From an uncultured Raoultella sp. (GTDB taxonomy: Bacteria; Pseudomonadota; Gammaproteobacteria; Enterobacterales; Enterobacteriaceae), in assembly GCA_900759445.1 (NCBI GenBank), contig CAAEVH010000002.1, positions 1-64,000 of the forward strand: a stretch of DNA of 64,000 nucleotides. The letters are read 5' to 3'. A model generated the notes under the pieces. That model was not told the origin of the DNA. It did no database searches and was given only the letters and a program-made list of their open reading frames with translations. The position numbers were made by a program, and so were the translations under genes. Within the stretch, counting starts at the first letter, position 1. Every line of letters starts with the position of its first letter. Shown piece by piece: positions 1 to 64,000 of the stretch.

Positions 1-43
1 AGTGTGGGGTCTCCCCATGTGAGAGTAGGGAACTGCCAGGCAT
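1..43 (+). rRNA. rrf: 5S rRNA, 3' end (partial)
   Basis: The first bases (TGTGGGGTCTCCCC, then GAGAGTAGGGAACTGCCAGG) are the conserved 3' third of enterobacterial 5S rRNA, including the closing-helix strand TGCCAGGCAT. The gene is cut by the left edge of the window, so the rest of the rRNA operon lies upstream. A typical rrn terminator follows directly. Confidence 0.95.
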
Positions 44-54
44 TAAATAAAAGC

Positions 55-90
55 GAAAGGCTCAGTCGAAAGACTGGGCCTTTTGTTTTA
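55..90 (+). terminator. rrn terminator T1
   Basis: A hairpin with arms AAAGGCTCAGTC and GACTGGGCCTTT around a GAAA loop is followed by TTGTTTTATC. This is nearly the same as the classic rrnB T1 terminator and ends the rRNA transcript just after 5S. Confidence 0.93.
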
Positions 91-232
91 TCTGTTGTTT
101 GTCGGGAAACGCTCACCGGGAGCAGGACAACATCGCCGGCAACGCTGTTGAACCGCCGGAGGCCGGCCCCGGAGGGAGGACATCAGTGATACGACGACGC
201 ATGCACCGCGGCCAGCCATCAGTTCAGTAAGA

Positions 233-266
233 AGCCCGTCCTCACCGACGGGCTTTTTGCGTTTTT
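233..266 (+). terminator. rrn terminator T2
   Basis: The stem AGCCCGTC / GACGGGCT is followed by TTTTGCGTTTTT. It has the position and the TTTTTGCGTTT tail typical of the second terminator of enterobacterial rrn operons. The 91-232 stretch between T1 and T2 holds no tRNA gene that I can fold by eye. Confidence 0.85.
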
Positions 267-709
267 GGCGGTTGTCGGTACATATCGCTTTTCATATCTC
301 GCGGTGCTGAATATATCCCGCTTCTTTTTATGACCCTCTATTTATTAATAGAAAATATTATTTTCTGCGCTTATTAATGACGTAAAAACACAAAATAAAA
401 AATCCAGATTTATATTTAAAAATATTTATTTGACTGATATTTTTTATTTTAATCATTATTTATCAGCATGTTAAAATAGTTGGTTTATATTTAACGACAC
501 GTGCTGTTGTAACTGGACTTTCGCAGGGAAATGTTTTAGTGTCATTAACAGTTTGTTAACTCGATCGAGTTCGTGTCACTGTAATATCGATATAATGTAG
601 CGCGTACGATCTGTATTAATGCTATCCCGATGTCGCTGAGATACCCCTCCCCCCACGCAGTCTAATGGGTGTGGCATCAATGTTATCGAGCGGCACGATG
701 AGAATATAA
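267..709. other. AT-rich intergenic region, rrn to small membrane gene
   Basis: About 440 bases without a credible gene. It is strongly AT-rich from about 340 to 500. Near 540-600 it carries two perfect inverted repeats and a TATAAT box (annotated separately), so it probably holds the promoter of the downstream small membrane protein. No further element was recognised. Confidence 0.6.
545..596 (+). promoter_or_regulatory. Candidate promoter with two palindromes
   Basis: TTAAC-AGTTT-GTTAA (545-559) runs into the perfect 14-base palindrome AACTCGATCGAGTT (558-571). TATAAT lies at 591-596. A -35 box is weak (GAGTTC at 567-572 would give an 18-base spacer), and the palindrome would overlap it. 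That arrangement suggests a regulator-controlled promoter for the gene at 710. This is inference from layout only. Confidence 0.4.
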
Positions 710-1027
710 ATGAAGATCCTTTTAAAATGGTCGCCTTTGCGCCGGTTCATCCGTTACCTGCAGGAACGCTTCACCTTTTTGGTTCTGTTGTGCTGGCCGG
801 CGATTATCTGGGTTGCTTGCCGGGTGTGCGTCTGGGCCGTTGACAGCGTCATGCTGCTGATGGGGAAACCGGTAAGCGAATCCTTTACCGTCTACCTGCA
901 GCCGCTGATGACGTTCAGCGCGTTAGTGCGTATTTCGCTGAGCTGGGTGGTTCTGCTGTTTATTCTGTTCAGCATGGCGATGGGCTTTACCTGGCTGCTA
1001 CGTCGCGTGATCAACCGCAAGCACTAA
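710..1027 (+). CDS. Small membrane protein, unknown
   Basis: A 105-residue protein I cannot assign to a family. It has a basic N-terminus (KWSPLRRFIRYLQER), a hydrophobic segment at about residues 22-45, a second at about 68-95, and a basic tail (RRVINRKH). This pattern predicts a two-helix inner-membrane protein with both ends in the cytoplasm. It stands alone after a 440-base regulatory-looking region and converges with yhhJ. No clear Shine-Dalgarno is visible just before the ATG (GAGAATATAA). Base composition is ordinary for the window, unlike its AT-rich upstream region. Confidence 0.65.
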   Translation: MKILLKWSPLRRFIRYLQERFTFLVLLCWPAIIWVACRVCVWAVDSVMLLMGKPVSESFTVYLQPLMTFSALVRISLSWVVLLFILFSMAMGFTWLLRRVINRKH

Positions 1028-1080
1028 CTGGGTCCTTATCGCCGGTGGCCGCCACCTGACGGACGGCCACCGCGCGCCAC

Positions 1081-2205
1081 TCACGCCATCGTACCAATTG
1101 TTTTACGAAAACGTAGCAATGCGATAGTGAAGAACACGCCGCCGATGGCCATCAGGGTTAAAAACTGCGGCCAGACGATGGCAAAGTCAGCCCCCCGATA
1201 CAGAATCGCCTGCGCCAGGCTGACAAAATGCGTGGTCGGCATGGTTAACATAATATCCTGCACCGCCTGCGGCATGCTTTCCCGCGGGGTCGAGCCGCCA
1301 GACAGCATCTGCAGCGGCAGCAGCACCAGAATCATCAGCAGCCCCAGCTGCGGCATCGAGCGAGCTATTGTTCCCATAAAGATACCGATGGACGTGGTGG
1401 CAAACAGGCTCAGGGCCACGCCCAGCATAAACAGCGGGATGGAACCTTCAATCGGCACCTGCAGCACTCCCTGGACCATGAGCAGCAGCGACAGCCCGGA
1501 AACCACCAGCACCACCAGCCCCATCGACCAGATTTTTGCCAGCATAATTTCGAACGGCGTTACCGGCATGACCAGCAGGTGTTCGATCGTACCGTGCTCG
1601 CGCTCGCGGATCAGCGCCGAGCCGGTCAACACGATGGCCAGCAGGGTGATGTTATTGATGATGGCCATGACCGCGCCAAAACGCTCCTGTTCGAGATTGG
1701 GGTTAAAGCGCATGCGCACCGCCAGCTCGACCGGTAGGGTATCGTTACCCCGATAGCGAGCTACGAAGCTGTTCACCTCCCCGCTAATAATATTCTGGAT
1801 ATAGCCATTGCCGGTAAACGCCTGGCTCATACGCGTGGCGTCGACGTTCACCTGAATTTCCGGCTGCCGTCCGGCGAGCACATCACGCTGAAAGTTGGGC
1901 GGGATATTAATGGCAAAGGTATAGTTCCCGGCATCCAGCCCGGCATCCATCTCATCTTCATTAATCAGCTCAGGCGGTAAAAACCACGGCCGATAAAAGC
2001 CGTTGATAATTCGCGAAGAGAGCTGCGATTTATCCATATCGGCAATCGCGACAGGCGCCAAATGCAGCGACCCCGGCATCACGGTCGCTGAGGAATAGAC
2101 CGATACGGTAAAGGCGAACAGGATTAAGGTCAGCATCGCCTTATCGCCGAGCAGACTGCGCAGCTCCTTGATGCCGAGATGATAGATATTGCGTAATCCG
2201 CGCAT
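1081..2205 (-). CDS. yhhJ: ABC-2 type permease YhhJ
   Basis: A 374-residue ABC transporter permease with a large periplasmic loop after the first membrane helix and a C-terminal cluster of about five helices (ABC-2 / DUF3533-like). It closely matches my recollection of E. coli YhhJ in sequence and length. An upstream in-frame extension of 28 residues exists, but GGAGGG sits about four bases before the ATG at 2205, which gives the E. coli length. The start overlaps the rbbA stop, so translation is coupled. With RbbA and YhiI it forms a putative efflux or ribosome-associated ABC system. The substrate is unknown. Confidence 0.9.
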   Translation of the reverse strand: MRGLRNIYHLGIKELRSLLGDKAMLTLILFAFTVSVYSSATVMPGSLHLAPVAIADMDKSQLSSRIINGFYRPWFLPPELINEDEMDAGLDAGNYTFAINIPPNFQRDVLAGRQPEIQVNVDATRMSQAFTGNGYIQNIISGEVNSFVARYRGNDTLPVELAVRMRFNPNLEQERFGAVMAIINNITLLAIVLTGSALIREREHGTIEHLLVMPVTPFEIMLAKIWSMGLVVLVVSGLSLLLMVQGVLQVPIEGSIPLFMLGVALSLFATTSIGIFMGTIARSMPQLGLLMILVLLPLQMLSGGSTPRESMPQAVQDIMLTMPTTHFVSLAQAILYRGADFAIVWPQFLTLMAIGGVFFTIALLRFRKTIGTMA

Positions 2206-4946
2206 CATCCCTCCTGTTTTTTCAGTAGCCACACGCTGAGGCCGAGCACCAGCGGGATGGCTATCAGCAGCGGTATAAAGGACGCCCACAGATCGGTCAG
2301 ATTCAGGGCTTTTGAAAATGTGCCGCGGGCAATGGTCAGGAAGTGGCTGGTCGGGTAAATCTGCCCAATCCAGCGACCTGGCCCCTCCAGCGAAGCGACC
2401 GGGTCAATCATCCCGGAAAACTGCGTGGCCGGTATCAGCGTAATAATGGCGGTGCCAAAGATGGCCGCAATCTGGCTTTTCATAAAGGTCGAGATCAGCA
2501 GCCCCAACCCGGTAGCGATGGTGACATACAGCAGCGCCGCCAGCGTCAGGGTCAGAAAACTCCCCTTATGCGCCACGCCAAACACCAGGACCGACAGCGC
2601 GCACAGCAGGAAGAAGTTAAACATGCCCAGCGCGATATACGGCAGCTGCTTGCCCAGAAGAAACTCGCTGCGGGTCGTCGGCGTGACGTACAGATTGATG
2701 ATTGAACCCAGCTCTTTTTCACGTACCACGCTCAGCGCGCTGAGCATCGCCGGGATCATCATCAACAGCAGCGGGATCACCGCCGGAACAATGGCCGGTA
2801 GGCTTTTCACGTCCGGGTTATAGCGATAGCGCGTCTCGATGGATATCAGCGAGGTATCGCGACCGGGCGTCGCCTGCCGTCCGGCCATCTCCTGCAGCCA
2901 GGCCAGATGCATCGCCTGGACGTAGCCGCGCACCGTCTCGGCCCGGTTAGGCATAGCGCCGTCCACCCATACGCCAATTTTTACCGGCGTGCCGCGGGCA
3001 ATATCACGGCCGAAATCAGGCGGAATTTCAATGGCGACGGCCAGCTCGCCGTTGCGCATCCGTTTGTCCAGTTGGTCATAGCTCTGCAGCGGCGGTTGCT
3101 CAATGAAGTAGCGCGAACCAGCGATATTCTGCGACCAGCCCTGACTGCTGAGGGTCTGGTCGCGATCGAGGACCGCGAAGCGCAGATCTTCCACGTCCAT
3201 GCTAATGCCGTATCCCATGATGAACATCAGAATCACGGTACCCAGCAGCGCCAGGGTCGAACGTACCGGATCGCGCCGCAGCTCCAGCGCTTCACGTCGG
3301 CTGTAGCTAAACAGTCGCCGCAGGCTGAACGCCTGGCTTGGGGCCGTCGTTCCGGCGGGAGCGCTAACCGGCGGGGCGGGCGGTATTTGTTCGACGGGCC
3401 GCTGGGCATCCTGCAGCCAGGCGATAAACGCCTCTTCAAGGTTTGCCGCTCCACGCTGCGCAACCAGCGCCTGCGGCGTATCGCTGGCCAGTACCTTCCC
3501 GGCGTGCATCAGCGAAATGCGATCGCAGCGCTCGGCTTCATTCATAAAGTGGGTCGAGATAAAAATCGTCACCCGATCCTGGCGGGCGAGATCGACCATC
3601 AGCTGCCAGAACATATCCCTGGCGACCGGATCGACGCCGGAAGTCGGTTCATCCAGGATCAGCATTTCCGGACGATGGATCACCGCCACGGCCAGCGAAA
3701 GGCGCTGGCGAATACCTAACGGCAGAGAGGCGGGCAGCGCATCTTCAACCTCCGTTAACATAAAACGCTGGCTCATTTCCGCCACCCGAGTGGGGATGTC
3801 GGCATCCGGAATGTGAAATAAACGGGTGTGCAGTTCGAGGTTCTGCCTGACGGTCAGTTCGCTGTAGAGGGAGAAAGCCTGCGACATATAGCCGACGCGG
3901 CGCCGGGTTTCGATATCCCTGGGATTGACCGGCTGACCAAATAGCCAGGCTTCGCCTTCGCTGGCGGGCAGCAGGCCGGTCAGCATTTTCATGGTGGTTG
4001 ATTTACCGCAACCGTTCGAACCGAGGAAACCAAAAATCTCGCCGCGCGCGATGCGGAAGTTCACATGGTCGACCGCCACGAAGTTACCGAAGCGCATGGT
4101 CAGGCCACGGGCTTCAATCGCGATGTCATTTTCCTGAGCGTTACGCGGCGCAATGATCACCTCTTTATGCGCCTTGCGCTGGGCTTCCGGCAGCAGGGCG
4201 ATAAACGCCTGCTCCAGGGTCTGACTGCAGGTTTGCGCTTTAAGTTCTGCGGCACTACCGGTCGCCAGTACTTCCCCCGCGTTCATCGCTACCAGCCAGT
4301 CGAAGCGTTCCGCCTCTTCCATATAGGCCGTGGCGACCAGTACGCTCATCTCCGGCTGGCGTTGGCGGATGCTGTCAATCAGCTCCCAGAACTGGGCGCG
4401 AGAAAGTGGGTCAACGCCGGTCGTGGGTTCATCAAGGATCAACAGCTGCGGGTCATGGATCAGCGCGCAGCACAGGCCGAGCTTCTGCTTCATCCCGCCG
4501 GATAATTTCCCGGCAGGGCGATCGCGGAAAGGATCCAGTCCGGTGCTGCGCAGGAGTTCATCGATGCGGTTCTCGCGTTCGGCTTTGTCATGACCAAACA
4601 GGCGGGCAAAGAAATCAACGTTTTCATACACCGACAGGGTGTGATAGAGGTTTTTACCCAGCCCCTGCGGCATCCAGGCGATTTTGGGGCAAACATCCCG
4701 GCGGTGACGCGCATCGCGCATATCGCCACCGAGCACTATCACGTTACCTTGCTCAATGACCCGCGCGCCGGAAATCAGCGACAGTAAGCTGGATTTGCCG
4801 ACGCCGTCAGGGCCGATCAGGCCGACCATTTGACGAGCGGGGATGCTTAGCGTGATATCCCGCAGCGCGACGGTGGTGCCAAAGCGCTGGCCGACGTGTT
4901 CCAGCAGGGCGACCGGTGGGTGAGTATCCTGCTCAACGCCTCTCAT
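2205..4946 (-). CDS. rbbA: Ribosome-associated ATPase / ABC fusion RbbA
   Basis: A 913-residue protein with two ABC ATPase domains followed by an ABC-2 permease domain. The first domain has Walker [10 protein letters not shown], signature LSGGMKQK and Walker [13 protein letters not shown]. The second has Walker [10 protein letters not shown] and [11 protein letters not shown], with the degenerate signature LPLGIRQRL in place of LSGGQ. Six or so helices lie in the last 350 residues. E. coli RbbA has the same order and about 911 residues, and is reported to bind ribosomes and stimulate elongation. The ATG at 4946 was chosen because it overlaps the yhiI stop (ATGA) and matches the family length; an upstream in-frame start would add 11 residues. 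Confidence 0.92.
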
Positions 4947-6010
4947 TGCGGTAACCTCACCGTGAGCGTATCGGGCCACGCCCGTTGGCTATCCAGGCGG
5001 ACATACGCCATGCCGGGCAGACCGGTTTTCACATACTCAAGATGCTGCTCCAGCAGCTCCGGCGGGATGCGGGCCTTCACGCGGAACATCAGCTTCAGGC
5101 GTTCATCGCTGGTTTCTACCGTCTTTGGCGTAAACTGCGCGACGCTGGCGACAAAGCTGATATGGGCAGGCACCACCAGGCCCGGCGCCGCGTCCAGCAC
5201 GATGCGCGCTTCGCTGCCCAGCGCCAGCAGGCCTGCCTGCTCGGTAGGCAGGAAGAAGGTCATATAGACATCGGAGAGGTCGACCATATTCAGCACCCGG
5301 CCGCCGGCGGCCAGGACCTCGCCCGGTTCGGCGACGCGATACTGAATGCGGCCGTCGCGCGGCGCTTTGAGTTCGCTATCGTCAATATCGGCGAGGATGC
5401 GCCGTTCGGTTGCCTGAGCGGCATCAACGCGGGTCTGGGCCTGAATAATGCTGGTACGGGCGGCTTCAATTGCCGCTTTTGCCGCTGAGACCTGGGCTCT
5501 GGCGGATTCGAGCGCTGCCCGGGCGCTTTCCGCTGCCGCCTGATCATCGTCAAGCTGCTGGGCTGACACCGCGCCGCGCTGTGACAGCGCGCTGGAGCGC
5601 ACGTGGCGTTTGGCGGTGGAGTTCAGCTCCGCCTGCCGCTGTTTCACCACCGCTTCCGTGGCGCGCATTTCGCTTTGGCGCTGATCCAGCAGCGCTTTGG
5701 CGGCGGCGACCGCGCTTTCCGCCTCTTTAATCTGGGCGGCCGCTTCGAGGCGCTGTTCGTTCAGCACCCGAATATCCATCCGCGCCAGCACCTCGCCCTT
5801 GCGCACAAACTGCCCCTCTTTGACCAGAATGGCGTCGATGCGTCCGGCGGTTTTGGTGGCGATATCCACCTCGGTGGCTTCTATTCTGCCGTTGCTGCCG
5901 GCAAAGCCCTGCGGAAGTCCCGGCGGACGCAATGCCCACCATATCAGGGCGGCGATAACCGCCAGCAGGCCGATAAGGCACCAGACCCAGTGCTGTTTGA
6001 TTTTGTCCAT
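4943..6010 (-). CDS. yhiI: HlyD-family membrane fusion protein YhiI
   Basis: A 355-residue periplasmic adaptor. An N-terminal membrane anchor ([20 protein letters not shown]) leads into a lipoyl/barrel half-motif ([18 protein letters not shown]), a long Ala/Gln/Arg-rich coiled coil (residues about 80-210), and the returning lipoyl half ([19 protein letters not shown]). It is first in the yhiI-rbbA-yhhJ operon and ends in a four-base overlap with rbbA. The set has the composition of a MacA/HlyD-type pump. The outer-membrane partner would be shared (inference). Confidence 0.9.
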
Positions 6011-6425
6011 ACGCTACTCGCTCTGTTCCATATTGCTGAGTGATGCGCGTTTCTTCTCTCCGTCGCACGGAGCGTTATCCCTTTGAAAGACAGAGGTGGG
6101 GAGGGGCAAGGCCGACCGGCGCGCACGTCCAGCTGCGCGACTACCCGGTGAAATAGATGTGCTATGAATGTGGTCATCATCAGCAATCCTGGCCTTAAAT
6201 GAAACACGCATAAATATAGCTACTGTCTATGGGATACTAGCATTTACCGCGAGTATGTCCATACGATTAACATGGGTTATTGCTGTCGCAGCGCCAATCG
6301 CCGCAAACGGTTGGACAGGCGAGCGGGAAGCCCGGCTGCTGAATTTTTAATCTGGTTGACCAGGGCGAACTGTTGTATGATTTGCGGCCTTGAAAATAGA
6401 CTTATGTCGGCGAGTGCTTTATTTA
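6011..6425. promoter_or_regulatory. Divergent promoter region, yhiI / diguanylate cyclase
   Basis: About 415 bases between the divergent yhiI and cyclase genes. On the plus strand, TGGTTG (6353-6358), a 17-base spacer and TATGAT (6376-6381) form a plausible sigma-70 promoter about 45 bases before the cyclase ATG. The 6160-6260 section is AT-rich and probably carries the yhiI promoter, but I cannot fix its boxes. No gene was found. Confidence 0.45.
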
Positions 6426-7835
6426 ATGAGCGATGAAAGCAAGAAATATATCTCAGTTATTTTTAAGGAGTGGTTGCCGTTGTATGACGGCCTGAAGCCG
6501 GAAGTGAAGGCGATTCTTAAAAATATTGCCGCTGAGCAGTCTGAGGCGCTGGCCGTTCGTTTTTATGACTTCATTTTTCAGGATCCCGATATCGCCCGCC
6601 ACCTGACTTACGATCTGGTTCAGGAACGTCTTAGCCGTTCGCTGGCCGTGTGGGTCAACGACATTTTGACCAGCGAGAAAGATCAGCTGCAGGCGCTGGC
6701 AGAAAGGCAATACCATATTGGCAGTATTCATGCGCGCATCGGCATCCCCGCCGAGGCCGTACTGCGCGGCGCGCGCCAGCTCAAGGCCGGGCTGATTGAA
6801 TATGTGCGGGATAACGATAAGATTGATCACCAGACCGGTCTTGCGACCATCCACTACGCGGTAATGGCGATTAATATGGCGATCGAGATGATGTGCCATG
6901 CCTACACCTTATCGCACTATCGGGCGACGAAAAATGAAGAAGCCTTTCGTCTGTATAGCCTGATGGATAATGTGCCAATGGAATATGGCAAACAGCAGGT
7001 TTCGCTCTCCGGCTGGGAAAATAGCGCGATTTTTAATATTGTCAGTGAAAATAAGAGCGATATTAACGGGACGTTATTATCTGAATCTGAGTTTGGCCTG
7101 TGGTTCCGTCATAAATGCGTGCGCTATTGTAACAAGAACGCGCAGATGGAGGAGATCGCCGACTTGATTACGCAGGTAGACAATTTAATCGCCGGCTGGA
7201 AATCCTCAGACAGCAGCGCAGAATATAAAAATACGCAAACTTTGCTCCAGAGCATCCACATCCATTGCCAGAAAATCAGCAGCCAGCTCGGGGTTATCTT
7301 CAGCAGTCTGTCGCAGATGCAGAACGGCAAAGACACCCTGACCAGCCTGCTAAACCGCCGTTATCTGCCGGTCGTACTCAAGCATGAGGTCACGCTCGCT
7401 ATGGAACATGAACTGCCGATGACGGTGGCGATTGTGGATATTGACCATTTTAAAGAGATTAATGATAACTGGGGCCATATGGTGGGCGACCGGGCAATCA
7501 AGCACGTTGCCGACCTGCTCAGCAATAACATCCGCTCCAGCGATTATATCTTTCGCTACGGCGGCGAAGAGTTTCTGCTGGTGCTGGTGGAAACCGGCGC
7601 GGCCGAGGCTTTTGCGCTCCTTGAGCGCTTACGTAAAAGCATTAGCCAGCTCCCGTTTAACGTCGGCGGCGAGACCAATATCGCGATTACCACCAGTGCG
7701 GGCTTTGCCGTGCATACCGGCCATCCGGATTATAACCGGCTGCTGCGCAACGCTGACAGCGCGCTGTACGTGGCCAAGCGCAGCGGGCGCGACTGCGTGA
7801 AGATGCACCAGGGTGAGCAGGACCCGCAGCATTAA
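6426..7835 (+). CDS. Globin-coupled sensor diguanylate cyclase (DosC-like)
   Basis: A 469-residue protein. Residues 1-150 align with the sensor-globin domain of E. coli DosC/YddV: the proximal haem His is His102 (IHARIGIP) and the distal Tyr is Tyr47 (RFYDF). A middle linker domain spans about 160-295. The GGDEF domain carries GGEEF at 379-383 and a complete inhibitory site RSSD at 370-373, so an active, c-di-GMP-feedback-inhibited cyclase responding to O2 or another haem ligand is expected. An upstream TTG (6390) would add 12 residues; the ATG at 6426 fits the DosC alignment. Unlike E. coli dosC, no phosphodiesterase partner (dosP) is adjacent. Confidence 0.85.
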   Translation: MSDESKKYISVIFKEWLPLYDGLKPEVKAILKNIAAEQSEALAVRFYDFIFQDPDIARHLTYDLVQERLSRSLAVWVNDILTSEKDQLQALAERQYHIGSIHARIGIPAEAVLRGARQLKAGLIEYVRDNDKIDHQTGLATIHYAVMAINMAIEMMCHAYTLSHYRATKNEEAFRLYSLMDNVPMEYGKQQVSLSGWENSAIFNIVSENKSDINGTLLSESEFGLWFRHKCVRYCNKNAQMEEIADLITQVDNLIAGWKSSDSSAEYKNTQTLLQSIHIHCQKISSQLGVIFSSLSQMQNGKDTLTSLLNRRYLPVVLKHEVTLAMEHELPMTVAIVDIDHFKEINDNWGHMVGDRAIKHVADLLSNNIRSSDYIFRYGGEEFLLVLVETGAAEAFALLERLRKSISQLPFNVGGETNIAITTSAGFAVHTGHPDYNRLLRNADSALYVAKRSGRDCVKMHQGEQDPQH

Positions 7836-7853
7836 GGCGTCGCGCCCCGGCGC

Positions 7854-8861
7854 TCAGAACAGAACCGGCAATCCTAATCCGCGCATCACCTCATGCAACG
7901 TTTGCTGCGTGAGACGATGCGCCCGCTCGCTACCCTGGCGCAGCAACTCCAGCAACATTCCTTTATCCGCAATATACGTTGCCCGGCGTTGGCGAATGGG
8001 CGCCAGCAGCGTCTGCAGACACTCCTCCAGCGCGTTTTTGCACTGTCGGTCACCCAGTCCGCCGCGTTGATAATGCGCCTTCATTTCAGCGACGAAGGCA
8101 GGGTCGGGATGGAAAGCATCGAGGTACGTAAAGACAACATTGCCTTCGATTTGGCCAGGATCGCTGACCCGCAGATGGGTCGGGTCGGTATACATTGCGC
8201 CGACCGCACGATGAATCTGCTCTTCGCTGGCCGAGAGAGTGAGCGTATTGCCCAGCGACTTTGACATCTTGGCGCCGCCGTCAATGCCGGGCAGACGGCT
8301 GACATCGCTGAGCAGCGCCCGGCAGTGCTGCAGTACCGGCGTCGTGGTCAGGCTATTCATTTTATGGACGATCTCATTGGTCTGTTCGATCATCGGCAGC
8401 TGATCGTCGCCGACCGGCACCAGGCCCGCCTTAAACGCGGTGATATCGGCCGCCTGGCTGATGGGGTAGGCCAGAAAACCGACCGGTAGCGAACGGGAGA
8501 ATCCCTTCTGGGCGATTTCACTTTTGACCGTCGGGTTACGCTCGACGCGGGCGACGGTGACGATATTCATATACAGCGCGCTCAGCTCCGCCAGGGCGGG
8601 AAGCGCCGATTGCAGGCAAATCGTGGTCTTGTGCGGGTCGATACCTACCGCCAGATAATCGGCCATCACCTCAAAGATATTGCTGCTGATTTTCTGTGGG
8701 TCGCTGCCGTTATCGGTTAATCCCTGCAGATCGGCGATGAGGATAAACTGTTGATGATCGTGCTGAAGCTGCACGCGCTGGCGTAGCGATCCCACGTAGT
8801 GGCCGAGATGCAGCTGGCCGGTGGGGCGATCGCCGGTAAGAATGGTCGGGTTGGTGTTCAT
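7854..8861 (-). CDS. trpS2: Second tryptophanyl-tRNA synthetase (TrpS2)
   Basis: A 335-residue class Ic aminoacyl-tRNA synthetase. It has the HIGH-type motif HLGH (18-21), the KMSKS loop at 198-202 (GAKMSKS), and the TrpRS-type segment VPVGDDQLPMIE. It charges tRNA-Trp. Its sequence and its location, away from the dam-trpS neighbourhood, suggest an accessory copy rather than the housekeeping enzyme. Such second copies can confer resistance to TrpRS inhibitors (family knowledge). It is transcribed alone from the minus strand, and its 5' leader encodes a Trp-rich peptide and a terminator, annotated separately. Confidence 0.88.
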   Translation of the reverse strand: MNTNPTILTGDRPTGQLHLGHYVGSLRQRVQLQHDHQQFILIADLQGLTDNGSDPQKISSNIFEVMADYLAVGIDPHKTTICLQSALPALAELSALYMNIVTVARVERNPTVKSEIAQKGFSRSLPVGFLAYPISQAADITAFKAGLVPVGDDQLPMIEQTNEIVHKMNSLTTTPVLQHCRALLSDVSRLPGIDGGAKMSKSLGNTLTLSASEEQIHRAVGAMYTDPTHLRVSDPGQIEGNVVFTYLDAFHPDPAFVAEMKAHYQRGGLGDRQCKNALEECLQTLLAPIRQRRATYIADKGMLLELLRQGSERAHRLTQQTLHEVMRGLGLPVLF

Positions 8862-8912
8862 CAGAGACTCCTTACGATGCTATTAAGCCGAAAGACGTCG
8901 CTGAGAAACGAT

Positions 8913-8934
8913 AAAGCCGCCTTCCGGCGGCTTT
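8913..8934 (-). terminator. Attenuator terminator in trpS2 leader
   Basis: The perfect hairpin AAAGCCGCC-GGAA-GGCGGCTTT is followed on the minus strand by ATCGTTT. It lies between the leader peptide and trpS2, about 50 bases before the synthetase start. Its 5' arm (8926-8934) can instead pair with GGCGGC at 8956-8961, which would prevent termination. Confidence 0.75.
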
Positions 8935-8953
8935 AAAAATGGAAAAGTGAATC

Positions 8954-8979
8954 GTGCCGCCTGTTATGCAGGCAGCCAC
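8954..8979 (-). promoter_or_regulatory. Leader hairpin 1:2 / antiterminator segment
   Basis: On the minus strand CTGCCTG and CAGGCGGC pair (one G-T, continuing past a bulged base with two further pairs) around a loop containing the leader stop codon. The 5' arm includes the end of the second Trp codon, so a ribosome stalled at the Trp codons would break it and free GGCGGC to pair with GCCGCC of the terminator. This is the segment 1-2-3-4 logic of the trp and phe attenuators. Confidence 0.65.
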
Positions 8980-9017
8980 CAACGATATGGGCGGGCAATG
9001 ACGACGATTCTGTTCAT
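8964..9017 (-). CDS. TrpS2 leader peptide with tandem Trp codons
   Basis: A 17-residue reading frame, MNRIVVIARPYRWWLPA, ending in TAA. It starts at an ATG preceded by AGGATAG and has TGG TGG as codons 13-14. It is too short for ordinary gene finders. Two adjacent Trp codons in so short a peptide, placed directly upstream of switching hairpins and a Trp-tRNA synthetase gene, strongly suggest an attenuation leader that senses charged tRNA-Trp. Transcription probably starts upstream around 9030-9050 (TTGCCG, 17 bases, TTCACT on the minus strand; weak). Confidence 0.75.
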   Translation of the reverse strand: MNRIVVIARPYRWWLPA

Positions 9018-9136
9018 CAGACTATCCTGCCACGAAACGCGGCGGCAGTGAAAGCGGTTTTTTTTATTGCGGCAATAACGGTTTACAGAGTGCGGTTTTG
9101 CGCCCTCATGGAACTCAATGAAGGCGCAGGCGGGAC

Positions 9137-9466
9137 TTACATGCTGGAGAAGACGTTCATGATGATGCCGCCGGAAATAATCAGCACCATGGCGAGGATC
9201 GCCGGCAGATCCGGTTTTTGTTTGTAGAGGATCATCGAGCAGATGGTGACGCCGACGATACCAAAGCCGCACCATAGCGAGTAGGCGACGCCCACTGGAA
9301 TCGTGCTCATCGCGCGAGTGAGGGCGAAGTAGCACAGGCCGTAGGCGCAGACCACCAGTACCGATGGCGCCAGTTTGCTAAAGCCGTTGGTCTTTTTGAT
9401 CATCGAGGTACCGGTGATTTCGGAGCCGATAGACAGCGCCAACCATAAAAATCCGAGATTAAACAT
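9137..9466 (-). CDS. SMR-family transporter, subunit 2
   Basis: A 109-residue four-helix small multidrug resistance protein. It keeps the TM1 glutamate (GSEITGTS) and the TM3 motif YSLWCGFG (compare EmrE Y60, W63). It follows its partner SMR gene by 17 bases, so the two probably form a heterodimer like MdtJI. Being last in the choline microcompartment operon, it may move choline, trimethylamine or another quaternary amine (inference). A G-U-containing hairpin lies just past the stop (9100-9127), without a clear U-run. Confidence 0.82.
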   Translation of the reverse strand: MFNLGFLWLALSIGSEITGTSMIKKTNGFSKLAPSVLVVCAYGLCYFALTRAMSTIPVGVAYSLWCGFGIVGVTICSMILYKQKPDLPAILAMVLIISGGIIMNVFSSM

Positions 9467-9483
9467 ATGCGATTCCTTTTGCG

Positions 9484-9903
9484 TTAGTTGGCGACTTTTT
9501 TGTCCAGAGATGAGGGTGAAGCAACCGGTTTAGCTGGCGTATCTTCGCTCTCTTCGCTACCCATTTTGGAAAACAGATTCATGATAACGATGCCGCTGGC
9601 GATAACGGCCATGCCGATAATCGCCGCGGTGTCCGGATGCTGACCGTAAAATGCCATTCCCAGCGTCGACACCACCAGAATTCCGGTACCGGACCAGGTG
9701 GCGTATGCCAGACCAACGGGAATATCTTTCACCGCGCGGGAAAGGGAGTAGTAGCAGGTGCAGTACAGCAGCACCAGCAGCCCGAGCAGCAGCATTTTGG
9801 TGCTCCCTTCGCTGCTACCGAACATTTTCAGGGTGGAAGTGGCCGAGGTTTCCGAAAGGATAACCAACAGCATCCATAGCCAACATTTTGTTTTTGAAGA
9901 CAT
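9484..9903 (-). CDS. SMR-family transporter, subunit 1
   Basis: A 139-residue SMR protein. The four helices fill residues 6-107, with the TM1 glutamate in ILSETSAT and TM3 motif YATWSGTG. A 30-residue hydrophilic tail rich in Ser, Glu and Pro follows (GSEESEDTPAKPVASPSS), which is unusual for SMR proteins of about 105-110 residues. It is encoded 14 bases after the uncharacterised cargo-like gene and just before the second SMR gene. Co-location with cutC suggests transport of quaternary ammonium substrate or amine product; this is inference. Confidence 0.82.
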   Translation of the reverse strand: MSSKTKCWLWMLLVILSETSATSTLKMFGSSEGSTKMLLLGLLVLLYCTCYYSLSRAVKDIPVGLAYATWSGTGILVVSTLGMAFYGQHPDTAAIIGMAVIASGIVIMNLFSKMGSEESEDTPAKPVASPSSLDKKVAN

Positions 9904-9917
9904 AATAAACTCCGGAT

Positions 9918-10610
9918 CTATTTATTAAGGTAGGGTTCTTTTTTTCTGTTTTTCAAAAAATCGATAGCGGCATCGGTTAACTGCGCTTCGGGTGCGCAGG
10001 CCAGCGCCGGATTATTCACGATGTCTGTGACAGTGAGATAACGCCGCGTGCCAGCGGTGGGTACCTGAGCGAGCGCCTCCGTTCCTGCCGCCAGCTTCGC
10101 CAGTAGCTCATTCATGGTGCACAGCGTGACACCGCATGCCGTCAGCCTCGTCAACGTGGACTGCATATGTTCGGCGTAGGGCGTAGCGCTGTCTGCTCCG
10201 CGCAGCTGGTTTAACTCGCTGGCCGGATCGCAGTGATAGCGCAGCGCCAGTACCGGCAGGCCGGCAAGCAGAGCTGCATGCAATCGCCTGGCTTGCGGGT
10301 TTTGCAAGGTGCCGTTCACCAGATCGGCCGCCAGCGGATAGTCGAGAAACGGCACCACCACGGCCCGCCAGCTTGCCGACGGCAGCGCTTCCTGCCAGGT
10401 ATCGCCCGGCAGCGTTTCACCGACCGCCTGCCATTGCGCGGCATCCGGCACACCTTCGTCCAGCGCCAGCTGCAGACGCTGTCCGCATCCCGCCAGACGG
10501 CTGCGGATGGCCTGGCGATAGCCCGCGGCCGGGCCAACCATCACCAGTACCGGCGGCCGCAGGCGCTGAATAATGCGTTCCACCAGGTATTCCATCTGTT
10601 CGTCGGTCAT
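9918..10610 (-). CDS. Microcompartment-associated protein, possible flavoprotein
   Basis: A 230-residue protein of uncertain function. The N-terminus MTDEQMEYLVERIIQRLRPP looks like an amphipathic encapsulation helix, and PPVLVMVGPAAGYRQAI follows, a Rossmann/flavodoxin-like beta-strand and loop. It resembles the conserved hypothetical proteins (some annotated as ethanolamine-utilisation or flavoprotein-like) found in microcompartment operons, but I see no catalytic motif. The helix shares the pattern VERII..(V)L with the CutF tail, which supports import into the shell. It sits between pduL (12-base gap) and the SMR genes. Confidence 0.6.
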   Translation of the reverse strand: MTDEQMEYLVERIIQRLRPPVLVMVGPAAGYRQAIRSRLAGCGQRLQLALDEGVPDAAQWQAVGETLPGDTWQEALPSASWRAVVVPFLDYPLAADLVNGTLQNPQARRLHAALLAGLPVLALRYHCDPASELNQLRGADSATPYAEHMQSTLTRLTACGVTLCTMNELLAKLAAGTEALAQVPTAGTRRYLTVTDIVNNPALACAPEAQLTDAAIDFLKNRKKEPYLNK

Positions 10611-10622
10611 GGCTGGCCTCCG

Positions 10623-11243
10623 TTAAGCGATGAGCGTGACCTGCGCGCCGTTTTTCAGTCCGGCGGCATTGGCTTCTTCGGTATCAATATGAAATTCCAG
10701 CGCGAAGTCCTCGCGCACCCGCACCACCACTTCGTCGAAGGTCAACTGGCGTTCGCCGTTGCTGCGAACGCTCACCTTCTGGCCATTGGCGACGTTCAAC
10801 TGCCGCGCATCCTGCGGCGACATATGGATATGCCGCCAGGCGCAGATCACCTGAGAACGCAATTCGACGTGGCCTGCCGGGCCGATCAGCAGCGCGTTAC
10901 CCGCGTTCTCCAGCTGGCCAGATTCGCGAACCGGCGCTTTGATGCCGAGGGTAAAGCAGTCGGCGCGGGAGATTTCCAGCTGAGTCACCGGGCGGGTTGG
11001 CCCGAGGACGCGAACCTGAGCGAGCGAGCCCTTCGGGCCGACGACGGTAACGCACTCCTGGGCGGCAAACTGCCCCGGCTGGCGCAGGGGTTTAAACGGC
11101 GTCAGCGCATAACCCTGGCCAAACAGCGCCTCGACATCCTGCTGAGACAGATGAACATGGCGGTTAGAGATACCGACCGGGATATCGGGCGCGGAGCGCG
11201 TCAGCCGGGCGGTGATTTTTTCATGTAGCAGGGTGTCGATCAT
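10623..11243 (-). CDS. pduL: Phosphate acyltransferase PduL
   Basis: A 206-residue PduL-type phosphotransacylase. The two zinc-site motifs SNRHVHLS (about 26-33) and WRHIHMS are present, with the paired barrel repeats expected of the family. In choline breakdown it turns acetyl-CoA made by CutF into acetyl phosphate and regenerates CoA inside the microcompartment. The first 17 residues (MIDTLLHEKITARLTRS) could form a targeting helix. The ATG overlaps the stop of the upstream shell gene by four bases. Confidence 0.9.
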   Translation of the reverse strand: MIDTLLHEKITARLTRSAPDIPVGISNRHVHLSQQDVEALFGQGYALTPFKPLRQPGQFAAQECVTVVGPKGSLAQVRVLGPTRPVTQLEISRADCFTLGIKAPVRESGQLENAGNALLIGPAGHVELRSQVICAWRHIHMSPQDARQLNVANGQKVSVRSNGERQLTFDEVVVRVREDFALEFHIDTEEANAAGLKNGAQVTLIA

Positions 11244-11680
11244 GCCTTCTTCCCTTTCTTCATCGCGGCATTTTTATCTTCCGGCTCCCCCGGTGCTGGC
11301 GGGGAAGGCGGTGTCTGCGGCGCGACTTTTTCCATCGGTAGCGGTACTGCGTTTTTCTCGTCCACGTTTTTCATGTCAGCGTGGTTCGCGGGCGGTTTTG
11401 CCTCCGGGCGACCTTTCAGATGACTCAGCGCCGCCACCACGCTGGGTTCCGGACGGGCGATGACCAGCGACTTGACGTGCTGCGCAGCGCCCGCCACCTC
11501 AACGCCGCGCTCAATAGCGGTGTGGATGGCGCTGATCTCGCCTTCGAAGCAGACGCTGACCAGCCCCGATCCGATTTTGCGATAGCCAATGCAGGTCACG
11601 CCTGCGGCTTTACAAGCGGCGTCTACGGCCTGAATGGCGGTGACCAGCCCTCGCGTTTCAATTACGCCTAAACTTTTCAT
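11240..11680 (-). CDS. cmcE: BMC-H shell protein with C-terminal extension
   Basis: A 146-residue shell protein. Residues 1-90 form a BMC domain (LGVIETRGLVTAIQAVDAACKAAGV, then SLVIARPEPSVVAAL). The extra 55 residues are Pro, Ala, Lys and Glu-rich and end in a basic KKGKKA tail. It is more divergent than the three tandem shell proteins upstream, and resembles the fifth shell gene of type II cut operons. The tail is probably disordered and may bind enzymes or nucleic acid (inference). It overlaps pduL and lies 12 bases after cutD. Confidence 0.85.
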   Translation of the reverse strand: MKSLGVIETRGLVTAIQAVDAACKAAGVTCIGYRKIGSGLVSVCFEGEISAIHTAIERGVEVAGAAQHVKSLVIARPEPSVVAALSHLKGRPEAKPPANHADMKNVDEKNAVPLPMEKVAPQTPPSPPAPGEPEDKNAAMKKGKKA

Positions 11681-11692
11681 TGTCGGCTCCTG

Positions 11693-12640
11693 TTAATGGC
11701 GGACTAACCGAATATCAAAATCAAACTGCGTGAAGAACGTCTCCAGCTGGTTCAGCTCTTCGGACGAATAAGACGGGTCCTGGGTAATGGGGTAGGGCAT
11801 ATCCAGGCGCTCGTATTTTTTGCGGCCCAGCTGGTGGTACGGCAGCATGTCGATACGGCGGATATTTCCGCGCTTCGCCAGTTTCTGCACATAATCAATA
11901 GCCCCGGTAATGGCATCGAATGAGTCGTTATATCCGCGAACCAACGGCATGCGAATAATCACGTTAGCGCCGGAGTCCACCAGCCATTCCAGATTGCGGC
12001 GAATACCTTCATTGCCGATGCCAAATAACGCTTTATGGTGTTCGCTGTTGATTTGCTTAATATCGAATAAGAAGGTGTCGGTTACCGGCGCCAGCTTTTG
12101 ATAATTGGCCAGCGGGGTCGTACCCTGGGTTTCGATGGCGGTATTGAGCATCATCTTTTTGCATTCGCTGAACAGCGCCACGGCAAAATCGGTTTGCAGG
12201 CTCATTTCGCCGCCGCCGATGGTCACGCCGCCGCCGGAAGCGATGTAGAAGTCATAATCTTGCATGATGATATCCATCAGCTCGCTGACGGTGACGTCTT
12301 TACCCATAATATCCAGCGCATTCTGGGTGCAAATCTCTTCGCATTTGCGGCAGCCAATACAGTCTTTATTACGGTCGACAAAATGCTTCATCTCGCCGTT
12401 TTCTTCTGCCCGGTAGTGAATGCCGGCCGGGCAGACATTGACGCAGTCGCCGCAGTTAATGCATTTGTCGTGCGAGAACATGACCTGGAACTGGCTATTC
12501 AGCCCCTCCGGGTTAGCGCACCATGGGCAGCGTATATTGCAGCCTTTGAAAAAAACCAGTGTGCGAATTCCATCGCCGTCGTAGATCGAATATTTCTGAA
12601 TATTGAATATTCGCCCGGTTAATTCTTGTTTTGCGCTCAC
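11693..12640 (-). CDS. cutD: Choline TMA-lyase activating enzyme CutD
   Basis: A 315-residue radical SAM glycyl-radical activase. It has the SAM cluster motif CNIRCPWC near residue 35 and a ferredoxin-like insert with two [4Fe-4S] sites (CINCGDCVNVCPAG and CIGCRKCEEIC). It installs the glycyl radical on CutC. GGAGGTAGCT directly precedes a GTG at 12640, which gives the family start (SAKQELTGRIF); an in-frame ATG 13 codons upstream lacks such a site. It is encoded 56 bases after cutC. Confidence 0.93.
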   Translation of the reverse strand: MSAKQELTGRIFNIQKYSIYDGDGIRTLVFFKGCNIRCPWCANPEGLNSQFQVMFSHDKCINCGDCVNVCPAGIHYRAEENGEMKHFVDRNKDCIGCRKCEEICTQNALDIMGKDVTVSELMDIIMQDYDFYIASGGGVTIGGGEMSLQTDFAVALFSECKKMMLNTAIETQGTTPLANYQKLAPVTDTFLFDIKQINSEHHKALFGIGNEGIRRNLEWLVDSGANVIIRMPLVRGYNDSFDAITGAIDYVQKLAKRGNIRRIDMLPYHQLGRKKYERLDMPYPITQDPSYSSEELNQLETFFTQFDFDIRLVRH

Positions 12641-12663
12641 AGCTACCTCCAGTAAAACGATCG

Positions 12664-12693
12664 GGACATCCGTGTCCAAAAACGTCCGTGTCC
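12664..12693 (-). repeat. Short repeat and hairpin between cutC and cutD
   Basis: TCCGTGTCC occurs twice (12669-12677 and 12685-12693), and GGACA-TCCG-TGTCC (12664-12677) can fold into a five-pair hairpin. It lies between the cutC stop and the cutD ribosome site and may set the relative yield of lyase and activase by mRNA folding. This is inference. Confidence 0.4.
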
Positions 12694-12696
12694 TTA

Positions 12697-15600
12697 TCAG
12701 AACTTCTCAATCACCGTACGGCTGATAATTTCGTCCTGTACCTCTTTGCACAGCTCAACGAAGTAGGCGCTGTAGCCGGCGACGCGGACGATCAGGTCGC
12801 GATATTTTTCGGGTTCCTGCTGGGCTTTTTTCAGCACTTCGTTATCGACATAGCTGAACTGCATCTGGCCGTTGCCGAGAATCGACGCCGTGCGCAGCAG
12901 GGTAATCAGGCCGTGACGACCTTCCGGGGTATCCAGCAGCCCCTGGAGGAACTTGAAGTTATGCACCATGCCGATGTTCATGGTCTCCACGTTCATCTTG
13001 CTGACTGACTTGATGATGGCGGTTGGACCCTGCTTATCCGCCCCCTGCGTCGGACTGATGCCGTCGGAAAGCGGCATCCATGCCAGGCGGCCGTTCGGCG
13101 TGGCGTTGGTCAGCTCGCCAATCGGCGTGTTGTTGGAGATAGAGAGGGTGCCGTGGCTCAGCGTGGAGTAGAGCATTTTGTACTTGCGGCACTCGCGCTC
13201 GGTCCACTCGGTAATATCCAGTGCGTACTGGTCAACGTAGTTATCGTCGTTACCGTATTTCGGCGCGTTCAGGCAGTCGCGGCGCAGGGCTTCAAAGCCT
13301 TCGAAGTTCGCCAGCATCGCATCGCGCATCTGTTCGAGGGTGTATTTCTTATCTTCGAATACCAGCTTACGAATCGCCGCCATCGAATCGACGTAGGTCG
13401 CCAGACCGGAGAAGATCAGCCCCGGGCCGTGGTTGATCATCGCGCCGCCGGCGGCGACGTCTTTGCCGCTCTCCATGCAGCCTTCCACCAGCAGCGACAT
13501 CAGCGGTTTCGGCGCCACGTCGCGGTGCACGCGCTGGCTGATCACTGTGCCAATGGCCGACAGACGGACGATATGGGCAATCTGCTGTTTCACCGCCGCG
13601 TCAAAGGCTTCGAAGCTGCGCAGTTCGCGCAGGTCGCCGGTATCCAGCCCCTGATAGCTATCAAACAGCACCATCCGGCCGCGGTTTAAGACGAACTCGA
13701 TAGCGATAGGCCATTGGGTGTAACCGGTAGAGGTCCACTGATAGATACGGCCGGATTTCTGCGGTTCGACGCAGCCCATCAGGCAGTAGTCGCGCGCGTC
13801 TTCGAAATCGAAGCCTTTACGCAGCATCATTTTGATATGGGAGTCATCGAAGTGGCAGGCCGGGAAACCCATCCCCGCCTTGACGACGTCGACGATTTTT
13901 TCCATATATTTCTGCGGTGACTGGTTGTGGATACGGCAGGCCAGCGACGGCTGGTAAACCTTCACAAAGCGCACGGCGTCCATAATCAGGTAAGTCAGGT
14001 CGTTACAGGCATCGCCGCCGGAGCGCTTCTGTCCGCCAACGGTCAGGTTGATAAACGGCTGATAACCGGCGAAGTATTTCGCCCCCAGCTCGCTCGACAT
14101 CCACATCAGCTCGGCGCATTTGATGATAAACGCCTGCAGCAGCTCCAGCGCAGCTTCGTGAGTCAGGCGGCCTTCGCGGATATCGGCTTCAAACATCGGG
14201 TAGCAGTACTGGTCTACGCGGCCCAGCGACAGCCCGGTCTGGTTCTCTTCAATTTCAAACAGCGACTCCACGGTCCAGATACTTTGCAGCGCTTCCTGCA
14301 GGGTCTTCGGCGGGTTCGCCGGGACGTTCTGGTTCACTTCGGCAATGGTCAACAGCTCGGCGCGGCGCTGGGCGTTTTGCTCAATAGCGGCCAGCTCACG
14401 GGCGCGCGCGGCGATGCGGTGAGCGTAGTTGATCACCCCTTCGCAGGTTTCAATCGCCGCCTTGTAGTAGTAGATGCGGTCGATATCTTCCGGGTTTTCC
14501 ATGCTCAGGCTGGCAAGATGCGCCTCAGCGTCGGCTTTAATGCCGTTCATCCCTTTGGTGAACAGCAGCACGTCATAGCCCGGGCAGGTATCGCCGCCGC
14601 CGTTGATCTGATGGTAGGAGAGGTCGCTGACGAAGGTTTCGCCGCTGAACGCCCACACGCCCGCTTCGCGGTACTGGGCTTCACAGATCTCATCCAGCGA
14701 GCGACCTTCCCAGAACGGTACGATCTCTTCGCGGATGGTTTTCTTATCTGCTTCGCTGATCTCAAACGGATCCTGCGGACGGGTGCTCATGGTATCGAGC
14801 TCGTCGCGCACCCAGCGCCAGGCGATATCCGGCGAGAAGGCCCCCGCGCGCGGCTTGCCGCACGGATGGCCGACGATCAGCTCATCGTCCTGAATCAGAA
14901 TCGGCGCGGTTTCGCAGGCGTGACGGAAAGCTTTGGCGCGCAGCAGAATGGTCGGCATACCCGGATTCGCTTTCACCACCTCGGTAAAGGCCAGCGCGCG
15001 GTAGATAGAGACGCTCGGGCGCACCGTCAGGTAGTGGTTACGCAGGCGCTGCATGCGCGGGGTCAGCCCTTCTGCTGTTGTGGTTTCGCTACAGGCGGCA
15101 AATGGCGCGGCGGAGACCTTTTGTGCGCCGTGGAACAGACGTACCGGCAGATTGAGCGCGCTCAGATTGCGTTGTGCGCAGAGGAACAGCGCGGACAGTT
15201 CGTTGATGATCGTGCTGGGGTCATCGAGGCTGGCGCCGTGGCGCAGGGCGTCGAACATCGGGTAGCCGTCGATGGCGCAGGCGGCGCGGACTTCGCTCAG
15301 CTGTGCCAGCTTGAACCACAGGCACTCAACGATTTCATAGGCCCGTTGCGGCGTCAGGGTGCCGTTGGCGATGTCGCGCTGATACCACGGCAGCAGCGCT
15401 TTATCGGCACCTTCCGGGTTCACCGCATAGCTGCCGTTGTCCAGCTGCAGCGCCAGCTGAAACAGATAAAATGCCTGGCAGGCCTCTTTGAAGTTACGTG
15501 CCGGGTGGGCCGGAACGTGATGCAGAATCGCCGCGCTCTCCAGCAGTTCGGCCTGGCGGTACGGGTTGCTTTCCGCCGCCGCGAGCGTTTCGGCGCTGGT

Positions 15601-16089
15601 GGCCAGATTCTGCGCCAGGGCGAGGAGGGCGTCGCAGGCGTAAATGGCGGCGCGGCAGCCGTTGACTTCATCCATACCGCTGCGGCTGACGGCGCTACCC
15701 AGGCTGCGGGTTTTCTCTTCCAGCTGGTGTTTAATCGCCAGCACGCCTTTTTCAATAATCAGCCGGTAATCCGGGGAGTCCAGGTCGCTGCTGAGATTCA
15801 GGAAACGGAATGCCGACGGACGCTGCGCGGCGCTTTCATCGTGAAAAATTGCCCCGTGCGGTTTGCGGGTCTGGTCGCCGACAATGAGCTCATCGGGGCT
15901 GATGCACAGCGGCAGCTGGCGCATCAACTCATAGAAACGACGCGCCGGCTTGACGGCGGCAGGAATGCCCGCGATATCGCCATCAAGGGCGTTCAACGTG
16001 GCGGCATGTTCGGTGCACAGGGTGCTTTTTTGTGAGAGTAAACGTTCAGCCAGCACGTGGACGCGCGGCGTTAAGCTGTAGTGTGCCAT
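12697..16089 (-). CDS. cutC: Choline trimethylamine-lyase CutC (long, type II)
   Basis: A 1130-residue glycyl-radical enzyme that cleaves choline to trimethylamine and acetaldehyde inside the microcompartment. The thiyl-radical Cys773 and Glu775 lie in MGCVEP, and the radical Gly1105 in RVAGYSA near the C-terminus. Spacing matches the K. pneumoniae enzyme, as I recall it, shifted by two residues. The first 330 residues are an extension absent from short type I CutC and resemble a diverged copy of residues about 380-720 (DELIVG occurs at 66-71 and again at 402-407). It is fourth-last of the enzymes in the operon, directly before cutD. Confidence 0.96.
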
Positions 16090-16162
16090 GTAGTATTCTC
16101 CAGATGTTCTGTTCCGCGGCTGATAGCAACCCTGCGGTGAGTACTGTGTCTGTGTTTCTGCC

Positions 16163-16236
16163 AGGTGGCGGCTGACGCCTGACCCGGCCTGACATTCGGC
16201 CCCTTGTCGGCCCGCGCAAGCGCAGCGCCGCCGGGC
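16163..16236. repeat. REP element, cutO-cutC gap
   Basis: Two REP half-sites in opposite directions (GGTGGCGGCTGACGCC...GGCC and GGCCCGCGCAAGCGCAGCGCC, ending CCGGGC). They lie in the 149-base gap between cutO and cutC and may stabilise or separate the two mRNA parts. Similar elements recur across the window. Confidence 0.7.
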
Positions 16237-16238
16237 AA

Positions 16239-17393
16239 TTACCGGCTGCCGCTCCAGGCCCGGCGATAAAGCTCGATCAACGCGTTGGCGTCCGGCGTGC
16301 GTGGATTGGTCGGTGTACAGCTGTCGCGTAGCGCCTGGCCAACCATCTCCGTCAGGCGTTGCTCAAACTCAGCACTGGCAATGCCGGTGTCACTAATGCC
16401 GGTCGGCATCGTCATCTCGTCTTTTAATGTCTGAATAGCGACCAGTAAGCTGGCGACGCCCTGGCGGGTATTGGCCGCAGGCAGATCCAGCAGATGGGCT
16501 AAGCGCGCATATTTGCGCGCGGCGTCGGTCGCGCACTGCCCGTGATAATCGGCGTTCCAGGCCACTACCTCAGCCATTAACAGCGCGTTCGCACGGCCGT
16601 GGGGGACGCGAAAAACGCCGCCCAGCGCATGGGCCAGACTGTGGGTAATGCCCAGCGAGGCGTTGGTAAACGCCATGCCCGCCATGCAGGAGGCGTTGTG
16701 CATCTTTTCGCGAGCCAGCAGGTTGTCGCCGCTGCGCCAGCAGGTGGGCAGATAGCGGAAAACCTGCTGCACCACTTTTTCAGCCAGCGCATCGGAAAAG
16801 TCGCTGGCGGCGCGGGAGACGTAGGCCTCCAGCGCGTGGCACAGAACGTCCATTCCGGTATCGGCGGTGATCGCCGGCGGGACCGAAGCCACCAGCGCCG
16901 GGTCGAGAATGGCGATATCCGGCAGCAGCGTCGGATCCACCAGCACCAGTTTTTCGGCATCGGCCTTGACGACCGAAAAGGCGGTCACTTCGGAACCGGT
17001 ACCGCTGGTGGTCGGGATCGCCACGAAGCAGGGACGCTGGCGTCCGGCCTGCGGACGGGTCTGCGCCAGGGCGAAAATAACCGCTTTGGCCGCGTCAATG
17101 ACCGACCCGCCGCCCAACGCCACCACCAGATCCGGATAGCTGGCATCCATCAACTTCATCCCGCGGACGATGGTGGCGATATCCGGATCCGCTACTACGT
17201 CATCCCAGACCTGGAAGGTGATGCCGCGCTGGCGCCAGGGGCCCGTCACGCGTTCGGCGAGACCAAATTTGACCATCGCCTTGTCGGTCACCAGCAGGAC
17301 GTTGCGGGCGGGGAGCTCGTCCAGAACCGCGAGCGCGTCCTGGCCAAAGCGGATCCGGGGTTTCAGCAAAAATTCACTCATTGGGTTATTCAC
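16239..17393 (-). CDS. cutO: Iron-containing alcohol dehydrogenase CutO
   Basis: A 384-residue group III (Fe-type) alcohol dehydrogenase. It has the NAD-binding [10 protein letters not shown], the family motif [13 protein letters not shown], and metal-binding histidines in [10 protein letters not shown] and RVPHGRAN. It reduces acetaldehyde to ethanol and recycles NAD+ for CutF within the microcompartment. The N-terminal MNNPMSEF offers a second start at Met5. It follows the pentamer gene by three bases. Confidence 0.92.
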
Positions 17394-17396
17394 TCC

Positions 17397-17654
17397 TTAA
17401 GCGTCCCGAAACACGTTCTCGACAATGGCAACCACCGACATGGCTTTGTAATGCTCGGCGTTGAGCGCGAAATACTCTTCAGCCAGAACGATGTCGTGCA
17501 TGCCGGCGCCGACGCTATCGACGGCGACCCAGGTCTGGTCCTTCATGGGCTGCTGGTCATCGTCCAGTTTGACGATCAGCAGCAGGTTACTGCCGCGTAG
17601 CTCAGCGCATTTCTGCGTGGCGACGACATGTCCGACTACCTTTGCGAGAATCAT
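17397..17654 (-). CDS. cmcD: BMC-P pentameric vertex protein (EutN/CcmL)
   Basis: An 85-residue EutN/CcmL-family protein starting MILAKVVGHVVAT and containing AVDSVGAGMHDIVL, both characteristic of BMC pentamers. It caps the vertices of the icosahedral shell. It lies between cutF and cutO, with a 26-base gap after cutF. Confidence 0.93.
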   Translation of the reverse strand: MILAKVVGHVVATQKCAELRGSNLLLIVKLDDDQQPMKDQTWVAVDSVGAGMHDIVLAEEYFALNAEHYKAMSVVAIVENVFRDA

Positions 17655-17680
17655 TGTTTTTATCGCCTTATTTCAATGCG

Positions 17681-19288
17681 TTACTGGCCTAAGCGCTCAA
17701 GCACCTGGCGGATGATGCGTTCCACGTTCTGCTCGTTGATCTCGCCTTCCGCTTCGACGGCGGCGACAGCAAAACGGTTATCTGCCCCTGCGCTGCCGGT
17801 GGTCGCGACGGGGGTCGCGGCGCCAGGAGAGGTGAAGCGCACGTCGTCGAGAATGCTGCGTTGCGGGTTAGCTGCCGGCGTGACGATGGTCGGCTGCGGT
17901 TCAGGGCGGCTGCCCGGCGCGCGCAGTTCATCGATGGAACGTACGCCGTAGCCGACCCGGCGGATGTTGAGCAGGTTCATCGGGCCGACGTTATCGGAGC
18001 TGGAACCGCCGCCAACGGCGCCGCAGCCGAGCGTCAGCGCCGGCGTGATATTGGTGGTTGCACCGATGCCCCCTAACGCCGCCGGGGTGTTAATCAAAAT
18101 GCGGTTAACCGGTTTTTCGAGGCAGAACTGACGAATCACATCCTGATTGCGGGTATGGATTACCAGCGTATGGCCGAGGCCTTCGTTGGTCAGCAGTTCC
18201 ATCACCCGGTGGCAGGCCGCTTTCCAGTCCTCTTCCACATACAGGCCGAGAACTGGACACAGTTTTTCGCGAGAGTAAGGGTTCTGGTGAGAGACGGTGG
18301 TCTGCTCGGCGATCAGCACTTTAGTGCTGGCCGGAACGCTGAAGCCAGCAAGCTGGCTGAGATACAGCGCAGTTTTACCCACCACTTTCGGGTTGATGGT
18401 GCCGTTCGGGCGCAGAAGCAGAGCCGCCATTTTGGCCGCTTCACCTTCATTCATGAAGTAGGCGCCCTGGGCTTCCAGCTCGCGGTGTACTTCGTCGTAA
18501 ATGCAGCGTTCAACGATGATCGACTGCTCGGAGGCGCAGATCACGCCATTATCGAAGGTTTTGCTGGTGATAATATCTTTCACCGCGTGATGAATATCGG
18601 CGCTGCGCTCGATAAAGGCCGGTCCGTTTCCCGGGCCGCCGCTGATGGTCGGGGTGCCAGAAGCATAGGCCGCGCGCACCATGCCTTCGCCGCCGGTGGC
18701 CAGAATCAGCGAGACGTCTTTACTGTGCATCAGTTCTGAAGTGGCTTCGAGGGTCAGCTGGCTAATGGCATCAACGCTGCCTGCCGGCGCGCCTGCGGCT
18801 TCGGCGGCGCGCTTGACGATCTCAATCGCCTTCCAGCTACACTGACGCGCGCCCGGATGCGGGGAGAAGATAATCGCGTTGCCGGCTTTCAGGGCAATCA
18901 GCGTTTTGTAGATCACGGTAGAGGTTGGGTTTGTTGACGGGACCAGCGCACAAATCACGCCCAGCGGCACGCCCACGTCCATCACTTTTTTTAGCGGATC
19001 GTCATGAATGATGCCGACGGTCTTCATATCTTTGATGGCGTCGTAAACGCGCAGCGAAGCGAAACGGTTCTTCAGCACTTTATCCTGCCAGTTGCCAAAT
19101 CCGGTCTCTTCCGCAGCCATTTTCGCCAGCGCTTCGGCGTGGTGCGCGGCTTCCTGGGCCACGTTTTTCACGATGGCGTCGATTTGTTGCTGCGAAAAGG
19201 TGGCCAGAATCGCCTGAGCCTTTTTGGCGCTGCGCACCAGTTCCCGCGCGTTCTGGCGGGACTGCAAATCGTTATCCAGTTCAATCAT
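17681..19288 (-). CDS. cutF: CoA-acylating acetaldehyde dehydrogenase CutF
   Basis: A 535-residue aldehyde dehydrogenase of the PduP/EutE group. It oxidises acetaldehyde to acetyl-CoA. The catalytic Cys is in GVICASEQ and GGPGNGPAF forms part of the cofactor site. After the catalytic domain (to about residue 455) come an Ala/Pro/Thr-rich linker and a C-terminal helix ending VERIIRQVLERLGQ, which fits an encapsulation peptide. The ATG at 19288 has AGGA seven bases upstream; a longer in-frame start lacks one. Confidence 0.93.
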   Translation of the reverse strand: MIELDNDLQSRQNARELVRSAKKAQAILATFSQQQIDAIVKNVAQEAAHHAEALAKMAAEETGFGNWQDKVLKNRFASLRVYDAIKDMKTVGIIHDDPLKKVMDVGVPLGVICALVPSTNPTSTVIYKTLIALKAGNAIIFSPHPGARQCSWKAIEIVKRAAEAAGAPAGSVDAISQLTLEATSELMHSKDVSLILATGGEGMVRAAYASGTPTISGGPGNGPAFIERSADIHHAVKDIITSKTFDNGVICASEQSIIVERCIYDEVHRELEAQGAYFMNEGEAAKMAALLLRPNGTINPKVVGKTALYLSQLAGFSVPASTKVLIAEQTTVSHQNPYSREKLCPVLGLYVEEDWKAACHRVMELLTNEGLGHTLVIHTRNQDVIRQFCLEKPVNRILINTPAALGGIGATTNITPALTLGCGAVGGGSSSDNVGPMNLLNIRRVGYGVRSIDELRAPGSRPEPQPTIVTPAANPQRSILDDVRFTSPGAATPVATTGSAGADNRFAVAAVEAEGEINEQNVERIIRQVLERLGQ

Positions 19289-19341
19289 GAGTCTATCCTT
19301 CATCAGACTAAAAGAGTGGAGACGGGGCGCGCCCTGTCAGG

Positions 19342-19623
19342 TCATGCTTTATGCTGCGACGCGATTTTTTCGATATCGTTATGCGGACGCGCAATGACGC
19401 GAGAGGTGACCACTTCACCGATGCGTTTTGCCGCCTCCACACCGGAGTCAACGGCCGCATTGACCGCACCGACGTCGCCTTTTACCATCGCGGTGACCAG
19501 CCCGGAGCCGACGTTTTCATAGCCAATCAGCTCGACGTTGGCGGCTTTACACATCGCATCGGCGGCTTCAATACAGGCCACCAGACCTTTGGTTTCGATC
19601 AGACCAAGCGCTTCTTTCATCAT
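19342..19623 (-). CDS. cmcC: BMC-H hexameric shell protein 3
   Basis: A 93-residue BMC domain protein (PduA/PduJ type) beginning [15 protein letters not shown], with the pore-loop GSGLVTAM and the edge motif VIARPHNDI. It differs from its two upstream paralogs mainly at the ends (SQHKA tail, EAAKRIGE). Start could be either Met of the MM pair; GGGAG lies upstream of both. Third of the tandem shell genes at the front of the choline operon. Confidence 0.93.
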
Positions 19624-19634
19624 GTTGTCTCCCG

Positions 19635-19919
19635 TTATTCCGTCACTTTGTAATGTGCGACGATCTTGTTGATGTCGTTATGCGGACGGGCGATAACCAG
19701 CGAGGTCACCACTTCCCCAATGCGCTGTGCCGATTCCACACCGGAATCCACCGCCGCTTTCACCGCGCCGACGTCACCTTTCACCATCGCGGTGACCAGG
19801 CCGGAACCGACGTTTTCATAGCCGATCAGCTCGACGTTGGCGGCTTTACACATCGCGTCCGCCGCTTCGATACAAGCCACCAGACCTTTGGTTTCAATCA
19901 GACCTAATGCATCACCCAT
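19635..19919 (-). CDS. cmcB: BMC-H hexameric shell protein 2
   Basis: A 94-residue BMC domain protein starting [14 protein letters not shown], with the tail [14 protein letters not shown]. It shares almost all positions with the genes before and after it. It builds shell facets, with GSGLV at the pore. The ATG at 19919 matches the paralog start; an upstream in-frame ATG would add 23 residues that run into the preceding gene. Spaced 16 bases after shell gene 1. Confidence 0.94.
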
Positions 19920-19935
19920 TTGCGTTCTCCTGGCC

Positions 19936-20214
19936 TTAAGCCTTGTGTTTAATGACGATTTTGTTGATGTCGTTATGCGGACGTGCAATCACCAGCGAGG
20001 TCACCACTTCTCCGATGCGTTGCGCCGATTCCACGCCGGAATCCACCGCCGCTTTTACCGCGCCGACATCGCCCTTCACCATGACGGTGACCAGGCCGGA
20101 GCCGATGTTTTCATAGCTAATCAGCTCGACGTTGGCGGATTTGCACATGGCATCCGCTGCTTCAATGCAGGCCACCAGGCCTTTGGTTTCAATAAGCCCC
20201 AATGCATCACCCAT
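19936..20214 (-). CDS. cmcA: BMC-H hexameric shell protein 1
   Basis: A 92-residue BMC domain protein, first gene of the choline microcompartment operon. It begins [14 protein letters not shown] and ends KIVIKHKA. The ATG at 20214 has GGAGGAGATC just upstream. It shows small differences from its copies ([19 protein letters not shown]). Transcription should start in the 400-base gap upstream. Confidence 0.94.
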
Positions 20215-20619
20215 TGTGATCTCCTCCAGAACAGGTTTTGTGATTCGGGAAAACCGTCCGCGTAACGGCGTCAACACGCGGCAGCGGCGTTCGACGTCCA
20301 CTATAGGGAAACGCAGAGGGAGTGATATTTAAATCCGTGAAGGTGTTATTTTTAGATTTTTACTCTGTGATTTAGCCTTTTATAGCCGCTGATTTATCTG
20401 TTTATGCTGATTGAGCGTGCGGGATTTGGCGTTGTCACAGGCGGTTTTTAGCGCGTTGAGACGCGCCGCGGGGAATGTTAATGGGGTGCTAATTTATTGC
20501 GGACGCGGGGTAATATTACCCTCCATTAAATGTGGGTATGGTCATGTTTTTTACCGCCAGATAAATGCAAAAAGTGCGCTTTCGCGGCGAGGCGATACCG
20601 GGAAAGCAGGGGAGTGGGA
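20215..20619 (-). promoter_or_regulatory. Promoter region of choline microcompartment operon
   Basis: About 405 bases between the membrane regulator pair and the first shell gene. On the minus strand TATAGT near 20297-20302 is a possible -10 box. A perfect 14-base palindrome, GGGTAATATTACCC, lies at 20508-20521 and is a candidate operator. AT-rich stretches at 20320-20400 fit a regulated promoter. No gene and no clear CRP or FNR consensus were seen. Confidence 0.45.
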
Positions 20620-21138
20620 TTAATCGAACTGACTGCCGGATTTCAGGGTGCAGACATAGAGTGGAGAGTTGATGGAGCTCAGCAGAATTGCTTTCTCGTT
20701 GAGCTTCTGGGCGTTGAGAAACAGGCCATCATGGCTGTCGGACATTTCACGCATAAAGTAGGCAAAGATCACGTCCGGCGACTCATCGATTGACGAGGCG
20801 CTGGATTCCCACTTGCTGATGCGGTAGTGGCGTTCGGTAGATGAGATGCGTTGGCTGGTCCAGTTAAACTTGACGTAGCGCTGCAGATAGAGCCAGCCGG
20901 CCGCGGAGTCGGTATAGCCTTCGACGACCATCGAACCCTTGCCGTTGGCGGTAAAATTAAAATGAATATTGCCGTTGACGTTCTCTTTCTCCATGTTCTC
21001 AAAACGCATAATGGCTTTGGTTGAGCAGCTCATCACCCCGTCTTTTTCAACGGGCAGCAGTTTCCAGGCGCTGACCCCGGTCGCGACGATAAATACCAGC
21101 GTAGAGAGGGCGAAAAAGGGGCGAGGAGCGAGTCTCAT
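20620..21138 (-). CDS. FidL-like / ToxS-like membrane partner
   Basis: A 172-residue protein with one N-terminal membrane helix (about residues 8-26) and a periplasmic domain carrying two cysteines (MSCST and YVCTL). It resembles FidL-like proteins encoded beside ToxR/CadC-type regulators. Its ATG overlaps the regulator stop by four bases, so the two are co-translated. It probably stabilises or tunes the sensor domain of the regulator, as ToxS does for ToxR (family analogy, not shown here). Confidence 0.7.
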   Translation of the reverse strand: MRLAPRPFFALSTLVFIVATGVSAWKLLPVEKDGVMSCSTKAIMRFENMEKENVNGNIHFNFTANGKGSMVVEGYTDSAAGWLYLQRYVKFNWTSQRISSTERHYRISKWESSASSIDESPDVIFAYFMREMSDSHDGLFLNAQKLNEKAILLSSINSPLYVCTLKSGSQFD

Positions 21139-21947
21139 TGCGGCTTCCAGGAGTAGTAGAAATAGTTATCGCAGTAGCTGAACGGGTTGTCTTCATGCAT
21201 GGCGCAGTGGGCGAGGAACACCCGGCCCAGCCCGTTGGTTTCCAGCCTGTCGCCATAAAAGAAGACCAGACGCTCGCCGGGTTTGCACTCCAGCTTCAGC
21301 CGCTGGCGTACCTCATCAAAATTCTTACCGTAGGCGCTGGCGGAGACCGAGCGCAGCATCTCGTCACTGGCCAGCAGCTCGCACTGGCTATGGGTCATCT
21401 GCGTCAGGGTGATGGGACGGGATTCACTGCCGCCGACGAAAGCAAACGCCAGCAACAGTAGCGCGATGGCCAGCAGACTGGCGCCGGCCATATACCAGCA
21501 GGTGCCCCGGGCATGCCGTGAGAGGGTGGGCGCTTCCTCGGCGCGGGCGAGGGGGGGCTCGGACTCCTGCACCGGCGCGACTTCTGCCGCGGGCGCGGGC
21601 GGTGCCTCCGGTATGTCGTCAATGATGGCGATGGTTAATTCGGGGTTGAGCTGCAGCATACCGCGCGACACCGTGACGATGATGTTCTCGATGTCGTAAT
21701 GACGGAAGGTTTTGCGCAGCATGCTCAGATACTGGTTGAGGTTGCTATTGGATGATGTTAATCCGTTGTCATCCCAGACTTTTTTCAGTACCTCATCGCG
21801 GCTGATAACATCGGTATGGCGCAGGAAATAGTAGAGCAGCGCGCTGGCAGTGATAGACAGCTGGCTGTCCGGTTCGCTGCTTCCCGGTAGGGTGAGTGTG
21901 CCGTCCGTTGCATCATAAATGAGACGGGCATTGATGTTGTAGCGCAT
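21135..21947 (-). CDS. ToxR/CadC-like membrane-bound regulator
   Basis: A 270-residue one-component regulator. Residues 1-105 form an OmpR-type winged helix (SRDEVLKKVWDD, SNSNLNQYLSMLRKTF, IVTVSRGMLQL). A Pro/Ala/Glu-rich linker (about 110-148) leads to one membrane helix (152-172) and a periplasmic domain with four cysteines (QCELL, ECKPG, HCAMH, YCDNY). It reads a periplasmic signal and acts on DNA from the membrane. Its position just upstream of the choline microcompartment operon, in the same direction, makes it the likely regulator of that operon. Confidence 0.78.
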   Translation of the reverse strand: MRYNINARLIYDATDGTLTLPGSSEPDSQLSITASALLYYFLRHTDVISRDEVLKKVWDDNGLTSSNSNLNQYLSMLRKTFRHYDIENIIVTVSRGMLQLNPELTIAIIDDIPEAPPAPAAEVAPVQESEPPLARAEEAPTLSRHARGTCWYMAGASLLAIALLLLAFAFVGGSESRPITLTQMTHSQCELLASDEMLRSVSASAYGKNFDEVRQRLKLECKPGERLVFFYGDRLETNGLGRVFLAHCAMHEDNPFSYCDNYFYYSWKPQ

Positions 21948-22090
21948 CGCGGCCTCAATCTAAGAGCCTACATGAGGCTATTTTATTTGTCAGTCTGGTC
22001 CAGGGAGCTTCTACATATTTCACGTATGCCCGGGTGCTCCAGACGGCCTGCAACCATCCATAACGCCTGACGGGGCAGGCTTTTCCGGCA

Positions 22091-22657
22091 TCACGCCGGA
22101 AGTGTCATCCGCGTCAGATCGCGCACCAGCGATCGGCGGTGGTCGGCGCCCATAGTGCGTCCTTCCGTTAGTTCCGACAGCCAGATACCGTCCGCCGCAT
22201 AGCGCACCAGGGTGCCGGTATGGCTATTATCCAGCGCATCGCCCTGCGCCAGATGCCCCAGCATCCAGTCTCGCCAGCATTTTCTCAGCACCGGCTCATC
22301 CGGCATCGCCAGGGATAACACCATCAGCTGCCGGCTTTCGTCGGTATCCGTCAGGTCAGAGAGATAGTGCAGGTAGGCGCGGGTAAAACGGCCATAAGAG
22401 ACATTATCGGCCGCCATCAGCCCCGAGATGGCCTCTTCCATAATGGCCAGCAGACGGGCGAACAGCGCAAAAATGAGCGCCTGCTTGTTGGGGAAATGAT
22501 GCAGCAACCCGCCTTTACTGACGCCTGCTTCACGGGCGACGGCATTCAGCGAGAGCGACGCGATGCCATCCCGGCCGGCAATCATTGCCGCCGACTCCAG
22601 CAGCTGCTGATGCCGGCGGGCAGGATCTTTTTTTCGGTGCTGGGCTTCCATATTCAT
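22091..22657 (-). CDS. TetR-family regulator
   Basis: A 188-residue TetR-type repressor. The N-terminal helix-turn-helix spans LSLNAVAREAGVSKGGLLHHFPNKQALI, and the C-terminal ligand domain is less typical (TetR_C-like, LSDLTDTDESRQLMVLSLAM). Starts at 22669, 22657 or 22651 are possible; the first lies inside the palindromic operator, so 22657 was preferred. It overlaps its own operator region and probably represses itself. No target gene is adjacent in the same direction. Confidence 0.78.
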   Translation of the reverse strand: MNMEAQHRKKDPARRHQQLLESAAMIAGRDGIASLSLNAVAREAGVSKGGLLHHFPNKQALIFALFARLLAIMEEAISGLMAADNVSYGRFTRAYLHYLSDLTDTDESRQLMVLSLAMPDEPVLRKCWRDWMLGHLAQGDALDNSHTGTLVRYAADGIWLSELTEGRTMGADHRRSLVRDLTRMTLPA

Positions 22658-22664
22658 GGCCCGA

Positions 22665-22688
22665 ATCATACCGACCAGACGGTATGAT
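22665..22688. promoter_or_regulatory. TetR operator palindrome
   Basis: ATCATACCG and CGGTATGAT form a perfect inverted repeat with nine-base arms around ACCAGA. It covers the start region of the tetR gene, as expected for autorepression. Confidence 0.65.
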
Positions 22689-22795
22689 TATTTTTGATAG
22701 CGATCAAGATGCGGGGCGGTGTCGCGCCGTGGATTGTCGTTATTGCGCGGGGGGTCACAATTCGTCATATGAATTCCGGTGATATCTGCGGTATC

Positions 22796-23599
22796 TCAGC
22801 AATCACCGGGAAGACATGACTTTGTCGTCTGATGCAGCGCAAATCCGCATTCGCCAGGCGCCAGCTCCGGGCGCAGCGTCAGGGAGGGGATCAGATAGTC
22901 GCCGTGGTTTTGCCGGCGGAACGGGATGGGGGACGTTTCCGCCAGCGTATCCAGCCGCTGCCCCAGCTCGCGGCACTGCCGGGCAAAGCGCTGCTCGTCC
23001 GTTTTCTCCGTGCGATAGAACACCAGCGGCGGCAACACCGAAAAACCGGGGTAGAACAGCATTCCGTGCTGGATGGGGAACAGGATGTCGTCGATGGGGC
23101 CGTTGATACCGCGCGGGGCGTAATGCTCTGCCCAGCCGCCGGTGGTGACGATCAGCATCGCCCGTTTGCCCGCCAGCGTCCCTTCACCATAGCGGTCTCC
23201 CCAGTGGCGGTCGCTGTGCTCGCCGACGCCATAGGCAAAACCATAGGCGTAAACCCGGTCGATCCAGCCTTTCATAATGGCGGGCATCGAGAACCACCAC
23301 AGCGGAAACTGAAAAATCACCGTATCCGCCCACAGCAGTTTCTCTTGCTCCGCAACGATATCTGCGCTTTGGGTTCCTTGTTCAAAAGCCTGCTTTGAAT
23401 CGAGCGTCGAGCGCCAGAACTCGCCAACCGGCGGGGCACTGCTGTCGTCAGCATCAAAGCCCGCTTTCCAGCGCATGGCGTAGAGATCGGAGACCTGCAC
23501 CTCGTGCCCGGCCTGCTGCAGATGTTGCACGGCAAAATCTTTTAAACCGCCATTCAGCGAGCGCGGTTCCGGATGGGCGTAAATCAGCAGTACTTTCAT
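22796..23599 (-). CDS. NAD(P)H oxidoreductase, flavodoxin fold
   Basis: A 267-residue protein of the NAD(P)H quinone oxidoreductase (NQO/MdaB/YwrO) family. It starts MKVLLIYAHPEPRSLNGGL and has the FMN/FAD-binding FQFPLWWFSMPAIMKGWIDRV motif. It probably performs two-electron reduction of quinones. ATG 23599 follows AGAGGTG. It is divergent from the lysR gene, with 87 bases between them, so LysR may control it. Confidence 0.83.
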   Translation of the reverse strand: MKVLLIYAHPEPRSLNGGLKDFAVQHLQQAGHEVQVSDLYAMRWKAGFDADDSSAPPVGEFWRSTLDSKQAFEQGTQSADIVAEQEKLLWADTVIFQFPLWWFSMPAIMKGWIDRVYAYGFAYGVGEHSDRHWGDRYGEGTLAGKRAMLIVTTGGWAEHYAPRGINGPIDDILFPIQHGMLFYPGFSVLPPLVFYRTEKTDEQRFARQCRELGQRLDTLAETSPIPFRRQNHGDYLIPSLTLRPELAPGECGFALHQTTKSCLPGDC

Positions 23600-23686
23600 G
23601 GTAATCACCTCTGAGCGATGGAGAGCTGCAGAGTAAGTAAGCTGACGCTATAGTAGAAATTAATTGCTTAAATCTAAGGTATAGCC

Positions 23687-24595
23687 GTGATTAATTTACA
23701 TCGTTTGGATCTCAACCTGCTGCGCACCCTCGACGTGTTGCTAAGTGAGAATAACGTCACGCGGGCGGCGCAGCGGCTCAACCTGTCGCAGCCGTCGGTC
23801 AGCATTCAGCTGGCGCGCCTGCGGGAAATTTTTGCCGACCCGCTGCTGCTGCCCGGGCCGCGCGGGATGCTGCCGACCGCCCGCGCTGATGAACTGCGCG
23901 GACCGTTGCGCGATGCGCTCGCCGCACTCGAGCTGGCGGTGGCGCCTGCCAGCCATTTTGATCCGGCGACGGCGGCGCAAACCTGGCGCGTCGCGGCGAC
24001 AGATTATATGGCCTCGGCGATTTTACTTCCGGCGCTGCACACGCTGCGTCGGGCCTCCCCAGGCAGCCGCCTGGCGGTCTTTGAGCTGCAGCCCTCGCGG
24101 CTGGTGTCGCAGGCAGAGCGTGACGAAGTGGATCTGTTTTTCCATACCCGTGACGGCGCGCCGGCGGAGCTGCATCAGCGAGTCTTGTTCAGTGAACGCT
24201 ATGTGCTGGCGGGCAGAGTCGGGCATCCAGCGCTGCAATCGGCGCTCAGCCTGGCGCAGTTCTGCCAGCTGGAACAGGTGATTGTTTCGCCGGACGGCGG
24301 CGGTTTTCATGCCGCGACCGATATCGCGCTGGCTAATCTTGGCCTGGCGCGACGGGTTGTCCTTTCGGTGCCACATTTCCTGTTTATGCTGGAGACGCTG
24401 CGCAACAGCGAGCTGGTGGCGGTGGTACCGGAGCGTCTGGCGCGTGGGGTAAGTGGTCTGATGGTCGTCGAGCCGCCGCTGGCGGTGGCCGGGTTTGATA
24501 TGCTGATGCTGTGGCACGAGCGCTGGCATCGCGACCCGGCCCATCAATGGCTGCGTCAGCAAATCGTGATGTCATTAGAGGATAAGTCATGTTAA
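23687..24595 (+). CDS. LysR-family regulator upstream of fosA
   Basis: A 302-residue LysR-type regulator with N-terminal helix-turn-helix ([25 protein letters not shown]) and a substrate-binding domain. Start codon is GTG, with AAGGTATAGCC upstream. Its last bases overlap the fosA ATG by seven bases, so fosA is probably co-transcribed. A lysR gene beside fosA is typical of the chromosomal Klebsiella locus that was mobilised as fosA5/fosA6 (family knowledge). Confidence 0.88.
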
Positions 24596-25032
24596 GCGGA
24601 TTGAATCACCTGACCCTGGCGGTCAGCCGCCTGGCGCCGAGCGTGGCGTTTTATCACCAGTTGCTGGGGATGACGCTGCACGCCCGCTGGGACGGCGGAG
24701 CCTATCTTGCCTGCGGCGATCTGTGGCTGTGCCTGTCCCTCGATCCGCAGCGGCGCATCACTCCGCCGGAGGAGAGCGATTATACCCACTACGCCTTTAG
24801 CATTGCCGAAGCTGACTTCGCCGGGTTTGCCGCCCGTCTGGAAGTGGCCGGGGTGACGATGTGGAAGGTGAACCGCAGCGAAGGGGCGTCTTATTACTTC
24901 CTCGATCCCGATGGCCACAAGCTGGAGCTGCACGTCGGCAGCCTCGCTCAGCGCCTGGCCGCCTGCCGCGAGCAGCCGTATAAAGGGATGGTGTTTTATG
25001 GCGAGGAGCCGCAGGCGAGCCGGAACCCGTAG
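24589..25032 (+). CDS. fosA: Fosfomycin resistance glutathione transferase FosA
   Basis: A 147-residue vicinal-oxygen-chelate enzyme that opens the fosfomycin epoxide with glutathione. The Mn2+ ligands are all present at the family positions: His7 (LNHLTL), His67 (YTHYAF) and Glu113 (KLELH). The K+-loop SEGAS (97-101) is intact. Sequence is close to chromosomal Klebsiella FosA but has a C-terminal variation ([12 protein letters not shown]) and several substitutions. Expected to give intrinsic low-level fosfomycin resistance. Overlaps the lysR end. Confidence 0.95.
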
Positions 25033-25168
25033 CCCGGCTGAGCGCTGCGCCACCGCCTGAATCACCCTGCGGTTGCTCCCCGGAGGCGGCGCCTGGCGCG
25101 CCTTGTCCGGGCTACTGGCTCCATCGGCTGCAAACCTGTAGCCCCGGTAAGCGTAGCGCCACCGGGGG
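25029..25168. repeat. REP/BIME cluster after fosA
   Basis: GTAGCCCGG (25029-25037) and CCGGGCTAC (25107-25115) are inverted ends of one composite element. A second unit, GTAGCCCCGGTAAGCGTAGCGCC ending CGGGG in pieces, spans 25138-25168. It follows the fosA stop and may act as an mRNA 3' stabiliser. Confidence 0.75.
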
Positions 25169-25237
25169 AAAATCTTTACAAACTCTACTCTGAAAATGTG
25201 AGGTTTTTTCCAACACTGTCAGTATAATCTTCAGACA

Positions 25238-25265
25238 ATTGTATATACTTTTTTGTATATACAAT
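25238..25265. promoter_or_regulatory. brnTA operator and promoter
   Basis: ATTGTATATAC and GTATATACAAT are perfect inverted 11-base arms separated by six T. TATAAT at 25223-25228 is a likely -10 box, so the palindrome would lie at the start of transcription. BrnA-type antitoxins repress their own promoter at such palindromes (family knowledge). Confidence 0.7.
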
Positions 25266-25278
25266 CAGGATGAATGTT

Positions 25279-25566
25279 ATGCCAATGGGGTTTGAATGGT
25301 ATGCAAACAAGGCAACAAGCAACCTAAAAAAACATGGGATTCGCTTCGAGGAGGCGGTGTTAGTCTTTGACGACCCGCAACATCTTTCCCGACATGATCG
25401 CTATGAAAATGGTGAGTATCGCTGGCAAACCATCGGGCTCGTTCATGGAGTTATTGTTGTTCTTGTGGCGCATTCGGTCCGTTTTGAAAGTGGAACGGAG
25501 GTCATTCGTATTATCAGCGCCCGGAAGGCGGACAAGAAAGAGAGGAATCGTTATGAACATGGTTAA
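25279..25566 (+). CDS. brnT: BrnT-family toxin
   Basis: A small BrnT-type ribonuclease toxin of about 95 residues. It has the family signature FEWYANKATSNLKKHGIRFEEA in pieces, the core GEYRWQTIGLVHG, and a C-terminal VIRIISARKADKKERNRYE. It inhibits growth by RNA cleavage until neutralised. ATG 25279 is eight bases after AGGA; an ATG at 25270 would add three residues. The gene overlaps brnA by 14 bases. Confidence 0.88.
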   Translation: MPMGFEWYANKATSNLKKHGIRFEEAVLVFDDPQHLSRHDRYENGEYRWQTIGLVHGVIVVLVAHSVRFESGTEVIRIISARKADKKERNRYEHG

Positions 25567-25858
25567 ACATAAACGCGATAACCCGACAGCGCTTACCGCT
25601 CAGCGTGAAGACGAACTCAACGCGCTGGCGAAAAAATCAGATGATGACATTGATTACAGCGACATCCCCTCTTCGGACGATGAGCCGTGGTCAGAGGCGG
25701 TTCGCGGTAAATTTTATCGGCCGCTGAAAACGCAGGCCTCAGTGCGCATTGATGCCGATGTGATGGAGTGGCTTAAGCGCCCGGGAAAAGGCTATCAAAC
25801 GCGGCTGAATGCGATTTTAAGAGAAGCCATGCTGCGCGAGCAGAATAAGAAATCGTAG
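25553..25858 (+). CDS. brnA: BrnA-family antitoxin
   Basis: A 101-residue antitoxin with a disordered acidic middle (KKSDDDIDYSDIPSSDDEPW) and a C-terminal ribbon-helix-helix segment (QASVRIDADVMEWLKRPGKGYQTRLNAIL in pieces). It binds BrnT and represses the operon through the palindrome upstream. AGAGGAATCGTT precedes the ATG. An unrelated longer in-frame reading frame upstream is rejected because it would run through brnT. Confidence 0.9.
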   Translation: MNMVKHKRDNPTALTAQREDELNALAKKSDDDIDYSDIPSSDDEPWSEAVRGKFYRPLKTQASVRIDADVMEWLKRPGKGYQTRLNAILREAMLREQNKKS

Positions 25859-25954
25859 CTATTCCCGGCGTTCGGCGCGCGATAGAGATTGTCCCACTGG
25901 CGGCGCTTGCCGCGTCTTGTGGGGCGACGAGTCAGCAGGCGACCGGGAAAACCC

Positions 25955-25985
25955 GTAGCCCCGGTAAGCAAAGCGCCACCGGGGG
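25955..25985. repeat. REP element between brnA and yjiR
   Basis: A single unit, GTAGCCCCGGTAAGC...AAGCGCCACCGGGG, downstream of both convergent genes. Same family as the elements at 25138 and 27783. Confidence 0.7.
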
Positions 25986-26012
25986 ACAAGCCAGTTCGCT
26001 ACTGCCAAGAAC

Positions 26013-27425
26013 TCACTCCATCGCCACCTTCACCGCATCCCCCAGCTTCACCATCACCTCCCGGTGCTTCTCGATCGGCGGCAGGGCGCAGTTGATCCTG
26101 ACGCAATTGCGGTATTTCCCGGACGCCGAGAACAGCGAACCCGGCGCGACCTGGATTTTCAGGCGGCACAGCTGCTTTGCGACGCAGACCATATCGACGT
26201 GCTCAGGGAGCTCAACCCACAGCATATAGCCGCCCTTCGGTCGGGTGACGCAGATCCCGCAGGGGAAGTATTCCCGCAGCCAGCAGGTGTAGATCTCCAT
26301 ATTCCGCTGATAAATCTGCCGCATCCGCCGCACGTGGCGATGGTAGTGGCCTTCGCGGATAAAGTTACAGGCGGCCAGCTGGGTTGAAGGAACGTTGGTC
26401 CCGCTGGCGGCGTATTTCATCTGTAGCAGACGATCGTAGTAGCGGCCGGGCGCGATCCAGCCGATACGCAGGCCTGGAGCGATAGTTTTGGTAAACGAGC
26501 TACACAGCATTACCCGGCCGTCGATATCCCACGAGTGAATGGTGCGCGGACGCGGGTAGTCGGTGGCCAGTTCGCCGTAAATATCATCTTCGAAAATGAC
26601 GATATCGTGCCGCTGGGCGAGGGTCAGCACCGCGCGTTTGCGGGCGTCCGGCATGATAAAACCCTGCGGATTATTACAGTTCGGCACGAGGATAACGCCT
26701 TTGATCGGCCACTGCTCCAGCGCCAGCTCCAGCGCTTCAATACTGATCCCGCTGTCCGGATCGGTCGGGATCTCAATGGCTTTGATCCCCAGACCGCGTA
26801 GCAGCTGCATGGTGCCGTAATAGGTCGGCGACTCCACCGCGACGATGTCGCCAGGCTGGCACACCGACAGCAGGGCCAGCGACAGCGCGCTGTGACAACC
26901 GCTGGTGATCACCAGATCGTTGGCGGTGACGACGGAACCGCCGTCCAGCATCAGGCGGGCGATCTGCTCCCGCAGTTCGCGGCGCCCGGCCAGCTCGTCG
27001 TAGTTCAGCACCTCGTTGAGGTTATGCTGAATCACCCGGCTAAGCTCACGCCACAACGGTTTCAGGCTCGGCTGAGTGACGTCCGGTGAGCCGCCGCCGA
27101 AGGGGATGATGGTTTTGTCGTTACGGGCGTCGAGCATGGTCAGCACCTGATCCCACTGGGTGATCTCCACCGGGCGCTGAACCGGGCGCGACATCGGCGG
27201 TACCGGCGGCTGGGCTTTACGCGGGGCGACAAAATAGCCGGAACGCGGCTGCGGGGTGATCAGCCGCTGCTGTTCCAGCGTCTGGTAGGCCTGCTGCACG
27301 GTACTGATGCTGACACCGTGCTCCTGACTCAGGCTGCGTACCGACGGCAGTTTTTCGCCATCGCGATACAGCCCTTGCTCAATACGTTCTGCCAGCAGAC
27401 TGGCCAGATGTTGGTAACGCGTCAT
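26013..27425 (-). CDS. yjiR: MocR-family regulator YjiR
   Basis: A 470-residue MocR/GntR regulator. The N-terminal winged helix (about 1-70: EKLPSVRSLSQEHGVSISTVQQAYQTLEQQ) is followed by a type I aminotransferase-like domain with PLP lysine in the CSSFTKTIAPGLRIG segment. Length and the divergent DUF1127 gene match E. coli yjiR/yjiS. It probably senses a PLP-linked ligand; the target is likely its own divergent region, which holds four ACAGAT-type motifs. Confidence 0.86.
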   Translation of the reverse strand: MTRYQHLASLLAERIEQGLYRDGEKLPSVRSLSQEHGVSISTVQQAYQTLEQQRLITPQPRSGYFVAPRKAQPPVPPMSRPVQRPVEITQWDQVLTMLDARNDKTIIPFGGGSPDVTQPSLKPLWRELSRVIQHNLNEVLNYDELAGRRELREQIARLMLDGGSVVTANDLVITSGCHSALSLALLSVCQPGDIVAVESPTYYGTMQLLRGLGIKAIEIPTDPDSGISIEALELALEQWPIKGVILVPNCNNPQGFIMPDARKRAVLTLAQRHDIVIFEDDIYGELATDYPRPRTIHSWDIDGRVMLCSSFTKTIAPGLRIGWIAPGRYYDRLLQMKYAASGTNVPSTQLAACNFIREGHYHRHVRRMRQIYQRNMEIYTCWLREYFPCGICVTRPKGGYMLWVELPEHVDMVCVAKQLCRLKIQVAPGSLFSASGKYRNCVRINCALPPIEKHREVMVKLGDAVKVAME

Positions 27426-27446
27426 GCTGTATCCCTTATTGCCGCC

Positions 27447-27547
27447 ATACAGATAGATAAACCAGTACAGATGGATGAAAAAAAAGCCACGCAGATACCG
27501 TTTTAGCCAATCTGTATGTTAAAGAAAAGTATTTTGTGCATCTGTAT
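27447..27547. promoter_or_regulatory. Repeated ACAGAT sites between yjiR and yjiS
   Basis: ATACAGAT (27447-27454), ACAGAT (27467-27472), and reverse-oriented ATCTGT at 27510-27515 and 27540-27545 form two pairs in opposite directions in the divergent gap. MocR regulators usually bind direct repeats in their own promoter, so these are candidate YjiR sites. Confidence 0.55.
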
Positions 27548-27602
27548 TGTTGGGCTTCAGATCCGCGAAGATAAAGCCTCTGGCAAGGCGAGGAGGTAGA
27601 GG

Positions 27603-27767
27603 ATGGAATTTCACGAGAACCGGGCAAAACAGCCGTTTATCGGCTTCGTATTACTGGGCCGCATGATAAGAAAATGGTGGTTACGGCAGCAAACCCGACG
27701 GGTTTTGCAGCGAATGAGCGATGAACAGCTCAAGGATGTCGGGCTGAGGCGAGATCAGCTCAATTAA
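27603..27767 (+). CDS. yjiS: DUF1127 small protein YjiS
   Basis: A 54-residue basic protein. The DUF1127 motif is visible at the end (QRMSDEQLKDVGLRRDQ), and the middle is Arg/Trp rich (RKWWLRQQTRRVL). It sits divergent from yjiR as in E. coli. A GGCGAGGAGGTAGAGG stretch upstream gives a ribosome site. The role is not known; other DUF1127 proteins are linked to RNA binding and phosphate or stress responses. Confidence 0.85.
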   Translation: MEFHENRAKQPFIGFVLLGRMIRKWWLRQQTRRVLQRMSDEQLKDVGLRRDQLN

Positions 27768-27782
27768 AAAATGCGTTTTTTC

Positions 27783-27937
27783 CCGGATGATGGCGTAAAC
27801 GCGCTATCCGGGCGACCAGTCCATAGCCCCGGTAAGCGCCGCGCGACCGGGGTTTTCCCGGGGGCGGTGCTGTACAGCTGTCCGGGCGACAAAACCGCAC
27901 GATGCCATAGCCCCGGAAAGCGATAGCGCGAGCGGGG
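27783..27937. repeat. REP/BIME cluster after yjiS
   Basis: Several REP-type units (CTATCCGGGCGACC, CATAGCCCCGGTAAGCGCC, TGTCCGGGCGAC, CATAGCCCCGGAAAGCG), two of them near-direct repeats about 85 bases apart. The element fills most of the gap before the MarR operon, and no gene was seen. Confidence 0.7.
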
Positions 27938-28005
27938 AAATGTCCGCCAGGATTATTACATTCACAATATTTATCAATTAATGCTTCTGCGTCCGCTGTT
28001 TCTTG

Positions 28006-28025
28006 ATACTTACCTTGATAAGTAT
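28006..28025. promoter_or_regulatory. Operator palindrome of MarR efflux operon
   Basis: ATACTTA-CCTTGA-TAAGTAT is a perfect inverted repeat with seven-base arms, about 30 bases before the marR start. It is the kind of site bound by SlyA/MarR dimers and suggests autoregulation. Confidence 0.6.
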
Positions 28026-28057
28026 TATTTTCTTCTCAGCTAACTGAGGAAAGAAAC

Positions 28058-28522
28058 ATGACCGAAGACGAACTGTTCGCCCGCCGCCCGATGGGGATGC
28101 GGATGGCGATGGTGGTCCGCCAGTGGCGCGCGACCATCGACTCTGCTATCACCGATACCGGCCTGACCCAGTCAAGCTGGACGGTGCTGATGCAGCTGCA
28201 TCAGCTGGGGGACAACGTGTCGGTCAGCGAGCTGGCGGAGGTGCAGGGTATTGAACTGCCGCCGCTGATGCGCACCCTCACGCAGCTGGAAAATCAGGGC
28301 TATCTGGTGCGTTCAACATCGCCATATGACAAACGCATACGCCTGCTGACGCTGACGGCGGAAGGCCGGTCGATACTGGAAGATCTGAACCGTGTGATTG
28401 AGACCTATCAATCCCGCGTCACCCGGACCATTCCTGCGGCGGATCTCGCCACCTTCAGCGCTACCTTAAATCACATCGCCTGCAATTTGCGGACAATCCG
28501 CGAAGAAGATAACAAGATCTAA
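28058..28522 (+). CDS. MarR/SlyA-family regulator
   Basis: A 154-residue MarR-type winged-helix regulator. It has the recognition-helix region VSVSELAEVQGIELPPLMRTLTQLENQGYLVR and wing YDKRIRLLTLTAEG. It is first in a three-gene operon with an HlyD adaptor and a DUF2955 membrane protein, and should derepress them when a small, probably phenolic, ligand binds. GAGGAAAGAAAC lies before the ATG. Confidence 0.87.
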   Translation: MTEDELFARRPMGMRMAMVVRQWRATIDSAITDTGLTQSSWTVLMQLHQLGDNVSVSELAEVQGIELPPLMRTLTQLENQGYLVRSTSPYDKRIRLLTLTAEGRSILEDLNRVIETYQSRVTRTIPAADLATFSATLNHIACNLRTIREEDNKI

Positions 28523-28528
28523 AAAACT

Positions 28529-29596
28529 ATGATGACCCCTGAACAAAAATTTGCCCGCTGGGTAAGGGTAAGTATTGTCGCGTTCCTGACGATATTCGCC
28601 TGGTTTATCGTTGCCGATATCTGGATCCCGCTGACGCCGGACTCGACCGTCATGCGGGTCGTGACGCCCGTTTCACCGCGCGTCTCCGGCTATGTGTCGC
28701 AGGTCTATGTGCACAACAATAGCCAGGTGAAGAAAGGAGACCTGCTCTATGAGCTGGATCCGACGCCGTTTATCAACAAAGTCCAGGCCGCGCAGATAGC
28801 CTATGAACAAGCGAAGCTGAGCAATCAGCAGCTTGATGCCCAGCTTGCCGCCGCGCGCGCCAACCTGCGCACCGCACAATTCACCGCCCGCAACGATAAA
28901 GTGACTCTGGATCGCTATCAGCGCCTGAGCACCATGCAGAACGTTTCGCAATCGGATCTCGATAAGGTGCGCACCACCTGGCAGACCAGCGAACAGTCGG
29001 TCAGCGCGCTGAATGCCAGTATCCAGAATCTGCTGATACAGCGCGGGGAGCGCGACGATAACCGTAACGTGACGCTGCAAAAATACCGCAACGCGCTGGA
29101 AGAGGCGCAACTCAACCTTGGCTGGAGCAAAGTCTACGCCGAAACGGACGGGATGGTGAGCAACCTGCAGCTCAATCCGGGTCTGTATGCCACTGCCGCC
29201 ACGCCGCTGCTGGCGCTGGTCAGCAACCATACCGATATTGTCGCTGATTTTCGTGAGAAGAGCCTGCGTCACACCGGGGTGAATACCGATGCCGCGGTGG
29301 TCTTCGATGCCCTGCCGGGGAAAGTCTTTCCGGCGCACGTGACCAGCAGCGACGCCGGGATTTTAGCCGGCCAGGAAGAGGTTAACGGCCAGCTATCGCA
29401 GCCGGAGCAGTCTACCCGCTGGGTGCGCGATGCCCAGCGGATGCGGATCCACGTCGCTCTTGATGAACCGCTGGACAAACCGCTGCCGACCGGCGCCCGT
29501 GCCACGGTTCAGCTCTATAACAGCGAGGGTCCGTTTGCCCGCACCTTTGCCGGCCTGCAGATCCATCTGGTGAGCCTGCTGCACTATGTCTATTAA
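28529..29596 (+). CDS. HlyD-family efflux adaptor (EmrA/AaeA-like)
   Basis: A 355-residue adaptor. A single N-terminal helix (VSIVAFLTIFAWFIVADIW) is followed by a lipoyl half (VTPVSPRVSGYVSQVYVHNNSQVKKGDLLYELDP in pieces), a coiled coil (about 95-200) and the second lipoyl half (GWSKVYAETDGMVSNL). It links an inner-membrane pump to the outer envelope. The end overlaps the next gene by 11 bases. Confidence 0.86.
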   Translation: MMTPEQKFARWVRVSIVAFLTIFAWFIVADIWIPLTPDSTVMRVVTPVSPRVSGYVSQVYVHNNSQVKKGDLLYELDPTPFINKVQAAQIAYEQAKLSNQQLDAQLAAARANLRTAQFTARNDKVTLDRYQRLSTMQNVSQSDLDKVRTTWQTSEQSVSALNASIQNLLIQRGERDDNRNVTLQKYRNALEEAQLNLGWSKVYAETDGMVSNLQLNPGLYATAATPLLALVSNHTDIVADFREKSLRHTGVNTDAAVVFDALPGKVFPAHVTSSDAGILAGQEEVNGQLSQPEQSTRWVRDAQRMRIHVALDEPLDKPLPTGARATVQLYNSEGPFARTFAGLQIHLVSLLHYVY

Positions 29597-30650
29597 TACG
29601 CTGGCTCGCGTTTTTACCCCGCACGGTAATATCGTTTACACGGCGAATGACTTTCGTCAGACGCTGCGGATCGCCTTTGCCGGGATGATAGCGCTGAGTA
29701 TCTCGACCTTCTACGATGTGCAGTACGGCGTCTTCTTTGTGGTCTATCCGCTGATGCTGCTGTCGCTGGTGCCGGTTTTTAATCGTCATGTCGCCAGGCA
29801 GTTTATCTTCAGTGCGGCGGTAAACTGCGTTGAAATGGTGCTGATCGTCGGCTATCTGTCGCAATGGCCGATTGTGATGACGCTGGTGGTTTTTGGCCTC
29901 TACGTGATGCGTTTTCGCTTTATGAGCCAGGGGCCGCTGTTTCTGCTAGGGTCGATGGGGGTGGTCTGTCAGAGCACGATGCTCAACTTTATGAGCTATC
30001 CCACCAGCAACTGGCACACGCTGCTGTTCTCTAATATGGAAGCCTGTGTGATGGCGGTGGCGCTCAGCGCGTTAATGAATTACCTGATTCCGGACGTCGA
30101 ACCGCGTAAGCCGCCGCCGCGAATCGAGAAAGACGCCGCCAGGGTGCGCCATGAATCGCTGCTCTCCGGCACCGTCGCCACCCTGATTTTCGTGGTCTTC
30201 CAGATCTGCGATCTCAGTGACTCTCTTTCGGCGCTGATGGCGGGGATCCTGATCCTGTTCCCGATGCACTATCGCGGCGCGGTGATAAGCTCGGTGTGGC
30301 GTGTCGCGGGGGTGGTGTTGTCCTGCCTGTATATTCTGGTGGTGCAGCTGCTTATCTACGATTTCAGCAACCATATGGTATTGATGATGCCGCTGATTGG
30401 CCTGGGTCTGGCCTTTAGCGCCCGCCTGCACGTGATGGAAAAGGTTGGCGCCGGGGTGGGCTTCGCCAGCATCACCACCATCGGGATCATGTTCGGCCAG
30501 AACCTGCACCCGGACCAGGATCTGATCTTCAGCGATCTGTACCGTATTACTTCGGTGACCGCCTCGCTTATCGTTACGCTGACGTTGGTTTTCCTTGTGC
30601 ACCGGATTCTGAACTGCTTTGCGCCGACGCGGTTCGTCATCACGGAATAG
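29586..30650 (+). CDS. DUF2955 inner-membrane pump (FUSC-like)
   Basis: A 354-residue membrane protein with two sets of about five helices split by a cytoplasmic stretch near residues 165-195 (PDVEPRKPPPRIEKDAARVRHE in pieces). This is the layout of DUF2955 and the related aromatic-acid exporter (AaeB/FUSC) group. With the HlyD protein it likely forms a two-part efflux pump under MarR control. The substrate is unknown; aromatic compounds are the best guess. Confidence 0.8.
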   Translation: MSINTLARVFTPHGNIVYTANDFRQTLRIAFAGMIALSISTFYDVQYGVFFVVYPLMLLSLVPVFNRHVARQFIFSAAVNCVEMVLIVGYLSQWPIVMTLVVFGLYVMRFRFMSQGPLFLLGSMGVVCQSTMLNFMSYPTSNWHTLLFSNMEACVMAVALSALMNYLIPDVEPRKPPPRIEKDAARVRHESLLSGTVATLIFVVFQICDLSDSLSALMAGILILFPMHYRGAVISSVWRVAGVVLSCLYILVVQLLIYDFSNHMVLMMPLIGLGLAFSARLHVMEKVGAGVGFASITTIGIMFGQNLHPDQDLIFSDLYRITSVTASLIVTLTLVFLVHRILNCFAPTRFVITE

Positions 30651-30737
30651 CCTCAGGCCGCCAACGCGCTCTGCTGGCGATCGGGGGATTGATAGGGATC
30701 CCATGGGCGAGCGCTACGGCCACTGTGCGCGCGTTAT

Positions 30738-30837
30738 GCCGGGTGGCGGCTGGCGCCTTACCCGGCCTGCAAACAAGACCGGGGCTGGGCGATCCGCGAT
30801 CGGCTGTAGGCCCGCGCAAGCGAAGCGCCGCCGGGCG
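30738..30837. repeat. REP/BIME pair between convergent genes
   Basis: A GCCGGGTGGCGGCTGGCGCC half and the opposite-direction GGCCCGCGCAAGCGAAGCGCC half, ending CCGGGC, lie between the DUF2955 pump and the DUF3343 gene. It closely resembles the pair at 16163-16236. Confidence 0.72.
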
Positions 30838-30865
30838 ATGATTGACGCCCTGGCAGGGATAGCCC

Positions 30866-31120
30866 TTATGCCTGCTGCGGAAAGTTAGCCAGCAGCTGGT
30901 AATCATCCCCGGCAATGCGAAATATGGCTTCCGTTTGGCCGGGGATAACCCACTTCTGTTCTTCTCCCGGCAGACAGTGCAGATAAATGCACAGCCCGCA
31001 GCCGCCGCGCAGCTGACGTGGAATGTCCTTGACCTGAAAGGATAATCCCGCCGCCTGCAGGGCTTTGCGCATCCGTACCACCCCTACCGTCGAATGAAAT
31101 AAAAACAGATATGCCGTCAT
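30866..31120 (-). CDS. DUF3343 protein (putative Se/S carrier-like)
   Basis: An 84-residue protein starting MTAYLFLFHSTVGVVRMRKAL, with the Cys-rich patch GGCGLCIYLHC typical of DUF3343, a family proposed as selenium or sulfur carrier-like. Its ATG overlaps the yjiL stop by four bases, so it is translated with it. It may serve the iron-sulfur cluster chemistry of YjiL/YjiM. E. coli lacks this gene at the locus as far as I recall. Confidence 0.78.
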   Translation of the reverse strand: MTAYLFLFHSTVGVVRMRKALQAAGLSFQVKDIPRQLRGGCGLCIYLHCLPGEEQKWVIPGQTEAIFRIAGDDYQLLANFPQQA

Positions 31121-31884
31121 CCTCGCCGCCTCAGGCGTTGGCCGATCAGTGCCGCGCCGATGGCGCCGGCAAACTGGGCGTCCGGGTGCCTGTGCACCGT
31201 CAGGCCGAGGTGACGCTCCAGCATCGCGGCGAACGTCGCGCAGTGGCTGACGCCGCCGGTAAACAGCAATGGCCCCTGCGCGGATAAGCGGCCGATAAAG
31301 TTCGCGCTGCGCCGGGCCATGGCGTTGATCACCCCGGCCAGAATCGCCTCCGGTGCGACCCCGGCTGAACGCAGGCTGATCACTTCCGATTCGGCGAATA
31401 CCGTGCACATGCTGGTGATGGCGTGCGCTTCAACGCCTTCGGTAATGGCGTCCAGCTGCTCGACGCTGGCGCCGAGGGTTCGCGAAATCACCTCCAGAAA
31501 GCGACCGGTGCCGGCCGCGCATTTGTCATTCATCAGAAAGTCGCTGAGGTTGCCCTGCGCATCCAGCTGGATGACTTTGCTGTCCTGGCCGCCGATATCA
31601 ATCACCGTGCGGGTTTCCGGCGCCAGCAGACGTGCGCCGAGCCCGTGACAGGAAATCTCCGTCACCTGTTTATCGGCAAAATCGACCAGTTGGCGACCAT
31701 AGCCGGTGAGGGTTAAAAAGGGCGTTTCCGCGAGGTCTGCGCGCAGCGTCTCCCAGGCGTCGTTGATGGCGTCGGCGGGGCGAAAGGGGGTCGGGCAGAG
31801 AAAACGGCGTGCAATGACGCCGTCTGCCAGCAGGATACCTTTTGTCGCGGTGGAGCCGGAGTCAATGCCTACCGTGTAGATCAC
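31117..31884 (-). CDS. yjiL: BadF/HgdC-type activator ATPase YjiL
   Basis: A 255-residue ASKHA-fold ATPase. It has the phosphate loops VGIDSGSTATKG and VIDIGGQDSKV, and the two cysteines that bridge a [4Fe-4S] cluster between subunits (NDKCAAGTG and SMCTVFAESEV), as in 2-hydroxyglutaryl-CoA dehydratase activators. It would pump low-potential electrons into YjiM using ATP. It lies nine bases after yjiM. Confidence 0.9.
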   Translation of the reverse strand: MIYTVGIDSGSTATKGILLADGVIARRFLCPTPFRPADAINDAWETLRADLAETPFLTLTGYGRQLVDFADKQVTEISCHGLGARLLAPETRTVIDIGGQDSKVIQLDAQGNLSDFLMNDKCAAGTGRFLEVISRTLGASVEQLDAITEGVEAHAITSMCTVFAESEVISLRSAGVAPEAILAGVINAMARRSANFIGRLSAQGPLLFTGGVSHCATFAAMLERHLGLTVHRHPDAQFAGAIGAALIGQRLRRRG

Positions 31885-31893
31885 GCGCGCTCC

Positions 31894-33045
31894 TTACAAC
31901 ATTTCGATAAATGCGGCGACGCGGGTACTGAGCTGGCCGAGGTCTGCCGTCGAATAGTCGGTTTCAATCGCGATATAGGGGATGTCGTGCCGCTGACGTA
32001 CGTGGCGCTTAATCGCCAGCGATTCAACGGCATAGGTATGGCAGGCCTGCAGGATGACGTCGACCACGCCATCGGCCTGATACTCCTCGACCATCTGGCT
32101 CAGCAGCTGCAGGCGCCGAACGTTGGGCGAAATGCAGGAGCAGCCAATAGCGAGATATTTATCGGTTAAGGCATCGTAGACGTCGCCATCTTCCGCCACA
32201 CAGTGCTCGGTAGCTTTCGCGCCGGTGCAGTTCTCATAACCCACCACCCAGCCGCCGTTGTCTTCGATGGCGCGGACCACTTTTTCCGCCGCACCGCCGA
32301 TTGGGCAGCCGGTAATCAGAATACGCGGGCGGGCCTCCAGTCGTTGACCTTCGCGCCATTGCTGATGGATACGTTCTGCCATCGCGTTGAGTTCATCAAT
32401 CAGCGCGGTTTTGTCGAAGCGGAAGGTCGCGCCGTAAACCACTTTCAGAATGTCGCCGCCGCTGAGCGCCGGTGGATTTAACTGCCCGAGGCGATAGAAA
32501 TTGGCCAGCGCCCGGCGTTCGCGATTTTTCAACACGATGGCTTCGCGCAGCGCCGCCTCGCTGATTGGCGTAGCGAAACGCGTTTCAATCACCTGCTGCA
32601 GGCGCTTGATCTCCGCTTTCCACAGCGCCCGGGAGGCGGCGTCGCTGGCGCTGTTCGGTAGCTGCATCACGTGTACCGCCTTGAACTCGGCCATGTACTC
32701 ATACATCTTCTTTTTGCCATCGCAGGTGGTTTCGCCGACCACCAGGTCAGAGAAGTAAAAGTAGGGGCATTTATCGGTTTTGCCGAAGCCATAGCTGCTT
32801 TTAATCAGCGGGCAGAGGTTGCGCGGCAGGTCTTTCTCCGCCTCTTCAATGGTCTCATCGGAGGTGGAACACAGCGAGACGACGACAGCGCCCGCCGCCA
32901 TGGCTATCTCCTGTGGCATAAAGGTACAGTAGGTGCCCACTAGCGGCACATTCTGTTCTTTAAGGTCCATGACGGTGAGAAAACCCTGCTGACGAGCTTC
33001 CGAGAATTGGTCGAAGATGGCGGGTAGATCGGTGATGAGCGACAT
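31894..33045 (-). CDS. yjiM: 2-hydroxyacyl-CoA dehydratase-family YjiM
   Basis: A 383-residue single-subunit member of the HgdB/FldC family. Conserved cysteines are seen in GTYCTFMP, LCSTS, NLCPLIKSS, DKCPYFYF and GETTCDGKKKMYE. As a stand-alone gene next to its activator, it fits the double-cubane-cluster protein type rather than a two-subunit dehydratase. The true substrate is not known. GGAAAATC lies before the ATG. First gene of the yjiM-yjiL-DUF3343 operon. Confidence 0.88.
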   Translation of the reverse strand: MSLITDLPAIFDQFSEARQQGFLTVMDLKEQNVPLVGTYCTFMPQEIAMAAGAVVVSLCSTSDETIEEAEKDLPRNLCPLIKSSYGFGKTDKCPYFYFSDLVVGETTCDGKKKMYEYMAEFKAVHVMQLPNSASDAASRALWKAEIKRLQQVIETRFATPISEAALREAIVLKNRERRALANFYRLGQLNPPALSGGDILKVVYGATFRFDKTALIDELNAMAERIHQQWREGQRLEARPRILITGCPIGGAAEKVVRAIEDNGGWVVGYENCTGAKATEHCVAEDGDVYDALTDKYLAIGCSCISPNVRRLQLLSQMVEEYQADGVVDVILQACHTYAVESLAIKRHVRQRHDIPYIAIETDYSTADLGQLSTRVAAFIEML

Positions 33046-33141
33046 GATTTTCCTTCCCCGTACACGGGAGATGATGAAAGAGTCGCCAGTATAACCCTGT
33101 TATTTGTATGTGTTTGTTGATCTTCCACGCATCCCGCGGCG

Positions 33142-33381
33142 TTAGTAGACCTTCTTCAAATCCATCTCTTCCTGAATGCGCTCGCTGTAAGCCACGTGGG
33201 TGCGGATCGCCTCCTCAATCCCGGCGTTATAGAACATAGGGCCGAGCTCTTTCGCGATAAAATCGACAAAGAACTCGGCGTCAAACTGCTCCAGTTCAAG
33301 GTCAAAATTCTGTTCGCAGTATGCGCATAGCTTTTCGCGAAGCAGATCGCGTTCGCCGGAAGTCAGGGTAATGTCAGCCAT
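33142..33381 (-). CDS. DUF2164 protein
   Basis: A 79-residue acidic protein that fits DUF2164 (ERDLLREKLCAYCEQNFDLELEQFDAEFF in pieces, then GPMFYNAGIEEAI). The function of the family is not known. Strong ribosome site (AAGGAGCAAAA) before the ATG. It stands 96 bases upstream of yjiM in the same direction and may be its leader gene. Confidence 0.82.
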   Translation of the reverse strand: MADITLTSGERDLLREKLCAYCEQNFDLELEQFDAEFFVDFIAKELGPMFYNAGIEEAIRTHVAYSERIQEEMDLKKVY

Positions 33382-33432
33382 TTTTGCTCCTTAAATGGGC
33401 TCTGAATGCATCAAAAGGCAGAGGAGATAAGG

Positions 33433-34359
33433 TTAGCTGGGGATCCAGCTATCCCACGCGGGCACCGGGCCGAGTTCTGCCACCAGGAAATCGATAAACG
33501 ATCGTACTTTAGGATTGCTGTATTTGCTGGGGAAATAGAGCGCATACAGCGCGTGCGTCTCGCAGGCGATCGTCCCATCGAGGATCAGCGGCGTGATCTC
33601 CTCTTTCTGAATATGATCGCCGATTAGATAGGTCGGCAGGTAGGCAACGCCCTGATCTTCCAGCACCGATTTTAACAGCACAAGGCTGCTGTTGGCCTGG
33701 ATAGGCATGTGCAGCTTAAGCTGATGCGGGCGATCGTGCTCGTCGGTCACCTTCAGCACCGGCGTCAAGCCGGGATAAACCAGGCAATCATGATTCACCA
33801 GATCGCTGCGCCGCACCGGCATCCCTTTTTTAGCCAGATAGCCGGGTGACGCACAATAAGCCCAGCGAATCGAAACCAGTTTGCGCATGGCGTAGTTTTG
33901 CGGCGGTGCGGTGGAGATACGCAGAGCGATATCGAAGTCGGTTTCATTGAGGTTGACGAAATTATCGTTCAAATCAATATACAGATTCACATCCGGGTAC
34001 TGCTGACGATATTTATCCACCAGGTTGACCAACCGGGAGTAGCCAAAGGCAATGGAGCAGGTAATTCGTAATTCACCCTGCGGATTATGATAATAGCCGG
34101 AAGTGGTATTTAACGTATCATCAAACTCTTTTAGTAACTTATTGGCGCGATTAAATAGATATTGCCCGGCGTCGGTCAAGGTAATACTGCGGGTGGTACG
34201 CTTAATTAATGTCGTGCCCAGCGTATCTTCCATTGCCGAGAGGCTTTTACTGACCGCAGAAGGCGAGACGTTAAGCTGTGCGGCGGCCTCGGATAATCCT
34301 CCGCAGTCGACAATTTTGATAAAAAACTCCAGATGCTTGAGTGAAATTGGCGTGCTCAT
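33433..34359 (-). CDS. LysR regulator of symporter-lyase operon
   Basis: A 308-residue LysR-type regulator (helix-turn-helix GLSEAAAQLNVSPSAVSKSLSAME) of the group that includes DsdC/GcvA-like regulators. AAGGAAAAA precedes the ATG at 34359; a longer in-frame start would add 10 residues. It faces the DAACS-MetC operon across a 224-base gap with two inverted repeats and most likely controls it. Confidence 0.87.
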   Translation of the reverse strand: MSTPISLKHLEFFIKIVDCGGLSEAAAQLNVSPSAVSKSLSAMEDTLGTTLIKRTTRSITLTDAGQYLFNRANKLLKEFDDTLNTTSGYYHNPQGELRITCSIAFGYSRLVNLVDKYRQQYPDVNLYIDLNDNFVNLNETDFDIALRISTAPPQNYAMRKLVSIRWAYCASPGYLAKKGMPVRRSDLVNHDCLVYPGLTPVLKVTDEHDRPHQLKLHMPIQANSSLVLLKSVLEDQGVAYLPTYLIGDHIQKEEITPLILDGTIACETHALYALYFPSKYSNPKVRSFIDFLVAELGPVPAWDSWIPS

Positions 34360-34395
34360 TTTTTCCTTAAATTCACAAGTGATTTGCAAAAACGG

Positions 34396-34497
34396 TACGA
34401 ATGAGCCGTTACATTCGTATCTGAAACATGCAACTATTGAATCACAGGAAACAACTTGCTGGCAAAATGAAAAAATAACAACTTAAGTGAGTTGCAT
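34396..34497. promoter_or_regulatory. LysR operator candidates
   Basis: TACGAATG-N8-CATTCGTA (34396-34419) is a perfect eight-base inverted repeat. ATGCAACT (34428-34435) and its inverse AGTTGCAT (34490-34497) flank the next section. LysR-type binding regions usually contain such dyads between divergent genes. Confidence 0.5.
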
Positions 34498-34583
34498 CAC
34501 AAAATAAAAGGAGGCGCCGCAGAAAGTCATTAAATTGTGAATTTAATCTCATTTAATATAATTTTAATTAAAAGGTACCGGTT

Positions 34584-35816
34584 ATGTGGTCACGACTCGA
34601 ACCCTACAAATCCTCTATTATTTTATTAATTGCCCTGGTGATCGGCGGCCTGACAGGTATTTACGCCCCAGGACTGGCGGTTAAATTACAGCCGATAGGT
34701 CAGATATTCCTTAACCTGCTATTTATGATTATTGTCCCGCTGGTGGGCATCAGCGTGATGTCATCGATCGCCAGTATGACCGACCTGAAAAGGCTGGGAC
34801 GCATTATGGCGATTATCTTCATTGTTTCGATTGCGATGGCCTTTATTCCCGCGGCCGGCATCGTCGCGCTCGCCTTATGGTACAACCCGGCGCAGGGGGT
34901 CACCATCGATCTGTCACAGTCGGTGCAGGCGGGCAGCGGGCAGATGGATTTTGTCAGCATGATCACCACCAGCGATTTTATCGGGCTGTTCTCGAAGTCC
35001 AATATTCTGGCGCTGATCGTGATGGCGATTATTGCCGGTGTGGCCATCGGGCAATCGGAACAGGCGGGTAAACGCATAGCCTCGCTGCTGGAAGATGCCA
35101 ATACCGTCATTATGAAGATCGTCTCGATCATTATGAAAGTCGCGCCGATAGGTCTGGGCTGCTATTTCGCCGCGACGATGGCCAGCCAGGACTCGGGGCT
35201 GCTGTTGACCTTTGCCCGGGCAATCGGCCTGTTTATGGTTGCCACGCTGGCCTATTTTATCTTCGGTTCGATTCTCTATTCATATATCGGCGGCGGCATG
35301 CCGGCGGTGAAAGCATTCTGGCGCAATGCGGTTGAACCGTCGGCGACCGCGCTCGGGACCTGCTCCTCATTAGGGACGCTGCCCGTCACCCTGCGCGCCG
35401 GTAAAGCGATGGGCATTAACCCGGAAATCGTCGATGTCTCTATTCCGCTGCTGGTTAACCTGAATAAGGGCGGTGTGGCCATGATCGCCGCGCTGAAGAT
35501 CGTCTTTATCTATTCGGTGCTGGGGATGGAGTTCACCAGCGAAACCTTCTTTCTGACCATGCTGATCGCCGTGCTCTCCGCCATTATCGTTGGCGGCGTA
35601 CCGGGCGGCGCATTCCTCGGTGAAATTTTTATCGTCACCACGCTGGGGCTGCCGATGGAGGCGATCCCGATGCTGGTGGTACTGGGCACCATCACCGATG
35701 CTCCGGCTACCCTGATCAACGTGATTCATGATTTGAACGCCGCGCAGATTGTGGAACGCTTCGCCGGAAAAAAGCCGGCACCGGCTGAACTGAAATCCAC
35801 GGCTGCCGCCGTATAA
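34584..35816 (+). CDS. DAACS-family sodium/proton symporter
   Basis: A 410-residue dicarboxylate/amino acid:cation symporter (GltP/SstT/TcyP fold), with about eight helices, the serine-rich hairpin [16 protein letters not shown] and the NLNKGG motif near TM7 ([13 protein letters not shown]). Placed 37 bases before a MetC-like lyase, it could carry cystine, cystathionine or another sulfur amino acid; this is inference. AAAAGGTACC lies before the ATG. Confidence 0.85.
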
Positions 35817-35853
35817 GCTTTCGCACGGATATAAGGATATTACAGGAGACGTT

Positions 35854-37044
35854 ATGAAGAATTCACTCAAGCTCGACACGCAGTTAATTATCGCCGGACG
35901 CGATAAACGCTACACCCAGGGGGCGGTAAACCCGGTTATCCAGCGCGCTTCTTCGCTGGTCTTTGAGACGGTGAAAGATAAAAAATTTGCTACCGCCAAT
36001 CGCGCCAACGGCGAGCTGTTCTACGGCCGTCGCGGGACCTACACTCATTTCGCGTTTCAGAAAGCGATGAGTGAACTGGAAGGCGGCGCGGGCTGCGCGC
36101 TCTATCCGTGCGGGGCAGCGGCGGTGACCAATGCGATTCTGGCGTTTGTGCAAAGCGGCGACCATATCCTGATGACCGGCGCGGCCTATGAGCCAACGCA
36201 GGACTTCTGCAATAAGATCCTCAGCAAATTCAACGTTGAAACCACCTATTACGATCCGCTGATCGGCGCCGGGATTGCCGGGTTGATCCGCCCGGAGACC
36301 AAAGTGGTCTTTCTGGAGTCCCCCAGCTCAATCACCATGGAAGTCCAGGATGTACCGGGAATGGTCAACGCGATCCGCGCGGTAAATCCGCAGATCGTCA
36401 TCATGATCGACAACACCTGGGCGGCGGGCGTGCTGTTTAAGGCGTTGGACTACGGCGTGGATATCTCGATTCAGGCAGGCACCAAGTACACCATTGGCCA
36501 TTCCGACGCCATGCTGGGTACGGCGGTCTCCAACGCCCGCTGCTGGGATCGTCTGCGCGAAAACTCCTATCTGATGGGGCAGACGCTGGATGCGGATACC
36601 GCCTATAACGGCAGCCGCGGGCTGCGCACGTTGGCGGTACGCCTCAGACAGCATCAAGAGAGCAGTATCCACATTGCTCGCTGGCTGTCGGCGAGGCCGG
36701 AAGTGGCGCGGGTGAATCATCCGGCTTTAGCAGAGTGTCCGGGCCATGAATATTTCCAGCGGGATTTCACCGGCAGCTCGGGCCTGTTCTCCTTCGTACT
36801 GAAAAAGCGCCTGACGGATGAGCAAATGTCGATGTTCCTCGACAACTTCTCGCTGTTCCATATGGCCTACTCGTGGGGCGGGTTCGAGTCGTTGATTCTG
36901 GCTAACCAGCCGGAAGAGCTGAACAGTATTCGTCCAGCTGGCGAGGTGGATTTCAGCGGGACGCTGGTCAGGGTACATATCGGGCTGGAGGATGTCGGCG
37001 ATTTGATTGCCGATCTGGAGGCCGGGTTTACCCGCATCGGCTAA
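35854..37044 (+). CDS. MetC-like cystathionine beta-lyase
   Basis: A 396-residue Cys/Met-metabolism PLP enzyme of the MetC group. The PLP lysine is in [12 protein letters not shown] and the family LESPSS and DNTWAAG motifs are visible. It is likely a second MetC, cleaving C-S bonds of imported substrate to give homocysteine or thiol, ammonia and pyruvate. ACAGGAGACGTT precedes the ATG. A strong terminator follows. Confidence 0.88.
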
Positions 37045-37049
37045 ACACC

Positions 37050-37078
37050 GGGCCCCGCCAGCGTGCGGGGCCCTGTTT
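37050..37078. terminator. Terminator after metC-like gene
   Basis: GGGCCCCGC-CAGCGT-GCGGGGCCC followed by TGTTTTG. It ends the symporter-lyase operon and may also serve the converging yjiN. Confidence 0.85.
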
Positions 37079-37087
37079 TGCGCTCGC

Positions 37088-38359
37088 TTAATGCACAAAC
37101 AGCGCCGGGATCTGCGAGAATAACCACAGTACGAGGCCGATAGAGCCGCCGACCAGGGTGCCGTTGATGCGGATAAACTGCAGGTCTTTACCGATATTGA
37201 GTTCAATTTGCCGCGACATATCCCGCGCATCCCAGCTTTTGACCGTATCGCTGATATGACGAGTCAGGAAGGCGGCAAACTCTGGCGCCACTCGATGGGC
37301 CGCCTGCTCCAGGTGCTCGTTTAGCGACTCGCGCAGCGCGTCATCGTGGAGCAACGTTTCGCCAAACCACTGCCCGGCATCGGCAATCCGCTGTTGAATC
37401 CGCGAGTCGTCGCGGGTGACATCGTTTTTGATCCACGCCCGCAGGTCGGCCCATACCTCGCTGAGGTAGCGGTTAAAGGCCTCATCATTTTTCAGGTAGG
37501 CCTTGATGCCCTCCGCTTTTTCCGCCAGCAGCGGATCGGTTTTCAGGTTATCGATCAGTTTTAAGGTGGCGCGATCGAACGCCTGGCGGATCTGATGGCT
37601 GCGATCCTGGGTGACTTCGTCGAGCAGCGTATTCACCGCGTCGGTCACCATGTCGGCGCTGTGTTCGCCCAGCCATTCGGTGGGCAGAATTTTGGCCTTC
37701 AGCGGATGCTCGGTCTCCAGCCAGTGGACAATGCCACGGGCAATAAACGCGCGCGAGCTGTCGCGCTGCAGCAATGCAATGAGCTGGGTAATGAGCGAGT
37801 CCAGCAGCTTCTGATGGCGATTGTTGCGGGTTAATCCCTCCAGCATCATGGCGCTGGTCTGCGTCAGATCGACCTTATCAATCGCCTTATGTACCGCCCG
37901 GCGCAGCAGGCGCTGAATACGGGCGTCATCGGTCAGCTCCAGAAAACCGCTCATCACCTGCAGCAGATGGTGGCCCACCCGGCGGGCATTTTCCGGCTGG
38001 CTGAACCAGTTGCCGAGCATCAGGGCAGGTTCATAGCGACGGATGAGCGCCACCAGCGAGGGCGTATCGAGAAATTTTTCCTGCACAAAATAGCCAAGAT
38101 TATCGGCGATCCTGTCCTTATTGCGGGGAATAATCGCCGTATGTCGGGAGATAAACGGCAGCGGGATACGACGAAACAGTGCCACCACCGCGAACCAGTC
38201 GGCCAGCGCTCCGACCATCGCCGCTTCGGAGATAGCCTTGAGCGCGCTGACCCACGGCGTCGGCGGCAGTAGCAGCGTGGTGATAAAAATGGCGACCGCA
38301 ATCAGCAGTAGCGACAGCGCCAGCAGTTTGGCGCGTTTCAGTTCAGCAATTTTTTCCAT
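37088..38359 (-). CDS. yjiN: DUF445 membrane protein YjiN
   Basis: A 423-residue protein, similar in length and sequence to E. coli YjiN (about 426). Two membrane helices at the N-terminus surround [20 protein letters not shown], the DUF445 hallmark; a long helical cytoplasmic part follows, and the end has a last helix ([16 protein letters not shown]). Role unknown. Start at 38359 was chosen by family length; starts 4 or 21 codons upstream overlap lysE. Confidence 0.88.
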
Positions 38360-38363
38360 AGGC

Positions 38364-39026
38364 TTAAGCATATAGCCTGACGGCGGACTCGTGCAAAAAC
38401 TGCCACACAATCCAACAGCCAAAAGCCATCAGTACGCCGCCCGCCGCCCGCTCAACGCGCCAGACTACGGCGGAAAGGCGACGCTGCACCGCCGGTAGGG
38501 CGATCATCGTCACCAGCAAGAGATCCCACAGCAGCACGATACTGGTCATCCAGACTCCGCTGACGACCTGCTGCACCAGCGTAACGTCCGGGCCCAGCAA
38601 CGAGGTCATCAGCGCCAGATAAAACAGGGCGTTTTTAGGATTGAGCAGTGAAGAACCCAGCCCCAGAAGAAGCTGTTTTACCAGCGATGGGCGTGAGGCC
38701 GAGGCGCTGTGGACATCCAGCGTCGTCGGGCGGCTTCTCAGCAGCAGGCTGCCAATCCACAGCAAATATGCGGCGCCCAACAGCTCGACGACGGTAAACA
38801 GCAGCGGCGTCTGACGCAGTATCCCCCAGCCGATAATCGCCAGCACAATGTACAGCCCGTTTCCGGCGGCGATACCGACGCACAGGCCGACGCTGCCGCG
38901 CAGGCGATAGCGGATGGCGTAGCCCATCAGTAAAAAGAAATCTGGCCCCGGGCTAAGCAGGGCAACGAAGTGGGAGAGCGCCAGCGCGGGAAACGCGGGC
39001 GGGAAAAACGACGTCAACATGTCCAT
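38364..39026 (-). CDS. LysE/RhtB-family amino acid exporter
   Basis: A 220-residue exporter with six helices and the family motif [23 protein letters not shown] in pieces. It exports an amino acid such as homoserine, threonine or lysine (substrate not deducible). It lies between an AraC regulator upstream and yjiN downstream, four bases from the latter. Confidence 0.86.
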
Positions 39027-39072
39027 AGCGACCTCACAAAGAACCTGAGATCAGCCTATGGCAAGCGGGGCG

Positions 39073-39888
39073 CTAATTATTGTCTGATATTGATCGGCCT
39101 AGCGCGTACTGGCGCGGCGTAGCGGCGGTGTAGCTGACAAAGGTTTTGTGGAAATGGCTCTGGTCGGCAAATCCGGCCTGGTAGCCGACGTCGGCGATTT
39201 CATCTCCGGCGCGCAGGCGCGTTTTGGCAAATTCGATGCGTGCCATATTCATAAAGCTGGCGGGCGTCAGGCCAGTGTCCTGCTTAAAGGTGCGAATCAG
39301 CGTCTCTTTGCGCAGGGCGAACTCGTGGGCCAGCGCATCAAGGGTGGGCGGTTCCTGTAAATCGGCCGCCAGGCGACGGAAGAGCTGCGAACTGGTAGCG
39401 CGCAGCGGTAGTGGCGGGGCGGGGCATAGCGGGAGCGCCCGCAGCAGTTGTGCAACCTGTTCGGGGAGCGCTGCCGTTTTCTGCTGCTCCATTAGCACCA
39501 CAATCTGCTGATATTGTGCGAAAAGCTCAGGATCGCGGATCACGGGATGCGGCGCGTGCACCTGCGCCTGACTCGGGAAAAGCGGCAGCCGTTGCCGGCA
39601 CCACGTCATGTCGAGGTACAGCATATGGTAGCTGCGCGGCCGGCCATCGCGCGGGTTACAGCTGTGCGGCGCTTGAGCGGGGATAATGATCAGATCGCCG
39701 GGACGCAGCAGATATTCCCGGCCGTTGCACAAACAGCACGTTTCCCCTTCGATAATCGCCCCTACAGAGAGCTGCGGATGGCGGTGCCGTTTATAGGACT
39801 GGCGACTTTGCCGGGTGCTGCGCAGTTCCAGCCAGGGCAGCTGTTCGTCGCGCCAGAAGGTTTGCAGGATATCGCGCGTATGGCTCAC
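39073..39888 (-). CDS. AraC-family regulator
   Basis: A 271-residue AraC regulator with an N-terminal cupin (RHRHPQLSVGAIIEGE, RPGDLIIIPAQAPHSC) and two C-terminal helix-turn-helix motifs (TLDALAHEFALRKETLIRTFKQDTG in pieces; IADVGYQAGFADQSHFHKTF). It probably controls the exporter gene 46 bases downstream. AAGGAGTCTTTC precedes the ATG. Confidence 0.87.
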   Translation of the reverse strand: MSHTRDILQTFWRDEQLPWLELRSTRQSRQSYKRHRHPQLSVGAIIEGETCCLCNGREYLLRPGDLIIIPAQAPHSCNPRDGRPRSYHMLYLDMTWCRQRLPLFPSQAQVHAPHPVIRDPELFAQYQQIVVLMEQQKTAALPEQVAQLLRALPLCPAPPLPLRATSSQLFRRLAADLQEPPTLDALAHEFALRKETLIRTFKQDTGLTPASFMNMARIEFAKTRLRAGDEIADVGYQAGFADQSHFHKTFVSYTAATPRQYALGRSISDNN

Positions 39889-40100
39889 GAAAGACTCCTT
39901 AGCGAAGGGGATAGGGGGTTTATAGCACGCCCGTCCGGGTCTGTCTGCGGGCGCGACGCTCGCGTCATCGGCGGCGATATCTCTCCAGAATCCTCCGTAT
40001 ATACCTAACTTTACCCGCGCGATTAGCCATCTCTACTACCCTTAATACCCTGAGTAGTTTTTATGACTACATAAATAGCGATAACAAGGAGACATACGAT

Positions 40101-41471
40101 ATGGCTTATCAGACGGTGAATCCTGCAAATAATCAGCTTATTAAACAGTACGCTGCGCACAGCGATGCGGACGTCGAAGCGGCGCTGCAGAAGGCGGATG
40201 CGCTCTACCATTCCGCCTGGTCGAAGGGGGATATCGACCGGCGCCTACCCGTTCTGCACAGGCTGGCGGATCTTATCGACAGCCGGGTTGACGAGCTGGC
40301 GAAAATCGCCAGCCAGGAGATGGGGAAATTGATTGCGCAAAGCCGCGGTGAGGTGAAGCTCTGTGCGCAAATCGCCCGCTACTATGCCGATAATGCGAAA
40401 TCGTTTCTGGCTCCGGTGAAATATCCCTCCGACATCGGCGAGGCCTGGGTTGAACACCATCCTGTCGGCGTGCTGATGGCCGTGGAACCCTGGAACTTTC
40501 CTTACTACCAGCTGATGCGGGTACTGGCGCCAAACCTGGCGGCGGGGAACCCGGTTATCGCCAAACATGCAAGTATCGTTCCGCATTGTGCAGAGACCTT
40601 CGCCCATCTGGTGCGTGAGGCGGGAGCGCCCGAAGGGGCGTGGACCAACCTCTTTATCTCCCAGGAGCAGGTGGCGAAAATCATCGCCGACGATCGCGTC
40701 CAGGGGGCAGCGCTGACCGGTTCGGAAAAGGCCGGCAGCGTGGTGGCGTCCCAGGCGGCAAAATACATCAAAAAGGCGACCCTCGAACTGGGCGGCAATG
40801 ATGTGTTTGTGGTACTGGATGATGCCAGTCTGGAGAAGGCGGTGAAGACTGGCGTACAGGCGCGACTCAACAACGCCGGCCAGGTGTGCACCGCGGCGAA
40901 ACGTTTTATCCTGCACGAAAACATTGCCGACCAGTTCTTGAGCCAGTTCACTGAAGCCTTCCGCCAGGTGAAAATCGGCGATCCGCTGGACGAGAGTACG
41001 ATGCTGGGCCCGCTCTCCTCGAAAGATGCGCTGCAAGCGCTGACCAGACAGGTGGATGAGGCGGTGAAAAACGGTGCCAGAGTGCATCTGGGCGGTAAAC
41101 CGGCGCCGCGGGAAGGCAGCTTTTTCGAGCCAACCATTCTGACCGGCATTACCCGTGATAACCCGGCGTACTTTGAAGAGTTTTTCGGCCCGGTGGCGCA
41201 AATCTACGTGGTGAAGGACGACGACGAGGCGGTGAAGCTGGCGAACGATTCGCACTATGGTCTGGGGGGCGCCGTGTTCAGCCAGGATATCGAACGGGCG
41301 AAACGGATGGCGTCGCGGATCGAAACCGGGATGGTCTATATCAACTGGTTAACCGATACCGCGCCGGAGCTGCCGTTCGGCGGCGTGAAGCGCTCTGGCT
41401 TTGGCCGTGAGCTGTCCGATCTGGGGATTAAAGAGTTTGTGAATCAGAAGCTGGTGGTGATTCGCCGGTAA
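40101..41471 (+). CDS. sad: NAD+-dependent succinate-semialdehyde dehydrogenase Sad
   Basis: A 456-residue aldehyde dehydrogenase like E. coli Sad/YneI. It has catalytic Cys in NNAGQVCTAAKR, catalytic Glu in LELGGNDVF and the PWNFPYYQ substrate-site segment. It oxidises succinate semialdehyde to succinate in GABA and putrescine breakdown. AACAAGGAGACATACGAT lies before the ATG. A bidirectional terminator follows. No partner glutaminase gene (as in E. coli yneH) is adjacent. Confidence 0.9.
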   Translation: MAYQTVNPANNQLIKQYAAHSDADVEAALQKADALYHSAWSKGDIDRRLPVLHRLADLIDSRVDELAKIASQEMGKLIAQSRGEVKLCAQIARYYADNAKSFLAPVKYPSDIGEAWVEHHPVGVLMAVEPWNFPYYQLMRVLAPNLAAGNPVIAKHASIVPHCAETFAHLVREAGAPEGAWTNLFISQEQVAKIIADDRVQGAALTGSEKAGSVVASQAAKYIKKATLELGGNDVFVVLDDASLEKAVKTGVQARLNNAGQVCTAAKRFILHENIADQFLSQFTEAFRQVKIGDPLDESTMLGPLSSKDALQALTRQVDEAVKNGARVHLGGKPAPREGSFFEPTILTGITRDNPAYFEEFFGPVAQIYVVKDDDEAVKLANDSHYGLGGAVFSQDIERAKRMASRIETGMVYINWLTDTAPELPFGGVKRSGFGRELSDLGIKEFVNQKLVVIRR

Positions 41472-41493
41472 TCGAACGTTGTGAGCCGTGAAT

Positions 41494-41523
41494 AAAAAAA
41501 CCTGCCGGATGGCAGGTTTTTTT
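41494..41523. terminator. Bidirectional terminator, sad / yfaZ
   Basis: AAAAAAACCTGCC-GGAT-GGCAGGTTTTTTT: a perfect stem with A-run before and T-run after, so it can terminate in both directions between two convergent genes. Confidence 0.92.
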
Positions 41524-41538
41524 ACGCTTACCGGCGGG

Positions 41539-42084
41539 TCAGAAGGTGACCCCACCGCCAATATAGGCACCATCAATCAGGGTGTGGTTCGGACGACCGT
41601 CTTTGCCGTCAACGCTGACATGGCGGTAACCCACTTTCAGCGTCACCGGGGTAATGGGCGTCCAGCTCACGCCGCCGTTGGCTTCAACGTAGTTTTTCAC
41701 GCTGTTATTCAGGCCTTCCGGCGCGGCATAACCTTCGCCGAAGACGTGGATGCTGTCGGTCAGCGCAACGTTAACGCCGCCGCCGATGGGGAACGCCACG
41801 CCGTTATCGCCTTTTTTCGGCCCAAGGTAGATGGCTTTCGCGCCGGCATTGAGCATCACCGGGCCAACTTCCAGGTTATAACCTGCGCCAACGCCGCCGG
41901 TCTGGGTACCGTCATCGGTATTTTTCAGCCAGTTGCTTTCGGCATAAAGGCCGGAGGAGGATTTACCCAGTTCCATATTAAGGTTGGTAAAGTTTTTACC
42001 CTGCTCGACGGTAAAGCCCATCGCCATTGCGGAGCCAGAAACCGCGGTTAGCGCAGAAAGGATAAGGATATTGAGCTTTTTCAT
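41539..42084 (-). CDS. YfaZ-family outer-membrane protein
   Basis: A 181-residue protein with a signal peptide (MKKLNILILSALTAVSGSAMA, cleavage before MGFTVEQ) and alternating beta-strand segments ending in aromatic Phe (YIGGGVTF), as expected for a small barrel. Similar to YfaZ-type proteins. It stands alone after a long AT-rich region. Function unknown. Confidence 0.8.
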   Translation of the reverse strand: MKKLNILILSALTAVSGSAMAMGFTVEQGKNFTNLNMELGKSSSGLYAESNWLKNTDDGTQTGGVGAGYNLEVGPVMLNAGAKAIYLGPKKGDNGVAFPIGGGVNVALTDSIHVFGEGYAAPEGLNNSVKNYVEANGGVSWTPITPVTLKVGYRHVSVDGKDGRPNHTLIDGAYIGGGVTF

Positions 42085-42659
42085 AGTAGATGCCTCGTCG
42101 TAAAACTAATCTGCGGATACCCTATCAAACGATTTTTACAACTGCAAATATGACTATTTTCGATTTTTTATTCTGGGTTTGTTATTGAAATACATCTGCA
42201 GATGTTGTGAATTAGTTTCTTTGTCGCGGCGTCAATCATTAACGTTTTATCGTTTAGGGTCAGTTTAGCTGTTTGGCTAAACCTGAATTGAACAAACGGG
42301 GAAAATGAGTTGCAGAGAAAATAGTCTACCTCTGTGATTATTCTTGAAAGTATTTCAATTGTTACCAATAAAAATTTTAATTTACATTTTTGCTGGTGAA
42401 TTGAGCGGGCGGTCGTTCATGTTCAACGCGGTATTGCTGAGTCAGGTGAAAGATTATGCTCACCCCGTTTTCGATCAGCGTATTACCGTGTGATACGCAG
42501 AAAAGCGGAGCGACAGCTCTGTAATGTTAAATGAATTTAACTGATTTTTTTTGAATTAAAATAAAATCGTTGAGAACGAATATATCTTCTGGTGGGCATT
42601 TCTTGTCAATATAGCCTTCCGACGACCTTTCGCGGAATCCATAATGGCCAGGAGCGGCT
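42085..42659. other. AT-rich intergenic region, yfaZ to Hcp block
   Basis: About 575 bases without a credible gene. It is distinctly AT-rich and marks the left edge of an atypical block. It holds a perfect palindrome, ACATCTGCAGATGT (42192-42205), about 110 bases upstream of the yfaZ-like start, and a long TAAAATAAAATCGTTG stretch near 42557. The rightmost 100 bases probably carry the promoter of the 42660 gene. Confidence 0.5.
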
Positions 42660-43352
42660 ATGTACTACAGAAATGAAGTCATCCGTTATTTGCAATCCAA
42701 TAACATTCTCGCATTGAAACTTGATCATGCGCTGGCGGGCGTTGAAAACGCGGTGGCAGATCAGATTGCATTGACCGGTGCTGGCGCAAAACGCGCGTTG
42801 TATTACGCATCCTGCTTTACTGATGAATATCAGGATGTTTGTCAGCGGCAAAAAAATGAAGATGGACGATTTACTCTCGCGGTCATTCACCTTTTTCAAC
42901 ATGGCGATGTTGTTTATGAAATGTTCAAAGTATATTTTGAAGAAATATTTAAATATAAAACGTCCGATCAACTAGAGCATATCAAAAAAATGCTGATGGC
43001 GGGCAATATACACATTGCGGCGAGTTCTCTGACCGGTTATGGTTTCATATTAGCGGTCACCTCCTCAGTTACGGTCGGTATGAACCTAAACCTTGATATG
43101 CGAGTCTTAGCGGGACGTGCGACGGGGATGGCGATTACACTCTCTGGCATATATGGGATTGTCCAGAAGGCAGCAGATAGCGCTCATCGACTCCAGTTTA
43201 CCTGGCCGGCCTATTACTCTGTACTCTACGCTCAGGGACTGGAGATGATGTATTTTCTGATAGAACCATTGTTTGAGCGAGTTGGGGCGCTTAAGGCACA
43301 ATGGGCATCGGACAGTGACATTGCAGAAATTATTACCAGGATGATTCAATAA
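42660..43352 (+). CDS. Unknown protein, candidate T6SS effector
   Basis: A 230-residue protein with no family I recognise. The first half is mixed helical; residues about 118-165 form two glycine-rich hydrophobic stretches (SSLTGYGFILAVTSSVTVGM; GRATGMAITLSGIYGIV), able to insert into a membrane. AGGAGCGGCT before the ATG is a strong ribosome site. It is followed by a 61-residue single-helix protein and an orphan hcp in the same direction. That layout recalls Hcp-dependent pore-forming effectors such as Serratia Ssp6 (analogy only). AT-rich compared with neighbours. Confidence 0.6.
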   Translation: MYYRNEVIRYLQSNNILALKLDHALAGVENAVADQIALTGAGAKRALYYASCFTDEYQDVCQRQKNEDGRFTLAVIHLFQHGDVVYEMFKVYFEEIFKYKTSDQLEHIKKMLMAGNIHIAASSLTGYGFILAVTSSVTVGMNLNLDMRVLAGRATGMAITLSGIYGIVQKAADSAHRLQFTWPAYYSVLYAQGLEMMYFLIEPLFERVGALKAQWASDSDIAEIITRMIQ

Positions 43353-43357
43353 TTGTG

Positions 43358-43543
43358 ATGAATATTATTAAAAGGATTTTCTGTAGGATATTTAGGTCCT
43401 TGGTTTCGCTCCACGGGCCTGGATTGCTGACTTTGTTATTCGCAATGGCATTTATTTATTTTTTCCCCTCTGGTCCCCTCTGGCCTGTGGGGGTGTTCGC
43501 TATATTCATAATATATATATTTGCACGTTATGTGAAATGGTAA
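43358..43543 (+). CDS. Small membrane protein, candidate immunity protein
   Basis: A 61-residue, mostly hydrophobic protein (GLLTLLFAMAFIYFF and GVFAIFIIYIFARYV, two close helices) with a basic N-terminus. It starts five bases after the 230-residue gene and has no clear ribosome site of its own, so it is probably translationally coupled. Inner-membrane location and position fit an immunity protein against a membrane-acting effector; this is inference. Very AT-rich. Confidence 0.55.
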   Translation: MNIIKRIFCRIFRSLVSLHGPGLLTLLFAMAFIYFFPSGPLWPVGVFAIFIIYIFARYVKW

Positions 43544-43590
43544 ACGCCAGAGAAAACGGTTTATTACATTTGCTTATAAGGAAGTTATAT

Positions 43591-44070
43591 ATGTCTACTC
43601 CCGCACATCTCTGGCTTGAGGATGAAAACGGTTCGCCGATTGTTGGCGGCTGTTTAATGCCCCTGCGTGCAGGTTCTATCGAATTAAAATCATTCTCGCA
43701 CGGCATCACCATTCCCGTTGATCCGCACTGGGGTAAACTTACCGGTACGCGCGTTCATCGTCCGATCGCCATAGTGAAAGAGTTCGACCAGACGACACCC
43801 GTTCTGTATCGCGCGGTGTGCGAAGGTCGTACCCTGAAAAAAGCGACGATCAGGATGTACCGTATTATGGAATCAGGCCTTGAAGCCGAGTATTTCAATA
43901 TCGTCCTCGACAACGTCAAAATCACCACGATTGCACCGTACCTTTCACCCACCGGTCTGAGCAGCACGCACCTTGAAACACTCGAATTGCGTTATGAGGC
44001 CATCGTCTGGAAGCACACCGAAGGGAACATTATTTATCGTGATACCTGGAATGAATTCTGTACCGCCTGA
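43591..44070 (+). CDS. hcp: Orphan Hcp (T6SS tube protein)
   Basis: A 159-residue Hcp protein: STPAHLWLEDENGSPIVGG start, FSHGITIP, KEFDQTTPVLYRAVCEG, and a C-terminal LELRYEAIVWKHTEGN. Hcp hexamers form the inner tube and carry small effectors. AAGGAAG lies seven bases before the ATG at 43591; a longer in-frame start is not used. No sheath, baseplate or VgrG gene is in the window, so it depends on a T6SS encoded elsewhere. Confidence 0.92.
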   Translation: MSTPAHLWLEDENGSPIVGGCLMPLRAGSIELKSFSHGITIPVDPHWGKLTGTRVHRPIAIVKEFDQTTPVLYRAVCEGRTLKKATIRMYRIMESGLEAEYFNIVLDNVKITTIAPYLSPTGLSSTHLETLELRYEAIVWKHTEGNIIYRDTWNEFCTA

Positions 44071-44119
44071 TGCCTTCATGCTGACCTCCTCCCTCCGGGA
44101 GAGGGAGAAGTCCGAACCG

Positions 44120-45076
44120 TTACTTGCGCAATCCGGCAAACGCCGCGCGAATCTCCTCTTCCGGCAAATTAATGCCGATAAACACCAGCGTGCTGTGGGG
44201 CGTTTCATCGCCCCACGGGCGATCCCAGTCGGCGCTGTATAAGCGCTGGACGCCCTGGAACAGCAGGCGATTTGGCTCGCCGTCAATCCATAACATCCCT
44301 TTGTAGCGCATCAGCTGCTCGGCGAAAGAGAGCAGCAGGTTTTCCATCACCCGCGACACTTCACTGATATCGACCGGGTAATCCAGTTCGACCACGATAG
44401 ACGCGACGTCGTTTTGCTTATCGGCGATAAAGTGAAAGCGCGGCGCGCTGCTCACCACCTTCTCTTCCAGCATAAAGCCGCTGGTATTAAACAGCTGGCT
44501 CAGGTCGATATCACCGTGGATCACGGTATAAACCGGCGCCCGGGCGTTAATCCTCGCCAGCCGTTCGCGCAGCCTGTCGCTGTCGCCCGCCACGTCCGTT
44601 TTTGTCAGCAGAATCCGATCGGCGTAGCCCACCTGCGACTGGGCGATGGTGAACTGGTTCATCTGCTGATCGGCATGGACCGCATCCACCAGCGCAATCA
44701 CCCCGTCAAGCAGATAGCGTTCGCAGAGAACTTCATGAGAGAAGAAGGTCTGAATAATCGGGCCGGGGTCGGCCATGCCGGTGCACTCGATCACCAGCCG
44801 GTCAAAATCAATGTCGCCGCGATCGCGGCTGTCGAGCAGGTCGAGCAGTGCGTCTTCCAGCTCGTTGGAGCGGGTACAGCAGATGCAGCCGTTGGTCAGG
44901 GTTTTGATCTGCGTGGCGCGGTCGCCAATCAGCTGATCGTCAACGGCAACTTCGCCAAATTCGTTTTCGATAACGGCGATTTTAAAGCCGTGCTGTTCGT
45001 TAAGAATATGGCGCAGCAGGGTGGTTTTACCCGCGCCAAGAAAACCGGTCAACAGGGTGACTGCAATCGGTGCCAT
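44120..45076 (-). CDS. yjiA: COG0523 GTPase YjiA
   Basis: A 318-residue P-loop GTPase (G3E, CobW/COG0523) equal in length to E. coli YjiA. It has Walker A GFLGAGKTTL, the metal motif GCICC, Walker B IECTGMADP and the NKxD-type LLTKTDVA. It binds Zn2+, Co2+ or Ni2+ and is thought to be a metal chaperone. It follows yjiX by 11 bases. An upstream in-frame ATG adds four residues. Confidence 0.93.
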   Translation of the reverse strand: MAPIAVTLLTGFLGAGKTTLLRHILNEQHGFKIAVIENEFGEVAVDDQLIGDRATQIKTLTNGCICCTRSNELEDALLDLLDSRDRGDIDFDRLVIECTGMADPGPIIQTFFSHEVLCERYLLDGVIALVDAVHADQQMNQFTIAQSQVGYADRILLTKTDVAGDSDRLRERLARINARAPVYTVIHGDIDLSQLFNTSGFMLEEKVVSSAPRFHFIADKQNDVASIVVELDYPVDISEVSRVMENLLLSFAEQLMRYKGMLWIDGEPNRLLFQGVQRLYSADWDRPWGDETPHSTLVFIGINLPEEEIRAAFAGLRK

Positions 45077-45087
45077 GTTTGCCTCCA

Positions 45088-45291
45088 TTAACAGCAGCGT
45101 ACGCCGCCTTTGCCGTCGCCGCCGTAGCGGGCCTGCTGGCGTTCGCGGAAGAATTCGTTATAGGTCATGTAAGGCTTATCCGGGTGGTTGGCTTTCATAT
45201 GTTCGACATAGTTGTCGTAGTCCGGAATGCCTATCAGCATTTTGGCTGCCTGACCCAGGTATTTTTTTGCTTCGCCTAAGTTACCAAACAT
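45088..45291 (-). CDS. yjiX: YbdD/YjiX family protein
   Basis: A 67-residue protein with the YbdD/YjiX pattern ([40 protein letters not shown] in pieces) and a C-terminal RCC. Such proteins are always near CstA/BtsT transporters and may assist them. Located between btsT and yjiA as in E. coli. Confidence 0.92.
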
Positions 45292-45305
45292 AACTCATCC
45301 TGATA

Positions 45306-45384
45306 AGAAAAAGCCCGGTGGCGCTACGCTGACCGGGCCTACAGAACCTTGTAGGGCGGGTCAGCGTAGCGCCACCCGCCGTTT
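45306..45384. repeat. BIME hairpin / terminator-like element after btsT
   Basis: GGTGGCGCTACGCTGACC (45317-45334) and GGTCAGCGTAGCGCCACC (45359-45376) are perfect 18-base inverted arms of two REP units. On the minus strand the hairpin is followed by GGGCTTTTTC, and on the plus strand by GTTTTTTT. So it can act as a terminator or attenuator between btsT and yjiX-yjiA. Confidence 0.8.
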
Positions 45385-45386
45385 TT

Positions 45387-47537
45387 TTAATGATGTGACG
45401 AGGTTTTCACGCCGCCTTCCGGAACGGGCACGTACGGGGTCTCTTTGTCGGTGCGGACTTTGTTGTTACGCACGTTGAGCCACGTTTTGATGCCGTAGAA
45501 GATGATGCTGTATACCACCACCAGGAACAGAATACTCAGACCGGCGTTAGTGTAGTTGTTCACCACGATATGGTTCATGTTAGCAATCTGCTGCGCGGTC
45601 AGTTCGCCGCCGGAAGCAATCTTCTCTTTATACTGCTGAGCCATGAAGAAGAAGCCTTCCATCTGCGGGTTGGTGCTGAACAGTTTCAGACCCAGCGCCC
45701 AGGTGGTGCACAGCAGCAGCCATGCGGCCGGGATCACGGTAACCCAGATGTATTTGGTACGCTGCATTTTGACCAGTACCACGGTACCCAGCACCAGCGC
45801 CACGGCGGCCAGCATCTGGTTAGAGATACCGAACAGCGGCCACAGGCTCTTCACGCCGCCCAGCGGGTCGACCACGCCCTGATACAGCAGGTAGCCCCAC
45901 AGCCCGACGCAGCCCGCGGTGCCGATAATGCCCGCCACCAGCGAGTCGGTTTTCTTGAGAAACGGCACGAAGTTGCCCAGCAGATCCTGCAGCATAAAGC
46001 GGCCTGCGCGGGTACCGGCATCCAGCGCGGTAAGGATAAACAGCGCTTCAAACAGAATACCGAAGTGGTACCAGAAGCCCATATCCGCCATCGGCATGAT
46101 TTTGTGGAACACATGAGCGATACCCACGGCCAGAGTCGGCGCACCGCCCGCGCGGTTCAGTACCGACGGCTCGCCGATATCTTTCGCCGTTTGCAGGATT
46201 TGCTCAGGTGAAATCACAAAGCCCCAGGAGCTGACGGTCGCCGCTGCGTGAGCGGTCACATCCTTCAGCTGTGCGGCAATCAACGCGGCGTTTTCACCGC
46301 CCATTTCGTGCAGGTTCGGCATGGTGATGCCCAGGCCTGCCGGTGGGGTGTTCATCGCGAAGTAGAGGCCCGGCTCAATGATCGACGCCGCAACCAGCGC
46401 CATCACCGCCACGAAGGACTCCATCAGCATCGCGCCGTAGCCGATAAAGCGGGCGTCGGTTTCATTAGCCAGCAGCTTCGGCGTGGTGCCGGAGGCGATC
46501 AGCGCATGGAAGCCAGACACTGCGCCGCAGGCGATAGTGATAAACAGGAACGGGAACAGCGCACCTTTCCACAGCGGACCGGTACCATCGATGTATTGGG
46601 TGACCGCCGGCATTTTCAGATCCGGGTTGAGGATCACGATGCCCAGCGCCAGGCCAACGATAACGCCGATTTTCAGGAAGGTCGCGAGGTAATCACGCGG
46701 CGCCAGAATCAGCCACACCGGCAGCAGCGCGGAGATAAACGCGTAGCCGATCAGGGTAAAGGTGATGGTGGTGTCTTTAAAGGTCAGCGCCGGGCCCCAG
46801 TACGGGTCGTGGGCAATGATGCCGCCGAAGTAAATGGACGCCACCAGCAGGACGATACCAATCACCGACACTTCACCCACGCGACCCGGGCGCAGGAAGC
46901 GCATATAGATCCCCATAAACAGGGCGATCGGAACGGTCGAGCAGACGGTAAAGACGCCCCACGGGCTTTCTGCCAGCGCTTTTACCACGATCAGCGCCAG
47001 CACCGCGAGGATGATGATCATAATCAGGAAGCAGCCGAACAGCGCAATGGAACCCGGAACCGGCCCCATCTCTTGCTTGATCATCTCACCCAGCGAGGCG
47101 CCGTTACGGCGCGAGGAGATAAACAGCACCATAAAGTCCTGTACCGCCCCGGCCAGCACCACCCCCGCCAACAGCCACAGGGTACCCGGCAGGTAGCCCA
47201 TCTGCGCGGCGAGAACCGGGCCCACCAGAGGACCGGCGCCGGCGATAGCGGCAAAGTGGTGGCCGAACAGCACGTAGCGGTTGGTCGGGACGTAGTTCAG
47301 ACCATCGTTGTTAATGACCGCCGGCGTAGAACGCGTAGGATCGAGCTTCATCACCTTTTGCGCGATATACAGGCTGTAATAACGGTAGGCGACGAGGTAG
47401 ACGGAAACTGACGCCACCACGATCCACAGCGCACTGACGTGCTCACCGCGGCGCAGAGCGACGACTGAGAGGCAAAATGCCCCGATGATTCCAAGAATCA
47501 CCCAGGGTATGTGCTTGAATAACTTTTTAGTATCCAT
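45387..47537 (-). CDS. btsT: Pyruvate/proton symporter BtsT
   Basis: A 716-residue CstA-family carrier with about 18 helices; length equals E. coli BtsT (YjiY). Family motifs such as FGHHFAAIAGAGPLVGPVLAAQMGYLPG (in pieces) near residue 90 and GVASGF-like ITIACGAVSGFHALIASGTTPK are present. It imports pyruvate under the BtsS/BtsR system. Upstream are a direct repeat matching the BtsR motif and a CRP site. Confidence 0.94.
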   Translation of the reverse strand: MDTKKLFKHIPWVILGIIGAFCLSVVALRRGEHVSALWIVVASVSVYLVAYRYYSLYIAQKVMKLDPTRSTPAVINNDGLNYVPTNRYVLFGHHFAAIAGAGPLVGPVLAAQMGYLPGTLWLLAGVVLAGAVQDFMVLFISSRRNGASLGEMIKQEMGPVPGSIALFGCFLIMIIILAVLALIVVKALAESPWGVFTVCSTVPIALFMGIYMRFLRPGRVGEVSVIGIVLLVASIYFGGIIAHDPYWGPALTFKDTTITFTLIGYAFISALLPVWLILAPRDYLATFLKIGVIVGLALGIVILNPDLKMPAVTQYIDGTGPLWKGALFPFLFITIACGAVSGFHALIASGTTPKLLANETDARFIGYGAMLMESFVAVMALVAASIIEPGLYFAMNTPPAGLGITMPNLHEMGGENAALIAAQLKDVTAHAAATVSSWGFVISPEQILQTAKDIGEPSVLNRAGGAPTLAVGIAHVFHKIMPMADMGFWYHFGILFEALFILTALDAGTRAGRFMLQDLLGNFVPFLKKTDSLVAGIIGTAGCVGLWGYLLYQGVVDPLGGVKSLWPLFGISNQMLAAVALVLGTVVLVKMQRTKYIWVTVIPAAWLLLCTTWALGLKLFSTNPQMEGFFFMAQQYKEKIASGGELTAQQIANMNHIVVNNYTNAGLSILFLVVVYSIIFYGIKTWLNVRNNKVRTDKETPYVPVPEGGVKTSSHH

Positions 47538-47693
47538 AGTAAAACCTGGCGTTAATAAGATGAATAATGGGCCGAAGCCGTCTGGGTTTAAGTTAGGGGT
47601 TGAGGAGGTATTGGTTAGCTATGCTGGGGACGATCTTGCCAGAACTCCGCGCGCGTAAAGTTGGGTAAATCTGTGAGTGGTTCTATGTGGGGT

Positions 47694-47721
47694 TAAGCGG
47701 TTACCAGGCGGGATAAGCGGT
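47694..47721 (-). promoter_or_regulatory. BtsR (YehT) binding sites
   Basis: On the minus strand ACCGCTTA occurs twice, 12 bases apart (47714-47721 and 47694-47701). This fits the published BtsR motif of two ACC(G/A)CT(C/T)A boxes; the reported spacer is 13, from memory. It is 157-184 bases upstream of btsT. Confidence 0.78.
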
Positions 47722-47748
47722 TGGCCAGGAAATGAGCAGCGGGTAAAC

Positions 47749-47766
47749 ATGTGATTGAGATCACAA
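47749..47766. promoter_or_regulatory. CRP-cAMP site upstream of btsT
   Basis: ATGTGATTGAGATCACAA has both TGTGA and TCACA half-sites with the right six-base spacing. E. coli btsT is known to need CRP, and the site lies just upstream of the BtsR boxes. Confidence 0.82.
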
Positions 47767-47778
47767 GATTTTTTCCAC

Positions 47779-47813
47779 CTCTTTTTCCTCCCCGTAGGGG
47801 AGAGGAAAAAGAG
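47779..47813. terminator. Hairpin downstream of hpaC
   Basis: CTCTTTTTCCTCCCC-GTA-GGGGAGAGGAAAAAGAG can fold into a long stem with a two-base bulge. It lies between the hpaC end and the btsT control region and may stop hpaBC transcripts, though it has no U-run on the minus strand. Confidence 0.4.
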
Positions 47814-47872
47814 AGGAGGACAGAGAAAGGGGGGACAGAAAAGAGAATGTCAGAAGCGAAGGTAGCAGAACG

Positions 47873-48385
47873 TTATACCGCAACCTCCATTTCCATCATC
47901 ACCGGATGGAAACGGCGCTTAAAGTAAATCAGCCCATGGCCTTCCTGGCTCAGAGTGATGTTCTTGATCTCGACCAGATAGACCAGGTGGCTACCGATGG
48001 TCTGCACCTGGCTTATCTCCCCTTCAAGGCTGGCCAGCGCCCCTTGCAGAACCGGCTGTCCCAGCGCTCCTTTTTGCCAGCAGGAGAGGCTAAAGCGTTC
48101 TTCCATGGCCATCCCGGTCATGCCGGCGAAATGGCGAGCCATCACTTCCTGCTCATGGTTCAGTACGTTAACGCACAGTTTGCCGTTCCCCTGGAATACC
48201 GGGTTCATCGCGCTGTTGGCATTGATGCACACCATCACCGACGGCGGCGTATCGGTTACCGAGCACACGGCGGTGGCGGTGATGCCGCAGCGGCCGGCGT
48301 CGCCCTCGGTGGTAATGACGTTGACCGCCGCCGACAGGCTGGACATGGCATCGCGAAAACGCAGACGTTGTTCATCTAATTGCAT
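47873..48385 (-). CDS. hpaC: Flavin reductase HpaC
   Basis: A 170-residue short-chain NAD(P)H:flavin oxidoreductase (FlavRed domain; VNVITTEGDAGRCGITATAVCSV, GSHLVYLVEI). It supplies FADH2 to HpaB for 3-hydroxylation of 4-hydroxyphenylacetate. It follows hpaB by 20 bases. Confidence 0.94.
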   Translation of the reverse strand: MQLDEQRLRFRDAMSSLSAAVNVITTEGDAGRCGITATAVCSVTDTPPSVMVCINANSAMNPVFQGNGKLCVNVLNHEQEVMARHFAGMTGMAMEERFSLSCWQKGALGQPVLQGALASLEGEISQVQTIGSHLVYLVEIKNITLSQEGHGLIYFKRRFHPVMMEMEVAV

Positions 48386-48405
48386 TGTGACCTCCCGCTG
48401 CCGAA

Positions 48406-49968
48406 TTACTTCAGCAGCTTATCCAACATATTGATATCAGAGTTGTTGTGCAGGTGCGGCACCGTCCAGCCGTTCTGGTCGTACTCGGACAGGCAGCGGT
48501 CGACCATCGCCATCATTTTGTCCATGTTGCCGGAGCTTTGCGCCTGACGCAGACACTGCAGGCGGATTTCGTCCTGACTTCCGGAATAGTTGATTTCATA
48601 CAGCTCGTGGCGGCCGCCGAATTCACTGCCGATCGCGTCCCACATCAGCTTGAGGATCTTGATACGTTCAACGTGGTCCATGCCGTTGGAGCCGCGAACG
48701 TATTTAGCCAGATACTGGTCGATCTGCGGGTTGTTCAAATCGCGTGCGCTGGATGGCAGATAGATCAGACCGCTGGTCACGTTACGTTCGATAATATTTT
48801 TGATCTTGGCGTAGGCCATCGGCGCCATGACGCGGTAGGTCTGCAGCGCGGCGTGATCCGGCAGCCAGGCGCCATTCACCCACGGCGTCGCTTCGGAGCA
48901 CATGGAGTCGCTCAGCGCCCAGAACATATTGCGCCAGGCGACCACTTCGCCGAGATCGGCCTGTACGCCGCGGAACTCCATGGTGCCGGTACATTCCAGC
49001 GAGCGTTTTAGCAGGGCGGTGATAAAGTCGAGCTTGACCGCCAGGCGTACGCAGGCCTGCAGCGGATACATACGCGCAAAGCCGCCTTCCATCGTCCAGC
49101 GACGGCAGCGATCGAAATCGCGATAGATCAGCACGTTTTCCCACGGAATCAGCACCTTATCCATCACCAGGATCGCATCGTTTTCATCAAAGCGGCTGGA
49201 GAGTGGGTAGTCGTACGGCGATCCGGTGACCCCGGCAACCATCTCATAGGAGGCGCGGGAGATCAGTTTGACCCCTTCGGCATCCATTGGCGCGACGAAC
49301 ATCAGGGCGAAGTCCGGGTTTTCCCCCATCACCTGCGCAGAACCAAAACCGATCATGTTGTAGTGGGTCAGCGCCGAGTTGGTGGCGACCACTTTCGCGC
49401 CGCTGACGATGATCCCGGCATCGGTCTCTTTTTCCAGCTTGATGTAGACGTCTTTCACTTCGTCGGCCGGTTTATGACGGTCAATCGGCGGGTTGACGAT
49501 CGCGTGGTTAAAGTACAGGCCGGTTTCCTGAATGCGGGTGTACCAGTTGCGGGCGTTCTGTTCGAACTGGCCGTAGAAGGCCGGGTTCGCGCCCAGCGCG
49601 CAGCCAAAGGCGGCTTTGTAATCCGGGGTGCGGCCCATCCAGCCGTAGCTCAGGCGCGACCACTCGGCGATCGCATCGCGCTGCTGGCGCAGGTCATCGG
49701 CGCTTTTCGCCACGCGGAAGAATTTATGGGTATAGCCGCCGCTGCCGGTATCGGTGTTCCAGCACAGGGAGTCCTGCATTTCTGGTTTATGCAGCGCATC
49801 GTACAGCTGGCCGACGGAGGCGGCGGCGTTGCGGAAGGCCGGGTGCGTGGTGACGTCTTTGACGCGCTCGCCGTAGATGTAAATCTCGCGGCCATCCTGC
49901 AGGCTCTTCAGGTACTCTTCACCGGTTAACGGGCGTTTCGCGTCTGCGCGGAAATCTTCAGGTTTCAT
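48406..49968 (-). CDS. hpaB: 4-Hydroxyphenylacetate 3-monooxygenase HpaB
   Basis: A 520-residue FADH2-dependent oxygenase, same length as E. coli HpaB and starting MKPEDFRADAKRPLTGEEYL. It hydroxylates 4-hydroxyphenylacetate to homoprotocatechuate, using FADH2 from HpaC. The flavin-loop segment AGVTGSPYDYPLSSR and the LIPWENVLIYRD segment are visible. It starts its own hpaBC unit after a 320-base region, under HpaA control. Confidence 0.95.
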   Translation of the reverse strand: MKPEDFRADAKRPLTGEEYLKSLQDGREIYIYGERVKDVTTHPAFRNAAASVGQLYDALHKPEMQDSLCWNTDTGSGGYTHKFFRVAKSADDLRQQRDAIAEWSRLSYGWMGRTPDYKAAFGCALGANPAFYGQFEQNARNWYTRIQETGLYFNHAIVNPPIDRHKPADEVKDVYIKLEKETDAGIIVSGAKVVATNSALTHYNMIGFGSAQVMGENPDFALMFVAPMDAEGVKLISRASYEMVAGVTGSPYDYPLSSRFDENDAILVMDKVLIPWENVLIYRDFDRCRRWTMEGGFARMYPLQACVRLAVKLDFITALLKRSLECTGTMEFRGVQADLGEVVAWRNMFWALSDSMCSEATPWVNGAWLPDHAALQTYRVMAPMAYAKIKNIIERNVTSGLIYLPSSARDLNNPQIDQYLAKYVRGSNGMDHVERIKILKLMWDAIGSEFGGRHELYEINYSGSQDEIRLQCLRQAQSSGNMDKMMAMVDRCLSEYDQNGWTVPHLHNNSDINMLDKLLK

Positions 49969-50291
49969 AGGGGCCTCTTCAGTATTTATCGGAATATCCC
50001 GTCCCTGCTTCGGGCTGCCTGTCTGGCGGCTGCCTGCGAATGAGTTCGGGTCTCAATGTTAAATTTATGTTTTGTTTTTGTTGTTCAATTGAAGCGGTTA
50101 TTGCGCCATTCGTGAAGGGACGTTTGCGACAACGGCAGGTACTTTTCAGGGGGAGTGCGGTTCTGTGATCGAGAGGGTGTTTTCGCTGTAGAAGCCAGCC
50201 TTTTTCCCGGCGGTGCTACGCTGGCCGGGTGACGTTACGGGCGGTTTTTAGGGCCTACTCGCCCTACGGATCGTAGCCCGCCAGCGGGGAA
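49969..50291 (-). promoter_or_regulatory. hpaBC control region with REP pair
   Basis: About 320 bases between hpaA and hpaB. The part nearest hpaB (50040-50110) is AT-rich, with TTGAAC and TAAATT spaced about 15 bases on the minus strand as a possible promoter. REP-type inverted elements (CCCGGCGGTGCTACGCTGGCCGGG, in pieces, and GTAGCCCGCCAGCGGGG) occupy 50206-50288, next to hpaA. No gene found. Confidence 0.45.
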
Positions 50292-51182
50292 TTAAGACAC
50301 CGGTACTTTTTGCGCACGGTAGCTGCTGGGCGAGCAGCCGACCTGGCGACTAAAAAAACGAGCGAAATAGGCGGGGTCTTTAAACCCCAGTTGCCAGGCT
50401 ATCTCATTGACCGCGCTGTCGGAAAACAGCAGCAGCCGTTTGGCCTCGCGCAGCTGGCGATCGAAGATCAGCCGCTTCGGCGGTCGGTTGGCAAAGCGGC
50501 GGCAGATATCGGTCAGCCGTGATTCGGTAACGTGCAGCTCGTTGGCATACTCCGGTACCGCCCAGTGCTGGTGGTAGTGGCTGTCGATCATCTGGTTAAA
50601 GCGCTGAAACAGCTTCAGCTCGCCGCGCATCCCGCTGGCGGCATGGTCGTCGAGCCTGGCGTTACGCAACAGCAGCGTGAACACCGCCTGCGCCAGCAGC
50701 GGCAGGGTATGTTCGCGCCCCGGCAACTGGGCGGTCGATTCGCGTTTAATCAGCTGCCAGTAGTGCGCCAGCGCCGTCAGTTCATCGGGTTTATCCGCCA
50801 GCGACAGGCACATACCCGGCAGCCCGAACGCTTCCCGCGTGCCGGGATAGAGGACCTCCAGCAGCGGCCAGATCAGATCTTCGCGCACGGTCAGCACGTG
50901 CCCGTCGCTGTCGGACTCGGTGATAAAAGCGTGCGGCACCGACGGCGGCGTCAGGACAAACAGCGGCGCCTGCACCGAGTAGCGGTGATCGTCGAGCTGC
51001 AGTTCAATCTGCCCGGTATCGAGAAAGTGCATCTGAAAGTACTGGTCGTGTCGATGCGCCTGCATGTCGCGGCCAAAAAAGGCCGCCATGCGAGCAAACG
51101 ACTGATAGTGCACATCCTCGGTCCCCAGACTCTCATCGTAATCTTTGTTGATATCGATATTGGCGATTGAGGGCTGACACAT
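50292..51182 (-). CDS. hpaA: AraC-family activator HpaA
   Basis: A 296-residue AraC/XylS regulator: cupin sensor (RHDQYFQMHFLDTGQIELQLDDH in pieces) and two C-terminal helix-turn-helix units ending FARFFSRQVGCSPSSYR. It activates hpaBC in response to hydroxyphenylacetates. AAGGAGTGCCC precedes ATG 51182, matching E. coli; a GTG two codons earlier is also possible. It follows hpaX by 9 bases. Confidence 0.93.
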   Translation of the reverse strand: MCQPSIANIDINKDYDESLGTEDVHYQSFARMAAFFGRDMQAHRHDQYFQMHFLDTGQIELQLDDHRYSVQAPLFVLTPPSVPHAFITESDSDGHVLTVREDLIWPLLEVLYPGTREAFGLPGMCLSLADKPDELTALAHYWQLIKRESTAQLPGREHTLPLLAQAVFTLLLRNARLDDHAASGMRGELKLFQRFNQMIDSHYHQHWAVPEYANELHVTESRLTDICRRFANRPPKRLIFDRQLREAKRLLLFSDSAVNEIAWQLGFKDPAYFARFFSRQVGCSPSSYRAQKVPVS

Positions 51183-51191
51183 GGGCACTCC

Positions 51192-52550
51192 TTAATGACT
51201 TTTCTGTGCGGCGAGTCCTGCCTCGGTGGCGGCGTCTTCCCGCGCACTCATCGGAATCCGGGTCAGTACCAACGCGCCGACGATCAGCAGTCCGGCGACA
51301 AACCACAGTCCGGAACTAAAGCTGCCGGTGGCATCACGCAGAATACCAATCAGCAGCGGGCTGACGGCGGATCCGATGTTGCCGATAGCGTTGATGACCG
51401 CCAGCGCCACCGCCCGCGATTGCAGGCTGATCACCCGATCCGGGGTAGTCCAGAAAATCGCCATCGCGGTAAAAGAACCCACGGAGGCCATAATGATGCC
51501 GATCAGCTGGATCAGACCGTGGTGGGTGGCAGAGGCCAGCAACCATCCGGCAGCGGCGAACAGATAGGGCAGGATGGTATGCATCTTGCGCTCTTTACGC
51601 CGGTCGGATCGCCGGCTCCACCAGATCATCCCGAAAATCGTACAGAACTGCGGAATTGCCGCCAGCATGCCGATCACAATGTTGCTACTGCCGGTATTGA
51701 AGCTTTGCAGGATCTGCGGAGTCCAGATATTGATAGCGCTCAGGGTATTGGTCAGACAGAAGTAGGCGAGCGTGTACATCAGCACCGCCGGCGTCAGCAC
51801 TTCCCGTAGGGTAGAGCGTGCGGAAGTTGGGATAACGCTGGCGCTTTCGCGCTCGCGTTCAATCATCGTTTTCAGCGCCTGCTTCTCCTCCTTATCCAGC
51901 CAGCTGGCCTGATCCGGGGTATCGTTGAGGAAGAACCAGGTCACCACGCCGAGCACCACCGACGGCAGCCCCTCCAGCAGGAACAGCCACTGCCAGCCCT
52001 TCAGATTCCACAGGCCATCAAGCGCCAGAATATAGCCGGAGAGGATAGAGCCAAGCATCATGGTCACCGGCATCGCTATCATAAACAGGGCGTTGGCGCG
52101 GGCGCGGTGAAAGGCCGGGAACCACCAGGTCAGATAGACCAGGATCCCTGGCAAGAAGCCGGCTTCAGCGATACCGACCAGCATGCGCAGGATATACAGC
52201 GTATGCGGGTTGGTGGCAAACATCGTACAGGTTGACGCGATCCCCCACACCACCATGATCCCGGCGATCCAGCGGCGGGCGCCGACCTTCGCCAGCATGA
52301 TATTGCTGGGGATCCCGCACATCACGTAGGTGACGTAAAACAGCGTCGCGGCCAGACCAAACATGGTGGAGGTCAGACCGAGATCTTTGCCCATCGTCAG
52401 CCCGGCGAAGCCGATATTAATGCGGTCCAGAAATGAGAAAACAAAAAGCACGAACAGGAAGGTGATAAGGCGGCGGAACAGCTTTTTGATCACCCGGTTT
52501 TCTACTTCAACGACTTTATTTTCATTATGTTGCAGGGTAGAGGTCGTCAT
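51192..52550 (-). CDS. hpaX: 4-Hydroxyphenylacetate permease HpaX
   Basis: A 452-residue MFS transporter of the anion:cation symporter family with 12 helices (LDRINIGFAGLTMGKDLGLT, GWQWLFLLEGLPSVVLG). It imports 4-hydroxyphenylacetate. GGAGCGCATC is just before ATG 52550; a start four codons earlier was not chosen. Located between hpaI and hpaA. Confidence 0.92.
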   Translation of the reverse strand: MTTSTLQHNENKVVEVENRVIKKLFRRLITFLFVLFVFSFLDRINIGFAGLTMGKDLGLTSTMFGLAATLFYVTYVMCGIPSNIMLAKVGARRWIAGIMVVWGIASTCTMFATNPHTLYILRMLVGIAEAGFLPGILVYLTWWFPAFHRARANALFMIAMPVTMMLGSILSGYILALDGLWNLKGWQWLFLLEGLPSVVLGVVTWFFLNDTPDQASWLDKEEKQALKTMIERERESASVIPTSARSTLREVLTPAVLMYTLAYFCLTNTLSAINIWTPQILQSFNTGSSNIVIGMLAAIPQFCTIFGMIWWSRRSDRRKERKMHTILPYLFAAAGWLLASATHHGLIQLIGIIMASVGSFTAMAIFWTTPDRVISLQSRAVALAVINAIGNIGSAVSPLLIGILRDATGSFSSGLWFVAGLLIVGALVLTRIPMSAREDAATEAGLAAQKSH

Positions 52551-52571
52551 GATGCGCTCCACATTATCCGT

Positions 52572-53369
52572 TCAGTAGACAGATTTATTGTTATCAGTTG
52601 TGGTGGTGATTGCGTCGGTAAACCGTGCTGCCAGCGCTTCTGCGCTGCGGGCCAGCAGAGTGGTGTCGACGCCGACGGCGACGAACAGCGCCCCCAGCTC
52701 GAGGTAGCGTTTCGCTAGCTGTTCATTGGCCATCAGAATGCCCGGGGCTTTACCCGCCTCGCGAATCAGGACGATGGCGCTTTCAATGGCCGCCTGCACC
52801 TCAGGATGCTGCGGATTACCGCCGAAGCCCATGTCCGCGCTCAGATCCGCCGGGCCGATAAACACGCCGTCGACGCCTTCTACCGCGAGAATCTGCGGCA
52901 GATTTTTCAACGCCTCGCGGGTTTCAATCTGTACCAGCACGCACATGGCATCGTTGGCCTGATGGATATAGTCCGGAATACGGTTCCAGCGGGAAGCACG
53001 CGCCAGGGCGCTGCCGACGCCGCGAATACCGGCCGGCGGATAGCGGGTGGCTTTCACCGCCAGCCGCGCTTCATCGGCGTTTTGTACCATCGGCACCAGC
53101 AGCGTTTGTGCGCCGATGTCCAGCAATTGCTTGATCTGCACCGGGTCATTCCACGACGGGCGAACCACCGGTTGGCTGGAGTAGGGGGCGATCGCCTGCA
53201 GTTGGGTCAGCACCGTTTGTACATTATTCGGCGCGTGTTCGCCGTCGATCAGCAGCCAGTCAAACCCGGCGCCGGCTAACAGTTCGGCGCTGTAGCTGCT
53301 GCACAGCCCCAGCCACAGGCCGATTTGTGGCCGCCCGGCCTGCAGCGCCTCTTTAAACGTGTTATTCAT
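52572..53369 (-). CDS. hpaI: 4-Hydroxy-2-oxoheptanedioate aldolase HpaI
   Basis: A 265-residue class II pyruvate aldolase. It has the metal and substrate motifs [22 protein letters not shown] and [13 protein letters not shown]. It cleaves 4-hydroxy-2-oxoheptanedioate to pyruvate and succinate semialdehyde. The MM start is close to GGGGAAG; the second Met at 53369 was taken. It is 10 bases downstream of hpaH. Confidence 0.94.
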
Positions 53370-53379
53370 CATCTTCCCC

Positions 53380-54183
53380 TTACACAAAGCGGCAGCTGAT
53401 TGCGCCCATGTTGCCGTAATCGACGTGGAAGGTGTCACCCTTGCGCGCCGGTACCGGGCGGGTAAACGAGCCGCCGAGGATGATCTGCCCGGCTTCCAGC
53501 TGGACATCGTATGGCGCCAGCTTATTCGCCAGCCAGGCGACGCCGTTTGCCGGATGGTTCAGCACCCCGGCGGCAACGCCGGTCTCTTCGATCACCCCGT
53601 TGCGGTACAGCAGAGCGGAGATCCAACGCAGATCCAGCTCGTCGGGCTTAATCGGACGCCCGCCGAGGATCACCCCGGCGTTGGCGGCGTTATCGGAGAT
53701 GGTGTCGAAGACTTTGCGCGGGCGCTGGGTCTGCGGATCGATGTTGTGGCAGCGGGCGTCGATCAGCTCCAGCGCCGGGATCACATAGTCGGTGGCGTTA
53801 TAGACGTCGAACAGGGTGCAGTTCGGGCCACGCAGCGGTTTCGCCAGCACGAAAGCCAGCTCGACTTCAATCCGCGGCACGATAAAACGATCGGTTGGAA
53901 TGTCGCTACCATCGTGAAAAAACATATCATCGAGCAGCGCGCCGTAGTCCGGCTCGCTAATTTGCGAACTGGCCTGCATCGCTTTTGAGGTCAGGCCGAT
54001 CTTATGGCCTTTCAGCACCCGCCCTTCGGCGATCTTCATCTCGACCCACTCGCGCTGGACGGCGTAGGCGTCCTCAATGGTGATCGACGGATAATCCAGC
54101 GAGATCGCGCGGATCTGCTCACGTTGTTTTTCGGCCTGATTCAGTCGCTGGGCGATCAGGCTGCGGGTTTGTTTATCGAGCAT
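53380..54183 (-). CDS. hpaH: 2-Oxo-hept-4-ene-1,7-dioate hydratase HpaH
   Basis: A 267-residue fumarylacetoacetase-type hydratase, same length as the E. coli enzyme. It adds water to 2-oxo-hept-4-ene-1,7-dioate. Visible motifs include [26 protein letters not shown] and [17 protein letters not shown]. The 320 bases between hpaF and hpaH are filled by the tandem repeat array. Confidence 0.94.
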
Positions 54184-54225
54184 AGTGGCTTCCTGTTACC
54201 TCGTTCGGTGTCTCGGTGTCACGGC

Positions 54226-54495
54226 GCCGGGTGGCGCTGCGCTGACCCGGCCTACGGTTGGTGCATTGTTCTGGCGGCGGCGCTACGCTGACCCGGCCTA
54301 CGGTTGGTGCATTGTTCTGGCCGGCGGCGCTGCGCTGACCCGGCCTACGGTTGGTGCATTGTTCTGGCCGGCGGCGCTGCGCTAACCCGGCCTACGGTTG
54401 GTGCGTTGTTCTGGCCGGCGGCGCTAAGCTAACCTGGCCTACGGTTCGGCATCAGTTAGCTTTTTGTAGGCCCGGTAAGCGCAGCGCCACCGGGC
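54226..54495. repeat. Tandem REP array (47-bp unit, five copies)
   Basis: Copies of GCGCTGACCCGGCCTACGG... start at 54244, 54290, 54337, 54384 and 54431 (aligned on ACCCGGCC), so the period is 46-47 bases. The last copies diverge (AACCTGG). An inverted REP unit, GTAGGCCCGGTAAGCGCAGC..., lies at 54466-54495. It separates hpaF from hpaH. Units touch each other with no unique spacers, so it is not CRISPR. Copy number probably varies between strains. Confidence 0.88.
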
Positions 54496-54506
54496 GAAAA
54501 GGCGCG

Positions 54507-54887
54507 CTATTTAAACAAGGCGTGGACGTTGTTCTGTTTGTAATTCAGCGTCGGGTGCAGTTCTTCAATCTCAAATGACAGCGCCAGATAGCGGCTCTCC
54601 ATCAGAGCGGCGAAGTGGCTTTTAATCAGCCCGAACAGCATTTCGCCGACCTCTTCACGGCTCTCCATACTCCGCCCGCTGCCGATTTTCAGCGTCATAT
54701 GAACAAAGGCGTAATCCTGCCTGCCGTCGGCCATCTGCCAGGTGTCCAGCCAGATGGCGCGGCTGCGGATGCCACCAATCGGGAAGATGCCGGTGGCGGC
54801 CAACGCCTGATTAACCTGGGCGAACAGGCCGGGTAAATCAGCCTGCTCACGGATGTTGTCGGTACATTCAGCGATAAAATGCGGCAT
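54507..54887 (-). CDS. hpaF: CHM isomerase HpaF
   Basis: A 126-residue 5-carboxymethyl-2-hydroxymuconate delta-isomerase. The catalytic Pro follows Met1 (MPHFIAECTDNI), as in the 4-oxalocrotonate tautomerase superfamily. It converts 5-carboxymethyl-2-hydroxymuconate to 2-oxo-hept-3-ene-1,7-dioate isomers. Nine bases after hpaD. Confidence 0.94.
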   Translation of the reverse strand: MPHFIAECTDNIREQADLPGLFAQVNQALAATGIFPIGGIRSRAIWLDTWQMADGRQDYAFVHMTLKIGSGRSMESREEVGEMLFGLIKSHFAALMESRYLALSFEIEELHPTLNYKQNNVHALFK

Positions 54888-54896
54888 AGTGGCTCC

Positions 54897-55754
54897 TTAC
54901 GCCTGGGCCGGAAGCGGGAACACGGCGTTCACCTGGCCGGTGCCGGAACTGGCGAACAGGTCGGTAATAAACTCCACCTTGCCGTCATATTTGTCCCAGC
55001 CGAGCACGCCGAGCAGCATCACCGTGTCGTGCATATTGCCCTCGCCGTAGCAGTAGTCGGCGTATTCCGGCAGCATGGTGCAGAACTCTTTAAACTTGCC
55101 TTCACGCCACAGCTTCACCACGCGCTCATCCATCTGATGGTCAAACTCGCGGGTGTAGCTGTTCATCCCCTCTTCGGCGCGCTGGTCGTCGATAAAGCGG
55201 TGCGACAGTGAGCCGCTGGCGAACACCGCCACGGTACCGTCATATTTTTCAATCGCCTTGACGATGGCTTCGCCCAGCTTGCGGCTGTCGGCAAAATCGT
55301 GAACGGTGCAGAACGCGGAAATCGACACCACTTTGAAATGCTTATCGCTGTTCATGTAGCGCATCGGCACCAGAGTGCCGTACTCCAGCTTCAGGCTGGG
55401 AATGTTGTGCGCTTTCGCCCGCACGCCCAGTTTGACCGCTTCGTCGGCAATCAGCTGACCCAGCTCCGGGTTGCCGTCGTAGTCGTAGGTCATGTCGCGG
55501 ATAAAGTGCGGCAGTTCGTTGCTGGTATAGACGCCTTTGAAATGGTCGGCGCAGTTAATGTGGTAGGCGCTGTTGACCAGCCAGTGGGTATCGAAAACGA
55601 TAATGGTATCGACGCCCATTTCACGGCAGCGCTTGCCAATTTCTTTATGGCCGTCGATAGCAGCCTGACGGCAACCATGATTTTTCCCCGGTAGTTCAGA
55701 GAGATACATTGATGGCACGTGAGTGATTTTGGCGGCTAACGCTAATTTGCCCAT
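54897..55754 (-). CDS. hpaD: Homoprotocatechuate 2,3-dioxygenase HpaD
   Basis: A 285-residue LigB-type (class III) extradiol dioxygenase. It carries the N-terminal MGKLALAAKITHVPSMYLSE with metal His, the FDTHWL segment and ASGSLSHRF. It opens the ring of homoprotocatechuate. It lies 71 bases after hpaE. Confidence 0.94.
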   Translation of the reverse strand: MGKLALAAKITHVPSMYLSELPGKNHGCRQAAIDGHKEIGKRCREMGVDTIIVFDTHWLVNSAYHINCADHFKGVYTSNELPHFIRDMTYDYDGNPELGQLIADEAVKLGVRAKAHNIPSLKLEYGTLVPMRYMNSDKHFKVVSISAFCTVHDFADSRKLGEAIVKAIEKYDGTVAVFASGSLSHRFIDDQRAEEGMNSYTREFDHQMDERVVKLWREGKFKEFCTMLPEYADYCYGEGNMHDTVMLLGVLGWDKYDGKVEFITDLFASSGTGQVNAVFPLPAQA

Positions 55755-55825
55755 GCGGTGTTCTCCTTACATAACCTGAATAGTGTGAGCCGCAGCCAGC
55801 CTGGGCGCGGCTCGACGGATGACGG

Positions 55826-57292
55826 TTATACGCCCCATTTCGGGATCGGGTGGTCACCCATGGAAATACAGACGTTTTTCATTTCGGCGAACACTTCAAA
55901 GCTGTACTCGCCGCCTTCACGGCCGGTGCCGGAGGCTTTCACGCCGCCAAACGGCTGACGCAGGTCGCGGACGTTCTGGGTATTGACGAACACCATGCCG
56001 GCTTCGATGCCGCGCGCCAGACGCAGCACTTTGCTGATGTCCTGGGTCCAGATGTAGGACGCCAGACCATATTCGATGTCGTTCGCCAGGCGCAGCCCTT
56101 CCGCTTCGTCTTTAAACGGCAGCAGGCAGGCTACCGGGCCAAAAATCTCCTCTTGCGCGACGCGCATCCGGTTATCCACGTCTGCCAGCACCGTCGGACG
56201 CAGGAAGTTGCCGCCTTGCAGATGCGCGGGCAGATCGGACGGCTTGTCCGGGCCGCCGGCCAGCAGGGTGGCGCCTTCTTCGATCCCGAGGCGAATATAG
56301 CCGGAGACTTTTTCCCAGTGCTGCTTGCTGATCAGCGCCCCGACCTGGGTATTCGGATCGGTCGGATCGCCCACGCGCAGGCGGTTGGCGCGTTCTGCAA
56401 AGCGTTTAACGAATTCCGGGTAAATGCTCTGCTGAATGAAGATGCGCGACCCGGCGGTGCAGCGTTCGCCGTTGATTGAGAAGATGGTGAACAGGGCGGC
56501 ATCCAGCGCGCGCTCGATATCGGCATCTTCAAAAATCAGCACCGGGGATTTGCCGCCCAGCTCCATGGAATACTTCTTCAGACCGGCATTTTTCATGATG
56601 TTGCGCCCGGTGGCGGTACCGCCGGTAAACGACACCGCGCGGACGTCGTGATGACGCACCAGCGCATCGCCGGCGCTGGCGCCGTAGCCCTGCACCACGT
56701 TGAGTACGCCGGCCGGAATACCGGCTTCCAGCGCCAGTTCGCCCAGACGATCGGCGGTCAGCGGCGACAGCTCTGACATTTTCAGCACCGCGGTGTTGCC
56801 CAGCGCCAGACACGGCGCCACCTTCCAGGTGGCGGTCATAAACGGCACGTTCCACGGCGAGACCAGCGCACACACGCCGACCGGCTGCACGAGGGTGTAG
56901 TTGAGCATCTTGTCGTCAACCGGATAGGTCTTGCCGTTCATCTGCTGGCACACTTCGGCGAAAAACTCGAAGTTGTGCGAAGCGCGCGGGATCAGCACAT
57001 TTTTGGTTTGATGGATCGGCAGGCCGGTATCGGCGGTCTCCATTGCCGCGATCTCCGGGACGTCGCGATCGATCAGATCGCCCAGCCGGCGCATCAGGCG
57101 CGCGCGCTCTTTCATCGGTAGGTTGGCCCATTTCGGGAACGCTTCTTTCGCGGCGGCAACGGCCTGATTCACTTCGGCTTCACCGCCGGAGGCGACTTCC
57201 GCCAGCACTTCGCCGGTGGCCGGGTTGGTGGTGTGGAAATACTCTGCGCCCGCGACGTTTTTGCCGTTGATCCAATGGTTAATTTTTTTCAT
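55826..57292 (-). CDS. hpaE: CHMS dehydrogenase HpaE
   Basis: A 488-residue aldehyde dehydrogenase. The catalytic Cys is in INGERCTAGSR and the Glu in MELGGKSP. It oxidises 5-carboxymethyl-2-hydroxymuconate semialdehyde with NAD+. Its ATG overlaps the hpaG2 stop by four bases. Confidence 0.95.
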   Translation of the reverse strand: MKKINHWINGKNVAGAEYFHTTNPATGEVLAEVASGGEAEVNQAVAAAKEAFPKWANLPMKERARLMRRLGDLIDRDVPEIAAMETADTGLPIHQTKNVLIPRASHNFEFFAEVCQQMNGKTYPVDDKMLNYTLVQPVGVCALVSPWNVPFMTATWKVAPCLALGNTAVLKMSELSPLTADRLGELALEAGIPAGVLNVVQGYGASAGDALVRHHDVRAVSFTGGTATGRNIMKNAGLKKYSMELGGKSPVLIFEDADIERALDAALFTIFSINGERCTAGSRIFIQQSIYPEFVKRFAERANRLRVGDPTDPNTQVGALISKQHWEKVSGYIRLGIEEGATLLAGGPDKPSDLPAHLQGGNFLRPTVLADVDNRMRVAQEEIFGPVACLLPFKDEAEGLRLANDIEYGLASYIWTQDISKVLRLARGIEAGMVFVNTQNVRDLRQPFGGVKASGTGREGGEYSFEVFAEMKNVCISMGDHPIPKWGV

Positions 57293-58053
57293 GACAGCTT
57301 CTCCTCATACGCTTGCTGGCTGATGATGCGGTTGACCAGGCGGCCGACGCCTTCGACTTCGACGATCACTTCGTCACCCGGCACCACATCGGACAGCCCT
57401 TTCGGCGTGCCGGTGGCGATCATGTCGCCCGGTTGCAGGGTCATAAATTCGCTTAGGTAAGCGATCAGGAACGGAACGCTGAAGATCAGATCGGCCGTCG
57501 TGCCCTGCTGGCGCAGCTCGCCGTTGACCCAGGTGCGCAGAGTCAGATTATGCGGATCCGGGATCGCCTCTTTCGCGACGATCCACGGCCCGATGGGCGT
57601 CAGCGTGTCGCGGCTTTTCACCCGCAGGTTCGGGCGGTAGTAGTTTTCCAGATAGTCGCGAATGGCGTAGTCATTGCAGACGGTGTAGCCGGCGACATAG
57701 TCCATGGCATCGGCTTCGGCGACGCGGCGCGCGGTTTTGCCTATCACCACCACCAGTTCGGCTTCGTAATGCATGTACTCCACGTTGTCCGGGCGTACCG
57801 ACTCTTGTTGATGACCGATAAAGGTGTTCGGCGCTTTGATAAACACCAGCGGCTCCTCCGGCGGCTTAAACTCCAGCTCGCTGGCGTGGTCGGCATAGTT
57901 CAGACCCAGCGCGAACAGCGTTCCGTCGGCGGGAGGCAGCCAGCGAAAGTCGCCTGCTTTAAGCAAGGTGCCATCGGCGAGGCGAAGCTGGTCGCGTTCA
58001 TCGATCTGTGCGTCGTAGCGGGTGCCTTGCCATTCAATACGTGCCTGTTTCAT
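57289..58053 (-). CDS. hpaG2: OPET decarboxylase / isomerase subunit HpaG2
   Basis: A 254-residue fumarylacetoacetase-fold protein, matching the C-terminal half of the fused E. coli HpaG (LFALGLNYADHASELEFKPPEEPLVF in pieces; the metal site EAELVVVIGK). It has its own 45-residue N-terminal FAA_N-like part (MKQARIEWQGTRYDAQIDE). It acts on 5-oxopent-3-ene-1,2,5-tricarboxylate. Overlaps hpaG1 by four bases. Confidence 0.92.
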   Translation of the reverse strand: MKQARIEWQGTRYDAQIDERDQLRLADGTLLKAGDFRWLPPADGTLFALGLNYADHASELEFKPPEEPLVFIKAPNTFIGHQQESVRPDNVEYMHYEAELVVVIGKTARRVAEADAMDYVAGYTVCNDYAIRDYLENYYRPNLRVKSRDTLTPIGPWIVAKEAIPDPHNLTLRTWVNGELRQQGTTADLIFSVPFLIAYLSEFMTLQPGDMIATGTPKGLSDVVPGDEVIVEVEGVGRLVNRIISQQAYEEKLS

Positions 58054-58682
58054 GCCAGCTCTCCTTCTGCAACAACCGGGTTTTCCAGCGCCGGGAAACC
58101 TTCGGCGAGGATCCGCACGCGATCGCCGGGCTGCAGCGTGACGCGGGCGTGAGGGGTACCGATCAGGATGGCATCGCCGGGATTCAGGGTGGCAAACTCG
58201 CTCAGCGCGCTTAACAGTTCGGCGGCATTGCGCTGCAGATCGCCGGTGTTCCAGCTGTCGGCCTCGCGGCCGTTGATTTCAGTGATGATGGTCAGATTGT
58301 CCACGCTATGCACCGGGGCGAGGGTGCCGATGGGACAGAAGCCATCGCGACATTTGGCCTTAATCGCCGGGCGGTAGAAGCTCTCTTCCGGCAGGCTGAT
58401 GTCATTGGCCAGCGCATAGCCGGCGATAAAAGAGGCCGCGTCGGCGGCGGAAACCTTACGCGCGGTTTTGCCGACAATCAGCGCGACGGTAGCGCCGCTC
58501 TGCACGGTTTCACCCTGCGGATAGGGAATGGCCTCGTTCGCACCGATGACGGTATTGCGCGGTTTGATAAACCAGACCGCGGTCTTCGGCGGGGTTGTGT
58601 AAGGGGCCTGTTGGAACGCGTCGCGCCAGGCGTCAAGCTGGCTGCGATGGTTAAGCGCAACGGCGAAGATGGTACCTTTCAT
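58050..58682 (-). CDS. hpaG1: OPET decarboxylase / isomerase subunit HpaG1
   Basis: A 210-residue protein matching the N-terminal half of E. coli HpaG (MKGTIFAVALNHRSQLDAW; CRDGFCPIG; LNPGDAILIGTPHARV). First gene of the hpaG1-G2-E-D-F-H-I-X-A series. It ends in a clean ATGA overlap with hpaG2, which looks like a natural two-gene form rather than a frameshift, as HpaG2 has an extra N-terminal part. Confidence 0.92.
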   Translation of the reverse strand: MKGTIFAVALNHRSQLDAWRDAFQQAPYTTPPKTAVWFIKPRNTVIGANEAIPYPQGETVQSGATVALIVGKTARKVSAADAASFIAGYALANDISLPEESFYRPAIKAKCRDGFCPIGTLAPVHSVDNLTIITEINGREADSWNTGDLQRNAAELLSALSEFATLNPGDAILIGTPHARVTLQPGDRVRILAEGFPALENPVVAEGELA

Positions 58683-58723
58683 TCACCACTCCTCTGGTAC
58701 TGATGTCGGATGCTAAGGGATAT

Positions 58724-58827
58724 TCATTAATATGTTAATGATCATCTTTTATTCCTTGTGGCGGGGTTTGGCAAACAGAAGTGAATGTTTTGTGATCTGA
58801 TTAACAATAAATTTACAGTGTAAATTT
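58724..58827. promoter_or_regulatory. HpaR operator candidates
   Basis: In the divergent hpaR/hpaG1 gap (289 bases, AT-rich) are TCATTAA-TATG-TTAATGA (58724-58741), about 45 bases upstream of hpaG1, and AAATTTAC-AGT-GTAAATTT (58809-58827). HpaR is known to bind two sites here in E. coli. The first would cover the hpaG promoter. Confidence 0.55.
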
Positions 58828-58971
58828 TTATATGTTATTAATCAGTTGGTTATCGTTTTTTATTGTCTCGACTGGTACTTTTCAGGTGCAGAAACCGGTT
58901 GCGTCATGGCAGGATAGGCGCTAATTATTAACTTATTAATAAACTTAAGAGTGCGATGTCGAGGGTATGTG

Positions 58972-59418
58972 ATGCATGATTCGTTAACCATTGCGTTGTT
59001 GCAGGCGCGGGAAGCGGCAATGGGCCATTTCCGACCGATCGTTAAACGCCATAATCTCACCGAGCAGCAGTGGCGTATTGTGCGCATCCTTGCGGAAAAT
59101 CCGTCGATGGACTTTCACGATCTGGCGTTCCGCGCCTGCATCCTGCGCCCCAGCCTGACCGGTATTCTGACCCGTATGGAGCGTGACGGTCTGGTGCTGC
59201 GTCTCAAGCCGGTCAACGATCAGCGCAAGTTGTATATTTCGCTGACGCCGGCGGGCTACACGCTGTATGAAAGCGCGCAGGCGCAGGTGGAAGAGGCCTA
59301 TCGCCTGATTGAAGCCCAGTTCACCAGTGAAAAGATGCAGCAGCTGACTGCGCTGCTGGAAGAGTTTATTGCGCTCGGCAACCGTCAGGGTGCCGGGCAC
59401 AGTGATGAGGAAGAGTAG
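58972..59418 (+). CDS. hpaR: MarR-family repressor HpaR
   Basis: A 148-residue MarR regulator: LTEQQWRIVRILAENPSMDFHDLAFRACILRPSLTGILTRMERDGLV in pieces, and wing DQRKLYISLTPAG. It represses the hpaG series until homoprotocatechuate or a related ligand binds. GAGGG lies just before the ATG at 58972. Ends one base before the converging dehydrogenase gene. Confidence 0.93.
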   Translation: MHDSLTIALLQAREAAMGHFRPIVKRHNLTEQQWRIVRILAENPSMDFHDLAFRACILRPSLTGILTRMERDGLVLRLKPVNDQRKLYISLTPAGYTLYESAQAQVEEAYRLIEAQFTSEKMQQLTALLEEFIALGNRQGAGHSDEEE

Positions 59419-59419
59419 A

Positions 59420-60685
59420 TCAGCGCATTGTTCGGGTATCGGCCAGCGCGATAAGGGTTTCGGCTCTGGCGGGAGAGAGCGGCTCGCGCGGCTGCGGTAG
59501 CGGCCAGCCGTACAGCCAGCGGGCGGTGGTCGCGCAGGTTTTTCCCTGACAGGCGCCCATTCCGCAGCGGCGGGTCAGTTTTGCCTGGTGCCAGCTATCG
59601 GCATCGGCAACGTCGCCGCAGCGCACATCTTCGCAGCGGCACAGCAGGCTATCCGGCGTGGCGGCGTTTTTCAGGCTCTCGGGCAGGGTGAATGTGCGGT
59701 TGACCGCATGAGCAAATGCCTGCCAGCGCCCGCGACGGGCGAAGAGGGCCTGGGCGCAAGCCTCGGCGTCAGCTGCCGCAAAGCCGGCAATTTCACCTTC
59801 TGCCAGCGCCAGTTCGCTGCCGCCAAAACCGGTGCATTCGCCCGCGGCGTAGATGTTCGCGACGCTGGTCCGCTGCCAGCGATTCACCGCTATTGCCTCG
59901 TCAGCCAGCGCGCAGCCGAAGAGCAGCGCGGTTTCAATATTGGCTACCAGGCCGTAACCGATAGCCAGCCGCTGGCAGGCGATTGTCCGTTCAATGCCGC
60001 GGGCATCGCGCAGCGTAATGGCTTCGAGCTGCGTCTCGCCGTGGGCGCGAATCACCTGGCTACTGCTCAGATAGCGTCGCGGGGCGAGGGTAGCCAGCTG
60101 GCGAAGTTTTTCCGGCCAGCGCCACAGGCTGCTGCCAAAACGCAGTAATGCGCTGAGCGGGGCCTGCTCAACAATCTGTCGTACTTCACCTCCGCTTTTT
60201 TTCACCGTCGCGGCCACCGCCAGCAGCAGCGGACCGCTGCCGGCAATCACCACTTTTTGCCCCCGGAGCGTCAGACCGTGTTTGATTTGCGCCTGTAACC
60301 CGCCGGCGCCGGTGACGCCGGGCAGCGTCCAGCCGGGGAAAGGCAGCGAGAGTTCCCGTGCGCCGCAGCAGAGGATCAGCTTTTGCCATTCGACAAGCCC
60401 GCTGTCGTCGGCGGTTTCGAACAGGACGCTATGCGCCGAGGGGCGGGCGATAAGCCGGGCACCGTTCAGTGAGGTGATATTTTTCTCCGCAGCAACGGCT
60501 TCCCGGTAGCGGCGCGCCAGGGCAGGGAGCTGCACCTGCGGACCCTCGCGCCAGATCTGCCCGCCGGGGCGCGGATTATCGTCGAGGATAACGACCTGCT
60601 TACCGCAGGACGCGGCCGCCAGTGCGGCGGCGAGACCCGCCGGGCCGCAGCCGAGAATCAGAATGTCACAGCGCAGGGTTTGCAT
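59420..60685 (-). CDS. FAD/2Fe-2S oxidoreductase, hydroxyproline dehydrogenase-type alpha
   Basis: A 421-residue flavoprotein of the HcnB/SoxA-like group. It has the FAD motif ILGCGPAGLAAALAAA and a second nucleotide loop VVIAGSGPLLLAVA. The C-terminal BFD-like Cys patch (CRCEDVRCG and RRCGMGACQGKTC) holds a [2Fe-2S] cluster. With the next two proteins it probably forms a D-hydroxyproline (or related amine) dehydrogenase. GGAGCTGCC precedes the ATG. Confidence 0.82.
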   Translation of the reverse strand: MQTLRCDILILGCGPAGLAAALAAASCGKQVVILDDNPRPGGQIWREGPQVQLPALARRYREAVAAEKNITSLNGARLIARPSAHSVLFETADDSGLVEWQKLILCCGARELSLPFPGWTLPGVTGAGGLQAQIKHGLTLRGQKVVIAGSGPLLLAVAATVKKSGGEVRQIVEQAPLSALLRFGSSLWRWPEKLRQLATLAPRRYLSSSQVIRAHGETQLEAITLRDARGIERTIACQRLAIGYGLVANIETALLFGCALADEAIAVNRWQRTSVANIYAAGECTGFGGSELALAEGEIAGFAAADAEACAQALFARRGRWQAFAHAVNRTFTLPESLKNAATPDSLLCRCEDVRCGDVADADSWHQAKLTRRCGMGACQGKTCATTARWLYGWPLPQPREPLSPARAETLIALADTRTMR

Positions 60686-60929
60686 GGCAGCTCCTTTCAA
60701 TCGTCATTCCGGGCTGGCACAGCGTCTGGCAGGCCAGCACCCGCCGTCCGTTGACGGTCACCCGGCACTCCTGGCAAATACCCATGCCGCAAAAAGGGGC
60801 GCGGGGCTGTCCGCCGACGGCCACGCGTGTGGTGGGATTCGCCGTCAACGACAGCGCTGCCGCGACGCTGATTCCCACCGGAACGTCGCGTGTTTCACCT
60901 TCAATCATCACCGGGATAGTCTGGCTCAT
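60666..60929 (-). CDS. 2Fe-2S ferredoxin-like subunit (HcnA type)
   Basis: An 87-residue plant-type ferredoxin-fold protein with cluster cysteines in PFCGMGICQECRV and LACQTLC. It transfers electrons between the two flavin subunits. It overlaps both neighbours (ATGA at 60926-60929; 20 bases with the next gene). A start 13 codons upstream exists but would run into the neighbour. Confidence 0.83.
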   Translation of the reverse strand: MSQTIPVMIEGETRDVPVGISVAAALSLTANPTTRVAVGGQPRAPFCGMGICQECRVTVNGRRVLACQTLCQPGMTIERSCHANPAL

Positions 60930-62035
60930 GCGATAGCCTCTTTTTTCAGCAGGCGGGCCGGTAGCCACGCGTCGGGGGCTAACGGGCAGCGCTCGCCCAA
61001 TAACTGGGCGACGAGCAGCTCTGCGCTGGCGGGGGCGGTGGTGACGCCGAGCCCTTCATGACCCAGTGCCAGCCACAGGCCGGGGCGCGACGGGTGGGGG
61101 CCTATCAGGGGATTTCCGTCCTCTGACGCGGCGCGAAAGCCGCTCCAGCAGCGGATAATATTCAGCCCGCCCAGGGCGGGCAGGAAGTGCCGGGCGCGGT
61201 CGAGCATCTGCGCCAGCAGCGGCAAATCCAGCTGGCGTTCTGAGTTATCAAACTGCCGCGAAGAGCCGATCAGCAGCTGTCCGGTGGGGCGCGGCTGGAC
61301 GTTAAACGCCACCGAGGTGCCGCCGCCGTGGGCGCTGGCACCGTAGCCCAGTTCGACCAGCTGATGATGGAGTAACGGGCCGTAGCGGTCGCTGATCGCC
61401 AGCTGGCCTTCCTTTGCCCGCAGCCAGTTTTCCCCCAGCAGCCCATTGGCGCCGAGGCCGCAGGCGACAACGATAGCCGGCGCCCGCAGCTGTTTTCCGC
61501 AGGTCAACGTCACCGCCGGCTCGGCGATTTCCATGGCGCCTTCGGTGAGGCAGGTCAGGTTGTCTCCCGCGTCGGCGATAAACCAGCGCGCAACTTCAGG
61601 GGCGTAGACGATACCATCGCCGGGAACCCACAGTCCGCCCTGTAATCCTGCCCGCAGCAGCGGTTCTCGCTGCGTCAGCTGTGAAGGGGTCTGCATCTCG
61701 CTGGAGACCTGATATGCGGCCATCCGCCGCTGTTTTTCCCGGGCGATCTCCAGTTCCTGGGAGGTTTCCGCCAGCCACAGAGTGCCGCAGCCGCGCCAGG
61801 CGCAGCGCTCGGGCATTTGCGGCGTGAGGGTGCGCCAGCGTGCCAGTGACCAGGCGGAGAGCGCCAGTTCGGCGGGATCGTCATCCATACACACCAGATG
61901 TCCCATTCCGGCTGCGGTGGCGCCCGGCTGGCGATCGTCGAGCAGAATCACTTTTTGCCCGCGTTTCGCCAGCTGCCACGCGCAGGCGGCACCGATGATC
62001 CCGGCGCCGATCACGATGACGTCGCCGTGGTTCAC
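60926..62035 (-). CDS. DAO-family FAD oxidoreductase, beta subunit
   Basis: A 369-residue DAO-type amine/amino acid dehydrogenase (dinucleotide motif [36 protein letters not shown] near the end). It is the probable catalytic subunit that oxidises cis-4-hydroxy-D-proline. Start is a GTG that overlaps the epimerase stop (GTGA); a longer in-frame ATG start would lie within the epimerase gene and is rejected. Confidence 0.83.
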
Positions 62036-62979
62036 GGCACGATCCCCCAGCAGAAGGGATCGTCCGGGTTGAGGATCAGCCGGGTATCGCCGCACACCCA
62101 GGCTGCGCCGCGGATCGTCGGAATGATACCGACGTCGCTGCGCGTATAGCTGGCGGTAAACTGGCTGCCGATAATACTGGCCTGCTGCCAGAGTTCGCCG
62201 GGCTGCAGCTTGCCATCTTCGGCCAGACAGGCCAGTTTGGCGCTGGTTCCGGTGCCGCACGGCGAACGATCCCAGGCTTTCCCCGGGCACAGTACGAAGC
62301 TGCGGCTGTCGGCATCGGCATCATCGGCAAAGAGTTCGATATGGTCGATTTCGCCACCGTCATCGCCGCGGATCCCGGCGGCTTCCAGCCCTTCACGTAC
62401 GGCCCACGCATACTCGGTGAGCTGCGGAATTTGGGCGGGTTCGAGGGTGAAAGGGTGATCGTTGATGAGGAAAAACCAGTTGCCGCCCCAGGCAATATCA
62501 CCGCTGACGGTACCCACCGCGGTGTTGACGCTGAGCTGCTTTTTGCCGCGCCGGGCAGGAACATTTTCCACCGAGACGCTGCCGTCTTCATGTAGCGTCG
62601 CGCTGACGTTGCCCACCGGCGTTTCAATCAGGTGGATGCCCGGCTTGATGCGACCAAGCCATGCCAGCGAGGCGATAAGCCCGATGGTGCCATGCCCGCA
62701 CATGTTCAGAAAGCCGGCGTTGTTGAAGAAAATCACCCCGGCGGTTGCCTGCGGTGAGACCGGTTTGCACAGCAGCGCCCCCACCAGCACATCGTTGCCG
62801 CGCGGCTCCAGGATAACCGCCTGGCGCCAGCGATCGAATTCGCGGGCGAAGCGTTGGCGGCGCTCCACCATGCTGCCGTTCCCGAGATCCGGAAAACCGT
62901 CCACGATCAGGCGGGTCGGTTCACCGCCGGTATGAGAATCAATGGCTCTGAGTTCAATGGGGTGACGTGGCACAGTCAT
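62032..62979 (-). CDS. 4-Hydroxyproline epimerase family
   Basis: A 315-residue proline racemase superfamily protein. Both catalytic cysteines are present (NMCGHGTIG and SPCGTGTSA), so an epimerase/racemase rather than a dehydratase (Thr) is expected. It turns trans-4-hydroxy-L-proline into cis-4-hydroxy-D-proline. CGGAGATAGCC precedes the ATG. First gene of the four-gene unit. Confidence 0.88.
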
Positions 62980-63289
62980 GGCTATCTCCGGAGGTTAACG
63001 ATTTGTTTCATCATGCTGGCGCAACAGACCGCCTCCGGCTTGAACGCTTTCATCAGAGGAAATGACGAAATCGGCACAGTAAACGGCGGCGTCTGTTTAT
63101 GGATGGCATAGTTATTTCTTATTAATCATTTGCTTATTGCTGTGGTAAACCGAAAGTCGCGATCGCGCCAGCGGCGTACTCAGGGGAAAATATAAACCGG
63201 AGTCAGGATCGCAAAACGCGGTATTGCTGCTTGATGTGTTACCAGAAGGTGAATAAATATCCTCCCGTCACCCGCCATGAGGAAGCCTT
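62980..63289. promoter_or_regulatory. Divergent promoter region, epimerase / PAS-AraC
   Basis: A 310-base gap between divergent genes. AT-rich around 63110-63140 (TTATTTCTTATTAATCATTTGCTTATTG), the likely promoter of the epimerase unit. TATAAA at 63191-63196 could be a -10 box for the regulator. No gene or clear dyad seen. Confidence 0.4.
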
Positions 63290-64000
63290 ATGTTCTGCGT
63301 TACTGCTGCTGCTTCGGAGCACGCTCCGGTTGAGGATACGGATCTGGCCGTGGATGAGCTGAGCCAGATTTGCGAAGGGCTGGCGCGCCAGCGTCCGGAA
63401 AACATGCCGTCGTTGCTCAATGCGCTGGCGCTTATCGCGCCGCTGCTGAACGCGATTCCCAATGTGGTCTTTTTTATCAAAGATGCCCAGGCGCGCTACC
63501 TGCTGGCGAACCTGACGCTGGCCCGTCGCTGCGGCTTTAAAAGCGTCTCCTCGCTGTTAGGCAAAACCTCGGCCGACGTCTTTCCATCGGCGTTGGGGCA
63601 GGGCTATACCGAACAGGATCTGCGGGTGTTGAGAGAGGGGGTGACCCTGCGCGACCAGCTCGAAATGCACCTCTATAACGGACGTGAGCGCGGCTGGTGT
63701 CTGACGCAAAAGCTGGCGCTGCGCGATGTTCACGGCCAGGTGATCGGCATGGCGGGGATCTCGCACGATCTTCAGGAGGCGCATGCCCGACACCCGGCGT
63801 GGCAGCGGCTGGCGATCGTCGACGATCATATTCGTCGCCACTACCATCGACCGATCACCATGGAAGAGCTGACCGGGTTGAGCGGCATGTCCGTGGCGCA
63901 GATCGAACGCTATTGCAAACGGATCTTTCACCTCACGCCGCGGCAAATGATCCATAAGGTCCGTCTCGAAAAAGCCACCGAGCTGCTGGCGGGAGAGACG
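63290..64000 (+). CDS. PAS-AraC regulator (cut by window edge)
   Basis: The visible part is 237 residues. A PAS-like sensor (about 50-165: LLNAIPNVVFFIKDAQARYLLANLTL in pieces; DVHGQVIGMAGISHDL) precedes the AraC helix-turn-helix (ITMEELTGLSGMSVAQIERYCKRIFHLTPRQMIHKVRLEKA in pieces). GAGGAAGCCTT lies before the ATG. The end is beyond the window. Divergent from the hydroxyproline-type genes and likely their regulator. Confidence 0.85.
   Translation, partial: MFCVTAAASEHAPVEDTDLAVDELSQICEGLARQRPENMPSLLNALALIAPLLNAIPNVVFFIKDAQARYLLANLTLARRCGFKSVSSLLGKTSADVFPSALGQGYTEQDLRVLREGVTLRDQLEMHLYNGRERGWCLTQKLALRDVHGQVIGMAGISHDLQEAHARHPAWQRLAIVDDHIRRHYHRPITMEELTGLSGMSVAQIERYCKRIFHLTPRQMIHKVRLEKATELLAGET

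Follow-up and report, generated by a model that had tools for sequence, protein, structure and literature searches.

The trpS2 locus

The window, the whole 64,000-nt stretch of DNA from an uncultured Raoultella sp. that was analyzed, carries on its minus strand a tryptophan--tRNA ligase gene (trpS2) preceded by a short ORF with two adjacent Trp codons (WW) and by segments that can form alternative hairpins (Table 1). The trpS2 product (TrpRS2) matches TIGR00233 with 229.6 bits (cut-off, 176.75), and its nearest solved relatives are PDB entries 1yi8 and 2a4m (E 2e-114; 2a4m is titled TrpRS II), both presumably from Deinococcus radiodurans. A Raoultella ornithinolytica record has a trpS2 match at 99%. 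The nearest genome (G001), the one genome in which a second TrpRS was sought, contains a trpS2 copy that is 100% identical and another TrpRS that is 29% identical.

Table 1. Features of the trpS2 locus in the window
Feature	Position	Strand	Description and basis
Leader ORF MNRIVVIARPYRWWLPA, predicted leaderless	9017-8964	-	17 codons; ATG 9017-9015, stop TAA 8966-8964
TGG TGG (Trp codons) of leader ORF	8981-8976	-	Sequence
Predicted leader promoter	9052-9024	-	TTCACT 9052-9047 (-35-like), TG 9032-9031, CAGGAT 9029-9024 (-10-like); sequence and family logo
Segment 1, 5' arm of hairpin 1:2	8976-8969	-	Fold and covariation
Segment 2	8963-8956	-	Partners: segment 1, or segment 3 (GCCGCC) via GGCGGC 8961-8956; fold and covariation
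Segment 3, 5' arm of terminator-like hairpin	8935-8926	-	Fold
Segment 4, 3' arm of terminator-like hairpin	8921-8912	-	Fold
T-containing tail TCGTTTCTCA after segment 4	8911-8902	-	Sequence
Segment 5 CGUCUUUCGGC	8897-8887	-	Complementary to 8928-8918; also contributes to the 5' arm of the SD hairpin
SD-hiding hairpin 5:6	8903-8862	-	trpS2 SD AGGAG 8872-8868 is segment 6; fold
trpS2, tryptophan--tRNA ligase	8861-7854	-	335 aa; TIGR00233 match

Upstream of trpS2 lie two adjoining SMR-type efflux genes (9137-9903, minus strand), which reach the curated cut-off of none of the listed NCBIfam families and perhaps encode a two-part transporter. A GGDEF gene (6390-7835, plus strand) converges on trpS2, and on E. 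coli plasmid pB379_2 a diguanylate cyclase gene (L224 7161-8558) adjoins trpS. Since the two are neighbors on that plasmid also, the GGDEF gene and trpS2 may have moved as a pair. Farther upstream, a 1130-aa ORF and a 328-aa ORF (11693-16089, minus strand) resemble what we take to be a glycyl-radical enzyme and its activase.

In the leader, hairpin 1:2 has 8 pairs, one of them G-U. Segment 2 can alternatively pair through its GGCGGC with GCCGCC at 8931-8926 (pairing 2:3), and the terminator-like stem (8935-8912, hairpin 3:4) has 10 pairs. The mutually exclusive hairpins 1:2, 2:3 and 3:4 are set against the Trp codons. The 179-nt leader folds more stably than its shuffles (z -3.09), with 1 of 200 shuffles equally stable. 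Sequence and fold agree with the initial annotation, which had placed a leader peptide, hairpin 1:2, an antiterminator (2:3) and a terminator (3:4) at these sites; the perfect nine-pair terminator that it described has those nine pairs and a tenth. The predicted leaderless start, the SD-hiding hairpin and segment 5 were missed in that reading.

Distribution of trpS2 and conservation of the leader ORF

Draws of genomes at several taxonomic ranks, partly overlapping in content, were searched for trpS2. With a threshold of E 1e-80, the family draw gave 63 positives among 392 genomes (22 of 154 genera had the gene), the order draw 65 among 394 (20 of 114 genera), and the phylum draw 25 among 398 (18 of 212 genera). 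A more distant query found it in 4 of 369 genomes of the class. A nucleotide search of E. coli returned trpS2 in 2 of 5426 genomes, both times plasmid-borne. A WW leader precedes trpS2 on all three of the plasmids read from these species, two from E. coli (L224, L225) and one from K. pneumoniae (L226). On Klebsiella plasmids (H13-H20, e.g., NZ_CP096267.1 25673-26389) the match covers residues 97-335 only, with 90.4% identity; these are probably cut-off copies.

For comparison of leaders, 223 trpS2 sequences including that of the window were gathered, with trpS1 (L002) excluded, and removal of identical start regions left 189 loci. A WW leader ORF with an ATG start stands at about the same place upstream of trpS2 in 171 of the 189 distinct loci, which belong to gamma- and betaproteobacteria, and all 171 offer a start that gives 30 codons or fewer. 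The chance background is 0.0145 per 270 nt (77 WW ORFs no longer than 30 codons over 1429 kb of strand). The conserved WW frame, together with the second TrpRS of G001, supports the proposal of a Trp-codon attenuator on a second TrpRS gene.

By the same rule 18 loci are without a WW leader. Three of these (L037, L152 and L208) have, by eye, a single-Trp leader at the same place; no leader was found by rule in L131, L143, L153, L155, L161, L164, L166, L212-L216 and L221-L223. In L153 and L155, trpS2 is downstream of another gene, which by its motif is presumably ksgA-like.

Eleven further records from a plasmid collection were read, namely L227 (Salmonella) and ten chosen among 50 listed matches. 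Seven contain a WW leader: L227, L232 (Methylocystis), L233 (Burkholderia), L234 (Variovorax), L235 (Deinococcus), L236 (Proteus; starts with GTG) and L237 (Nonomuraea). Single records thus extend the WW leader to an alphaproteobacterium, Deinococcus and Nonomuraea. It is absent from the other four (Staphylococcus L228 and L229, Acinetobacter L230 and Rhizobium L231). The Staphylococcus plasmid enzymes (L228 4989-5996, L229 1632-2639) are ~54% identical to TrpRS2, have an IS6 transposase or MFS transporter gene close by, and show neither a WW leader nor a T-box match at gathering score; Staphylococcus accounts for 26 of the 148 plasmid-collection matches to TrpRS2.

Covariation of the hairpins and the terminator

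Of the 171 leaders, 169 are of alignable length (L021 and L144 were dropped), and 64 remain below 0.88 similarity. Cells of this alignment in which both sides of a pair have changed were counted against 500 row shuffles, in which shared ancestry remains, and against six slid registers. Hairpin 1:2 has 45 such cells (shuffles mean 14.4, maximum 26; slid maximum 14), 3:4 has 19 (mean 3.5, maximum 9; slid maximum 7) and 3:5 has 61 (mean 20.4, maximum 34; slid maximum 37). Pairing 2:3 has 13 (mean 4.4, maximum 10; slid maximum 14). By these counts 1:2, 3:4 and 3:5 exceed both controls and 2:3 exceeds the row shuffles only, so that covariation is weakest for 2:3. The check that the initial annotation had proposed, conservation of the WW codons and stems among trpS2 leaders, thus comes out in its favor for the codons and for 1:2 and 3:4, and for 2:3 against row shuffles only.

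The window has a good terminator-like hairpin. In the family, a stem followed by a T-rich tail was found by a simple rule in 97 of 171 leaders. Grouped by protein identity, these are 54 of 81 leaders at 71% or more, 41 of the 82 at 61.5-71% and 2 of the 8 with lower identity. By eye, several marine leaders (L125, L128, L133, L140 and L147-L151) have no T tract after 3:4.

An Rfam search over the window gave no family at gathering score, T-box and Trp/Phe leader families included. At E up to 10 there were weak sub-gathering matches, among them Phe_leader at 18.8 bits (gathering, 55) on the wrong strand.

The hidden SD of trpS2 and segment 5

The trpS2 SD is sequestered in a hairpin, with a median P(open) of 0.18 in the 64 leaders. 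Opening it costs a median of 8.4 kcal/mol versus 4.4 kcal/mol with the upstream part shuffled, and in 41 of 64 leaders the cost exceeds that of 57 or more of 60 shuffles; none of 60 reaches the cost in the window (9.7 kcal/mol). The strength of this hairpin is conserved rather than its register, since in a single fixed register no more than 266 of 452 cells are paired.

Segment 5 can pair with the top of hairpin 3:4, where its complement runs from the end of arm 3 through the loop into the start of arm 4. In the window it forms 11 such pairs, two of them G-U, at -21.1 versus -13.2 kcal/mol, and none of 100 shuffles is as good. Across the family the complementarity to the hairpin top is within the best 5 of 100 shuffles in 59 of 64 leaders and at rank 0 in 32. 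In the distant loci L156, L157, L159, L162 and L191 the segment 5 match tracks an altered hairpin top, and in L133, L140 and L141 its partner is mainly arm 4. This suggests that the SD hairpin and the competing segment 5 form a second, translational lock.

Simple thermodynamic opening of the SD upon stalling was unsupported: equilibrium folding of the stalled RNA gave an SD gain of more than 0.3 in 2 of 64 leaders, and in 1 of 64 with 3:4 blocked. Forced states were then compared. When 2:3 is forced in place of 3:4, opening the SD becomes cheaper by a median of 2.0 kcal/mol, and by more than 1 in 37 of 63 leaders (L163 was skipped), with a shift of more than 1 kcal/mol in the opposite direction in 2 of 63; the largest gains are in L133, L032, L125 and L141. 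In a permuted control, in which downstream halves were swapped among leaders in 12 rounds, medians ranged from 0.0 to 0.37 and 232 of 756 cases exceeded 1. A relay from 2:3 pairing to SD release is a kinetic hypothesis that may be correct, with the balance tipped somewhat against it.

The closest competitor to a two-layer control is an attenuator that acts on transcription only, of the kind found in E. coli trp and pheST, in which 5:6 would constantly limit trpS2 translation and segment 5 would be no switch. This explanation falls just short of an even chance. The SD stays hidden in all states at equilibrium, the coupling of forced 2:3 to SD opening in the window is small (0.6 kcal/mol), and the window's terminator-like hairpin is good, all of which favors transcriptional control. 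However, where the hairpin top changes, segment 5 changes with it, the coupling in the family exceeds the permuted control, and several marine leaders show, by eye, no T tract.

The predicted promoter and leaderless start

With the leader start taken as the 5'-most in-frame ATG giving 30 codons or fewer, a hexamer of the form [TC]A...T has its last letter precisely at -7 of the leader ATG in 119 of 171 leaders, 90 of which also have TG at the extended position; the next best offset is -9, in 27 leaders. A logo of 94 upstream regions less than 80% alike shows TT at -35/-34, TG at -15/-14, TA at -12/-11 and T at -7, a pattern read as that of a sigma-70 promoter with +1 on the A of the leader ATG. 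Because the -10-like hexamer ends at this fixed distance from the ATG, the trpS2 leader mRNA is predicted, with good probability, to be leaderless. No hexamer ends at -6 to -8 of any in-frame start in 31 of 171 leaders. These comprise 26 of the Aeromonas sequence type, in which the box mostly ends at -9, and L127, L158, L159, L160 and L191. In the plasmid-collection WW leaders a -10-like hexamer ends, by eye, at -7 or -8 in 6 of 7, the exception being L236. For comparison, in none of the E. coli K-12 leaders thrL, trpL, pheM, hisL, leuL and ilvL does a hexamer that matches 4 of the 6 -10 letters end anywhere from -19 to -1.

A conventional leader, with a 5' UTR, an SD (AGGA, 8 nt before the ATG) and a promoter farther upstream, is unlikely. 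The window seen alone would be compatible with it, as its AGGA, with an anti-SD pairing energy of -5.5 kcal/mol, could pass as an SD, and a generic promoter scan found none in the leader region, where the promoter letters are weak. In the family, however, anti-SD pairing before the leader is close to background (median -3.0 versus -2.8 kcal/mol; at or below -4 kcal/mol in 63 of 171 leaders versus 134 of 513 background sites), and the promoter letters keep a fixed register to the ATG. The SD of trpS2 itself is strong, at or below -4 kcal/mol in 168 of 171 loci. The AGGA of the window is within the CAGGAT box at the -10 position, so the ribosome site that had been assigned to the leader exists as letters and is better read as a -10 box, an SD before the leader being no feature of the family. 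The promoter call in the window rests on the family comparison.

The Salmonella small RNA isrQ (Rfam RF01399) was considered as the terminated leader and rejected as annotated because its Rfam model matches the opposite strand, overlapping the leader start by ~4 nt. It is arranged head to head with the trpS2 leader and covers the predicted trpS2 promoter. Matches were found in 5 of 6 Salmonella-like loci (L012 1183-1343, L013 2663-2824, L018 1182-1343, L074 3683-3843 and L227 1-129) and not in L014. A table of PMC2515195 gives 0 and 0 reads for isrQ, which it places between STM4508 and STM4509.

Proposed mechanism

These comparisons make ribosome-mediated attenuation of trpS2 at Trp codons very probable, and its combination with a leaderless leader is likely as well. 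In the proposed mechanism, the attenuator would keep the backup TrpRS silent for as long as charged tRNA-Trp is plentiful. Transcription would start at the leader AUG or within ~2 nt of it and, for this reason, the ribosome would initiate on a naked 5' end. With ample Trp-tRNA the ribosome would reach the stop codon, 1:2 and 3:4 would form, and RNA polymerase would tend to terminate; in RNA that was read through, hairpin 5:6 would cover the trpS2 SD. When tRNA-Trp is uncharged, through Trp starvation or inhibition of the main TrpRS, the ribosome would stall on WW and mask segment 1. Segments 2 and 3 would then pair and the terminator would be absent, and the freed top of hairpin 3:4 could capture segment 5, making the SD easier to open.

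The broadest form of this proposal is a widespread, partly plasmid-borne module of leader and TrpRS2 that is leaderless and acts on both the terminator and the hidden SD, while lineages such as L147-L151 would use translational control alone. It is put forward tentatively, as somewhat less than an even prospect, because a slid register equals 2:3 in both-side changes (14 versus 13).

E. coli thrS is autoregulated by its synthetase, and the SD hairpin of trpS2 could likewise be an operator bound by TrpRS2, independent of the leader peptide. The strongly hidden SD across the family would suit such an operator, but segment 5 varies with hairpin 3:4 and not with tRNA-Trp (tRNA likeness was judged by eye) and the hairpin register is not conserved, which leaves it quite improbable. 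A chance ORF before a plain terminator, with no regulation, would agree with the lack of an Rfam match at gathering score in the window but is already contradicted by conservation (171 of 189 loci versus 0.0145 per 270 nt) and by covariation, and is barely credible.

Relation to known attenuators

Vecchione and Sello reportedly described in 2010, to judge by the title, an auxiliary antibiotic-resistant TrpRS gene that is attenuated in Streptomyces. In erm-type translational attenuators a chain of competing hairpins ends at a hidden SD and the signal is a drug-stalled ribosome; the trpS2 leader is alike in its competing hairpins that end at a hidden SD, whereas its signal would be a Trp codon and SD release is proposed. 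The pheST genes of E. coli (leader pheM) share leader-peptide attenuation of a synthetase gene but encode a housekeeping enzyme and use Phe codons, and pheM lacks a -10-like hexamer close to its ATG. E. coli trpL has WW codons and the same 1-2-3-4 logic but precedes a biosynthetic operon and is likewise without a -10-like hexamer near the ATG. Sinorhizobium meliloti trpL is leaderless, its RNA beginning at the ATG of the Trp leader ORF, but it belongs to an alphaproteobacterial trpE(G) gene and to no synthetase (PMC7298713).

PMC1262725 presents candidate attenuators of S. avermitilis trpS2 and of gammaproteobacterial pheST. Since these are in print, the attenuator that the initial annotation placed on a synthetase gene is correctly located but is not new in kind. 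The Streptomyces leader is alike in that, upstream of an auxiliary TrpRS gene, it combines a Trp-codon leader peptide with hairpins that compete (PMC1262725), and the actinomycete Nonomuraea (L237) also has a WW leader; the trpS2 considered here differs in belonging to a proteobacterial enzyme clade and in having an SD hairpin with segment 5. With attenuation of Streptomyces TrpRS and gammaproteobacterial pheST known, the proteobacterial trpS2 leader is a variation on synthetase attenuators rather than a new type. Among the open-licence PMC papers listed by literature searches, none was recognized as a report of the proteobacterial trpS2 leader. TrpRS II (1yi8/2a4m) represents the closest solved enzyme relatives, and the Deinococcus plasmid copy (L235) also has a WW leader; TrpRS II differs in that a role with NO synthase is described for it in PMC9437257.

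Possible backup function and drug insensitivity

In Salmonella Typhimurium Tn-seq, trpS, an essential gene in E. coli, fell just short of the selection threshold, and the authors consider that it may tolerate insertions because of trpS2, which is 28% identical (PMC3487940). In biofilm, trpS2 is up 2-fold and shares a table with trp genes (PMC2805695), and in a tolC mutant trpS2, mtr and trpABCDE are down together (PMC12506092). These data fit a Trp-responsive backup. The gene also appears in a table of PMC11000858. The earlier proposal of a back-up device is thus in agreement with the reading given by the Salmonella authors.

In the TrpRS of B. stearothermophilus, His43 has been linked to indolmycin sensitivity, and a change of His to Asn gives resistance (PMC4899734). 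At the matching position trpS1 has His, and Gln is found in 188 of 189 TrpRS2 proteins including that of the window, with His in L222; the replacement thus differs from the published resistant change. In Pseudoalteromonas luteoviolacea HI1, the trpS2 locus (L143), placed within the gammaproteobacterial clade in a 59-row tree, has an aminotransferase, a methyltransferase and a LuxR-type gene as neighbors. The indolmycin cluster of other P. luteoviolacea strains includes such a ligase (PMC5069768), and we infer that HI1 carries an indolmycin cluster. The absence of a WW leader from L143 would fit co-expression with that cluster. Drug insensitivity of TrpRS2, and with it inducible resistance, may be proposed from this active-site residue and from the location of the P. 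luteoviolacea relative.

If the proposal is correct, trpS2 would represent both an amino-acid attenuator of enteric bacteria that is leaderless and a synthetase attenuator with two layers, in a module that spans gamma-, beta- and alphaproteobacteria and whose leader has counterparts upstream of related genes in Deinococcus and an actinomycete. It would be a natural test case for leaderless initiation in an attenuator, where the ribosome has to bind the very 5' terminus early enough to control RNA polymerase, and for control of both termination and SD access by one leader. With the module, many Enterobacterales, Aeromonas and marine relatives would possess a bypass that induces itself when Trp-tRNA is short, a bypass that bears on TrpRS as a drug target.
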